In this document: in pieces, positions 1 through 44,222 of the stretch
How the letters are laid out: the number at the start of each line of letters is the position of its first letter
Position numbering within the stretch: position 1 is the first letter of the stretch
Assembly (NCBI GenBank): GCA_947589125.1
Contig: CANPZZ010000005.1
Coordinates: forward strand, 1-44,222
Direction: 5' to 3'
Length of the DNA: 44,222 nt
From: an uncultured Lachnospiraceae bacterium
Lineage (GTDB): Bacteria; Bacillota; Clostridia; Lachnospirales; Lachnospiraceae
Notes under the pieces: generated by a model
Seen by the model: only the letters and a program-made list of their open reading frames with translations
Database searches by the model: none
What the model was told of the DNA's origin: nothing
Translations under genes and position numbers: made by a program

Positions 1-70
<70 letters not shown>

Positions 71-269
71 AGTGTTTCTATCCCAGGAACCCAAGATCTT
101 CCATCGCTGGTATCAATCTTTCTTGTCCCGTGATTACTGTTGTTTGGTTCGTATACTTATCGCATACATGTTTCTGAAATTCTCTTAAAAGAATCTTCAG
201 GGTTCTGCATACTGTTCAGTCTTCAATTGTCAAGGTCCGTGTGCTGCTGACTTCCGCCGCAACTTCCCT

Positions 270-298
270 AGGATATCACACCAGGTTAGCTTTGTCAA
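270..298 (-). promoter_or_regulatory. rRNA operon promoter P2 (proximal)
   Basis: Minus-strand TTGACA (293-298), 17-bp spacer, TATCCT (270-275), about 85 bp downstream of P1. Tandem promoters are the usual arrangement for Firmicutes rRNA operons. Confidence 0.7.
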
Positions 299-358
299 CA
301 ACTTTTTTAAAATTTTTTCACCGCCATTCACGGCTGCCCGCTTAAGCGGTGGAACTAT

Positions 359-388
359 AATATACCATCTTTTCCAGGGAAATGTCAA
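359..388 (-). promoter_or_regulatory. rRNA operon promoter P1 (distal)
   Basis: On the minus strand a consensus -35 TTGACA (383-388) is followed by an 18-bp spacer and TATATT (359-364). It faces the 16S gene and lies in AT-rich DNA, as expected for a strong vegetative-sigma rRNA promoter. Confidence 0.75.
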
Positions 389-577
389 GGGATTTGTGCT
401 ACTTTTTTAAACAATTTTTGAGGCTTTTTTTAGCACCACAAGATATGCGGATTTTCCGTATTTTCCTCTATATTTTGTGCTCCATGACAGACGCGGCAAA
501 GAATGGCCGATCCTCTTTGCCGTGAATTGTGTCTATTCAATATAATATATATGCAAATCAACAAAAAACTCCGCTTC

Positions 578-1303
578 TTATGAAATGATCCCCTTGACGA
601 TCCCCAGTGCCAGGCGTGAGACAAGATTATAATGGTAGAGAAACGAGAGCCACGGACTCGCCTCGATCTGATCGAGCACGGCGGACGCCCAGGATGTCGC
701 GGCAAAAGCCGTAACCGGCAGAAACATCAGCCACAGGAAAAAAAGTCCCTGCAGACCGCCCAGCACCGCGCCGGCCAACTGATTCATGCCGGACAGGATC
801 GGCAGCTTCGCCACCAGATCGAGCGCCCCCGCCAGAAGCTTCAGCGAGACATAGATCAGGACGAACAAAACCACAAAGCCGACAAAATTGATGATCACAT
901 TGGCCAGATAATTGCCGATATACTCGGCAAAAGCGTCTACCCCAAGCAGATCATAGACCGTATTATTATTATTCTCAATAAGAAGCTCTTTCAGATCATC
1001 CGGCAGACGCAGCCCTTCGATGAACTGCCGCTGCGCCGCAGGCATCTGCATATCCGGAAACGACTCCTCGCTAACGCCAAACGCATCGCTGACGCTGTCC
1101 GTGATCCAGCCGTAAACCGGAGTTTTCTCCCTGATAAATGTGCCCACATACGGCATGGCAAAATGAACGGCCGCGAGCGTAACCACCAGCGCCACCATAG
1201 AGACCGCCAGGCGGATAAGCCCCCGGTAATGACCGTAGAGCACCATACCCAGCAGATAAGCGCCGATCGTTATCTGCAGCCAGTTTTCTCTAAAATATTC
1301 CAT
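578..1303 (-). CDS. CvpA family membrane protein
   Basis: A 241-residue integral membrane protein. It has hydrophobic segments near residues 10-50 and, after a soluble loop at about 60-130, further segments at about 135-205. This layout and the N-terminal YxxGLIRLAVSM-like segment match the CvpA / colicin V production family found across bacteria, whose biochemical role is not well defined. The ATG at 1303 is preceded by GGAG. The gene lies 18 bp after the HAD phosphatase gene and is last in the leftward run pfkA-dnaX-ybaB-recR-TPR-HAD-cvpA. Its stop sits about 190 bp before the rRNA P1 promoter. Family assignment is by topology and general resemblance, not by a catalytic motif. Confidence 0.7.
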   Translation of the reverse strand: MEYFRENWLQITIGAYLLGMVLYGHYRGLIRLAVSMVALVVTLAAVHFAMPYVGTFIREKTPVYGWITDSVSDAFGVSEESFPDMQMPAAQRQFIEGLRLPDDLKELLIENNNNTVYDLLGVDAFAEYIGNYLANVIINFVGFVVLFVLIYVSLKLLAGALDLVAKLPILSGMNQLAGAVLGGLQGLFFLWLMFLPVTAFAATSWASAVLDQIEASPWLSFLYHYNLVSRLALGIVKGIIS

Positions 1304-1321
1304 ATACGCTCCAAGTCCCCG

Positions 1322-2149
1322 TCAATCGGACAGAATGAATTTCTCGATCGCCTGGGCTACGCCGGCGTCGTTATTGCTGCCGGTCACATAATCCGCGGAT
1401 GCCCTGAGTTCTTCCTCCGCGTTCCCCATGGCAATACCGATCCCGGCGGCCTCGATCATCGAATAATCGTTGCCGCCGTCGCCGAACGCCATCGTCTCCG
1501 TGATATCGATATCAAGAAACTGTGCCAGGCGTTTAAGGGCGGGGCCTTTCGAGGCTCCCGCTCCATTGATCTCCAGATTATTCACCACGGAAGAAGTGAC
1601 CAGAATGTCCGGAAAACGCTTCAGCTTCTCCCGCATAAGCTCCCTCTCCCGCAGATCCGAAAAATACATGTTAACTTTATTCACCACTGTCTGCGGGCGG
1701 CTGATATATTCCAGCATATCCGGAACCTTCGTACGGGTCTGCCGGATCATTTTCACGATCTGGGGCGGGATCCCGAACTGTTCCAGATGATCATAATACC
1801 TCGGTTCGGAAATTCCTCTTCCGTCCGCGTAAGCGTCGCACATGATACCCGGACAGCCCATCGCCAGCCGCATGACAGCCAGCGCCGTCTCACGTTCGAC
1901 CAACTGCAGATCCAGCGTGCGCTCTTCACGCAGATCCTCAATGGCGCCGCCGTTGACCGTAATGGCGTAACGGACGCCAAGCTCTAAGATCTCCTTCGGG
2001 ATCCCGGCAGCCAGCCGGCCTGTACAGGGAACGATCTGGATCCCTCTCTCCGCGCAAGCAGTCAGCGCCAGGCGGTTCCTCTCAGGCAGGTTCTTCTCAT
2101 CATCCAGCGCTGTCCCATCCAGATCAAACGCCACCAGTCGAATCTTCAT
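1322..2149 (-). CDS. Cof-type HAD-IIB phosphatase
   Basis: A 275-residue cytosolic hydrolase of the haloacid dehalogenase superfamily, type IIB (Cof/YidA-like). Motif I is the N-terminal FDLDGTALDD, with the nucleophile and acid/base aspartates. The conserved lysine is in KGPALKRL near residue 200, and motif IV is GDGGNDYSMI near residue 222. A cap domain fills residues of about 85-190. Enzymes of this group dephosphorylate sugar phosphates, pyridoxal phosphate or flavin nucleotides; the substrate cannot be read from sequence. The ATG at 2149 has GGAAG seven bases upstream. It starts 13 bp after the TPR gene stops, so the two are probably co-transcribed. Confidence 0.9.
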   Translation of the reverse strand: MKIRLVAFDLDGTALDDEKNLPERNRLALTACAERGIQIVPCTGRLAAGIPKEILELGVRYAITVNGGAIEDLREERTLDLQLVERETALAVMRLAMGCPGIMCDAYADGRGISEPRYYDHLEQFGIPPQIVKMIRQTRTKVPDMLEYISRPQTVVNKVNMYFSDLRERELMREKLKRFPDILVTSSVVNNLEINGAGASKGPALKRLAQFLDIDITETMAFGDGGNDYSMIEAAGIGIAMGNAEEELRASADYVTGSNNDAGVAQAIEKFILSD

Positions 2150-2162
2150 AAGCCGCTTCCAT

Positions 2163-4283
2163 TTATATAAAATGTTCCTCGCGCAGGATCAGAAGTCCTT
2201 CTTTATTGTATTTGGCAGAGAACACGCCGGTGATCAGGCGTCCCAGGGACGGTTTCTCCGCGCGGTCAGCGGCTTCCTCGATCATCGCCTCGGCGTTCTC
2301 CTTCGTCAGCGGAACGCCGTCCTCCTCCATCAGCTCCACTCTCTCATAGAGGGCCAGCATGCTCTTGCCGGTAATGCTGCAGTCGATACTCGCCGCGTAA
2401 TCGCAGGCATACTGGGCAAAGGAATCAACATCCATCTCCTGACGGCGGTCATCGTCTCTCTGCTCCGGCTCCATCGGTTCCACCACAGCGCTGCGGTCCG
2501 CGTCGGATGTGGAAGTGATCGCCTCCGGTCCCTCCTCTTCCTTACGGGCCAGCCGTTCCTGCTCCTCTACCTGCTCCATGACGGCATTGCCGATCGCCAC
2601 CTCTTCCGGAACCAGTTCGCCGTCGATCCGGGTAAAGCTGCCCATCTGCTCCGGATATTTCTGATAAAGATCCTCCATCTGGCGCGGATTGTCAAGGAGC
2701 ACCACCGCCATGTGGTTCTGGTTCTCTTCCGTCTTCATCAGGCTGACCAGCTTCTCCAGCTCTTCTCCGCTCAGATCGCCGGCCTCATCCACGATCAGAT
2801 CCCTGCCTGTCAGTTGAGCGGTAACCGCGTCTACGCCGCGGCTGCTCAGCTTGCTTCCGGTGATCCTGACCGTCTGGTTATGGCTGTCGTGCTGGGCATG
2901 ATATGCTTTCAGCTTCTCGATCGCCTTCTCCATTCCCTTCTCCGGAGTGCGCGTCTCGATCGCCATGTATTCAGGCACCGCTTCTTCCTCCGCAGCCGCG
3001 GGAGCCTCGCCGGCTTCCTCTGTATCGCCGGCATCGGCCGGACCGGCCGTCTCCTCTGTATTCGCAGCCGCAGATGCTTCCGGCATATCCTCATCCCCGG
3101 AAGCAGCCTGCGCGTCCATATCTGTCACTGCATCCTCCGCGTCCCCGGCTTCTTCCAGATCTTCTTCCGGAACTTCCTCCCCCCGCAGCGCCGGCGGGAG
3201 CGCTCTGTGAATGTCGTATAATTTCTTGGTCTGCTCGTTAAATACATTCTCATCCGCCGCGCCGTCCCGGCTCAGACGGGACATCTCTTTGGCAAGCTGC
3301 TCCTCAGCCGCCGCCTGATGAAGATTCGCTACCAGCTCTTCGTCGATCGTTACGCGATCCGGCACGCGCCGCGGTTCCTCCACAATCTCCTCCATAGGTT
3401 CTTCCGCTGCGGTTTCGTCTTCGCCCGATTCCTCATATACCACGTCTCCGGATTCATAATCTCCCTGATCATCATATTCCTGAGCATCAGCGTCTTCTTC
3501 ATAAGCCGGCTCTTCCCCGTACTGCTCATACTGTCCGTCGTCATCATAATCATGGTCGGGGAACTGCATCTCGCTGGAGAAATGATCCTCTGAATACTGA
3601 TCGTCCTCTCCGAACACATCCAGGGCTCCATTTTCAAATTCCTGCTCCACCGCTTTATACTGGGCCTCGTACTTATCAGGATTCCGGACCAGATCCTGCT
3701 GATAATCGGACAGCGCCGCGAACTGGGCCTTCAAAGCCAGCGCCTTATCCACATATTTTCCAAATGCGAACATCAGCGCGATCTTATCGCACATCTGCAC
3801 GCACAGATTCTTCTCGCCGATGGCGGCGTACAATTCCGCCAGTTCATACATCCAGCGCTCGTCCAGCTCCACAGAGACATATTTCTCAAGCGTAGATGCC
3901 AACTGCCTGCTGGAAGCCCCCTTTGCTTTCAGGATCAGATACCGGAGCAGATTCTGCCTGGGATCTCCGGGCGCCGCCTCGTTGAATTCCCGATAATACT
4001 CCTCGGCTTCACGGACATTGCCCTCCCGCAGGGCCAGTTCAGCCAGTTTAAATAAAAGCCGCTTGCCGACAGGCGCCCGCTCGTAGGCCTGCATCAGGAT
4101 CTCCTTGGCTTCCTGATATTCTCCGTTCTTCTCATAGACCTGGGAGATCATCGCCAGCAGGTTCGCGTTGCGCACGCGCCGCCAGTCAATGGTATCCGCG
4201 ATCTTCATCGAGGTGGTGAAATCCCCCTTCGTCACCAGTTTCTTGATCTGTTCAACTTTAATGTTAAACTCGTACTTGTCCAT
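2163..4283 (-). CDS. TPR protein with acidic middle and degenerate ATPase-like segment
   Basis: About 706 residues from the ATG at 4283, which has AGGAAGG at a good distance; a longer frame to 4346 lacks such a site. Residues 1-200 are helical TPR-like repeats (EYQEAKEILMQAYERAP and similar). Residues of about 220-470 are acidic, low-complexity and Glu/Asp/Ala-rich, probably disordered. At about 480-570 a segment contains DLIVDEAGDLSGEELEKL, which resembles a Walker B/sensor region of a CbxX-like AAA+ domain, but no Walker A loop is visible. A conserved-looking helical tail follows (620-706). The function is unknown; a scaffold or regulator is a guess. It lies between recR (149 bp upstream) and the HAD gene. 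Confidence 0.75.
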   Translation of the reverse strand: MDKYEFNIKVEQIKKLVTKGDFTTSMKIADTIDWRRVRNANLLAMISQVYEKNGEYQEAKEILMQAYERAPVGKRLLFKLAELALREGNVREAEEYYREFNEAAPGDPRQNLLRYLILKAKGASSRQLASTLEKYVSVELDERWMYELAELYAAIGEKNLCVQMCDKIALMFAFGKYVDKALALKAQFAALSDYQQDLVRNPDKYEAQYKAVEQEFENGALDVFGEDDQYSEDHFSSEMQFPDHDYDDDGQYEQYGEEPAYEEDADAQEYDDQGDYESGDVVYEESGEDETAAEEPMEEIVEEPRRVPDRVTIDEELVANLHQAAAEEQLAKEMSRLSRDGAADENVFNEQTKKLYDIHRALPPALRGEEVPEEDLEEAGDAEDAVTDMDAQAASGDEDMPEASAAANTEETAGPADAGDTEEAGEAPAAAEEEAVPEYMAIETRTPEKGMEKAIEKLKAYHAQHDSHNQTVRITGSKLSSRGVDAVTAQLTGRDLIVDEAGDLSGEELEKLVSLMKTEENQNHMAVVLLDNPRQMEDLYQKYPEQMGSFTRIDGELVPEEVAIGNAVMEQVEEQERLARKEEEGPEAITSTSDADRSAVVEPMEPEQRDDDRRQEMDVDSFAQYACDYAASIDCSITGKSMLALYERVELMEEDGVPLTKENAEAMIEEAADRAEKPSLGRLITGVFSAKYNKEGLLILREEHFI

Positions 4284-4432
4284 GGTATCCCTTCCTGCTT
4301 TCCTGCGCAGACCCCGCTCCGGCTGTTCCGCCGCGCTCTGCCGCAATGTATTCGCCGCTGTCCGGACTTCCCCCGCGGCCGGGGCCTTATGTGAAAATGC
4401 GCCGCCGAAACAGCGGCATATGTTCGCAGCGG

Positions 4433-5029
4433 TTACAGCTCGATCCGCCCTTCCAGCGCGCGGAGCAGAGTCACCTCGTCGATGTTCTCCAGATCCCCGC
4501 CCACCGGAACGCCGCTGGCTATGCGGCTGACCTTGATTCCTATAGGCTTTATCAGCTTGCTGATATACATCGCCGTCGTCTCGCCCTCCAGACTGGAATT
4601 CGTGGCGATGATCACCTCGTTCACATCTCCCTGAAGACGCTGCATCAGCTCCTTCAGCTTTATATCTCCGGGGCCGATCCCCAGCATCGGGGATATGGCG
4701 CCGTGGAGTACATGATAGACCCCGTCATATCTTCCGGTCTTCTCATAAGCCACATAATCTCTGGGAGTCTCTACCACCATAATCGTCTTGTGGTCGCGGC
4801 CGGCGCTTCTGCAGACCGGGCAAAGCTCCTGATCCGTGAGCGTACAGCACTCTTTGCAATAGCGTGTATTCCTGCGCGCCTCCGTCATGGACGACGCCAG
4901 CCGGTCCACCTGCTCTTCCGGCATATTGATGATGTGAAACGCGAGCCGCTGCGCTGATTTGGCTCCAATGCCGGGAAGCCTGGATAATTCATCGATCAGT
5001 TTCGTGATCTGGCCACTGTAATATTCCAT
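4433..5029 (-). CDS. recR: Recombination mediator RecR
   Basis: A 198-residue protein of standard RecR length. An N-terminal helix-hairpin-helix ([19 protein letters not shown]) is followed by a four-cysteine zinc finger ([16 protein letters not shown], about residues 58-73). A Toprim domain follows ([20 protein letters not shown] onward) and the usual C-terminal GVPVGGDLE segment. RecR works with RecO, and in some species RecF, to load RecA onto SSB-coated single strands during gap repair. The ATG lies 3 bp after the ybaB stop with only a weak ribosome site, so translation is probably coupled to ybaB. The dnaX-ybaB-recR order is conserved across bacteria. Confidence 0.97.
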
Positions 5030-5032
5030 AAC

Positions 5033-5398
5033 CTAGAACGGGAAACCTCCGCCCATACCGCCAAGGCCGGCGCCTAATCCGCCGGTAAATTTGGCCATGG
5101 CGCCCGCGGAATCCTCCTCCATCTGGCGGAACGCCTCGTTAGTCGCCGCCATGATCAGATCTTCCAGCATCTCCACATCATCCGGATCCACGGCTTCCGG
5201 CGAAATCTTCACGGCCGTGACCTCTTTCTTCCCGGATACGGTGACGCTTACCGCGCCGCCGCCCGCCGAAGCTGTATATTCCTTGCTCTCCAGTTCCTTC
5301 GTCGTCTCCTCCATCTGACGCTGCATGCGCTGGGCCTGCTTCATCAGATTGCTCATGTTCCCCGGCATGCCGCCCGGAAATCCACCACGTTTCGCCAT
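5033..5398 (-). CDS. YbaB/EbfC family nucleoid-associated protein
   Basis: A 121-residue protein with a Gly/Met-rich N-terminus (GGFPGGMPGNMSNLMKQAQR) and the family core MQRQMEETTKEL ... GAVSVTVSGKKEVTAVKISPE. A short Gly-rich tail extends past the usual length of about 105 residues. Members form dimers that bind DNA with little sequence specificity. The gene lies between dnaX (5-bp gap) and recR (3-bp gap), its conserved position. A GAGGAGG ribosome site precedes the ATG at 5398. Confidence 0.95.
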   Translation of the reverse strand: MAKRGGFPGGMPGNMSNLMKQAQRMQRQMEETTKELESKEYTASAGGGAVSVTVSGKKEVTAVKISPEAVDPDDVEMLEDLIMAATNEAFRQMEEDSAGAMAKFTGGLGAGLGGMGGGFPF

Positions 5399-5403
5399 GG
5401 TTT

Positions 5404-7191
5404 CTATTCCTCCTCTATTGAAATATCCATATGGATATGTTCTTTCAAATCTTCAGCGGTCACGTAGACCGTATCTGTGCGCTCTCCATTGCCCAGCAGT
5501 CTGGCCTTGAAATAAATGTCTTTGCCGTAGGCCGACCGGACATACTCCTCCAGCTGTCCCATGACCGTAGGCCGTCTGCCGATCTCAAAGCTGTTCACGC
5601 TGGAAAATACGACCGTCAGGCAGCTGTCGCCGCCCGGTTCTACAATGGTGTCGCGAAAGCTGGGCCGCACCGCGCCTCCCAGGTTCCGGACGATCTTCCC
5701 CCAGTCGTTGCGGATCAGCTGCAGGTCTTCCATCTGTGCCTTGGGCAGCGTAACTTCCCGGGGCGGAGTAAACGCCTGTCCCGGCTGCGCATACGCGCCG
5801 GGAACGCCGCCCGGCACCATAGCCGGATTCACAGCCGCGGCTCCCGCAGATACGCCGGTTCCTGTCTCTGCCGCAAATCCGCTGGCGCCATATCCTGCCA
5901 AGCTGCCCGCGGCACCGCTGCCTGCAGAGGATGCGCTGGCGCCTGCACCTGCAGGCACGCCATATCCGGGCATCCCCGCACCGCCCGCCGGAATGCCGTA
6001 TCCAGGCATCCCCGCGCTGCCAGCACTCGCCGGCACGCCTTCCTCCAGCGTCTCTTCGATCTTATTCAGCCTCTCGATAACAGAGTCATAATTATGCTCC
6101 ATCTGCGGCTTCGTCAGCCTGATAAACGCCAGTTCCACCAGCACCCGTTTCTGGGACGCATAGCGGATCTGGTTGGACAGATCGGAAAACACGCGGATGT
6201 AGCGCATCAGCGTCTCCCCGTCCGTCAGTCCCGCGTCCTCCTTCAGAAGCCGCAGGTTCTCCGTGGACATATCCACAATACCTTCCGCGTCCTCCGCCGT
6301 CTGCGCCAGCAGAAGATTACGCATATACCAGATAAAATCTGTTATAAACTGGGACAGTTCCCGTCCCTGGACCACCAGTTCCTCCAACTGCCGGATGCAG
6401 TCCGCCGTCCGGTTCCCGACCACAGCGCGGAACATCGAACTGAAAATAGCGGTATCCACCGCGCCAAGCACATCCAGCACATGATCGTAGGTCAGCCGCT
6501 CCCCGTAATGGAACGCGACACACTGGTCCAGAAGGCTTAACGCGTCGCGCATGGAGCCGTCGGCCGCCCTGGCGATATAGGAAAGCGCCCGTTCCTCCAC
6601 GTCGATCTTCTCCGCCGCGGACAGTTCCGCCAGCCGGTCCGTGATCGTCGCAATGGAAATACGCTTGAAATCGTACCTCTGGCAGCGGGAAAGCACCGTG
6701 ATCGGAATCCGGTGCACTTCCGTCGTCGCCAGGATAAAAATCACATAAGAAGGCGGCTCCTCCAACGTCTTGAGCAGGGCGTTGAAGGCGCCCGTCGATA
6801 ACATATGAACCTCGTCAATGATATAGACCCGGTAGCGTCCCTCCGTCGGAGGATACTGCACCTGCTCCCGGATCTCACGGATATTATCCACGCCGTTATT
6901 GGACGCGGCGTCGATCTCCACCACGTTCAGCGACGCGCCCGCCGCGATATTCTTACAGGTCTGACACTCGCCGCAGGGACTTCCGTCCACCGGATGCTCG
7001 CAGTTGACCGCCTTCGCGAAGATCTTGGCGATCGTGGTCTTGCCGGTGCCGCGGGTGCCGCAGAACAGATACGCATGTCCGATGCGCTGAGACAGTATTT
7101 GATTTTTCAAAGTCGTCACAATATGGTCCTGGCCCTTTACATCATCGAAAGCGGCCGGACGCCATTTGCGGTACAGCGCCATGTAGGACAT
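5404..7191 (-). CDS. dnaX: DNA polymerase III subunit gamma/tau
   Basis: About 595 residues from the ATG at 7191 (MSYMALYRKWRP, with AGGAG upstream), rather than the longer frame to 7221. This is the clamp-loader AAA+ ATPase. It has a Walker A GTRGTGKTT, a zinc module with cysteines in CEHPVDGSPCGECQTC, the Walker B DEVHMLS, and sensor 1 and SRC-type motifs (LATTEVHRIPITVLSRCQ). Domain III follows to about residue 370. A Gly/Ala/Pro linker at about 380-470 contains 12-residue repeats of the type MPGYGxPAGGAG. The tau-like C-terminal domain follows. I saw no A-rich slippery heptamer for a programmed frameshift. It is followed closely by ybaB and recR. Confidence 0.97.
   Translation of the reverse strand: MSYMALYRKWRPAAFDDVKGQDHIVTTLKNQILSQRIGHAYLFCGTRGTGKTTIAKIFAKAVNCEHPVDGSPCGECQTCKNIAAGASLNVVEIDAASNNGVDNIREIREQVQYPPTEGRYRVYIIDEVHMLSTGAFNALLKTLEEPPSYVIFILATTEVHRIPITVLSRCQRYDFKRISIATITDRLAELSAAEKIDVEERALSYIARAADGSMRDALSLLDQCVAFHYGERLTYDHVLDVLGAVDTAIFSSMFRAVVGNRTADCIRQLEELVVQGRELSQFITDFIWYMRNLLLAQTAEDAEGIVDMSTENLRLLKEDAGLTDGETLMRYIRVFSDLSNQIRYASQKRVLVELAFIRLTKPQMEHNYDSVIERLNKIEETLEEGVPASAGSAGMPGYGIPAGGAGMPGYGVPAGAGASASSAGSGAAGSLAGYGASGFAAETGTGVSAGAAAVNPAMVPGGVPGAYAQPGQAFTPPREVTLPKAQMEDLQLIRNDWGKIVRNLGGAVRPSFRDTIVEPGGDSCLTVVFSSVNSFEIGRRPTVMGQLEEYVRSAYGKDIYFKARLLGNGERTDTVYVTAEDLKEHIHMDISIEEE
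5940..6035 (-). repeat. In-frame repeats in the DnaX linker
   Basis: Two well-matched copies of an approximately 36-bp unit encode MPGYG(I/V)PAGGAG, flanked by decayed Gly/Ala/Ser copies, in the linker between clamp-loader domain III and the tau tail. Such linkers are normally low in complexity, but the near-identical unit indicates recent tandem duplication. Confidence 0.7.
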
Positions 7192-7281
7192 GAATCTGAG
7201 TCTCCTGTCATCAGCGTCCATGCAGGCTGCTCCCGCGGGAACAGCACACGCACGGACACCGGTTATTCTGCGAAATGATGC

Positions 7282-8373
7282 TTATTTCATCTTCTCGTCG
7301 CCGAAGCAGATACCGATCATCTTCGCCTCACGGATGATGGAGCTCTTCGGGTCGACGACCTTCAGCTTCCCGGCTACATCCTTCAGCGGGATCTTGTCGA
7401 TATCGTTGTTCTTCACGCAGACCATGTAGCCGTATTCCTTCTGCTTGATCAGGTAAGCCGCCTCTGCGCCCAGTCTGGTGGAAAGCACGCGGTCATAGGG
7501 GCAGGGCTCGCCGCCGCGCTGCATATGGCCCGGAACGGTCACTCGGATCTCCTGGCCGGTCAGCTCGCCGATCTTCGCGCCGATCTCGTAGGCGACCGAC
7601 GGATAGACCGGACCCTTGGCCTGCTTCTCTTTCAGTTCCTTCTTGGTCAGCTTCGCGTCTTCCTTGGAAATGGCGCCCTCCGCCACTGCCAGGATGGAGA
7701 ACCGCTTGCCCTGGCGGTTGCGCTCCTTCAGAGCGTCCACGACGATATTGATATCATAGGGGATCTCAGGAAGCAGGATGATATCCGCGCCGCCGGCAAT
7801 GCCCGCATGCAGCGTCGGCCAGCCGACCTTATGGCCCATGATCTCCACGATAAATACGCGGCCATGGGAGGAAGCGGTCGTATGGATGCTGTCGATGGCG
7901 TTGGTCGCCACGTTCACCGCGCTCTGGAAGCCGAAGGTCATCTCGGTGCCCCACAGATCATTGTCAATGGTCTTGGGCAGGGCGATGATGTTCAGGCCCT
8001 CTTCGCGGAGAAGGTTGGCCGTCTTCTGGCTGCCGTTGCCGCCCAGAACCACCAGGCACTCCAGGCGGAGCTTGCGATAGGTCTGCTTCATGGACTCGAC
8101 CTTGTCCAGGCCGTTCTCATCCGGCTCACGCATCAGCTTGAACGGCTGACGGGAGGTACCCAGCATCGTACCGCCCTGGGTAAGAATACCGGAGAAATCC
8201 CGCGGTTTCAGGATCCGGTAGTCTGTGTAGATCAGACCCTTATAGCCGTCCTCGAAACCGATGATCTCCACTTCGTTGTCGTACATGTTGTACAGTGCCT
8301 TCGCCACGCCGCGCATAGTCGCGTTCAGCGCCTGGCAGTCGCCGCCGCTGGTGAGCATTCCAACTCTAATCAT
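7282..8373 (-). CDS. pfkA: 6-phosphofructokinase, group III type
   Basis: A 363-residue cytosolic glycolytic enzyme that phosphorylates fructose 6-phosphate. The N-terminal GMLTSGGDCQALNATMRG is the family phosphoryl-donor loop; the catalytic motif PKTIDNDLWGTEMTFGFQSA and the later FIVEIMGHKVGW are also present. The donor-selecting site reads GGNGSQKTA where Escherichia coli ATP-dependent PfkA has GGDGS, and PKTIDND replaces PGTIDND. Gly at the 104 position with Lys at the 124 position is typical of group III / mixed-substrate enzymes, so ATP versus pyrophosphate use cannot be settled from sequence. The C-terminus extends past the 320-residue norm. It precedes dnaX by 90 bp and has its own promoter upstream. 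Confidence 0.93.
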   Translation of the reverse strand: MIRVGMLTSGGDCQALNATMRGVAKALYNMYDNEVEIIGFEDGYKGLIYTDYRILKPRDFSGILTQGGTMLGTSRQPFKLMREPDENGLDKVESMKQTYRKLRLECLVVLGGNGSQKTANLLREEGLNIIALPKTIDNDLWGTEMTFGFQSAVNVATNAIDSIHTTASSHGRVFIVEIMGHKVGWPTLHAGIAGGADIILLPEIPYDINIVVDALKERNRQGKRFSILAVAEGAISKEDAKLTKKELKEKQAKGPVYPSVAYEIGAKIGELTGQEIRVTVPGHMQRGGEPCPYDRVLSTRLGAEAAYLIKQKEYGYMVCVKNNDIDKIPLKDVAGKLKVVDPKSSIIREAKMIGICFGDEKMK

Positions 8374-8435
8374 GTCCTTAAATCCCCTTTCTCTTATAAG
8401 ATAAAGTTATGTCATTACAATAACCCCATTGTGTT

Positions 8436-8464
8436 ATTATAATACAAAGGCGGGGATGGGACAA
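8436..8464 (-). promoter_or_regulatory. Putative pfkA promoter
   Basis: Minus-strand TTGTCC (8459-8464), a 17-bp spacer and a consensus TATAAT (8436-8441), about 65 bp upstream of the pfkA start. The gap contains no other gene. Confidence 0.55.
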
Positions 8465-8563
8465 GGGGAAATTCGATAAATTATAAAATTATAAACATGG
8501 GTAAATGCGATTCCGATGACCGATCTTCGTGTGCGGTCTCAGGCTCACAGAAGGCATCGAATG

Positions 8564-8833
8564 GAAATCCGTGCGTCTCACTTTGAACAGCTGCCACAGA
8601 CGTTACCTGCGCAGTTAGCTCGGCCCAGGCTGCCTCGCGGCACACAGAGGGATCCGCTTAGTGCTGCTGCATTCCTGCCCTGACACGGTTCACGAAGCTC
8701 TGTTGCGCAAGACCCGGACGTCAACACCACTTACGCAGGGCAGCTCCACAACAGACTGCCCGGGGTGAGACATCACCCCTGCTAGAGCGGATTGCAGGTA
8801 CAGGGCACCGCTATCTCCCCGGCTGCACGGAAA
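8564..8833 (-). ncRNA. ffs: Signal recognition particle RNA, long Firmicutes type
   Basis: Read on the minus strand, the gene begins with the Alu-domain block GGGGAGATAGCGGTGCCCTG and the following segments typical of Bacillus/Clostridium scRNA. It then contains the S-domain hairpin that binds Ffh: GTCAGGGCAGGAATGCAGCA (about 8663-8685). The ends pair (CCGTGC with GCACGG), which sets a length near 270 nt; the exact ends are estimates. The RNA is the scaffold of the particle that targets membrane and secreted proteins. It normally sits next to tadA and dnaX; here tadA is divergent and pfkA separates it from dnaX. No obvious T-run terminator follows. Confidence 0.93.
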
Positions 8834-8877
8834 AGTTATGACTTCATCAGGCCGCCGGCGCATCGCCGGCAAGAAAC

Positions 8878-8906
8878 AGTATAGCGGGTTCGGGCGGATT
8901 TGTCAA
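8878..8906 (-). promoter_or_regulatory. SRP RNA promoter
   Basis: Minus-strand TTGACA (8901-8906), exactly 17 bp, TATACT (8878-8883). The predicted start is about 35-40 nt before the mature SRP RNA 5' end. The implied leader contains a short GC hairpin (GCCGGC ... GCCGGC, 8853-8869). Confidence 0.8.
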
Positions 8907-8933
8907 GGCGGGAAAATGGGGCCGCGGAATGAA

Positions 8934-8962
8934 TTGACAAGCACAGAAAGTATCCGTAAAAT
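8934..8962 (+). promoter_or_regulatory. tadA promoter
   Basis: TTGACA (8934-8939), a 17-bp spacer and TAAAAT (8957-8962), 35 bp upstream of the tadA ATG. It is back to back with the SRP RNA promoter, with 27 bp between the two -35 boxes. Confidence 0.75.
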
Positions 8963-8997
8963 AACTTTATTAGATATCTTCATTAAGGAGACAGGTT

Positions 8998-9522
8998 ATG
9001 GCTATGACCCCACAGGAAAAATACATGAAAGCCGCTATCCGCGAGGCAAAAAAAGCGCAGGCGCTGGGCGAGGTCCCCATCGGCTGCGTGATCGAATATG
9101 AAGGAAAGATCATCGGCCGCGGCTACAACCGCCGCATGACCGACCATACGGTTCTGGCCCACGCCGAGATCGCCGCTATCCGGAAAGCCTGCCGGAACAT
9201 GGGCGACTGGCGGCTGGAAGGCTGCACCATGTACGTGACGCTGGAGCCCTGCCCCATGTGCGCCGGGGCCATTGTCCAGGCACGGATCCCGCGGGTCGTC
9301 ATGGGCTGTATGAATCCGAAAGCCGGCTGTGCCGGTTCCGTGCTGGACCTGCTGCACGAACCGGGGTTCAACCACCAGGCAGAGACGGAGACCGGCGTGC
9401 TGGGGGAAGAATGTTCGCAGATGCTGACATCATTTTTCCGCGCGCTGAGATCCGCGAAGAACGCAGCGAAAGACCTCGCCGCCGCGCCGCCGGACACAGG
9501 CGCAGAACCCGAAACACGTTGA
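8998..9522 (+). CDS. tadA: tRNA-specific adenosine deaminase TadA
   Basis: A 174-residue zinc deaminase that converts the wobble adenosine (position 34) of tRNA-Arg(ACG) to inosine. The zinc ligand and proton-shuttle motif HAE is at residues 55-57 and PCPMC (two zinc cysteines, 85 and 88) at 84-88. The usual RIPRVVMGCMNPKAGCAGS substrate-loop region follows. AAGGAG lies seven bases before the ATG at 8998; a second in-frame ATG is at 9004. The C-terminal 20 residues (Ala/Pro-rich) go beyond the core fold. It is convergent with trkH, 34 bp away, and divergent from the SRP RNA gene. Confidence 0.96.
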   Translation: MAMTPQEKYMKAAIREAKKAQALGEVPIGCVIEYEGKIIGRGYNRRMTDHTVLAHAEIAAIRKACRNMGDWRLEGCTMYVTLEPCPMCAGAIVQARIPRVVMGCMNPKAGCAGSVLDLLHEPGFNHQAETETGVLGEECSQMLTSFFRALRSAKNAAKDLAAAPPDTGAEPETR

Positions 9523-9556
9523 GTCTCCCCGCACTCACGGTATGCCGGACTTGCTA

Positions 9557-11002
9557 TCAGAACCTCTTCCACGTATTCCGTGACAATAACACCAGCAGCG
9601 GGAACAGTTCCAGACGCCCCGCCAGCATATCGAAGATCATCACCAGCAGCGACCTGGCCGAATACACCGAATAATTCGTCGAAGGTCCCACCAGCGACAG
9701 GCCCGGCCCGATGTTATTGAGCGTGGCCGCCACCGCCGTAAAATTCGTCACCGCGTCCAGATTATCGATGGCCAGCAGAAGCACGGAAATGGAGAACACC
9801 GCGAAGTAAGCGGCGAAGAACACATTGGTCGCGCGCACCACCTCGTGATCCACGCTCTTGCCGTCCACCCGCACCTTCATTACGCCGTCCGGATGCACAT
9901 ATGTCCAGATCTCCTTCCGAACCGTTTTGAACAGGATCACGATACGCGACACCTTGATGCCGCCGCCGGTACTGCCGGAGCAGGCGCCGATAAACATGAT
10001 CATGACAAGCACCGTCCGCGATATTTCCGGCCACAGATCGAAGTCCACCGTCGAATAGCCGGTGGTCGTGATGATGGACGCCACCTGGAACGCCGCCTGC
10101 TGGAACGCCTTCGCCAGACTGTCGAACAGGCCGTAATGCCACACATTGAACGTGACGATCAGGATCGCCGCCAGGATAATGCCCAGATACGCGCGGACCT
10201 CCTCCATCTTGAACGCCGCCGCGGCCCTGTGGAACAGGATGAAGAAATACGCGTTAAAATTGATACCGAACAGGATCATGAAAATGGTGATGACCACCTG
10301 ATTATAGGCCGAATAGCTGGCAATGCTGTCGTTGCGCACGCCGAAACCGCCGGTACCCGCGGTGCCGAAGGACAGTGTCAGCGCGTCGAAGAGCGGCATC
10401 CGCCCCAGAAGGAGCAGGCACACCTCGATCACTGTCATACCGATATAAATGAGATAAAGGATCTTCGCAGTCGTCTGAACCTTCGGCACCAGACGGCTTA
10501 CGGAGGGCCCTGGGCTCTCCGCCTTCATCAGGCTCATATGGAAGCCGCCGCTCATGGGCAGGAGCGTCAGCAGAAATACCAGCACGCCCATGCCGCCGAT
10601 CCAATGGGTGAAGCTGCGCCAGAAGAGGATGCTCTTCGGAAGCGGCTCTACCGCCGCAAGAATGCTGGCTCCGGTGGTCGTAAAGCCGGACACCGCCTCA
10701 AAAAGCGCCTGAACCGGATCCGGAATCGCGCCGCTGAGAACGAAAGGCACCGCGCCCATCACACTGATCGCCAGCCAGCTCAGCGCCACCGCCACAAATC
10801 CCTCGCGGGCAAAGAACACGCTGTTGTCCGGCCGTTTCCCACGCAGGAGCAGTCCGAAAACGACGCAGGCCAGCACAGACACGGCCAGCGCCCAGAACGC
10901 TGTCTCCCCATAGATCACGGCCACGATGCAGGACGGAACCATCAGCGCTCCCTCCAGGATCAGGGTCATTCCCACGATATATCGGATAATCGAATGATTC
11001 AT
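9557..11002 (-). CDS. trkH: Trk/Ktr-type potassium uptake channel subunit TrkH
   Basis: A 481-residue polytopic membrane protein of the TrkH/TrkG/KtrB superfamily that carries potassium into the cell, gated by a cytosolic TrkA ring. The four selectivity-filter segments are visible: SGFTTTGAS (about residue 105), GTAGTGGFG (about 220), ITTTGYST (about 315) and LNNIGPGLS (about 440). The glycine-rich intramembrane loop CSGSTGGGIK is near residue 345. The ending LELFPLLVLLSRNTWKRF matches full-length members, so the gene looks intact. It starts 9 bp after trkA and is co-transcribed with it. Confidence 0.95.
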   Translation of the reverse strand: MNHSIIRYIVGMTLILEGALMVPSCIVAVIYGETAFWALAVSVLACVVFGLLLRGKRPDNSVFFAREGFVAVALSWLAISVMGAVPFVLSGAIPDPVQALFEAVSGFTTTGASILAAVEPLPKSILFWRSFTHWIGGMGVLVFLLTLLPMSGGFHMSLMKAESPGPSVSRLVPKVQTTAKILYLIYIGMTVIEVCLLLLGRMPLFDALTLSFGTAGTGGFGVRNDSIASYSAYNQVVITIFMILFGINFNAYFFILFHRAAAAFKMEEVRAYLGIILAAILIVTFNVWHYGLFDSLAKAFQQAAFQVASIITTTGYSTVDFDLWPEISRTVLVMIMFIGACSGSTGGGIKVSRIVILFKTVRKEIWTYVHPDGVMKVRVDGKSVDHEVVRATNVFFAAYFAVFSISVLLLAIDNLDAVTNFTAVAATLNNIGPGLSLVGPSTNYSVYSARSLLVMIFDMLAGRLELFPLLVLLSRNTWKRF

Positions 11003-11011
11003 ATCTCACAC

Positions 11012-12373
11012 CTATTTCGCCAGAATATCATTAATGTCCTGAAGCCCTTTCTGCGTCGTAACAATGATCACCGTGTCGCCCGGCCGGATGCTGTCCTGGC
11101 CTTTGGGGATGATCACATTCCCGTCGTGGTTGATGCTGCAGACCAGAAGATCCTTCTTAAGCCTGCGGCTTAACTGCGCCAGCGTCATATTCGCCACTAA
11201 GCTGTCCGGTTTCACGGAAAATTCCAGCGCCTCGGCCCGGTTGTCCAGGATATGGCACAGCGTCTGCACGCTGCCGCCGACCGCGTTCTGCTGGGCGCGC
11301 ACATACTGAAGGATCGTATCGGCGGTTATATACTTGGGGTATACGACGCTGCCGATGTCCAGCTTCTGGATGATACTGTCGAACGCCAGCCGGTTCACCT
11401 TCGTCACCAGCTTGGCTTTCGTCCGATCCTTGGCGAACTGGGACAGGAAAATATTCTCCTCATCGATGGGCGTCAGAGACACGATGGCCTGCGCCGACAG
11501 AAATCCCGACTGCAGAAGGATCTTCCGGTCGGAACCGTCGCCATTGATAATGGACACGTCCGGCAGCGTCTCGCAGAGAATCTCGCAGCGTTCCCGGTCG
11601 CGTTCCACGATACGCACGTCGATCTTCGACTCCCGCAGCTGCTGGGCCAGATAATAGCCAAGCGTACCGCCGCCCACGATCAGCGCGTTCTTCACCGGAC
11701 GGGTCGCAAGACCCAGGTCCCGGAAGAACCGCTGGCAGTCCTCGTGGGCCGCCACGATGGAAACCAGATCATTGTCATGGAGTACGAAATCGCCTCGGGG
11801 GATCGCGATCATTTCATCCCTCTCTACAGCGCAGATCAGCACCTTGGGCAGACGGTCCGCCAGCTTGTACATGGGCTGGCCGCTCATGCAGAATTCCGGC
11901 AGGAGCTTGAATTTGACAATCTGGACATTGCCTCCGGCGAAGGTATCGATCTGAATCGCCGAAGGGAACTTGAGAAGCATAGCGATCTCACGGGCCGTCG
12001 TGTATTCAGGATTGATGATCATGGAAATGCCCATGCTCTCCTTAATAAAGCTGATATCCTTCTGATACACCGGATTGCGCACGCGGGCGATCGTGCGGCA
12101 CTGGCTGACCTTGCGGGCCACCAGGCAGCACAGCAGATTCAGCTCGTCGGAGCCCGTGACCGCGATCAGCACGTCCGCCACATCCACTCCGGCCTCTTCC
12201 AGAACGCCGATACTGGCGCCGTTGCCGGCGACGCAGATCGCATCCACTTCTTCATTAAATTCCGCAAGCTTGCGGGCCTGGGTATCTACGATAACAATGT
12301 CGTGATTCTCTTCGCTCAACTGCTGGGCCAGCGCGCGGCCGACCTTGCCGCAGCCGATGATGATGATTCTCAT
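11012..12373 (-). CDS. trkA: Trk system potassium-gating protein TrkA
   Basis: About 453 residues from the ATG at 12373 (MRIIIIGCGKVGRALAQQL, with GGAGG upstream). A longer frame to 12517 adds a non-conserved Cys/Arg-rich head and is not used. The protein contains two tandem RCK units, each a Rossmann NAD-binding domain plus RCK-C. The first has GCGKVG and IVDTQARKLAEF; the second starts at about residue 230 with VGGGTLGYYLAQQL. This is the peripheral nucleotide-binding ring that gates TrkH. It lies directly upstream of trkH (9 bp) behind a strong promoter. The leader is about 150 nt; I could not recognise a cyclic-di-AMP riboswitch in it. Confidence 0.95.
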   Translation of the reverse strand: MRIIIIGCGKVGRALAQQLSEENHDIVIVDTQARKLAEFNEEVDAICVAGNGASIGVLEEAGVDVADVLIAVTGSDELNLLCCLVARKVSQCRTIARVRNPVYQKDISFIKESMGISMIINPEYTTAREIAMLLKFPSAIQIDTFAGGNVQIVKFKLLPEFCMSGQPMYKLADRLPKVLICAVERDEMIAIPRGDFVLHDNDLVSIVAAHEDCQRFFRDLGLATRPVKNALIVGGGTLGYYLAQQLRESKIDVRIVERDRERCEILCETLPDVSIINGDGSDRKILLQSGFLSAQAIVSLTPIDEENIFLSQFAKDRTKAKLVTKVNRLAFDSIIQKLDIGSVVYPKYITADTILQYVRAQQNAVGGSVQTLCHILDNRAEALEFSVKPDSLVANMTLAQLSRRLKKDLLVCSINHDGNVIIPKGQDSIRPGDTVIIVTTQKGLQDINDILAK

Positions 12374-12525
12374 AGGATAAAGAAACCTCCGTGATTCACA
12401 GTACGCCGGTTCGCAGTACGCCTGCGCCCCGTATATATCCATCCGGGCCGGTACCGGCAGCCGGTCCAAGGCCCACTGGCGTCCCGGCATCTCGCGGCGG
12501 CATACTGCACAATACATACGCGAAG

Positions 12526-12554
12526 ATTATACCACCTATTTGTGAAATTCTCAA
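12526..12554 (-). promoter_or_regulatory. trkAH promoter
   Basis: Minus-strand TTGAGA (12549-12554), a 17-bp spacer and TATAAT (12526-12531), giving a leader of about 145 nt before the trkA ATG. Confidence 0.7.
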
Positions 12555-12574
12555 CACCCAAAATCCTGTTCTGC

Positions 12575-12603
12575 TTGAAAGTACGGCATTTATGCGGTAA
12601 GAT
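12575..12603 (+). promoter_or_regulatory. Promoter of the RNR activase gene
   Basis: TTGAAA (12575-12580), 17 bp, TAAGAT (12598-12603), about 75 bp upstream of the ATG and divergent from the trkAH promoter 20 bp away. Confidence 0.55.
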
Positions 12604-12678
12604 GAATGTATCGCAGCGCCGGATGTTCATGGGACGTACGGATCGTCAGCGCGATACTCAACTGTAAAGGATAAAACC

Positions 12679-13446
12679 ATGGCAAAGATGAAAATATGCG
12701 GACTGCAGAAGACAACTCTCCTGGACTATCCGGGCAAAGTGGCGGCCACCGTGTTTCTGGGCGGCTGTAATTTCCGCTGCCCGTTCTGCCACAACTCCGA
12801 TCTGCTGGGCGGCGACGCGCCGGAACTGATGACAGCGGAAGAACTTCTGACGTTCTTAAGACGGCGTCAGGGGATCCTGGAAGGCGTGTGCATCACCGGC
12901 GGCGAGCCGACGCTGTGGCCGGATGATGCGGCGGAGCTGATGCTCCGGATCAAAGAAATGGGTTATCAGATAAAATTGGATACCAACGGCTACCGGCCCC
13001 AGGTGCTGAAGGAATTGTGCGGACTGGGAGTCGTGGACTATGTAGCCATGGATATCAAGGCTGGGAGGCGGCATTACGCGGAAGTGTGCGGGGCGGGCAG
13101 GCCGGACCGGGCCGCGGCTGGTGCAGCTCATTCCGCGGACGGCAGCTCCGGGCAGTTGGGTTTCCGTCTGGACTCCATCGAGGAAAGCGCCGCGTGGCTG
13201 ATGGAAGGCCATGTGCCTTACGAATTCCGGACCACGACCGTAAAAGGGATCCACACCGCGGAGGATTTCACCGATATCGCCGCCTGGATCGGCGGCTGTG
13301 AGCGATATTTCATCCAGGGCTTTGTGGACTCCGGTCATGTGCTGAAAAGCGGTTTCTCGGCCTATAAACGGGCGGAACTGGACGAATTTCTGGACATCGT
13401 GAAGAAGACGATCCCGGGCGCGGAGATCCGCGGCGTGGATTACTGA
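12679..13446 (+). CDS. nrdG: Anaerobic ribonucleotide reductase activating radical-SAM protein
   Basis: A 255-residue radical S-adenosylmethionine enzyme. The cluster motif CNFRCPFC (CxxxCxxC) is at about residues 31-38, followed by the TGGEP SAM-binding motif (about 74) and IKLDTNGYRP. The start LQKTTLLDYPGKVAAT is typical of the NrdG2-type activases that install a glycyl radical in NrdD. After VAMDIKAG there is an Ala/Gly-rich insertion of about 20 residues (GAGRPDRAAAGAAHSADGSS) that compact family members appear to lack. No nrdD lies in the window, so the partner must be elsewhere. AAAGGA precedes the ATG. A pyruvate formate-lyase-type activase is the less likely alternative. Confidence 0.85.
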   Translation: MAKMKICGLQKTTLLDYPGKVAATVFLGGCNFRCPFCHNSDLLGGDAPELMTAEELLTFLRRRQGILEGVCITGGEPTLWPDDAAELMLRIKEMGYQIKLDTNGYRPQVLKELCGLGVVDYVAMDIKAGRRHYAEVCGAGRPDRAAAGAAHSADGSSGQLGFRLDSIEESAAWLMEGHVPYEFRTTTVKGIHTAEDFTDIAAWIGGCERYFIQGFVDSGHVLKSGFSAYKRAELDEFLDIVKKTIPGAEIRGVDY

Positions 13447-13512
13447 TCTGTAATATAAGTAGACAGTCAGTAATACATTTCACCAAAAAGATGATAATCA
13501 TTGAAAAAAACA

Positions 13513-13542
13513 TTGATTCAAGGATATACTATTTGATATAAT
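13513..13542 (+). promoter_or_regulatory. Promoter of the ATPase/nuclease pair
   Basis: TTGATT (13513-13518), an 18-bp spacer and TATAAT (13537-13542), 40 bp before the chosen ATPase start. The surrounding DNA is clearly richer in A+T than the flanking genes. Confidence 0.6.
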
Positions 13543-13582
13543 GAATGTGGTTCTATCATGGTCTGTTTTGGGAGACACAGAA

Positions 13583-15016
13583 ATGCAAATAAAATTACAA
13601 AATATAGGTATTATAAAAGATTCAACTCTTAATCTGGATGGTCTAACCGTCATTACAGGAAAAAACAACTCCGGGAAAACTACGGTTGGTAAGACATTGT
13701 ATTCTCTCCTGGATGCTACATGCGATATTCAGCGCAAAGCCGACACTGACAAATGCTACTATATTCAACGCAAATTATTTGATATTGGGTATTATTTTGA
13801 CTTTGTTAAACAAAGTCCTGTTAATTTTAACTCTGGATCATCTTTGATGAAAGACCATCCAAATTTAAGAAAATTGATCTTCCAAATGTATTTTAGCATC
13901 TCTTCTCTGGATGATATCCTGCAGTATGCACATGATTTAGCTGATGAACTGCAGAATTTAGATTGTCATGTTTTTGATGGTATGGGAATCCGCCCACAGC
14001 TCTTTCGTTATGAAGTTGATGGTAGTAAAGCTAATTCTTTATCTGCAATAATGGAAAAACGCTGTCAAAAAGCCTTGGCTGATCTTAATCAGCTTTTTGA
14101 ACAGATAGAAAATGACTTTGACTTATCCGCTTATATTAAAGAAAGTATCAATCAAACACTACGCAATGAATTCGATGAACAAATACAGCCAATAGCGTTA
14201 CCAAACGCCTTATCAGCAATAAAGTTATTTCATACGGACTCTGTTTTTTTCAATATTTCTATAGAAAAAAACAACATCATTGAGAATAAGACACCTATAT
14301 TTTACGAAAATCCATATAAGGATGTCTTTTTAATCGATGATCCTTTTGTTTTAGATAATATTAACAATAATGTTATACGGCCACTTTCCAGGATCGAAGC
14401 CAGAATTACAAAGCCCGGACATATTTATTCGCATAATGAGAAATTGAAAGTCACCCTTGAATCTCCCAGCTTAAGTATCCTTGAGAAAACATTTCTTGAC
14501 GATTCCTTAAAACCAATCCGACAGCAGATCGATCAGGTGCTGCCCGGAACATTTGATTTTTCCAACGAAGGGAATTATTATGTCCAAAATGGCGCCAAGC
14601 TCAAACTCGGCAATCTGGCGGCAGGATCCAAATTGCTTTCCATTATTAAAATTCTCCTCGACAAAGGTAAATTGAATGAAACAACCCTGCTCATTCTGGA
14701 TGAACCCGAATCGCATCTCCACCCCCAGTGGCAGAATGTATTTGCTGAAATCGTTGTTTTGCTGGTTAAGGTTCTTCATGTCAACGTTCTGCTGACAACA
14801 CACAGTCCTAATTTTATGCTTGCAATTGATGCTTTTATGCGCAAGCACCAGATTTCGGAAGTAACTAATTTTTATCAGACAGAAATCATGGAAGACCATT
14901 TTGTCAGATATCGCTGCGTAAACGACGATATGGGACAAATCTACCAGGATTTCCTTCAGTATCTTTCTGAAATGAAGATACTCCGCAAAAAATATCTGGA
15001 ATCTTTGGAGAATTAA
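13583..15016 (+). CDS. AAA/ABC-type ATPase (OLD/SMC-like), first gene of a two-gene system
   Basis: 477 residues from the ATG at 13583 (GGGAG upstream); a longer frame to 13541 lacks such a site. The ABC-like head is split. Walker A GKNNSGKTT is at residues 26-34 after an N-terminal MQIKLQNIGIIKDSTLNLDG strand pattern. A helical, probably coiled insert lies at about 60-320. Then come a signature-like LAAGSKLLSIIKIL (about 348), Walker B and D-loop LLILDEPESHLHPQ (about 368-381) and the H-loop TTHSPN (about 405). This matches AAA_21/OLD-family ATPases used in many phage-defence systems, but no C-terminal Toprim nuclease is present. Its A+T-rich codons differ from all neighbours, which suggests transfer. 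The downstream gene starts 2 bp after the stop. Confidence 0.85.
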   Translation: MQIKLQNIGIIKDSTLNLDGLTVITGKNNSGKTTVGKTLYSLLDATCDIQRKADTDKCYYIQRKLFDIGYYFDFVKQSPVNFNSGSSLMKDHPNLRKLIFQMYFSISSLDDILQYAHDLADELQNLDCHVFDGMGIRPQLFRYEVDGSKANSLSAIMEKRCQKALADLNQLFEQIENDFDLSAYIKESINQTLRNEFDEQIQPIALPNALSAIKLFHTDSVFFNISIEKNNIIENKTPIFYENPYKDVFLIDDPFVLDNINNNVIRPLSRIEARITKPGHIYSHNEKLKVTLESPSLSILEKTFLDDSLKPIRQQIDQVLPGTFDFSNEGNYYVQNGAKLKLGNLAAGSKLLSIIKILLDKGKLNETTLLILDEPESHLHPQWQNVFAEIVVLLVKVLHVNVLLTTHSPNFMLAIDAFMRKHQISEVTNFYQTEIMEDHFVRYRCVNDDMGQIYQDFLQYLSEMKILRKKYLESLEN

Positions 15017-15018
15017 CT

Positions 15019-15699
15019 ATGATATATAAGAACATCCAACAATATGCTGATCTGCACTGGAAGGAATATCAAGCATGCGTTACTGATATTTCATGCAATG
15101 ATAACAATCAACCGTTGGTTGAAAGCGAGCATCTCTTACATAATTTTGACTCGATAAGCCAGGCTCTGTATGGGAATAAAAATGCTCCGACCTCAGCAGA
15201 CGGAATTAGTATCACGCCCAATATTGTACAGCTGATCGAATTTAAATCCGGATTTAAGAAAAGAATTACCCGTAGAAATTTCGACAGGTCGCTGGGAACT
15301 TGTCCAAAAGCCGGGCAAATATGTAATGAATATTGGGATTTGTTTTTCAAAAGTCAACAAAACGATATAAAGGCGCTGATTGACTCTATCCGTTTTAAAG
15401 CAATTGAAAGTTATATAACATTAGAAAAAAAGATTCTGCCGTTATGCGAAGATTTTGATCATAAGCAACTTCTGAAGCTGACTGTTGTGATTGATGAAGA
15501 TGGCGTTGACAGCATGGAAGACACTCTTGCGGAATTAGCTGGCAGTTCCCATCAAATCACCAGTAATAAAGCCCGGATTGAACAGGCTCTTAAGCGTCTG
15601 GGAAATCAGCAGGATGCAAATGGCCAGCCTTATTATTACGACGTAATCGAGGTTTTGTCTGCCTGTGATTATTCAAATATGCTTCAAACAATGTCATGA
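15019..15699 (+). CDS. Probable PD-(D/E)xK nuclease, partner of the ATPase
   Basis: A 226-residue protein of no family I recognise by name. Residues 59-79 read SADGISITPNIVQLIEFKSG, which fits a PD-(D/E)xK nuclease core: Asp61, a hydrophobic strand, then Glu74-Phe-Lys76. Glu35 or Glu37 in the preceding helix could complete the site. The C-terminal half (about 100-226) is helical and contains LLKLTVVIDEDGVDSMED, which may be an interaction domain. The ribosome site (GGAG) lies in the last ATPase codons and the gap is 2 bp, so the two genes are almost certainly co-translated. The same low-GC composition marks them as one transferred unit. The nuclease call is inference from motif spacing; a metal-free binding protein is possible. 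Confidence 0.6.
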   Translation: MIYKNIQQYADLHWKEYQACVTDISCNDNNQPLVESEHLLHNFDSISQALYGNKNAPTSADGISITPNIVQLIEFKSGFKKRITRRNFDRSLGTCPKAGQICNEYWDLFFKSQQNDIKALIDSIRFKAIESYITLEKKILPLCEDFDHKQLLKLTVVIDEDGVDSMEDTLAELAGSSHQITSNKARIEQALKRLGNQQDANGQPYYYDVIEVLSACDYSNMLQTMS

Positions 15700-15720
15700 T
15701 TATCTCTATTTCGCTATTTT

Positions 15721-15757
15721 GTGACAGGGACAGATTTTTATTGCCCCTGCCACTTTT
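15721..15757 (+). terminator. Terminator-like hairpin after the ATPase/nuclease pair
   Basis: GTGACAGGGACA and TGCCCCTGCCAC form a 12-position stem around an AT-rich loop, followed by TTTTCT. On the plus strand two positions are A-C mismatches; on the minus strand they become G-U pairs, so the stem is complete there but without a T-run. It sits between convergent genes. Confidence 0.5.
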
Positions 15758-15771
15758 CTAAGATAACATAA

Positions 15772-17349
15772 TCAGTTTTTTTCTTCCGTCAGCCGTATGT
15801 CTGTATACCAGTATCCGAACCGCCCGTCTCCTGCAGGCTGCATTTTCGAAAGGACGAAATTGGGAAAGCCGAACATGGACGCCATGTATTTTTCATTGCT
15901 GTAGTAATGCCCGGGGACGCCCAGGAGGAAGCGGACGACGCCGTCCGGGGACGACAGGCGCGCCAGGATCAAGTAGCGGTGGTTATAGTAGCCGTGGAGG
16001 AGGAAGCTGTTGTTGCCATAAGCCCAGGTCTCGCGGGGAAGCAGGCCGATGTCCTGAGGCTTGATCAGAAGGATCTCACAGCCGCCGTGATAATCGAAGG
16101 CCTGGATCTTCGGATAATGTCTCTGGAAATGACTCCACAGGCGGCCGATATCATCCCGATCCGGCTGACTGGCTGGTTCCGGGAGCGGAATCTGCGATGC
16201 CGGCTGTCCCTCCGGGGACGGTGCAGATCCGGATGGTATTGCTCCGGACGGTACGGCAGAGGAGGCAGGCGAGGCTGTGTCGCCGGAAGGCTGGTTCGAA
16301 GAGACTGGACCTCCGGAAGGTTGCCGGGGCGCTTCCGGCTGCGGTGACGAGGTTTCCAGTCGAAGCGGATGCGGTGCTTCCGGCTGCGGCCGAAGCTCGG
16401 AGGCTTCCGGCTGCGGCTTGGGCGGCACCTGCATATGCGCCGCCGGTATTTCTGTCTGCGGCCCGCAAGATACCTCAGACTCTGGCAGTATCGCCGCTGT
16501 TCCCGATTGTGGTACACGCGGAGTCTCCGGCACATACGGCCGCGACTCCGATGCTCCTGTTTGTGGTGCGCGCAGAGTCTCCGAAACCTGCGCCTGCGCC
16601 GCTGTTCCCGATTGTGGTGCGCGCGGAGTCTCCGGCTGCGGATATGTCACCGGCGCTTCCGGCTGCCGCATATGCGGGCTCTCCGACTGCGGCATCGGCG
16701 GTTCCTGTATCAGCGGTGCCTCCGGCTGTGCGGCCGGAACTTCCGCCCGCAGCGGCTGCAATGTCTCCTCCGGCTGCACCGCGCGCTCTCTCCCGACAGA
16801 CCTCGCCGCAGTCCTCTCCACAATGGGCTCTGCCGCGATCTCCCTCTCAATGCTCTCTACCACCGACTCCCGCGGCGCGCCGTCCATCCCGGCAAGGCTT
16901 TTCTCCGTGATCTCCGCGGGAGGCAGCTTCTCCATTTCTTTTGCTTCAGCGTTCGCCGAGGTGGCTTCCTCCAGTTCCACCGCCGCCGCGTGGGCCACCG
17001 CGTCTTCCCAGATCGTCGTATAGCAGCGCCACGCGTCGTCTGTGCTGTGAATCGTCAGGCCGTAGCAATGATCCATCCCGCGCCCGGAGCCGTCGATATT
17101 ATCAAATGGAACCACAGCGCGGAATTCGCCGCTGCCGCCCCGAAGAAAGATCCGCCCGACCAGGATCTCTTTGTCCGGCGTCAGCAGATAGACGCCTACA
17201 TCCTGATTTCCCACATAGATCCTGCGCACGCTCACCTGGATCTTGCACTGGCCGCCGCGGGCTTCCAGCTTGGCGAAACCGATGTTGCGCCCTTTCACAC
17301 CACCTTCATACGCATATATGTACGAGATCAATCTCCGATAATCCGACAT
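15772..17349 (-). CDS. DUF6128-like protein with Pro/Gln-rich linker
   Basis: About 525 residues from the ATG at 17349, which has AAGGAG eight bases upstream; the earlier ATG at 17376 has none. Residues 1-115 form a folded N-terminal domain (RRLISYIYAYEGGVKGRNIGFAKLEARGGQC...). A long Pro/Glu/Gln/Ser-rich segment (about 130-395) is built from loose repeats such as PQPETPRAPQSG. A conserved C-terminal domain follows (about 400-525, WSHFQRHYPKIQAFDYHGGCE to the end). The two-ended architecture resembles Lachnospiraceae proteins annotated DUF6128; the function is unknown. No signal peptide or membrane segment is seen. It converges on the ATPase/nuclease pair and diverges from nagB. Confidence 0.7.
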   Translation of the reverse strand: MSDYRRLISYIYAYEGGVKGRNIGFAKLEARGGQCKIQVSVRRIYVGNQDVGVYLLTPDKEILVGRIFLRGGSGEFRAVVPFDNIDGSGRGMDHCYGLTIHSTDDAWRCYTTIWEDAVAHAAAVELEEATSANAEAKEMEKLPPAEITEKSLAGMDGAPRESVVESIEREIAAEPIVERTAARSVGRERAVQPEETLQPLRAEVPAAQPEAPLIQEPPMPQSESPHMRQPEAPVTYPQPETPRAPQSGTAAQAQVSETLRAPQTGASESRPYVPETPRVPQSGTAAILPESEVSCGPQTEIPAAHMQVPPKPQPEASELRPQPEAPHPLRLETSSPQPEAPRQPSGGPVSSNQPSGDTASPASSAVPSGAIPSGSAPSPEGQPASQIPLPEPASQPDRDDIGRLWSHFQRHYPKIQAFDYHGGCEILLIKPQDIGLLPRETWAYGNNSFLLHGYYNHRYLILARLSSPDGVVRFLLGVPGHYYSNEKYMASMFGFPNFVLSKMQPAGDGRFGYWYTDIRLTEEKN

Positions 17350-17398
17350 TCCCCTGCTCCTTCCCTTACGCCGCATTTATTTCTTAAGATTAGCTATT

Positions 17399-17426
17399 AC
17401 TATAATTTATGAAGAAATCATTGCAA
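17399..17426 (-). promoter_or_regulatory. Possible promoter of the DUF6128-like gene
   Basis: Minus-strand TTGCAA (17421-17426), a 16-bp spacer and TATAGT (17399-17404). The self-complementary TTGCAA is also the -35 of the divergent nagB promoter, so the two would share a hexamer. Confidence 0.4.
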
Positions 17427-17449
17427 ACATTCCGGAAAAATGGTACAAT
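17421..17449 (+). promoter_or_regulatory. nagB promoter
   Basis: TTGCAA (17421-17426), 17 bp, TACAAT (17444-17449), 48 bp before the nagB ATG. Confidence 0.6.
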
Positions 17450-17497
17450 CATCATAAATATGGCCGAGAACAAAGTTTCCGAATGGAGGTATTACCG

Positions 17498-18229
17498 ATG
17501 AAAATTTACAGAACAACCGATTATCAGGAAATGAGCCGCACCGCCGCCATGATCCTGGCCGCGCAGATCCATCTGAAGCCCGACTGCGTGCTGGGTCTGG
17601 CCACCGGATCCACTCCGATAGGAACCTATGAAGAACTGGTCAGGCAGTATAAGGCCGGACACCTGGATTTCTCTCAGGTGAAGTCCGCCAATCTGGATGA
17701 ATACCGCGGCCTTACCCGCGATAATGATCAGAGCTACTATTATTTCATGCAGCAGAACCTTTTCAAGCATGTGAACATCGATCCCGCGAATACATTTATC
17801 CCCGACGGCTCCCAGCCGGATCCGGACGCGGAATGCAGCCGCTACGAAGCGGTCCTGGCGCAGCTTGGCGGCGTGGACCTGCAGATTCTGGGCCTGGGCC
17901 ATAACGGCCACATCGGTTTCAATGAACCGGCGGACGCATTTGCGAAGACCACCCACTGCGTGGACCTGACGCGCAGTACCATCGAGGCTAACCGGCGTTT
18001 CTTCGAGAAGGAAGAGGATGTGCCCCGCCAGGCCTACACCATGGGCGTCGGCACCATCATGCGCGCGAAGAAGATCCTTCTGCTGGTCAGCGGCGAGGGG
18101 AAAGCGGCCATCCTCCGGGAAGCGGTCGCCGGCCCGGTGACTCCCCGCGTCCCCGCGTCTATCCTGCAGTTCCATCCCGATGTGACAGTGATCGCTGATG
18201 AAGCCGCGCTGGCGCAGCTTGACGCGTGA
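17498..18229 (+). CDS. nagB: Glucosamine-6-phosphate deaminase
   Basis: A 243-residue enzyme that converts glucosamine 6-phosphate to fructose 6-phosphate and ammonia, the entry of amino sugars into glycolysis. Family motifs are intact: GLATGSTPIGTYEELV (phosphate loop), NLDEYRGL with the catalytic acid region, and GLGHNGHIGFNEPA with the catalytic histidine. The ATG at 17498 is eight bases after GGAGG; the upstream ATG at 17483 overlaps that ribosome site and is rejected. The length is normal. The gene stands alone, with its own promoter and a strong terminator; no nagA is in the window. Confidence 0.97.
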   Translation: MKIYRTTDYQEMSRTAAMILAAQIHLKPDCVLGLATGSTPIGTYEELVRQYKAGHLDFSQVKSANLDEYRGLTRDNDQSYYYFMQQNLFKHVNIDPANTFIPDGSQPDPDAECSRYEAVLAQLGGVDLQILGLGHNGHIGFNEPADAFAKTTHCVDLTRSTIEANRRFFEKEEDVPRQAYTMGVGTIMRAKKILLLVSGEGKAAILREAVAGPVTPRVPASILQFHPDVTVIADEAALAQLDA

Positions 18230-18278
18230 AACATGCGCTGATACCGCCGTTCGTATAATAATACAATACTGACACACT

Positions 18279-18315
18279 CCGGCCGAGCGGTCTTCGAATC
18301 CGTGCGGCCGGTTTT
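18279..18315 (+). terminator. nagB terminator
   Basis: CCGGCCGAGCGG and CCGTGCGGCCGG form a GC-rich stem with one internal mismatch block around TCTTCGAAT, followed by TTTTAT. It lies 50 bp after the nagB stop. Confidence 0.85.
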
Positions 18316-18412
18316 ATATGTGAAACCGCTTCTATACCGCGCGGCCGCCTTCTGTCCCGCACCACCGTTCTCTGCGCCGCGCGGCTGATCGCGGCCGGTT
18401 TCGCGTTACCAC

Positions 18413-18441
18413 TTGAATCCAACCGATATTTGCGATAAAAT
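18413..18441 (+). promoter_or_regulatory. Promoter of the zinc-ribbon membrane protein gene
   Basis: TTGAAT (18413-18418), 17 bp, TAAAAT (18436-18441), 37 bp before the ATG at 18479. Confidence 0.65.
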
Positions 18442-18478
18442 GTCATCAGACGCTAATTTCTGACAGGGGGAGAACACT

Positions 18479-19588
18479 ATGGAATACAAGATCTGTCCGA
18501 TCTGCGACCAGAAGATGACCAAGCCGCACTACTGCGACCATTGCCGCCAGCGGATCCGCAATCCGCTGACCATTGATGTAAATTATTATCTGAACGAGCG
18601 GCATCCGGATACGGAGCACGACTGCTCCTTCCACGACTATAATGATCCCGCCTATAATATGCAGCAGGAGACATGGCAGCCCTCCCGGCAGACCATGTCT
18701 GACCAGTCTGCCGGACAAACCGCACCGAACCAGACTGCCCGTCAGGTCGTCCCCAATCAGCCCCGCAGGACCGCTTCAAACCGCCCGGCGCGGCAGGTCG
18801 TTCCCAACCAGCCCCGCAAAGCGGCAACGGTCAAAAAGTCTTTCGGCTCCGGAGAAAGGGCCGCGCTCCTTATCTCCATAATCATAATTTTTGTCGTCGC
18901 CACGGCTATCATATCCGTCTTTTTCTCTCTGTTCAGCGCCATGCAGATGCGGACGCCTGACGGCGGCGCGCTGTCCTTCTACCCGTCAGAGGATTCCTTC
19001 GGTGGATTTCTGGAGCAACTGACCCTTGGCACGGACGAAGATTACGAAGAAGGCAACTATGAAAACCGGGAGCTTGATGAGGCGGATGTTATCGCTGCCG
19101 GGGTCAACTGCAACAGTTACGGACATTTCCATGTCACCAAGGAAGAGATGGCCGACGAACTGCTCGCTTTTCTCGCAGATATGGGATATTCCGTTGAGTC
19201 AGAAGATACCTTTACGTCCAATACCGAGGATTCCTACGGTTATACCTCCTTTAACCGGTATGACTCCTTCTATTTCAACAGCAGAACTTCCATGGAGATC
19301 CACTCCGACACAGCCACGGGGCAACTGCATTCTGTCAATATTTCCTGGACAGGCGCGGACAAGACGATCCAGATCGCGGAGAAGATCATTGCCATTTTCC
19401 GGGACAGCGGCGACTGGTCCTTATCTGAAGCCGACACGGCTGCCTGGCTGGATGATCTGAAAAACCGTCTCGCGAAGCTGGAATACGAGGACGTCACCCC
19501 GGAAGAGCTGAGCCACAGCGTCTATGTGTTCGTCTCTTCCTATGAATCGGACGGATATTATATTTCTTTTAGTAATTGGGGAAATTAA
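18479..19588 (+). CDS. Zinc-ribbon, single-pass membrane protein of unknown function
   Basis: 369 residues. The N-terminus has two cysteine pairs (CPIC at 6-9 and CDHC at 19-22), a zinc-ribbon-like knuckle. A Gln/Arg/Pro-rich segment with repeats (RQVVPNQPRxxA, about 78-118) follows. A transmembrane helix at about 128-155 (LLISIIIIFVVATAIISVFF) separates it from a 210-residue outer part that is acidic and Ser/Tyr-rich. With the zinc ribbon inside, the C-terminal region would face outward. I do not recognise the outer domain. GGGGGAG precedes the ATG. The stop is immediately followed by an Rpn-nuclease fragment in another frame. Confidence 0.75.
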   Translation: MEYKICPICDQKMTKPHYCDHCRQRIRNPLTIDVNYYLNERHPDTEHDCSFHDYNDPAYNMQQETWQPSRQTMSDQSAGQTAPNQTARQVVPNQPRRTASNRPARQVVPNQPRKAATVKKSFGSGERAALLISIIIIFVVATAIISVFFSLFSAMQMRTPDGGALSFYPSEDSFGGFLEQLTLGTDEDYEEGNYENRELDEADVIAAGVNCNSYGHFHVTKEEMADELLAFLADMGYSVESEDTFTSNTEDSYGYTSFNRYDSFYFNSRTSMEIHSDTATGQLHSVNISWTGADKTIQIAEKIIAIFRDSGDWSLSEADTAAWLDDLKNRLAKLEYEDVTPEELSHSVYVFVSSYESDGYYISFSNWGN

Positions 19589-19604
19589 TATTCAATACAA
19601 AATA

Positions 19605-19925
19605 CAGAATGAATGCATCGCCGAGGACATCTTGAAGGAATTTCTTTTAAAACACAGAGCGGAGGCGGCGAATATGGTAATGCCGGAATTCGACGCGGAA
19701 CTACACGACCGGACGACGCGGGAGATCGGGTATAACGAGGGCAAGGCTGTTGGCAAAGCCGAAACCGTCTGCGACATGCTCTCCGATATCTGCCTGCTTC
19801 CGAAGATATGGCGCGGGCGGATCATGGCCGAACGCGACATCGATACGCTCGATACATGGATCCAGATCGCCCGGCGTGCCGGGAGCCTGGAAGAATTCCT
19901 GGCGAAAGCCAGGCTGGAGACATAA
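19605..19925 (+). pseudogene. C-terminal remnant of an Rpn-type nuclease/transposase
   Basis: The frame ending at 19925 encodes about 106 residues. They align with the last 115 residues of the intact Rpn-type gene at 38180-39139: EGKAxGKAExxCDMLxDI, RIMxExxIDxLxxWxxIARRAxSxxEFL. The catalytic N-terminal two thirds are absent, and the upstream part of the frame overlaps the preceding gene with no credible start. It is therefore read as a decayed, truncated copy rather than a functional gene. A strong terminator hairpin follows at 19983. Confidence 0.75.
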
Positions 19926-19982
19926 CTGCGGGTGGACGCCGCTTATCTGCACTGTTTGATCATCTGCATAACCATAATCAGA

Positions 19983-20016
19983 GGGAGCGCCGAATTATCT
20001 TATCGGCGCTCCCCCT
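19983..20016 (+). terminator. Terminator hairpin
   Basis: GGGAGCGCCGA and CGGCGCTCCC form a near-perfect stem around a short AT-rich loop, followed by CCTTT. It lies between the Rpn fragment and the convergent surface-protein gene. Confidence 0.7.
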
Positions 20017-20044
20017 TTGCAGTTCATCCTCTGTTCTGTTTTAT

Positions 20045-20069
20045 GCGGGCCGGCCGGCGGCCGGCCCGC
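20045..20069. repeat. GC-only 11-bp palindromic hairpin
   Basis: GCGGGCCGGCC and GGCCGGCCCGC form a perfect 11-bp stem with a three-base loop, 50 bp after the stop of the large surface-protein gene. There is no T-run on either side, so it is not a classical terminator, although it could stall or protect the 3' end of that transcript. Confidence 0.6.
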
Positions 20070-20118
20070 GTGTCTTACTGTGTTTCCGCTCCGCGCGCAT
20101 CCGCGCGCCGGTCAACGC

Positions 20119-23100
20119 TTACGCTTCCTCTTCGTCCTTCTTCTTAAAGCCCAGGATTCCAAACGCTCCCATCATTCCCAGGGCCACCAGGCCGAACAGC
20201 GCTGCCGCTCCTACCGGCTTGTTGTCTCCGGTCGTCGGGGCCAGGAACGCTAACGGTACATCCTCATCCTGAATCGTCTCGAAGCCGGACAGCGGTACCT
20301 GACCATCCGGGAATTCCGCAAGCGGTGTCGGATTATCCGGAATCTCTGTTCCAGGATTGCCTCCCGGGTTGCCTCCAGGCGTCCTGCCCGGTGACGGCGG
20401 TAACGGCTCTTCCGTGATCTCTACCTCATTAGTCGGAATTTCCTTGTTCGGGTTCTCCGGATCATATCCCGGGTCGCCGGGTTTCGGGTTCTCCGGGTTG
20501 TTGCTGTAACCGGTGGACGCGATGTTCTTCCATGTCGTCGTATTCCCAACTGTCGGAACCCATACCTGGAAGGATACGCTCATTGTCGCTCCCGCGGCAA
20601 CATTTCCAAGGTTCCAGGTGATCGTCTTTCCGTCCGCTCCCAAACTTCCGCCTGCGGAAATGGATCCTTCCACCAGCGTCAGGCCGTCCGGAACGGCATC
20701 CTTCACCGTCACATCCTTCGCCGTCTCTTCGCCATTATTATATACTGTGATGCGGTAAGTCACCACATCGCCGCCATACACTCTCAGTCTCTCTCTCGTG
20801 TAGGTCGCGCCATTGTCAACGGACTGCTCCTTATAGGTATTGATGCCGGGGATCTTCTCCTCAACCACTACCTTATTGGACTCTTCCGGTGTCGGCGGGT
20901 TCTCCGGATCCTTCGGATCATCCGGATCGTCGCCATACAGCATAGCCACGTTCTCCCATGCCGTATTCGCTTTCACCTGCGGTACAGTCACTGTGAAGCT
21001 GACCGTCTTCGACTGGCCGCTCCTCAGTCTTCCCAGCGACCACTTGATGGTCTTTCCGTCTGCCTGCAGTACGCCGCCGTCGGAAATGGAGCCTTCCTTC
21101 AGCGTCAGTCCGGGCGTTCCGCCGGGGATCTGGTCCGTGATAAATACTTCTTTCGTGTTGAGCCAGCTGCCGCCGTCATGGCTTACGGTGATGTAGTAAG
21201 TAACTTCATCGCCGGGTTCCACCTGCAGCTTCTCCGTCGTGCGCGTTCCGCCGTTGACGGACTGGTCCTTGACGATCTTCACGTCGGAAGTGTCTTCCTG
21301 CACCTTGACCTCATTGGACGGGATCTCCTCACGCGGCTCATCCGGGTCATCCGGGTTGTCAGGATTATTCCCATAATTCGTCGTTGCGACGTTAGTCCAG
21401 ACCGTCTTGGCCGAGACTGCGGGAACTGTCACCTGGAAGGTAACAACTTCTGTCTCTCCCGGCGCCATATTTCCCAGATGCCAGGTGATCTTCCTGCCGT
21501 CAGCCGTACCGCTGCCGGAAATGGAGTTCTGCACCAGGGTCAGGCCTTCCGGTACTTCATCCGTAACCACTACATCCAGTGCCGTGCTGCTTCCAGTGTT
21601 GCTCACAGCCAGGCGGTATGTCACCACACTGCCCTCGTTCACATCGAGGAGATCCGTTGTAAACGCCCCGCCGTTAACCGACTGCGTCTTAACGATATTT
21701 ATCTGCGGAGCTCCCTCCTGGATCACAACCGGGTTGGACGGGATCTCAGCATACGGGTCATCCGGATCATACCCCGGATCGTCCGGCTTCGGGTTATCAG
21801 GATTATTCTTATAATACGTCGTTCCGATATTCGTCCATGTTCTGTTGCTGGTGCTGCCTTCCGGCACCCTCACCACAAAACTGACTTCCTCCGTCTCGCC
21901 GACTTTCAGTTCGTCAAAATGCCACCGGAGCGCCTGATGTCCATCCGCATCCGTGATCTTCTGCCCGTCCTTCGAATCGACCAGGATCAGCTGGTCAGGC
22001 TCATACGGGATCGTATCTTCAATATATACATCCTTCGCCGTGGACTTTCCGCTGTTGGTCACTGCCAGATAATAGGTTACCTCATCACCGATGTCTACCG
22101 GCAGCGTATTCTTCGTCTTTTCCCCGCCATTCTTCGACTGGAACTTCTCGATGTAAAGGCTGGGCGGATACTCGTCGATCAGCACTTCATTGGACGGAAT
22201 CTCCGCAGGCGGATCATCCGGATCGTCCGGGTTATCCGGGTTGTTCTCATAGGTGGTTACAGCTACGTTCTTCCATACGGTGTCCTCACTGACCTCAGGA
22301 GTCTTTACGCGGAAGCTTACCGTTGCTGACTCTCCCACACCATCAGGATCTTCCCTGTGCACTACCGTGGTCTTCTCGTGATACGTATTATTCTCTTCAT
22401 CGAAGATGACCTCTGTCGTGCTCTCCTCGATAAAGCCCTTGCCCTTCAGGGTTCCGATATTCCATTCAATGGTATTGGACGCCTCGTCAAGTATGCCGCC
22501 GTTCTGGATGTCAACAAGCTGCAGACCCTCCGGAATCGCATCCCGAACCTTGATACCGGTCGCGTCCTCTGTACCATCACTGTGGACGGTCAGGTAATAC
22601 GTTACAATATTATCCGCGTCGGCTGTCAGCCTCTCCTTCGTCGCCTCGCCGTCACCGAGCTTCTGGCTCTTCTCGATCCAGACATTCGGCTTACCGGAAA
22701 GAACCGCGACCTCATTGGAGTGCTTCGGATCCGGCTCTTCATCATCCGTTACCGCGGCGATATTCGTCCATCTGGTGTTCTCCTTCACATCCGGAACCTT
22801 CACCGTATAGGATACTGTCGCCTCGCCGCCCTTCGATCCGGCTGCCGGAACCTTGGTCTTATAGGTTACTTCGACTTCCCTGCCCTTTGCATCATGGATC
22901 GTCTCAGTGTGGGAGTATTCCTCCACATATTCCCGGCCGGCCAGGTCCTCTCTAAGAACCCATGTGATCGTCTCGGCACCGGTCTCCGGGTCTGTTTCAA
23001 CCGTGACGTCCGCAATGTCTTCCGAATAGCCCGCCAGCTCAAGCGGGATCCGCCTGCCGTCTTCATCCGTCACATACGGCACTTCGTCCGTGACCGTCAC

Positions 23101-26100
23101 TCCGGCTGCCCTCTCTGTACCGTTATTTACCACGGTCAGATAATAGGTGACTTCATCGCCCTCTTTGACGATCAGCTCCTGGTCCGTCCGGTCACTGGTC
23201 TGTCCGTCGCTCGTGACCGTCTGGCTCTTGGCGATGTCAATATCCGGTACGCCTTCGATCAGCACCACTGTATCGGTTTGCAGATCCGGCGTGTCATCGT
23301 CCGGGGTGCCGGAATACGCGAACGCCGTATTGCGGTATACCTTGTCTTCCGTTACCTCCGGAACCTCGACCTGGAAGGAGACTTTCCAGGATTCATTCGC
23401 TCCCAGGCTCGGCCTGTACCATTTGATCATCCGGGTCTCCCAATCGAAGTCCGCTGTCGCCCCTTCAATACCCTGGATGCAGTCTTCATAAGATCCATCC
23501 ACCAGGATCAGACCCTCAGGTACGGTATCATACACCACGACATCCAGAAGCGCTCCCCTGGAGCCTTCTCCGTCCGTATCCTCAACCGTATTCGTCACGG
23601 TCATCGTGTAGGTGATGATATTGCCGTCCTCTACGATCAGCAGGTCATCGGTCGTACCCTCTTCATTGGACTGCTCTTTCTTTACGTCGAATGGCGGCGG
23701 GTTATAGGTATTCTTAAAGTCAACCTCCTGGCCCACACTTGCACCGCGGTTTCCATTGCCGTCTTCGTCAATATCACTAACCTTGAACGCCTCCCAGCTG
23801 GCCTGCAGATAATAGCCCCTGTCAGCGTCGTGCTTCCTGGTCACGGTAACTACGACATCGTATACCGTCGTATCATAATCAATATTCGCATTTTCGCCCT
23901 TCGTCTCAGTCACACGGTAATTGTAAATACCTTCCTCCGTGTAATAGATCGATGCAAATGCATAGTCGCCGCTTACATCATTCGTTACAGTGTAGATACC
24001 ATCCCACGGCATCGGCTGCGTACTCAGATCCTGCGGAGCAGGTACCGGTCTTATCGGGATCTGCTCAGCCGGCAGCGGCAGCTTCCACTCCGGTTCAGAC
24101 GGTGTAGCTACAGGAACCGTTTCCTTGGACGATGGCTGGGATTCTGTTTCTCCGGCAGTCGTTTCCTCGGTCGAACTGGTCTCCGGTTCGGAAGACGGCT
24201 GACTATCCTCGACAGCCTGCGTCGGAACATTGGCCTCATGCAGATCACGCTGACCATTTGAATCCGTCGCCAGCCGATAACCCATCGGCTCGATCGTGAA
24301 TTCAAACTCACCGGCCGGCAGCGTCGCGCCTTCCAGTTCCTTATGTCCATCGATCCGGACATTTACTTCATCCGGGCTGTAGCTGTTCTGGAATGTCGGC
24401 ACGATCTCGAATTCTACGTCACCTACAGATGTTCCATCACTATTCACAATCGAAATCTCAGGCTCGTTAAATGTGTAGTCGCCATCTTTATTCTGTGTGA
24501 TGGACACCTTCACCGTATATTCGGAATCATCATACTTCATGCCCTTATTAGGAGAGTCGACCTTCTCCTTGATACTGTAGTAGTAATCGCCGGGCTCATA
24601 ATACACTTCATCGGTGAAGAATGTGATATTACCATTCTTATCATTATGCACCGTTACGCCGTTCACCAGCGGATCGGTAAATGGATTATTCTCACCATTC
24701 GGTCCTGTCGTCGGCTTGAGTATAAACGTAAACTCGATCAGGTTGCCGTGTTCATCCTCAAGCAGCTTGCCAGTATCGTCCCCACTTTCGCCGATGATGG
24801 AATCATCCAACAGCTTACGCCCCTTCAGCGATGCTGTAACCGTAGGTGAGAAATGGTTCACAACCGTTGTGTCTTTCACCGCAATGTCTGGTGCATCCTC
24901 GTTAAGCGGTAACGTACCAGTGACAGGGGCATTTGCTACTCCGTCTCCATCAATTTTATAGGGAGCTCCCGGAGTCACCTCAGTAATCGTATATGTCGCT
25001 CCTGGAATCAGTCCCTTAATAGTAGTTGTCTGATTGTGCTTCAAATAGACAGTTGTCTCGCCGTTCTCATCAAATGTAACTTCATCAGTCGTCGAATTTC
25101 CGTTCGCATCAAATACATTCTCCGCCTTTACGGTGCCGGCCGGCTGTCCTGTAACTTTTACATTGAACGTAAATACCTTATTCGGATCAGCCTCTGTCGT
25201 ACCGACAGTAGTAATCTTCTTACTAATCGGCAACGCAACCAGTTCCTGGTTTGTATATGTCACCGTTACCTTGGTTCCGTTAGAACTTATTGTTCCAGAC
25301 GCTTTGCCATCCGTAATAACCTGAGAGTCAGCGCCAGTAATACCGGTAATACGATAAGTTTCCTGATTGTTGAAATTATCGCCTACCTCGCTGATTTCAT
25401 AAGTTACTCCGGCCGGAAGTCCATTAAATACGATGCTCTCTCCCGCTTTCAACTCAAATACGTATGTATATACATATGCACCTTCAGATCCAGATCTATT
25501 TGATGTAAGGCTACCACTTTGACTTCCTTGTTTGTAACTTATTGCACCATGAAGATACTCTGAATCCTTCTTTAAAATCATATAGAACTTAAATTTATCT
25601 TCTGTGTTAGAAGTGCTTGCATTCTCAACAACTTTTTCCACTTCCAGCTGTCCAAACGGCACAGTCAGTTTTCCGTTGTTGCCCTGAGTATCCGTGACGC
25701 CCGAAGTATCACCGCTCTGATGAGATGCTGTTCCCGTGGTATCAGTATTATGCGGCTGCTTTGAAGTCGTTGTATTCCGCTCCGTGGAGTAATACGAATT
25801 ATCATCAGCCGGTTTAAACGTCACCTTAGCTTCTCCCTCTGTCGGATGTTCGGGATCATAATAATTCGTATAGAAGAAAACGCTGCCATTCGTCTGATGG
25901 GTACGATAATAATCCTCACCCACCATGTTGAAATTAATACCGCCCTCAGCCGTAATCAGTCCATTCACCGGTTCAACCGTATATACAACGCGAAGAGGAT
26001 CAGGATCATTTGTCAATTCACCCGTCACTTTATTCTTGACCTGTATCGGTAAGGCGCCCCTAGGCACTTCAACGATCATGGTCTCATGTATATCATTACC

Positions 26101-27801
26101 GCTAACAGGAGTGCGCAGGTTTTCTCCTGTAACAGGCACCTTCAACTCAATCGTAAAGTCCTCAAGCTTTACTTTTCCTCCGTCTGCATTCTGCACATAA
26201 GCAGGATTAATTACATCCGTTCCCGGATTGTCTACAGTGAACTCACGCACCATATACCACTGCTCATTTATTTTTTCCCATTTCGCACTACTCTTATTCT
26301 CTGTGACCGTACAAAGCTGATTATGCATAATAACATAATCGATAGTTTTAACTGTCATAAACTCACCGATCGGATCCGTATATGTGAGTTTACTCGGCGT
26401 ATCCACCACAGGAGGTGTCGCGGGAATACGTGTTTTAATATCCTCAAAGATATTGTTAAAAATAGCAGCTAAATCTTTTCCATCTTTGTCATAACTATAA
26501 TACTTTGTCGGATAATCACAATCTTCCAAATCGCTTCTCGTAACACCATTAATGGCAGATTCCGGAAATGCCGCTAACGTTAAAGTGCCGGTTGAAGTAT
26601 CACTGTATGGTCCTTTTGTATATCCACCTGCATTACAAGTATAAGCATGTGAGTTGTTTGCATAGCCATCATATTGTCCATTGGGATTCAAAGACCGACC
26701 CTCACCAGAACCTGCAAGGATTGTATATACATACACACCGCTCTTGTCTCGATTGTAGGCTTTTGCTATCAGTGCTTTATAATATGTGGCACTCAAAACT
26801 GCTATAGCATCTTGAATACCGTCTGCACCTTCCCCTACTGCCATAGAGGTATTACAAACATTGCCGTACCACCAGTCGTCCTCGCTGCCAGAAAGAATAT
26901 GGTTAGCCTGCCCGTCTCCCAAAAGTACAACAACAGGCACACGACCATCCGTTTGATCCGAAGTTCTGTTCGCCAGCGCTCCCATACCTGTGACAATTCC
27001 ACCCTGATAATTTGTACCGCCGCCAAGGTTATCGTTTCTATCTCTGTCTGAAGCGTACCCACGATATGACTCCTCTGCAGCATTTTCGTTTAGTTTCCAC
27101 CATAACTCCGCTTCACCCATGCCGCCCCCATCATTATAATTTACATATTTTGTAAACTGCGGCGTACCGGACGCTGTGTCATCAAATGAAATTATCTCTT
27201 TTCCAGTTCCCCAAAATACCGTTACGCTGATACGGCTATCGGCATCATATGATTTCACCTGGCTCATCAGCTGATTGGCCGCATTAAGAACCTTAGCCAA
27301 ATTACTGGTGTCTGTTTCCAAATTCCCCTCATAAGTACCATTCAATTCCGACGACGTAATATCCAGAATAAGAGATATATCTATCGGCGTAGTTTTCTCA
27401 TTCGTGGTGCCAGAGCCTAAAGCAGAGAATACCTCAACAAAACCATTGTCTCCGGGTTTAACCGTTTCCAACGTTTTCCCATCCAACTCTGTCAACCTCT
27501 CATAGACCGACTTATCCGTCCATACCTTTCCGCCATTCGCGTTTGCATCAGTAATCATATCACCCGGCGTCGGCGTCTGTCCATCGACTACCTTCTCAAG
27601 CCCTGCCGAAGTTGGCGTTGCCCATGCCGTAATCCCGACATTCGTCAGCGCAGTCGTCGCGATCATGCTCATGGCAAGCATGCCGGCGGTGATGCGCTTC
27701 GCCAGCTTGTTCCGGCTTATAGTCTGCGCCGCTGCCTGCAGCGAGCCGCTCAGCCGTCCGAGTCCTGTGTTCGCAAGTCCCATTTCTTTCTTCTCCTTCA
27801 T
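20119..27801 (-). CDS. Giant wall-anchored surface protein: vWA, pilin-type and DUF11-like repeat domains
   Basis: 2560 residues from the ATG at 27801 (GGGGAG upstream); a longer frame to 27858 is less likely. A signal peptide ends near residue 62 (TNVGITAWA). A von Willebrand A domain follows (about 130-430) with a MIDAS-like DITSS near 146, GGTNYQGG and LLGDGQA near 299. Four pilin/isopeptide-type domains start near 709, 854, 980 and 1139, the last interrupted by a Ser/Thr/Glu/Pro-rich insert (about 1187-1267). Seven DUF11-like repeats, each beginning xIxKxQS and with VTYxLTVxNxG ... VxDxVPEGL, start near 1369, 1517, 1703, 1878, 2030, 2174 and 2317. The end has APTTG, a hydrophobic helix and a charged tail, a sortase signal of xPxTG type. 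Likely an adhesin or large pilin; no sortase is nearby. Confidence 0.93.
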   Translation of the reverse strand: MKEKKEMGLANTGLGRLSGSLQAAAQTISRNKLAKRITAGMLAMSMIATTALTNVGITAWATPTSAGLEKVVDGQTPTPGDMITDANANGGKVWTDKSVYERLTELDGKTLETVKPGDNGFVEVFSALGSGTTNEKTTPIDISLILDITSSELNGTYEGNLETDTSNLAKVLNAANQLMSQVKSYDADSRISVTVFWGTGKEIISFDDTASGTPQFTKYVNYNDGGGMGEAELWWKLNENAAEESYRGYASDRDRNDNLGGGTNYQGGIVTGMGALANRTSDQTDGRVPVVVLLGDGQANHILSGSEDDWWYGNVCNTSMAVGEGADGIQDAIAVLSATYYKALIAKAYNRDKSGVYVYTILAGSGEGRSLNPNGQYDGYANNSHAYTCNAGGYTKGPYSDTSTGTLTLAAFPESAINGVTRSDLEDCDYPTKYYSYDKDGKDLAAIFNNIFEDIKTRIPATPPVVDTPSKLTYTDPIGEFMTVKTIDYVIMHNQLCTVTENKSSAKWEKINEQWYMVREFTVDNPGTDVINPAYVQNADGGKVKLEDFTIELKVPVTGENLRTPVSGNDIHETMIVEVPRGALPIQVKNKVTGELTNDPDPLRVVYTVEPVNGLITAEGGINFNMVGEDYYRTHQTNGSVFFYTNYYDPEHPTEGEAKVTFKPADDNSYYSTERNTTTSKQPHNTDTTGTASHQSGDTSGVTDTQGNNGKLTVPFGQLEVEKVVENASTSNTEDKFKFYMILKKDSEYLHGAISYKQGSQSGSLTSNRSGSEGAYVYTYVFELKAGESIVFNGLPAGVTYEISEVGDNFNNQETYRITGITGADSQVITDGKASGTISSNGTKVTVTYTNQELVALPISKKITTVGTTEADPNKVFTFNVKVTGQPAGTVKAENVFDANGNSTTDEVTFDENGETTVYLKHNQTTTIKGLIPGATYTITEVTPGAPYKIDGDGVANAPVTGTLPLNEDAPDIAVKDTTVVNHFSPTVTASLKGRKLLDDSIIGESGDDTGKLLEDEHGNLIEFTFILKPTTGPNGENNPFTDPLVNGVTVHNDKNGNITFFTDEVYYEPGDYYYSIKEKVDSPNKGMKYDDSEYTVKVSITQNKDGDYTFNEPEISIVNSDGTSVGDVEFEIVPTFQNSYSPDEVNVRIDGHKELEGATLPAGEFEFTIEPMGYRLATDSNGQRDLHEANVPTQAVEDSQPSSEPETSSTEETTAGETESQPSSKETVPVATPSEPEWKLPLPAEQIPIRPVPAPQDLSTQPMPWDGIYTVTNDVSGDYAFASIYYTEEGIYNYRVTETKGENANIDYDTTVYDVVVTVTRKHDADRGYYLQASWEAFKVSDIDEDGNGNRGASVGQEVDFKNTYNPPPFDVKKEQSNEEGTTDDLLIVEDGNIITYTMTVTNTVEDTDGEGSRGALLDVVVYDTVPEGLILVDGSYEDCIQGIEGATADFDWETRMIKWYRPSLGANESWKVSFQVEVPEVTEDKVYRNTAFAYSGTPDDDTPDLQTDTVVLIEGVPDIDIAKSQTVTSDGQTSDRTDQELIVKEGDEVTYYLTVVNNGTERAAGVTVTDEVPYVTDEDGRRIPLELAGYSEDIADVTVETDPETGAETITWVLREDLAGREYVEEYSHTETIHDAKGREVEVTYKTKVPAAGSKGGEATVSYTVKVPDVKENTRWTNIAAVTDDEEPDPKHSNEVAVLSGKPNVWIEKSQKLGDGEATKERLTADADNIVTYYLTVHSDGTEDATGIKVRDAIPEGLQLVDIQNGGILDEASNTIEWNIGTLKGKGFIEESTTEVIFDEENNTYHEKTTVVHREDPDGVGESATVSFRVKTPEVSEDTVWKNVAVTTYENNPDNPDDPDDPPAEIPSNEVLIDEYPPSLYIEKFQSKNGGEKTKNTLPVDIGDEVTYYLAVTNSGKSTAKDVYIEDTIPYEPDQLILVDSKDGQKITDADGHQALRWHFDELKVGETEEVSFVVRVPEGSTSNRTWTNIGTTYYKNNPDNPKPDDPGYDPDDPYAEIPSNPVVIQEGAPQINIVKTQSVNGGAFTTDLLDVNEGSVVTYRLAVSNTGSSTALDVVVTDEVPEGLTLVQNSISGSGTADGRKITWHLGNMAPGETEVVTFQVTVPAVSAKTVWTNVATTNYGNNPDNPDDPDEPREEIPSNEVKVQEDTSDVKIVKDQSVNGGTRTTEKLQVEPGDEVTYYITVSHDGGSWLNTKEVFITDQIPGGTPGLTLKEGSISDGGVLQADGKTIKWSLGRLRSGQSKTVSFTVTVPQVKANTAWENVAMLYGDDPDDPKDPENPPTPEESNKVVVEEKIPGINTYKEQSVDNGATYTRERLRVYGGDVVTYRITVYNNGEETAKDVTVKDAVPDGLTLVEGSISAGGSLGADGKTITWNLGNVAAGATMSVSFQVWVPTVGNTTTWKNIASTGYSNNPENPKPGDPGYDPENPNKEIPTNEVEITEEPLPPSPGRTPGGNPGGNPGTEIPDNPTPLAEFPDGQVPLSGFETIQDEDVPLAFLAPTTGDNKPVGAAALFGLVALGMMGAFGILGFKKKDEEEA
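20440..23700 (-). repeat. Seven DUF11-like repeats in the giant surface protein
   Basis: Seven diverged copies of a module of roughly 145-185 residues, with starts near genomic positions 23695, 23250, 22690, 22165, 21710, 21280 and 20850. Each ends with a Pro/Asp/Asn-rich linker such as NPDNPDDPD followed by EIPSNEV. Copies differ at many codons, so this is an old expansion. Confidence 0.85.
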
Positions 27802-27916
27802 GATTATTCTCCCCTTCCTTCGGTTTCCTTTCATTCTATATCTGAAAGCTTCTTTCAAGCTGTGTGCGTGCCGCCTGTATGTCCGGCGGCGGTAACCTGT
27901 GACGGTTGATCGTCAT

Positions 27917-28417
27917 TCATTCCATATCACCGGGGCCGTTTTCCTCGTCTTCCGGAGGCGACTCATCTTCCGTCTCCGTCTCTTCCAGCGCACTGTCGAT
28001 CAGTTTCAACAGTTCCAGGGCGCTGCGGAAATATTTCCGCTCCTGCTTCTCGGCCCAGACCACCTCGCCCTGCCAGGTGGCGTTCTGTCTGTATTTGACC
28101 CGGACGATGAAGGTTCCGATATCGCCCGCTCTGTCTTTGATACGTGCCTCATCCATGTATGCCGTATCCTCCTCTCGCTCTAACACCAACGTCTTTGGCT
28201 CTTCATTACCGAAATGCCGGACTTGCGTCGACCGTTGGGGGAAATCCCATCTGTCATAGAGTTCATCCATCTCCTGTATCAGCTCCATGCTGGTGGAGAA
28301 ATGAATCGGGCCGGTCCGGTACTGATGCCAGATCCTTCCGGAGTAGTCGCGGCCTGTCACCTTGTCTACGCCGATACAGATCAGGTTCCGCGCGTGTATC
28401 GCCAGCGGCGCTCCCAT
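27917..28417 (-). CDS. Unknown 166-residue acidic protein upstream of the giant surface protein
   Basis: A compact soluble protein without signal peptide or membrane segment, not recognised. The N-terminal half (NLICIGVDKVTGRDYSGRIW...) looks like a small beta-rich domain, possibly binding a ligand. It then has FIVRVKYRQNATWQGEVVWAEKQERKYFRSALELLKLIDSAL, a beta-hairpin and helix, and an acidic tail of Glu/Asp/Pro. A very strong ribosome site (GGAGGGAGG) precedes the ATG at 28417. It lies 115 bp upstream of the surface protein in the same direction and may share its transcript, so a role in its expression or export is possible but unproven. A weak promoter-like TTGAGA with TTAACT lies upstream. 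Confidence 0.7.
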   Translation of the reverse strand: MGAPLAIHARNLICIGVDKVTGRDYSGRIWHQYRTGPIHFSTSMELIQEMDELYDRWDFPQRSTQVRHFGNEEPKTLVLEREEDTAYMDEARIKDRAGDIGTFIVRVKYRQNATWQGEVVWAEKQERKYFRSALELLKLIDSALEETETEDESPPEDEENGPGDME

Positions 28418-28669
28418 AGACCTCCCTCCTCTCCTTTTGATGGTTTTGAGTTAAGTTTAACAGGTGGAGTGTCTCAAGATTTGACTCATGGATGGCTGAT
28501 TTTGAAAAATTTTTATTTTTTTACATATTTTTTCTTGCGGGGGCGGGGGAACGGGGTTAGAATGAATATGAAGATCAGTCAGCGGTATTTCATGTGTTTC
28601 ACGCGGGGGTTCCCCGCCGGATTCCGAATGGTTATATTCATATTTATTTTCAAGGGGGTACTGTGTCTT

Positions 28670-29842
28670 ATGGCTACAGAATGCAGCCGCGTCCGGAAGG
28701 ACGGACAGAATACGCCAGATGATCATGATATACAGAAGATTTCGGCAGCGGCCGCGGCGGGCGGCGCTGCGGGTGATGGCGGCGTGAGTGAAGGCAGCGC
28801 AGGCGGTGAGGGTGAAGGAAGTGCGGGCGCAGATAGCGCGGGTGAAGGTAGCGCAGGCGAAGGCGGCGCGGGTGAAGGCAGCGCGGGTGAAGGCGGCGCG
28901 GGTGAGCGCGGCGCGGGTGAGAGCGGCCGCTTCCATGATATTTATGACCGCATCTGCAAGCGATGTATTTCCCTGTCAGGGCGCGCGACCATTATGCTGA
29001 TCAATGAGCTGTACGGCAAGGATTATCCGCTGGACAGCCGGGTAGACTACCACTGGACGGAGCACACGGACAATTCGCTGCGCAGGACACTGTCAGACTC
29101 GATCATTACGATCGGGCGCACAGACAGCTATCATATTGAATTTCAGATGTATCCGGATTCTTCCATCGTTATGAGGGTCTTTGAGTACGGGTACCACCAC
29201 GCGGTGACAGCGCGGAACGGCGGGGACGTGCTGCATTTCCCTGCGCCGATGATCGTCTATCTGTACCAGGCGGACAAGCTGCCGGAACAGCACGAACTGA
29301 CGATCTATTTCGGGAATGATCCCGTACCGTATGTTTACCGGGTCCCGGCTTACGATTATCTGGAGCGGACGCGGGATGAGGTAAGCCGGATGAAGCTGGT
29401 CGTGCTGATTCCGTTCCAGCTTCTGCGCCTGCGGAAGGCGATCGAGAAAAAACGGACGCCGGAGAACCTGAAGGCATTGAAAGATCTGATTCAAAATGAT
29501 ATAATTGGATCTGTCGATGATAATATCGCCGCGGGCAACCTGACGATGCGGGACGGGCAGACTCTGAAACGGCTGACCTGGCGGCTCTACGAGCACATTT
29601 ATCGGAGGTACGAGGAGATGGAACATGAGGGAGTGAATGAAATCGTGGATGATGAACTGATCCTTGATATCGACATCCTGATGGCAGAAGCGGACCGGCG
29701 GCAGGAAGAGGCGGTGGCGGCGGCAGTGGCGGAAGCGACCAGGACGGCGACTGCGGAAGCAGAAGCCACTCGAAATAAGCTGATCGCCAAGCTCCGCTCT
29801 CTTGGTGTTTCTGAAGAGGAGATCTCTGAACTTACCAGATAA
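28670..29842 (+). CDS. Rpn/PDDEXK-type nuclease with pentapeptide-repeat head
   Basis: 390 residues from the ATG at 28670 (AAGGGGGT upstream); the longer frame to 28214 overlaps the divergent gene and is rejected. Residues of about 25-85 are Ala/Gly/Ser/Glu-rich with [10 protein letters not shown] units. The nuclease-like core follows: LSDSIITI with Asp143, then HIEFQMY with Glu157 and Gln159 (D-x13-E-x-Q), as in the Rpn / PD-(D/E)xK transposase-like family. Helical and coiled C-terminal segments end in [16 protein letters not shown]. Rpn proteins in Escherichia coli promote RecA-independent recombination and cleave DNA. A Gln in place of Lys is common in this family. It diverges from the 166-residue gene. 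Confidence 0.8.
28795..28925 (+). repeat. 15-bp tandem repeats in the Rpn-type gene head
   Basis: About eight copies of a 15-bp unit close to GGTGAAGGCGGCGCG encode GEG(G/S)A pentapeptides. Copies differ at one to four bases, keep the reading frame, and could change number by slippage. Confidence 0.8.
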
Positions 29843-29850
29843 TAATACGA

Positions 29851-29944
29851 GCAGGGCGTCACTGATGTCCTGCCCGCGTAGAAATACGAAAGAACACGTA
29901 TAATACCCGCTGACTGATAGGGCCCCGCGGATTCCGCGGGGCCC
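29851..29944. terminator. Two hairpins between convergent genes
   Basis: The first hairpin (29851-29873) pairs GCAGGGCGTC with GATGTCCTGC and lies 8 bp after the Rpn-type gene stop. The second (29920-29944) is a perfect 11-bp GC stem, GGGCCCCGCGG with CCGCGGGGCCC around ATT. Neither has a real T-run, so termination efficiency is uncertain. Confidence 0.5.
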
Positions 29945-30020
29945 AAATATCTCATTCCTGTTCTGTTAGTTGCTCAATTCTTTCCGCCGGCTTCTGAACC
30001 TTCCGGCTCTCCCGGCTCTG

Positions 30021-31241
30021 TCATGCCTTCCCTTCCACTTCCCGGAAACCCAGCAGCGAGTCCATGCTGTAGCTCAACTCGCCGGTGATGCCGGGACTCC
30101 TCTTCCACGCGCGGTAGAGACGCTCGAAGGCGCGGACGCCATTCTCGCGGCCGGTGCCGCTTAAGATGACCAGATACTGGCAGCGGCTGTATTTGGTATA
30201 AATATCGCCCTTGCGGAAGACGTGGGAGATGGTCTCCTTAAGGATCTCCATCTGCTGCTCTTCCTCCTGCCGCTTCTCTGACTCCGGGCGGTTCACGCCG
30301 CCGCGGGACGACCAGGTACAAAGCAGAAGGAAAAGGGACTGCCCGGTGCGCTCCGCGATTCGGGACAGGATCTGGCAGGAGTCGATGAAATCCGGATAGT
30401 AGCAGTAATAGGCGCCGTCGGACAGATCGCCGCGAAGCGACTCGGCGATATCGGAGAGCCGCCGGACAGGACGGAGAGAATTCTTCTCGATGATCTCCAG
30501 CCGGTCCTTATATTCCGTACTTGGCATAATGCCCAGTTCCTCATCGTAGAGACGCTCTGTATTCTGATAGACGGCGTAGGCGCCGTTATAATCCTTCAGC
30601 GCGATCAGACAGTCGATCTCCGCAAGCTGCCAGGATTCAAACGGAAACAACAGCGACGCGTTATGATAGACGTCCCTGGCTTTCAGCATGTTCCCCTGCT
30701 GCTTATATTCTTCCCCCAACAGTTCCGCCGCCTTGAAATACAGCCGCTTCAGTTCCTGGTCCTTCTGGATCACCCAGAGCTCCGTGCAGTATTCCTCCAG
30801 GAAATCCCCGGTATAGAGTTCCAGGGCGTCGTCCAGAAGATCATGCCGCTTCTCAGCGTTGCTCTCATTCTCCAACGCCTGAACCGCCTTCTGCTCGAAC
30901 ATCAGGGCGTCCACTTCCACAGGAAAATCCGCCTCGAAACGGGCGAAGCCGCCTTCCAGATTCACGGTGGCCCCTTCCATCCCCCAGACGGTAAGCTGCT
31001 TCTTCAAACGGTACAGCAGATTATTCAGATTGCGGTTGGGATCAGCGCCGCGCTCCTGGCCCTGGCCGTAAATATTGCCGATCAGTTCCCTCTTCGGCAG
31101 TCCCTTGTCGCCGGCCAGAAGAAGCATGGCAAACACCTGCAGCACCTTCGTGCTGCTGCCGCGCATGATATTCACCGGCTGACCGTCGAATTCCATGGAA
31201 TATGCGGAAAACATATGTACCCGCAGACCCTCTCTTAACAT
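30021..31241 (-). CDS. BTAD-type (SARP-like) transcriptional regulator
   Basis: 406 residues. Residues 1-100 form a winged-helix DNA-binding domain (GLRVHMFSAYSMEFDGQPVN ... KVLQVFAMLLLAGDKGLPKRELI). A bacterial transcriptional activator TPR domain follows (about 105-250; LDDALELYTGDFLEEYCTELWV is the typical BTAD segment). The C-terminal part (about 270-400) has IAERTGQSLFLLLCTW and YSRCQYLVILSGTGRENGVRAFERL, reminiscent of a degenerate GGDEF-like fold without its signature. The likely role is a one-component regulator of unknown target. It has its own fully consensus promoter and follows rsmI by 161 bp. Confidence 0.85.
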   Translation of the reverse strand: MLREGLRVHMFSAYSMEFDGQPVNIMRGSSTKVLQVFAMLLLAGDKGLPKRELIGNIYGQGQERGADPNRNLNNLLYRLKKQLTVWGMEGATVNLEGGFARFEADFPVEVDALMFEQKAVQALENESNAEKRHDLLDDALELYTGDFLEEYCTELWVIQKDQELKRLYFKAAELLGEEYKQQGNMLKARDVYHNASLLFPFESWQLAEIDCLIALKDYNGAYAVYQNTERLYDEELGIMPSTEYKDRLEIIEKNSLRPVRRLSDIAESLRGDLSDGAYYCYYPDFIDSCQILSRIAERTGQSLFLLLCTWSSRGGVNRPESEKRQEEEQQMEILKETISHVFRKGDIYTKYSRCQYLVILSGTGRENGVRAFERLYRAWKRSPGITGELSYSMDSLLGFREVEGKA

Positions 31242-31310
31242 GCGATCCTCTTCCCCGTTTGTGTCTTCAAGTCCTATGCATCCTATTCAATGACTAATGC
31301 ATTTGGTTTC

Positions 31311-31339
31311 ATTATATTCGTAAATTTTTGCAATGTCAA
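31311..31339 (-). promoter_or_regulatory. Fully consensus promoter of the BTAD regulator
   Basis: Minus-strand TTGACA (31334-31339), exactly 17 bp, TATAAT (31311-31316): both hexamers match the vegetative sigma consensus at every base, about 70 bp before the ATG. Confidence 0.85.
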
Positions 31340-31402
31340 GCACGTAATATTGCCGCCGGAGGTTCCCCCGCCGGGTTCCTGTTCTGTAATATCACCGCCA
31401 TT

Positions 31403-32479
31403 TCACCGCTCCGCAGTCCCGCGGCCGGGTTCCTCCCCCTGTTCCATCAGGCGCTGATAGATGTCGCGGCGGCTCAGCCCCCGGTCTTTCGCCGCCTGGC
31501 GCATGGCCTCCTTACGGGGAAGGCCCTGCGTCTCGTAAAGAGCCACATGTTCTTCAATACTCATCTCATCCCAGGCGCGGGCCTGTGCTTCTTTCTGCGC
31601 TTCCATGCTGCGGCCCTCCAGAAGAATGACGCATTCGCCCCGGGGCTCTTCCGCGGCGAAACGGGCAATCGCCCCGTCGACGGTGGTCTGCCAGGCTTCT
31701 TCGTATTTCTTCGTCAGTTCACGGCAGAGGGTCATGACGCGGCCGCCGCCCAGAGTTTCCTTTAAGTCCGCAAGGGTCGCCTTCAGATGATGGGGCGCCT
31801 CATAGAGGATAATGGTGCGGGTTTCTTCCTTCAGTTCATCCAGAATCCGCTGACGTTCCTTTTTCTCCGGCGGCAGAAATGCCTCGAAGCAGAAACGGCG
31901 GGTGGGAAGCCCTGACAATGTAAGCGCGGTGACGCAGGCGGACGGACCCGGCAGCGACGTGACCGGCACGCCGGCAGCCATACACTGGCGGACCAGTTCC
32001 TCGCCGGGGTCGGAGATCGCCGGCGTCCCAGCGTCGGTAATGAGAGCGATACTGCGTCCTTCCTGGAGCCGCGCCACAAGGGCACGGGCCTTTTCTACCT
32101 TATTATACTCATGGTAGCTGGTCATGGGGGTGTGAATATCGTAATGATTCAGCAGCTTGATGCTGTGGCGGGTGTCCTCGGCCGCGATCAGATCCACTGT
32201 TTTCAGCGTATTTAAGACCCGTAGAGTGATGTCCTCCAGGTTGCCGATGGGAGTAGCGCAGATATAGAGGGTACCGCCCTGAATTCCGCGGTTTGAAATA
32301 TTGGGTTCTGAAACAGTTTTGTCTGAAGTCGTGCATTCCGCAATCGCAGGATCGCGGTTTTCACGTTCAGAGACTGTGCGGTTTGGGATATCCGATTCCG
32401 GAACTGCGCGGCTTGCGGCTTCCTTTTCAAATATTTCACGATTCTGGCGACACGGCCTGGATTTGTGGTTTTTCGGCAT
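31403..32479 (-). CDS. rsmI: 16S rRNA (cytidine-1402-2'-O)-methyltransferase RsmI with N-terminal extension
   Basis: 358 residues; the enzyme methylates C1402 of 16S rRNA in the decoding centre. The core starts near residue 70 (TLYICATPIGNLEDITLRVL) and carries the SAM-binding ITDAGTPAISDPGEELV and the LPGPSA segments, then a helical tail. The first 68 residues are extra: a hydrophilic, loosely repeated stretch with NRTVSERENRD and DKTVSEPNISNRG. No alternative start codon with a ribosome site lies near the core, while AGGGAG precedes the ATG at 32479, so the extension appears to be translated. It is downstream of trmN6, as in Bacillus, where a GIY-YIG gene lies between; here repeats do. Confidence 0.93.
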   Translation of the reverse strand: MPKNHKSRPCRQNREIFEKEAASRAVPESDIPNRTVSERENRDPAIAECTTSDKTVSEPNISNRGIQGGTLYICATPIGNLEDITLRVLNTLKTVDLIAAEDTRHSIKLLNHYDIHTPMTSYHEYNKVEKARALVARLQEGRSIALITDAGTPAISDPGEELVRQCMAAGVPVTSLPGPSACVTALTLSGLPTRRFCFEAFLPPEKKERQRILDELKEETRTIILYEAPHHLKATLADLKETLGGGRVMTLCRELTKKYEEAWQTTVDGAIARFAAEEPRGECVILLEGRSMEAQKEAQARAWDEMSIEEHVALYETQGLPRKEAMRQAAKDRGLSRRDIYQRLMEQGEEPGRGTAER

Positions 32480-32571
32480 AATATCGAAGTTCTCCCTTCT
32501 GACATCCGGATCTGCTGCATCACAGTCATTCTGTCTCTTCGCTTTTCGCAGGCCCTGATCTCCGGTCCCAG

Positions 32572-32760
32572 CCTGTCAATATCCGTACACGTTCCGGATC
32601 TCGCCGCTTCCAGTAATCGTTCTGGTCTTCGGTAACGGCCTGTCAATATCCATACACGTCCCGGATCTCGTCGCTGTAGACGGTTCTGTTCTTCGGTAAC
32701 TTCCCGTCAATATCCGTACACGTCCCGAATCTCGTCGCTGTAAACGCCCGGCTCCTTGAA
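32572..32760 (-). repeat. Threefold tandem duplication of the trmN6 3' end
   Basis: Three direct copies start at 32572, 32639 and 32703 (periods 67 and 64 bp). Each contains a diverged version of the block GTCAATATCCGTACACGT followed by TCCCGGATCTCGTCGCTG. On the minus strand each encodes (D/N)VYGY and a stop; the copy at 32703 holds the real end of trmN6 and the other two lie downstream of it as non-coding copies. Confidence 0.85.
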
Positions 32761-33546
32761 TACGATAACCGGCGCTTCCACCTTCATCAGCGGACGGCCG
32801 CCGCGGACGGCTTCAATGAGCACCATGTTGGCGTCGCGGCCGGCAAACGGATGGACCATTTTCATACGCTTGGGCTCCAGGCCGTAAGCGCGCATCGTGA
32901 CGATCAGCTCCGGCAGGCGGCGGGGCCTGTGGACCAGATAGAAACGGCCGCCGGACTTTAAAAGGCGGGCCGCCTCGCGGGCCACATCGTCGAAGGTGCA
33001 GAGGATCTCATGGCGGGCGATGGCCCTGGGTTCATCCGGATTCTTAAGGCCGGCGCCGCCGTCCATATAGGGCGGGTTGGATGTGACTACATCGAAAGAG
33101 GCCAGACCAAACAGGCGGCTGGCCTCCTTAATATCTCCCTGTATAATGTCGATCTTATCCTGCAGGCGGTTCAGCGCCACGCTGCGGGCGGCCATACCGG
33201 CCATCTCCGGCTGGATCTCCAGGCCGGTGAAATGCTTCCCTTCCGTCTTCGCTTCCAGCAGGATCGGAATGATCCCGGTGCCGCAGCCCAGGTCGATGAC
33301 CCGCTCGCCGCGGCGCACCCGCGCGAAGCAGGACAGCAGGACCGCGTCCATGCCAAAGCAGAATTTCGTCGTGTCCTGAATGATACGGTAGCCGTTGCGC
33401 TCCAGGTCGTCGATGCGCTCGGTAGGCCGGATCTCAATCTCCGGTTCGGCTATATCGGCGTTTTCCTTCGAACTCTGCATATTCCCCGCGGCAGCGAAAT
33501 CATCCGGCACTGTTTCGTATCTCGTCGTTTCTCTGCCGGCCGTCAC
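32707..33546 (-). CDS. tRNA1(Val) adenine-37 N6-methyltransferase-like protein
   Basis: 279 residues from a GTG at 33546 that overlaps the ricT stop by 4 bp; an ATG at 33480 would give a shorter start. A class I SAM methyltransferase of the TrmN6/YfiC (Bacillus YabB) group. FGMDAVLLSCFARVR is the family start; motif I is VIDLGCGTGIIPILL, and the catalytic NPPY (VTSNPPYMDGGAG) is the N6-adenine signature. The first 40 residues are a hydrophilic extension. The neighbourhood (holB-ricT-trmN6-rsmI) supports the family. The exact tRNA substrate is inferred from family. Its 3' end has been duplicated downstream. Confidence 0.9.
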   Translation of the reverse strand: MTAGRETTRYETVPDDFAAAGNMQSSKENADIAEPEIEIRPTERIDDLERNGYRIIQDTTKFCFGMDAVLLSCFARVRRGERVIDLGCGTGIIPILLEAKTEGKHFTGLEIQPEMAGMAARSVALNRLQDKIDIIQGDIKEASRLFGLASFDVVTSNPPYMDGGAGLKNPDEPRAIARHEILCTFDDVAREAARLLKSGGRFYLVHRPRRLPELIVTMRAYGLEPKRMKMVHPFAGRDANMVLIEAVRGGRPLMKVEAPVIVFKEPGVYSDEIRDVYGY

Positions 33547-34460
33547 AGCTTCGATTTCCCTTCTGACTTCTCCAGGGCCTCCAGCTTCTTCAGTTCCGCG
33601 TCCTGGGCCTGGTTCTTCTCTCCCTGGTTCTTCTCTTTCTTCCGGCGCGGCTTGAAACGGAGCTGTTCGACCTTGTACTCCTTGATCTCGATCTCGTCTT
33701 TATCAACAACCATGCGGACCTTCACGGTCTGGCGAAGTACATTTACACTGTGAACCTCGCCCTTCTGGCCGTCGTCAGTGGTGACCGTGTCGCCGACGCC
33801 GGGCAGCTTGCTGTTCAGATATTCGTAGGTCTCTTCTTCATTCTTAAGGCAGCACATCAGCCGGCCGCAGACGCCGGAGATCTTCGTGGGATTCAGGGAC
33901 AGGTTCTGCTCCTTGGCCATCTTAATGGACACCGGGATGAACTCGGACAGATACGTGTGGCAGCACAGCGGCCTTCCGCAGATGCCCACGCCGCCGACGA
34001 TCTTCGTCTCGTCGCGGACGCCCACCTGGCGAAGCTCGATCCGGGTGCGGAACACTGACGCCAGATCCTTCACCAGTTCCCGGAAATCGATGCGCCCGTC
34101 GGCAGTGAAGTAAAACAGGATCTTATTGTTATCAAATGTGTATTCCACATCGATCAGCTTCATCTCCAGACCGTGCTTGCGGATCTTCTCCTGGCAGATC
34201 TTGAAGGCGTCTTTCTCCTTCGCCTTGTTCTCCGTCTCGATCCGGTCGTCCTCTTCGTTGGCCATGCGTATCACGGCCTTCAGGGGCTGGATCACTTTGT
34301 TGTCATCCACGTCGCGGTTGCCCAGAACCACATAGCCGTATTCGATACCGCGGGCCGTCTCCACGATCACATGCTGGCCCGCCTTGATCTCCAGCTGCCC
34401 GGGCGAAAAATAGTAGATCTTCCCCACGTTGCGAAATCTTACTCCGATTACTGTTATCAT
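33543..34460 (-). CDS. ricT: PSP1-domain protein RicT (YaaT)
   Basis: 305 residues. The start VIGVRFRNVGKIYYFSPGQLEIKAGQHVIVETARGIEYG and the centre GVGICGRPLCCHTYLSEFIPVSIKMAKEQNLSLNPTKISG-type run, with CGR(P/L)xCC twice, are hallmarks of the YaaT/RicT family. The cysteines hold iron-sulfur clusters in the Bacillus RicAFT complex, which acts in RNA processing by RNase Y and in sporulation phosphorelay control. A basic Lys/Glu-rich tail ends the protein. It starts 2 bp after the holB stop and overlaps trmN6 by 4 bp. RicA and RicF partners are not in the window. Confidence 0.95.
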   Translation of the reverse strand: MITVIGVRFRNVGKIYYFSPGQLEIKAGQHVIVETARGIEYGYVVLGNRDVDDNKVIQPLKAVIRMANEEDDRIETENKAKEKDAFKICQEKIRKHGLEMKLIDVEYTFDNNKILFYFTADGRIDFRELVKDLASVFRTRIELRQVGVRDETKIVGGVGICGRPLCCHTYLSEFIPVSIKMAKEQNLSLNPTKISGVCGRLMCCLKNEEETYEYLNSKLPGVGDTVTTDDGQKGEVHSVNVLRQTVKVRMVVDKDEIEIKEYKVEQLRFKPRRKKEKNQGEKNQAQDAELKKLEALEKSEGKSKL

Positions 34461-34462
34461 GC

Positions 34463-35452
34463 TCAGTTCTCCTTCATCACCAGGAGCATCAGCTCCATGG
34501 CGAGTTCCTTATTCACATTGGCCTGCAGGCGCACACGCGCCTTATCGATGGCCTGCAGGATCATTTCAAATCCGTCATAGCCGGTCTGCCGCGCCATCTC
34601 ACCGATGGCGGCGAATTCATCTTTAAAGATCAGCAGATCCATGTCCTTGGTCACCTTGTACATCAGAGCGTCCCGGTACCAGACCTGCATGAAATCCAGA
34701 CATTCGTAAATATCCATCTGCTCGTCCTCCCAGCTCTTGATCCGGGCCAGAAGGTCGGTGATGTTCATCTCCTTCACATGTTTGAGCACGTAGAGCAGTT
34801 CCTCATACATGTGTTTGAAATCGTCGGAACCGGCGAGCTTTATGGCTTTGCCCAGGTTCCCCCTGGCGAAGGCGGCGCAGAGACGGGCGTCGCTTTCGGG
34901 GAGCTTCAGTACATTCTCCAGATATTCCTCGATCACCGAATCCTGCAGCGGCTTCAGCTTCAGCTGCACGCAGCGGGACAGGATCGTAGGCAGAAATGCC
35001 TCCGGATTGGTCGTGAGCAGTATGATCACGGCGTAGGACGGCGGCTCCTCGATGGTCTTGAGAAGCGCGTTCTGGGCCTGAACCGTCATCTTCTCCGCCT
35101 CGTCGATGATATAGATCTTATAATAGCTGCTGTAGGGGCGGATCATGATCGTGTCGGTCACCTGTTCGCGGATATCATCGACGCCGATCGTCGCCGGCTT
35201 CTCATGGGTCACATGAATCAGATCCGGATGGTTGTCCGAGAGGACCTGCTTACAGGCGTGGCATTCCATACAGGGCTGGCTTCCGCCCTTCTCGCACAGA
35301 AGCGTAAGCGCGAACGCGTGGGCCAGGGACTTGCGGCCCATGCCGGCTTCTCCCGCCAGGATGTAGGCGTGAGAGATCTTATGCGCCTCGATGGCTTTCT
35401 GAAAATGTTGTTTTACGGCCTCATGGCCCAGGATGTCGTTAAAGCCCGGCAT
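34463..35452 (-). CDS. holB: DNA polymerase III subunit delta'
   Basis: 329 residues; a clamp-loader subunit. ILGHEAVKQHFQKAI starts the AAA+ fold, with a modified P-loop (GEAGMGRKS). Zinc-module cysteines are in CEKGGSQPCMECHACKQ, the DEAEKMTVQAQNALLKTIEEPP Walker B region follows, and then LSRCVQLKLKPL (SRC motif). The C-terminal helical domain is complete. It works with the gamma/tau protein (dnaX) and delta to load the sliding clamp. It is first of the tightly packed holB-ricT-trmN6 set, with its own promoter, and is 198 bp downstream of tmk. Confidence 0.95.
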   Translation of the reverse strand: MPGFNDILGHEAVKQHFQKAIEAHKISHAYILAGEAGMGRKSLAHAFALTLLCEKGGSQPCMECHACKQVLSDNHPDLIHVTHEKPATIGVDDIREQVTDTIMIRPYSSYYKIYIIDEAEKMTVQAQNALLKTIEEPPSYAVIILLTTNPEAFLPTILSRCVQLKLKPLQDSVIEEYLENVLKLPESDARLCAAFARGNLGKAIKLAGSDDFKHMYEELLYVLKHVKEMNITDLLARIKSWEDEQMDIYECLDFMQVWYRDALMYKVTKDMDLLIFKDEFAAIGEMARQTGYDGFEMILQAIDKARVRLQANVNKELAMELMLLVMKEN

Positions 35453-35489
35453 AACGCGGTGGTCCCCCTCTCCGCTAATCTCTGACGAG

Positions 35490-35518
35490 ATTATAACATA
35501 ATTTGAATTTTGTGTATA
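35490..35518 (-). promoter_or_regulatory. Putative holB promoter
   Basis: Minus-strand TATACA (35513-35518), 17 bp, TATAAT (35490-35495), 37 bp upstream of the holB ATG in an AT-rich gap. The same gap has an inverted repeat GACGCCG ... CGGCGTC at about 35550-35576 without a T-run. Confidence 0.5.
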
Positions 35519-35650
35519 GTTTTATTTCGCTGGTATTTTTTTCGCCTGTGACGCCGTTATGATGTTGTGCGGCGTCTCGTTGCGACAGCAGATTTTCTGC
35601 CATGCAGCGACAAGGCGACGGCATACTATAGCAGCTGTTTTACCAGCTGA

Positions 35651-36325
35651 TCACAAACCCAGGCGGCCGCGAATCAACTCATGAATTTCTTCGATGGACT
35701 TCAGATTCCCCTCTCCGTCGCAGCACGCGATCCGCTCCCAGCCGTATTTCTCAACCAGAAGGATACTGTTCTCGTAGGAACGGCGCAGGAAATCCGGATT
35801 TGCCTCATGGATATCCTTCTTCGACTCGTGGGTGATCTTATTGGCGCGCTCTTTGATCAGGCGCGCAGAAACTTCCGGCGGTACGTCAAGGAAGAAAACG
35901 TGCTCCGGCACCGGCAGACCGCCTTTCACATATTCAAAATCATACTCCCAGTCCAGGAATGCCATTTTCTCTTCCAGTGTATTCAGCTTGGCCGCCTGAT
36001 GCAGCATATTGCTGGTCACATAACGGTCGCAGATAACGATATGATCATCGCCGGATTCGTAAAAATCCTTCCATTCCTTCAGGTAGGACCCGAACCGGTC
36101 GACAGCGTAGAACGCGGAAGTCACATATGGATTGACCGCGAACGCGTCGTCGCCGAACTCGCGGCCCAGATACATACGCACCAGCGCCGACGACTCGCTT
36201 TCGTAGTTCGGGTAGGTCACTTTGCGCACAGGCCGTCCCTGCGCCTGAAGATATTCGAAAAGGAGACGGGTCTGGGTCTCTTTGCCGCTGCCGTCGCTGC
36301 CCTCGATAACGATTACTTTGCCCAT
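35651..36325 (-). CDS. tmk: Thymidylate kinase (dTMP kinase-like)
   Basis: 225 residues from the ATG at 36325 (AGAGG upstream); the frame extends to 36355 but would overlap the decarboxylase stop. The P-loop is EGSDGSGKETQTRLLFEYL, the DR motif DRYVTSNMLHQAAK and the lid region about KERANKITHESKKDIHEANP. It phosphorylates dTMP to dTDP. The sequence is more distant from canonical Tmk than usual (Glu in the P-loop, GKET), in the manner of the second Tmk-like family of Clostridia, so another deoxynucleotide kinase is possible. Position before holB supports tmk. Confidence 0.88.
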   Translation of the reverse strand: MGKVIVIEGSDGSGKETQTRLLFEYLQAQGRPVRKVTYPNYESESSALVRMYLGREFGDDAFAVNPYVTSAFYAVDRFGSYLKEWKDFYESGDDHIVICDRYVTSNMLHQAAKLNTLEEKMAFLDWEYDFEYVKGGLPVPEHVFFLDVPPEVSARLIKERANKITHESKKDIHEANPDFLRRSYENSILLVEKYGWERIACCDGEGNLKSIEEIHELIRGRLGL

Positions 36326-36341
36326 AAAAATATCCTCTCTT

Positions 36342-38165
36342 TCATATAAGCACACGGACTGTCTCCGCTTTGTGATCGCAAAGACCCTGGATCGGGAGCC
36401 GCTGTTCCCTGTATTGACGGATCACGCCGATAACCTCTTCTGTCAGAAGTTCTCCCGGCACAACAACCGGTGTTCCGGGCGGATACAGATAAACATATTC
36501 GCCGGAAATGCAGCCGGCGGCAGCCTCAAAAGAAATCGTACGGACCGGGCGTGACTGCGCCTCGTAAATAGGAAGGACCGCCTGTGGACGCGGCAGCGCC
36601 GCGGAGTTGAAAGCCGCAGGGCTGACCGGCGGTGCGGCGGAGCCGGATGACGAGGCCACGGGACTGGATGCTGCGGAATCGAGCGCCAATGCCACGGGGC
36701 CGGATGCTGCGGAATCGAACGCCAACGCCACGGGGCCGGATGCTGCAGAATCGAGCGCCAACGCCGCGGGACTGGATGCTGCAGAGCTGAGCGCCCGCAC
36801 AGCAGAATCCGAGGCCGAAGTCTCAGGTTTCAACTTCTCATCAATCTCAAGCAACGCCGTCTCTAATCTGTCAAGTCCCTCCTGACTGTCCATCAGCGTC
36901 GTGATAGCCGTTACATAATCCGCGCCGCACATTTCCATTTCCAGATGATAATCGCGGCGGAGAATCTCCGCCAGCTGCAAACCGCTCAGCCGGTTTTCAT
37001 TGTTCGAAAGAAAGCCAGCCCCTGTCGTCGATTTTCCTGTATTCTTTTTCTGCTGCAGCTGCAAGTCTTTGCCTTCCACAGACATTTTCATGTCTTGCTG
37101 CGGCCGCGTCTCCGCATGTCCCGCGGATATAATCATCTTTGAGATATCCAGATCATATACTCCGGCGCTTCCAACCACGTCCCTGTCCAGAAGCCGAAGA
37201 TGGTCCATCCGCCGGAGCCGCCCCCGCAGTTCCGCAAGACGTGCCGCAAAGCGCCGCATTTCATCGCGGCCATCGCCTGTCATATATTCAATACATCTCT
37301 CGATTCCCGACATCAGCACATACGAAGGACTGCTGGTCTGAAAAACCTGCAGGTAATATTCCAGACGCCTGGTATCGATAAGGCCGGTGTCAGCACCTAT
37401 ATGCAGCAGCGCCGTCTGCGTGAATGCAGGAAGCGTTTTATGTAAACTTTGTATTACAATATCCGCGCCCATCTCCAGCGCGGAAGCCGGGAACATTTCC
37501 CCAAATGGAAAATGCGCGCCATGAGCCTCGTCAACGATCAGCGGCACGCCATGCCGGTGGCAGACATCGGCGATCCCGCGGACGTCCGACATTACGCCGT
37601 CATAGGTGGGGGAAGTGATGAATACGGCGGCGGGCAAGCCTGACTTTTTGTCCGGCGCAGCCGGATTCTTTCCTGGCACACTCGGCAAACCATCCGCACT
37701 TATCAACATTTTTTCAACATCCTGGGGCAATAATCCACCTTGCAGCCCAAAATCTTCAATAATCTGTGGATAAATGTACCGAATATTCAGTTCATTCAGC
37801 GCTGCCGCGTGATACGCAGCCTTATGACTGTTGCGCGCCATCAGGATCGTGCCGCCCCGCGGAACCGCCGCACAGACAGCCGCAAGTACGCCGCAGGTGC
37901 TTCCATTTACCAGATAATACGTGCGGCCGGCGCCGTATACCGACGCGGCCCAGTCCATGGATTCACGCAGAACGCCCTCAGCATGATGGAGGTTGTCGAA
38001 ACCGTCAATCTCCGTGATATCGATACTGTACGGATTGGGGAATCCTGCCATAAATCCCGCATCCTCCCGCCGCTTATGTCCCGGCATATGGAAGGGATAC
38101 GCATCGGAACGACAGTATTCATTCAGTTTCCGGTACAATCGGGGGCAGGGAAGCCTCTCTTCCAT
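36342..38165 (-). CDS. Orn/Lys/Arg decarboxylase family PLP enzyme
   Basis: About 607 residues from the ATG at 38165. A fold-type I PLP enzyme: the FHMPGHKRR start, VNGSTCGVLA, VDEAHGAHFPFG, and the PLP lysine in IQSLHKTLPAFTQTA. It has a C-terminal domain near EYVYLYPPGTPVVVPGELLTEE. This is the YaaO/SpeA-like group that decarboxylates arginine, lysine or ornithine to polyamines; the substrate is not determinable here. In Bacillus yaaO also precedes tmk, as here (16-bp gap). Between the PLP and C-terminal domains lies an unusual Ala/Ser/Pro-rich insert of about 80 residues built on a 12-residue repeat. Confidence 0.92.
   Translation of the reverse strand: MEERLPCPRLYRKLNEYCRSDAYPFHMPGHKRREDAGFMAGFPNPYSIDITEIDGFDNLHHAEGVLRESMDWAASVYGAGRTYYLVNGSTCGVLAAVCAAVPRGGTILMARNSHKAAYHAAALNELNIRYIYPQIIEDFGLQGGLLPQDVEKMLISADGLPSVPGKNPAAPDKKSGLPAAVFITSPTYDGVMSDVRGIADVCHRHGVPLIVDEAHGAHFPFGEMFPASALEMGADIVIQSLHKTLPAFTQTALLHIGADTGLIDTRRLEYYLQVFQTSSPSYVLMSGIERCIEYMTGDGRDEMRRFAARLAELRGRLRRMDHLRLLDRDVVGSAGVYDLDISKMIISAGHAETRPQQDMKMSVEGKDLQLQQKKNTGKSTTGAGFLSNNENRLSGLQLAEILRRDYHLEMEMCGADYVTAITTLMDSQEGLDRLETALLEIDEKLKPETSASDSAVRALSSAASSPAALALDSAASGPVALAFDSAASGPVALALDSAASSPVASSSGSAAPPVSPAAFNSAALPRPQAVLPIYEAQSRPVRTISFEAAAGCISGEYVYLYPPGTPVVVPGELLTEEVIGVIRQYREQRLPIQGLCDHKAETVRVLI
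36655..36798 (-). repeat. Four 36-bp tandem repeats inside the decarboxylase gene
   Basis: Units begin at 36655, 36691, 36727 and 36763. Each encodes a 12-residue repeat close to ALALDSAASGPV. Copies are nearly identical, and partial decayed copies lie on both sides. The length is a multiple of three, so gain or loss of a copy would keep the frame. Confidence 0.9.
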
Positions 38166-38179
38166 ATCACGCGCCCCTC

Positions 38180-39139
38180 TCATCCGCAATTTGCGGTTCG
38201 CTGCCGCAGCCCTGTTTTCTCAAGGAATTCGTCTATGCTTTCGGCCCGGCGGGCGATCTTATGCCAGGAATTCAGTATATCGATGCTATGCTCGGACATG
38301 ATCCGCTTCTGCAGTTTATCAGGGAGTTCACCGATATCCTTCAGCATGTCACAGATATCTTCCGCTTTTCCTTCTGCTTTTCCCTCAGCGAATTTTTCCT
38401 TCCGTTCCAGCTTCATATGCTCTTCAAAATCATAATCCGTCAGAAACATCTCCACTACCTCCTCGCTATGCTCAGCCAGAATGTCAGCCAATATTCCTTC
38501 CCTGATACAATCTGCGATTGCCCGACGCACCGCATCTTCCAAATCCCCGCCGCTCTTTAAGGATTCCCGAACCCTGGCTACAAAAACAGCATATTCCTCC
38601 AGCCGCCGGCACTGGCGCATCAATTCCCGGTTCCGTCCCAGATTTATATTCAGCATAACCGCCGTCACTTCCACTCCCGGCTGGCGGCGGACAGCCGTAT
38701 TGCCATCTTCCGGCGCCGGCGCAAAAAATGCATCCGACAACCGCAGAATCTTCTGATCCGGCTCATAATCTTCGCCGTTATAAAATACGATATACTGCGG
38801 AAACGGAAGCCGCTGCAGTGAATTGCTGTATATATTCAGCTTCTGTTTCTTCTCGTATTTTCTGAACAATCTTGCAAAATAAAACAATCCTCTAAGCGGC
38901 ATATTGGGATTGTCGCTTGACTGGTGTTCAAAAAGATTAAGCGTCGCCCCAAACAGAAAAGAAACGTCGTTCTTCATATTCATATAAACGACGTCTTCCA
39001 ATGTCGTAATCTCCAGCTTATCCGGATCCGTATAATGCGTTCCATTCAGCGCATTATAGAGCGGCAGCAATTCCTTCTTTTCTTTAAAAATAAATCGAAA
39101 TAATCTGTCTTTATACTTTTTATTCACACGTTTACTCAT
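38180..39139 (-). CDS. Rpn family recombination-promoting nuclease/putative transposase
   Basis: 319 residues from the ATG at 39139, which has GAAGGGA upstream; the longer frame to 39163 lacks a site. The N-terminal YKDRLFRFIFKEKKELLPLYNALNG is the typical Rpn/PDDEXK start. The catalytic core is NDVSFLF with Asp58 and LFEHQSS with Glu71 and Gln73 (D-x12-E-x-Q). A helical tail with a KAEGKAE segment ends in a C-terminal region shared with the truncated copy at 19605-19925. It is intact, 14 bp upstream of the decarboxylase in the same direction. Rpn proteins act as DNA nucleases that raise recombination and horizontal transfer. Confidence 0.9.
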   Translation of the reverse strand: MSKRVNKKYKDRLFRFIFKEKKELLPLYNALNGTHYTDPDKLEITTLEDVVYMNMKNDVSFLFGATLNLFEHQSSDNPNMPLRGLFYFARLFRKYEKKQKLNIYSNSLQRLPFPQYIVFYNGEDYEPDQKILRLSDAFFAPAPEDGNTAVRRQPGVEVTAVMLNINLGRNRELMRQCRRLEEYAVFVARVRESLKSGGDLEDAVRRAIADCIREGILADILAEHSEEVVEMFLTDYDFEEHMKLERKEKFAEGKAEGKAEDICDMLKDIGELPDKLQKRIMSEHSIDILNSWHKIARRAESIDEFLEKTGLRQRTANCG

Positions 39140-39257
39140 ATTATATCGGTTCCCTTCTTTCATTTCAATATGTAATTCTGTAAAAAGTCCCTGTGACCTG
39201 TAAATGGTCTTGCGGTTATGCTTGGATTCTCAATGATACCGTCAAAGACATAGGAGG

Positions 39258-39286
39258 TTTTCCCGCGGAAAGATTTTCCCGCGGAA
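39258..39286. promoter_or_regulatory. Operator-like direct repeat of a near-palindrome
   Basis: TTTTCCCGCGGAA occurs twice at 16-bp spacing (39258-39270 and 39274-39286). Each copy centres on the partly symmetric TTCCCGCGGAA. It lies just upstream of the promoter of the 76-residue gene, which fits a binding site for a dimeric regulator. Confidence 0.5.
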
Positions 39287-39292
39287 TTTCGG

Positions 39293-39321
39293 TTGTGGAA
39301 ATGGCGTTTCTGTGAGATAAT
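39293..39321 (+). promoter_or_regulatory. Promoter of the 76-residue gene
   Basis: TTGTGG (39293-39298), 17 bp, GATAAT (39316-39321), 23 bp before the ATG. It overlaps the flank of the operator-like repeat. Confidence 0.5.
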
Positions 39322-39344
39322 CAGCAGAAAGGAGGCGTATCGCC

Positions 39345-39575
39345 ATGAGAGTTATAGAATTCAAGATGGAACGTCAGGGGCTTGTGAATATTGGTGATGA
39401 AATCGAGATCACGGCCCATGAGGCGCTCAGCGGCACAAGCTATATTATTGAACCGGCAGTAGCCATGTCCGGCTGCTACAAGGGCCGGGACCGCCTGAGG
39501 TCGACCCACGGAATAGTACGTGATATCAAGCAGAATGACCGCGGTTTTTATGTTGTGGCGGAATTTGACGAGTAG
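39345..39575 (+). CDS. Small unknown protein, 76 residues
   Basis: A very strong AAAGGAGG ribosome site precedes the ATG, which argues for expression. The sequence is mixed alpha/beta: MERQGLVNIGDEIEITAHEALSGTSYIIEPAV, then GCYKGRDRLRSTHGIVRDIKQNDRGFYVVAEFDE, with no cysteine pairs or membrane segments. It looks like a small beta-barrel that could bind nucleic acid or a regulator, but I do not recognise it. It lies 116 bp before the collagen-like gene in the same direction. Confidence 0.75.
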   Translation: MRVIEFKMERQGLVNIGDEIEITAHEALSGTSYIIEPAVAMSGCYKGRDRLRSTHGIVRDIKQNDRGFYVVAEFDE

Positions 39576-39599
39576 GCTGGCAGGACAAATGAAGGACGA

Positions 39600-39627
39600 A
39601 CCAAACCTGTATTTTGGACATATGATA
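39600..39627 (+). promoter_or_regulatory. Sigma-K-like promoter ahead of the collagen-like gene
   Basis: AC (39600-39601), 17 bp, CATATGATA (39619-39627), which fits the Bacillus sigma-K consensus AC-(16/17)-CATAnnnTA. The leader then has a GC hairpin (GGGGCCAGCCCC, near 39645) before the AAAGGAG ribosome site. The consensus is short, so a chance match is possible. Confidence 0.4.
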
Positions 39628-39691
39628 TAGCAGACCGGCGGGGACGGGGCCAGCCCCGGAACTGTCCGGCAGAATCTAAAGGAGTGATCAT

Positions 39692-41365
39692 ATGTTTTTC
39701 CCAAATTACGGGTATAATTGTCCGTCTGATAACTGCTGCGGCTCAGGCGGAAATACTGCCACAAAAGGCAACTGCGGTATGACAGTATGCCCTCAGCCCT
39801 GTCCGTCTCCCGGCACACTGCCCTGCCCTTCGTCCTGCCCGCCCTGCTGCAAAGGGCCGCAGGGACCTGCCGGACCGCTGGGACCTCAGGGTCTGACCGG
39901 TCCGCAGGGACCTCAGGGGCTGACTGGACCGCAGGGGCCACAGGGGCCGGCCGGTCCGCAGGGATCTCAGGGGCCGCAGGGTATTGCGGGACCGGAGGGA
40001 CCCATCGGGCCGGAAGGACCAGCAGCTACACTCTCTATCGGTGTCATTACTACCGGTGCCCCTGGTACTCAGGCTGCCGTCTCCAACGTAGGAACTGAAC
40101 AGAACGCAATTCTAAACTTCACGATCCCTCAGGGCGCGGATGGTGCGGCTGGTACACCCGGACCCATGGGCCCGGAAGGCCCGGCCGGCGCTGCCGCCAC
40201 TATTTCCATCGGGACGATCACCACTGGAGCCCCGGGTTCTCTGGCCAGTGTTTCCAATGTAGGGACAGATCAGAACGCAATTCTGAACTTTACGATCCCT
40301 CAGGGCGCGGTTGGCGCGGCGGGCGCGGCAGGGCCACAGGGGCCTGCTGGGCCGATTGGACCACAGGGACCCGCTGGACCGGAAGGGCCTCAGGGGCCGG
40401 CTGGTGCTGACGGCGCGGTTGGACCGCAAGGGCCTACTGGACCGGCTGGGCCGCAAGGACCTCAGGGGCCAGCCGGTGCTGACGGCGCGGTTGGACCGCA
40501 GGGACCCGCTGGGCCGGAAGGGCCGCAAGGACCTCAGGGGCCGGCTGGTGCTGATGGCGCGGTTGGACCGCAAGGGCCTACTGGACCGGAAGGGCCGCAA
40601 GGACCTCAGGGGCCAGCCGGTGCTGACGGCGCGGTTGGTCCGCAGGGTCCCGCTGGGCCAGAAGGACCGCAAGGACCTCAGGGGCCGGCTGGTGCTGATG
40701 GCGCGGTTGGACCGCAGGGTCCCGCTGGGCCGCAAGGACCTCAGGGACCTGCCGGTGCTGACGGCGCGGTTGGACCACAGGGACCCGCTGGGCCAGAAGG
40801 ACCTCAGGGACCTGCCGGACCCGCTGGACCTCAAGGACCTGCCGGACCCGCTGGACCTCAGGGACCTGCCGGACCCGCCGGACCTGCCGGACCCGCCGGA
40901 CCTCAGGGACCGATCGGTCCGATGAGCGCCAACGCCATACTGCCTGAGGTAAGCGCGCTTAACGCAGTCAATACCGCCGCTCAGACCGTCGCTTCCGGCA
41001 CAGCGCCGCTGCTGCTCGCTTCCACCCCGGTTCAGGCCGGCACAGCAATCACCCATGACGCAGGCAGCGGTACCCTCGTGCTGAACGAAGACGGCCTGTA
41101 CGAGATTTCCTACAATACCGAAATAACCGCCACCGCCGGCGCTCCCGCGGCCGTCACTTTGGCTCTGACCAATGGCGGCGCCGCTATCGACGGCACAGCC
41201 ACTTCTGCTTATGTGGCAGCAAACAATGCACCGGTATCCGTATCCGGCACCACCATTGTCAATGTGACCGGCGGCACTCCCGCGGCCATTTCCCTGGTCT
41301 CGCCGACCGGCTTTGACAATGCTTCCTACAGCAACACAGCGATAACGATCCGGAAACTGCTCTGA
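39692..41365 (+). CDS. Collagen-like, BclA-like surface/exosporium protein
   Basis: 557 residues. The N-terminus (1-54) is Cys/Pro-rich with nine cysteines and no signal peptide. Residues 55-110 are Gly-X-Y triplets. Two similar non-collagenous modules follow (111-148 and 167-204; SIGxITTGAPGxxAxVSNVG and [11 protein letters not shown]). A long Gly-X-Y tract (211-410) repeats [20 protein letters not shown] about six times. The end (411-557) resembles the TNF-like C-terminal domain of Bacillus Bcl[14 protein letters not shown]-type strands, many Ala/Thr. The likely role is a trimeric filament on spore or cell surface. AAAGGAG precedes the ATG, and a perfect hairpin follows the stop. Confidence 0.92.
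40400..40800 (+). repeat. Tandem repeats in the collagen region
   Basis: Near-identical blocks of about 63-81 bp encode [11 protein letters not shown](A/T)[11 protein letters not shown]; about six copies. High identity between copies suggests recent expansion or conversion. Confidence 0.8.
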
Positions 41366-41445
41366 GCAGAGACGCGGATATCACCACATGTAAGATCCAG
41401 CGCAGAAAGACGCCTCTGACGTCCTTCCCTGCGCACTGGTACGCA

Positions 41446-41475
41446 GCAAGGCGTCCGCATCCGCGGACGCCTTGC
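41446..41475 (+). terminator. Perfect 13-bp hairpin after the collagen-like gene
   Basis: GCAAGGCGTCCGC and GCGGACGCCTTGC pair perfectly around a four-base loop, 80 bp after the stop. No T-run follows, so it is a candidate transcript end or stabilising stem. Confidence 0.5.
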
Positions 41476-41489
41476 CCCGCGCCTGCATA

Positions 41490-41526
41490 CAAAAAGAGAA
41501 CCGTACGCGATCTCTCCGGTTCTCTT
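41490..41526 (-). terminator. nrdB terminator
   Basis: On the minus strand AAGAGAACCG and CGGTTCTCTT form a perfect 10-bp stem followed by TTTT, 25 bp after the nrdB stop. Confidence 0.85.
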
Positions 41527-41550
41527 CTGTACATACACTATCTGCAATTT

Positions 41551-42594
41551 CTACAGATCATCCTCCAGCGCGCTGCTCTTGGCGTAAGCCGTGCTCCGCG
41601 CCTCGAAGAAGTCCGTCTTGATCATATTCGCGTTAGAATACTGGGACACCCACCGCATGCTGTCCGGCTCCTGCTCATGCCCCTCATAGATCGGATCCAG
41701 ACCAATATTCGTACAACGCAGATTGCCCAGATACTGGATGTAATCCGTGATCATTCCCTTATTCAGGCCCTGCACATCGTCGCCGATCACATAATGGCCC
41801 CAGCGGATCTCCTGCTCGCAGCCTTCCTTGATCATGCCCCGGTAAACCACCTTCTTCTCCTCCGTGAACATCTGCGGCTCCTCCTTCTGCATCTCCAGAA
41901 GAATATTGCGGAACAGCCAAAGATGCGTATTCTCATCGCGGTTAATGTACCGGATCTCCTGAACCGACCCCGGCATCAGGTTATTCCGTCCCAGATTGTA
42001 GAAGAACATGAACCCGCTGTAGAAATACACGCCTTCCAGAATATAATTGGCCACCAGCGTCCTCATGAAGACATCCAGCTCCTTATCCTTCTGGAAGTCA
42101 TTGTACAGATCGCCGATAAATTTGTTCCTGGCCAGCAGATGCTCGTCGTCCTTCCATTGATAAAGCACGTCATTGCGCTCCTGCGGCTCGCAGATCGTAT
42201 CCAGCATATAGCTGTAGCTCTGGCTGTGGATCGCCTCCTGGAACGTCTGGATCGCCAGACACAGATTCACCTCATTGGCCGTCACATACTCGCCGATATT
42301 CGGCAGATTAGCCGTCTGAATACTATCCAGGAAAATAAGAAACGACAGCACCTTGTCATAAGCCCGCCTCTCCGGCCCCGGCAGCCTTCGGTAATCCTTG
42401 ATATCCACACTCATATTAATCTCTTCCGGGATCCAGAAATTGTTCATCGCCTGCCGATACCAGTCGCTGACCCAGGAATACTTCATATTATTAAAATCAT
42501 TCAGATTCGTCGTATTCCCGCCCACCATGCGGCGAAGCCGGACGTCGGTATCCCCCTCCGGGTTAAACAGCGGTTTCTTCAGCATCTCTTCCAT
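41551..42594 (-). CDS. nrdB: Class I ribonucleotide reductase beta subunit
   Basis: 347 residues, the radical-generating subunit that reduces ribonucleotides together with NrdA. By comparison with Escherichia coli NrdB the metal ligands are Asp90, Glu120, His123, Glu187, Glu221 and His224, and the radical tyrosine is Tyr127 (EAIHSQSY). All are present, so this looks like a tyrosyl-radical enzyme of class Ia type. AAGGAG precedes the ATG. It lies 377 bp downstream of nrdA, with the long inverted repeat between, and ends in a clear terminator. An oxygen-requiring class I enzyme beside an oxygen-sensitive lineage is not unusual. Confidence 0.95.
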   Translation of the reverse strand: MEEMLKKPLFNPEGDTDVRLRRMVGGNTTNLNDFNNMKYSWVSDWYRQAMNNFWIPEEINMSVDIKDYRRLPGPERRAYDKVLSFLIFLDSIQTANLPNIGEYVTANEVNLCLAIQTFQEAIHSQSYSYMLDTICEPQERNDVLYQWKDDEHLLARNKFIGDLYNDFQKDKELDVFMRTLVANYILEGVYFYSGFMFFYNLGRNNLMPGSVQEIRYINRDENTHLWLFRNILLEMQKEEPQMFTEEKKVVYRGMIKEGCEQEIRWGHYVIGDDVQGLNKGMITDYIQYLGNLRCTNIGLDPIYEGHEQEPDSMRWVSQYSNANMIKTDFFEARSTAYAKSSALEDDL

Positions 42595-42675
42595 AGTCCA
42601 GTTCTCCTTTTCTTTAGAAAGTATTGTATCTAAAATGCAGCAGCAACTCTCACACCAGCGTCCGCCACCGGCGCA

Positions 42676-42897
42676 GCGGAGCGGGGCTTGTCCGTTTGGG
42701 GCGAATTTGCAGGATGGTATCCGTACTTCTTAGTGAACAGTGATTTGCGTTGGTGCGAAAAACGGAAGGACCAGGAAAGTCCCCTCCCGGATGCACACAG
42801 GCTGGTTCCGTTTTTCGTACCGCTTTTAGCAAATTGCTGTGAACTTAGAAGTACACCATCCGAAACCTGAGTCCCAAACGGACAAGCCCCGCTCCGC
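42676..42897. repeat. 222-bp near-palindrome between nrdA and nrdB
   Basis: The left arm (42676-42767) and right arm (42806-42897) are reverse complements over long blocks. These include GCGGAGCGGGGCTTGTCCGT and TTTGGG at the outer end, GGATGG, TACTTCT, a TTTGC block, and CGAAAAACGGAA with TTCCGTTTTTCG at the inner end. CCAG with CTGG extends the stem past a GGA bulge. The loop is about 28-38 nt. RNA or single-stranded DNA here would form a very long hairpin. No gene fits inside; the remaining gap (42898-42971) has short CTCTGCGA-type repeats. Confidence 0.9.
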
Positions 42898-42971
42898 GGA
42901 CCCTCTGCGATCTCTTTGCGACCCCTCTGCGACCCCTTCGCGCCGCACTTCGCTCACGAATCTCTCTCATC

Positions 42972-44222
42972 TCAAGACGAGCACGCCTCGCACTCCTCCA
43001 CTTCCAGACTCTTCGACCGAATATAATAAATCGTCTTCACGCCCTCTTCCCAGGCCAGTATATACAACTTCAGCACCTGACTCAGCGTAAACTCATTCGT
43101 AATATACAGATTCATACTCTGCGCCTGATCAATATGCCTCTGCCTCACCCCGCAGGCCCTGATCGACCAGGTCTGATCAATCAGATGCGCATTCTTATAA
43201 TACCAGAACGTATCCATCGACAACTCCGGCGCCACCCGAGGCATCAGCCCGTTCTTCTTCTCTTCCAGGAAATACCGGTTCATGATCGGATCCAGCCCCG
43301 CCGTCGTCCCCGCGATAATACTTGTGCTGCTGGTCGGCGCCACCGCCAGCAGATACCCGTTGCGCAGTCCGTTCGCCGCCACCTTCGCCGCCAGCGCGCT
43401 CCACCGCGCGTCCGTCAGGTTCCGCTTCTCAAAATACGCCCCCGTCTGCCAGTCACTTCCCTCGAAATACAGATATTTCCCTTTCTCGATCGCGTAGTCG
43501 CAGCTGGCCTCGACCGCTGCGTAATGAATATCCGCGAACACCTTCTCCGCGAACTGCAGATGCTCCTCGCTCTCCCATTTGATATGGTGCTTCGCCAGCA
43601 TATGGTGATACCCGCTGACGCCCAGCCCAATGGGACGGTATTTCTCATTGTTGATCTTCGCGTAAGGCACCGGGAAGAAATTCAGATCGATCACATTGTC
43701 AAGGGCCCTCACCACGCTGCGGGTCACCTCGGTGATCTCTGCCCGGTTCTCCACATCGATATTGCCCAGGGACAGGCTGGCCAGGTTGCAGACGACGAAC
43801 TCGCCCGGTTTCGTCACCGTGACCACCACGGTCTCCCCGTCTACCGTCTCGATCCGCTGCTCCACCGACGAGATCGCACTCATATTCTGGGCGATCTCCG
43901 TACACAGATTGCTGCAGTAGATGACGCCCCTGTGCCCATTGGGATTCATCCGGTTCACATGATCCCGGTTAAATGTAAACGGCGTCCCGGTCTCCACCGC
44001 GCTCTTAAGGATCAGTCGAATGATCTCCTTGATCGGGATCACGCGCTTGCTGATGCGCATATCGTTGACGCAGTCCAGATACCGCTCCGTCCACTCGTCG
44101 CCAAAATAGTCCTCCAGCGCGTAGCCCTTGATCGTCAGGATCTCATGGGGACACATCAGGTACCAGTCCCCGTTCCGGTTGTCCCTGGCCTGCTGCCAGA
44201 AATAATCCGGATAGCACACCGC
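42972..44222 (-). CDS. nrdA: Class I ribonucleotide reductase alpha subunit, C-terminal part
   Basis: 417 residues of the C-terminal part; the frame is open to the window edge, so the start is missing. IYCSNLCTEIAQNMS carries the active-site Cys-x-Glu (C439 and E441 in Escherichia coli), and VVCNLASLSLGN holds the redox cysteine (C462). The glycyl-independent class I layout continues with INNEKYRPIGLGVSGYHHML, AVAPTSSTSIIAGTTAGLDP and RQRHIDQAQSMNLYI. The C-terminus ends in CEACSS, the mobile thiol pair that re-reduces the active site. It reduces ribonucleotides with nrdB downstream. Confidence 0.95.
   Translation of the reverse strand, partial: AVCYPDYFWQQARDNRNGDWYLMCPHEILTIKGYALEDYFGDEWTERYLDCVNDMRISKRVIPIKEIIRLILKSAVETGTPFTFNRDHVNRMNPNGHRGVIYCSNLCTEIAQNMSAISSVEQRIETVDGETVVVTVTKPGEFVVCNLASLSLGNIDVENRAEITEVTRSVVRALDNVIDLNFFPVPYAKINNEKYRPIGLGVSGYHHMLAKHHIKWESEEHLQFAEKVFADIHYAAVEASCDYAIEKGKYLYFEGSDWQTGAYFEKRNLTDARWSALAAKVAANGLRNGYLLAVAPTSSTSIIAGTTAGLDPIMNRYFLEEKKNGLMPRVAPELSMDTFWYYKNAHLIDQTWSIRACGVRQRHIDQAQSMNLYITNEFTLSQVLKLYILAWEEGVKTIYYIRSKSLEVEECEACSS

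Follow-up and report, generated by a model that had tools for sequence, protein, structure and literature searches.

A low-GC ATPase-nuclease gene pair in a Lachnospiraceae genome, most likely a divergent member of the WonAB kind

Two adjacent genes of an uncultured Lachnospiraceae bacterium differ in base composition from everything around them, which raises the question of what they do, how they arrived and whether the system they form is a new one. A sequence-only reading had called them a candidate undescribed defence system made of an ATPase and a nuclease. Here we follow up that proposal in the window, the whole 44,222-nucleotide stretch analysed, which is an entire contig of a 2.5-Mb draft genome. 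The underlying observation was confirmed and the outline of the reading was right, but "undescribed" was wrong: the pair looks like a distant cousin of WonAB, not a wholly new kind of system.

A two-gene insertion

The first gene (13583..15016, forward strand) encodes an OLD-type ABC ATPase of 477 aa and the second (15019..15699, forward strand) a putative PD-(D/E)xK-like nuclease of 226 aa. Two bases separate the ATPase stop codon (15014-15016) from the nuclease ATG at 15019, and a GGAG lies upstream of that ATG at 15007-15010, within the 3' end of the ATPase gene, in line with the close translation signals described earlier. For the ATPase start, 13583 is the best choice because the alignment of its relatives begins at a Met there; an alternative start at 13541, giving a longer open reading frame, falls on a promoter-like site. 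That site (13513..13542, forward strand), TTGATT-18-TATAAT with TG before the second hexamer, matches the consensus at 10/12 positions and could be the shared promoter that had been proposed, but the region holds 12 such sites compared with 8.4 in shuffles (sd 2.6), so that the class is not clearly above chance. The proposed terminal hairpin is present 3' of the nuclease gene (15721..15753, forward strand; -11.8 kcal/mol, z -2.6) but absent from the listing of the terminator scan. Rfam gave no match over 13000-16200 at gathering scores.

The claim that base use is unlike that of the neighbours holds up. The GC content of the pair is 0.372 versus 0.555 for the rest of the contig, and outside the locus no 2117-base window, taken in steps of 50 over the whole contig, falls below 0.42. 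GC3 is 0.36 and 0.38 in the two genes versus 0.69-0.76 in the four neighbour genes computed. Elsewhere on the contig, GC dips to 0.42-0.45 over about 24500-27500, inside a gene at 20119-27858 for a 2579-aa protein with DUF11 and FctA domains. No defence domain was found in a Pfam scan of 10 other genes in the window.

Upstream of the pair is a radical-SAM gene (12679-13446, forward strand, Pfam match), which we take to be NrdG-like, and downstream a DUF6128 gene (15772-17376, reverse strand, Pfam match). The radical-SAM gene is present in 13 of 21 genomes of the genus, own included, and 12 loci other than our own were compared. In ten of these the aligned flanks are 0-181 bp apart versus 2338 bp in the window; L116 and L117, where the downstream flank is unmatched, are therefore outside the empty-site count. 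The position of the pair is not conserved within the genus. The segment that the ten loci lack is about 2.3 kb long (13447..15784, unstranded), and the last bases of the DUF6128 gene extend into it. In the three same-genus relatives whose junctions were read, there is no sequence resembling the pair, and repeats at the insertion include no convincing target duplication or terminal repeat. The inserted content is two genes only, without an integrase or phage gene, and these comparisons support a clean, recently acquired insertion of a two-gene unit.

The ATPase and its small partner

Pfam assigns the first protein to AAA_15 (1.9e-19) and AAA_21 (1.6e-17); matches to SMC_N and RecF are weak. None of the 10 Pfam families listed is a Toprim one, and the H-loop is followed by only 70 residues, in agreement with the earlier description of an OLD-type ATPase that lacks this domain. 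The protein has the Walker A, Walker B and H-loop motifs of an OLD-type ABC ATPase: GKNNSGKTT, which includes Lys32 (13658..13684, forward strand), a Walker B with Asp373-Glu374 (14687..14710, forward strand), and His407 (14801..14803, forward strand), 33 residues past Glu374. Gly26, Asn28, Lys32, Asp373, Glu374, Pro375, Glu376 and His407 are found in all 38 of the pairs that we aligned, a measure of conservation that is partly circular, as is that of adjacency, because most rows also built our ATPase alignment (A1) and nuclease profile (A3).

In PADLOC, the top models among the best 25 of 130 matches are PD-T4-4_A, HEC-02A and AriA, then PDC-M47A and NsnB, and the best scores are 2.4e-24 for PD-T4-4 and 9.2e-24 for HEC-02. 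Each of the 17 ATPases in A1 reaches 1e-10 or better with both PD-T4-4_A and HEC-02A, and PDLC04146, a PADLOC model named HEC-02B, is itself matched by ATPases. Chains of PtuA-type retron ATPases, OLD and AriA lead a PDB profile search, and phrog_14430, a family of phage proteins without an assigned function, covers nearly the whole window ATPase (residues 1-440, 4.7e-41).

By itself, the nuclease has no match in Pfam, a single irrelevant one in NCBIfam (E 0.017) and a single marginal one in PADLOC (NsnC, E 0.009 over 63 residues), which we take as chance. The search against defence models suggested in the sequence-only reading thus gave strong matches for the ATPase but only that marginal one for its partner. 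When 30 nucleases of the family were scanned, Pfam returned one spurious match, NCBIfam none at E 0.01, and PADLOC marginal matches to HEC-02B, PDC-M29B and single others, with at most 4 of 30 for any one model (E<=0.01 for HEC-02B). At least five relatives have a marginal match to some HEC-02B model, these being about 170-200 positions long; the window nuclease is matched by none of the HEC-02B partner models. With the nuclease alignment as query, a profile search of the PDB returned irrelevant matches only, from E 0.098 up.

The residues of the putative active site are Asp61 (15199..15201, forward strand), present in 38/38 pairs, and Glu74-Phe75-Lys76 (15238..15246, forward strand), with Glu74 in 38/38 and Lys76 in 36/38; Lys127 is also in all 38. 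Since they are conserved in relatives, Asp61, Glu74 and Lys76 are no chance motif. An AlphaFold2 model built from 15 sequences (pLDDT 76.9, pTM 0.76) has 10-residue blocks above 90 pLDDT over residues 11-70 and low confidence at 82-96 and 170-178. After N-terminal elements, the modelled order is strand 39-42, helix 43-51, strand 62-65, strand 69-76, helix 103-142 and strand 151-158, which places Asp61 just before the second strand and Glu74 and Lys76 at the end of the third, with helix 43-51 as an extra element between the first and second strands of the supposed nuclease core. The model fits a variant of the PD-(D/E)xK core and not the textbook order. Together, the conserved residues and the modelled order point to a PD-(D/E)xK active site in the small adjacent protein, as had been proposed, and the predicted structure is compatible with a nuclease core. 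The Lys76-Lys127 spacing in the window nuclease, 51 residues, is the longest of the 38. Two divergent nucleases (L051:4796-5410 and L085:7409-7993) have Ser at the Lys76 position; their active site may be inactive or rearranged, or the alignment may be wrong there.

A family of linked pairs and its carriers

Searched with the nuclease, only 2 of 397 genomes of the family had a match, our own copy and a remnant in G053 that keeps pieces of the ATPase and the nuclease in order, with parts of both missing. Using the ATPase as query revealed a family of such pairs. It matched 19 of 394 family genomes at 1e-10, own included, and in 13 of the other 18 the gene after the ATPase encodes a protein of 182-222 aa that bears the motif S-x-D ... 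(I/V)E(F/L)K; the partner is also present in G315 and G387, and the last three are the remnant and two partial ATPases. The decayed copy, L023:8392-9227, is of a close relative of the window pair, 68% identical to it over ATPase residues 1-75.

A further 47 loci came from scanning genome contigs and viral contigs. Profile A3 is present in 19/19 of those with an ATPase at E < 1e-36 versus A1 and in 0/28 of the remaining ones (E < 0.1), a contrast that is partly circular because 15 of the 19 gave rows to A3. In L051 a contig end cuts the first ATPase, and the partner is next to another one; L053 is also cut. A fairer test of pairing comes from the order level, where A3 matches 14 of 392 genomes, own included: at the 13 loci outside A3, the ATPase is directly upstream of the nuclease in 12 (the ATPases of L124 and L129 are in A1). 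L132 has no recognisable ATPase. As read by eye, the neighbours of the family loci vary and look ordinary and not like defence islands, and the expectation that homologues would occur as a pair in differing places was borne out.

The 38 aligned pairs do not include split, partial or broken loci (L023, L038, L032, L082, L125, L131, L132, L134/L136 and L137), duplicates (L025, which is the L047 record, L086, L087, L121 and L122), L031 and L034, which are the same loci as L129 and L124, or the later-found L139, L140, L169 and L170. Of these pairs, 28 are from the window's order or other Bacillota, and the other 10 are from Bacteroidota (1), Campylobacterota (2), Nitrospirota (1), viral contigs (5) and a phage record (1). 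Taking the first start codon, the genes overlap or are at most 21 bp apart in 38/38. Pairwise distances of ATPases and nucleases are correlated (Mantel r 0.80, reached in 0 of 10000 permutations), to which shared descent of the hosts may add. In both trees the window pair has L042, from an uncultured Oscillospiraceae, as its sister (100/100 and 98/97); we do not use the deeper order because there are many long branches in both. L042 is the nearest intact relative, at 34% and 25% identity, and in 381 genomes of the class the window's own subtype was found in the window alone at E 1e-5. In the Campylobacterota loci L050:3653-6034 and L052:6001-8439, the nuclease gene overlaps the next gene by 7 bases. 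The overlapped gene reads like that for the glycyl-tRNA synthetase alpha chain; a link to translation and shared descent are both possible explanations of the overlap.

The GC content of the pair is below that of its flanks in 16/16 loci (15 family genomes and one phage record), with a drop of less than 1 percentage point in two of them. Copies are found in phage record MT835532.1, in IMG/VR contigs, which are labelled viral, and on two plasmids, one of 5.9 kb from Klebsiella and one of 35 kb from Acinetobacter. The Klebsiella plasmid is mobilisable and carries the pair at L170:2001-3966; among its seven annotated genes are ones for mobilisation, replication, a RelE-type toxin and NadS, besides the two of the pair. 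One end of a 4.9-kb viral contig, whose genes look phage-like by eye, holds the C-terminal portion of an ATPase (L139:4490-4837) that is 56% identical to the window ATPase over residues 345-472. Scans of viral contigs for close relatives of either protein alone found none, and the nuclease had no match among plasmids and phages at E 0.1.

Known systems and the proposed function

Septu, PARIS, Gabija and Menshen have ATPase cores (PtuA, AriA, GajA and NsnB) like that of the window ATPase, and the partner is an HNH protein in Septu, Toprim-like in PARIS and a helicase in Gabija. As the sequence-only reading had it, the effector is unlike these: the nuclease has no Pfam match that would make it the HNH protein PtuB or a Toprim-like AriB, it has no AriB match in PADLOC (NsnC being the sole family listed), and no helicase was found at the locus. 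Assignment to PD-T4-4 or HEC-02 needs both models, and here the ATPase is strongly matched but no partner model matches the nuclease. Neither gene is named by a housekeeping family. Menshen includes a DUF262 gene beside NsnB and NsnC (PMC10952713); we rejected it for a two-gene insertion flanked by radical-SAM and DUF6128 genes with a marginal NsnC match.

The layout is that of a published kind, the "OLD-ABC ATPase + novel REase" operon of the survey by Krishnan et al., to which WonAB, its tested example, is assigned and which is present in 0.96% of bacterial genomes, according to PMC12137116. WonAB, from the Vibrio WASA-1 prophage, is described there as a system of two proteins, an ABC ATPase of OLD type and a variant PD-(D/E)xK nuclease. 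Both are required for its abortive infection, in which translation is arrested and genomic DNA stays intact; its authors suggest rRNA or tRNA as the target and note a resemblance to PD-T4-4. WonB K71A and WonA ATPase variants are inactive, and WonB is toxic only alongside WonA with ATPase activity (PMC12137116); the account is repeated in PMC12409358. The window shares with this kind the two-gene layout, ATPase gene then nuclease gene, the OLD-type ATPase and the small restriction-enzyme-fold partner; the window clade is divergent, and the likeness is one of description. In WonA, the Walker A Lys is 266 residues from the Walker B Glu (K34-E300), which is 33 from the H-loop His (E300-H333); the family here has compatible distances of 193-348 and 32-33, although the first is longer in the window, at 342. 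The catalytic Lys is residue 71 in WonB and, putatively, 76 in the window nuclease. WonA has a described C-terminal extension, compared with 70 residues after His407 in the window ATPase, and WonB is 16.1 kDa (PMC12137116), compared with 226 aa and the longest Lys76-Lys127 spacing in the window nuclease. On layout, the features of both proteins and residue spacings, all compared at the level of description, we regard the pair as probably belonging to the WonAB kind, most likely as a divergent Gram-positive member.

We therefore think that the two genes probably make up a compact phage-defence operon of this kind, gained by horizontal transfer. By analogy with WonAB, the ATPase, as a dimer, would hold the small nuclease, sense an infection-related signal, bind and hydrolyse ATP at Lys32, Glu374 and His407, and then license the PD-(D/E)xK nuclease (Asp61, Glu74, Lys76), which would halt growth before the phage completes. 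For the window pair, the defensive role, the sensing, the complex, the nuclease activity and the target are ones that we infer from this analogy, which makes a translation RNA a more likely target than the chromosome.

It is quite possible, if short of probable, that the same architecture cuts DNA, of phage or plasmid genomes, in a restriction-like or Gabija/Septu-like manner. PD-(D/E)xK nucleases act mostly on DNA, and the ATPase has distant sequence kinship with GajA, PtuA and OLD. With WonB, however, genomic DNA was reported intact and translation stopped (PMC12137116). The close spacing of the two genes, together with the decayed remnant at L023, would also suit a toxin-antitoxin module in which the ATPase merely neutralises the nuclease. 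We find this improbable: WonB toxicity is described as requiring ATPase-active WonA (PMC12137116), which argues against simple sequestration, and the ATPase motif residues are kept in 38/38 pairs.

OLD/RecF/SMC-like ATPases also have repair roles, and the weak SMC_N and RecF matches could be read as signs of an AT-rich DNA-repair or other housekeeping pair; a nuclease found in 2/397 family genomes, one of them a broken remnant, and the empty sites within the genus make this very improbable. Carriage in MT835532.1, IMG/VR contigs and two plasmids would suit cargo that a phage or plasmid uses against competing phages (superinfection exclusion). For the window, where the insertion is two genes without an integrase or phage gene, we regard this as unlikely, and it is not truly exclusive of a defence operon. 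Within the preferred reading, that of a WonAB-like defence operon, we tentatively suggest, with more doubt than confidence, that the window and L042 form a subtype of their own, in which the restriction-fold nuclease is enlarged, has a long insert ahead of the central helix and would cut one particular translation RNA, for instance a tRNA.

The only member of the WonAB kind that we found studied in detail is from a Gram-negative host, and within the open-licence literature no study of such a pair in Clostridia was found by title. The 38 aligned pairs give a sequence definition for a nuclease family that Pfam and NCBIfam do not recognise (30 members scanned), with active-site residues that can be tested and natural plasmid and phage-like carriers, and they make the question of RNA versus DNA as target testable in several lineages. 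If the tentative subtype reading is true, a fold best known from enzymes that cut DNA would serve in Clostridia as an RNA-cutting effector of abortive infection.
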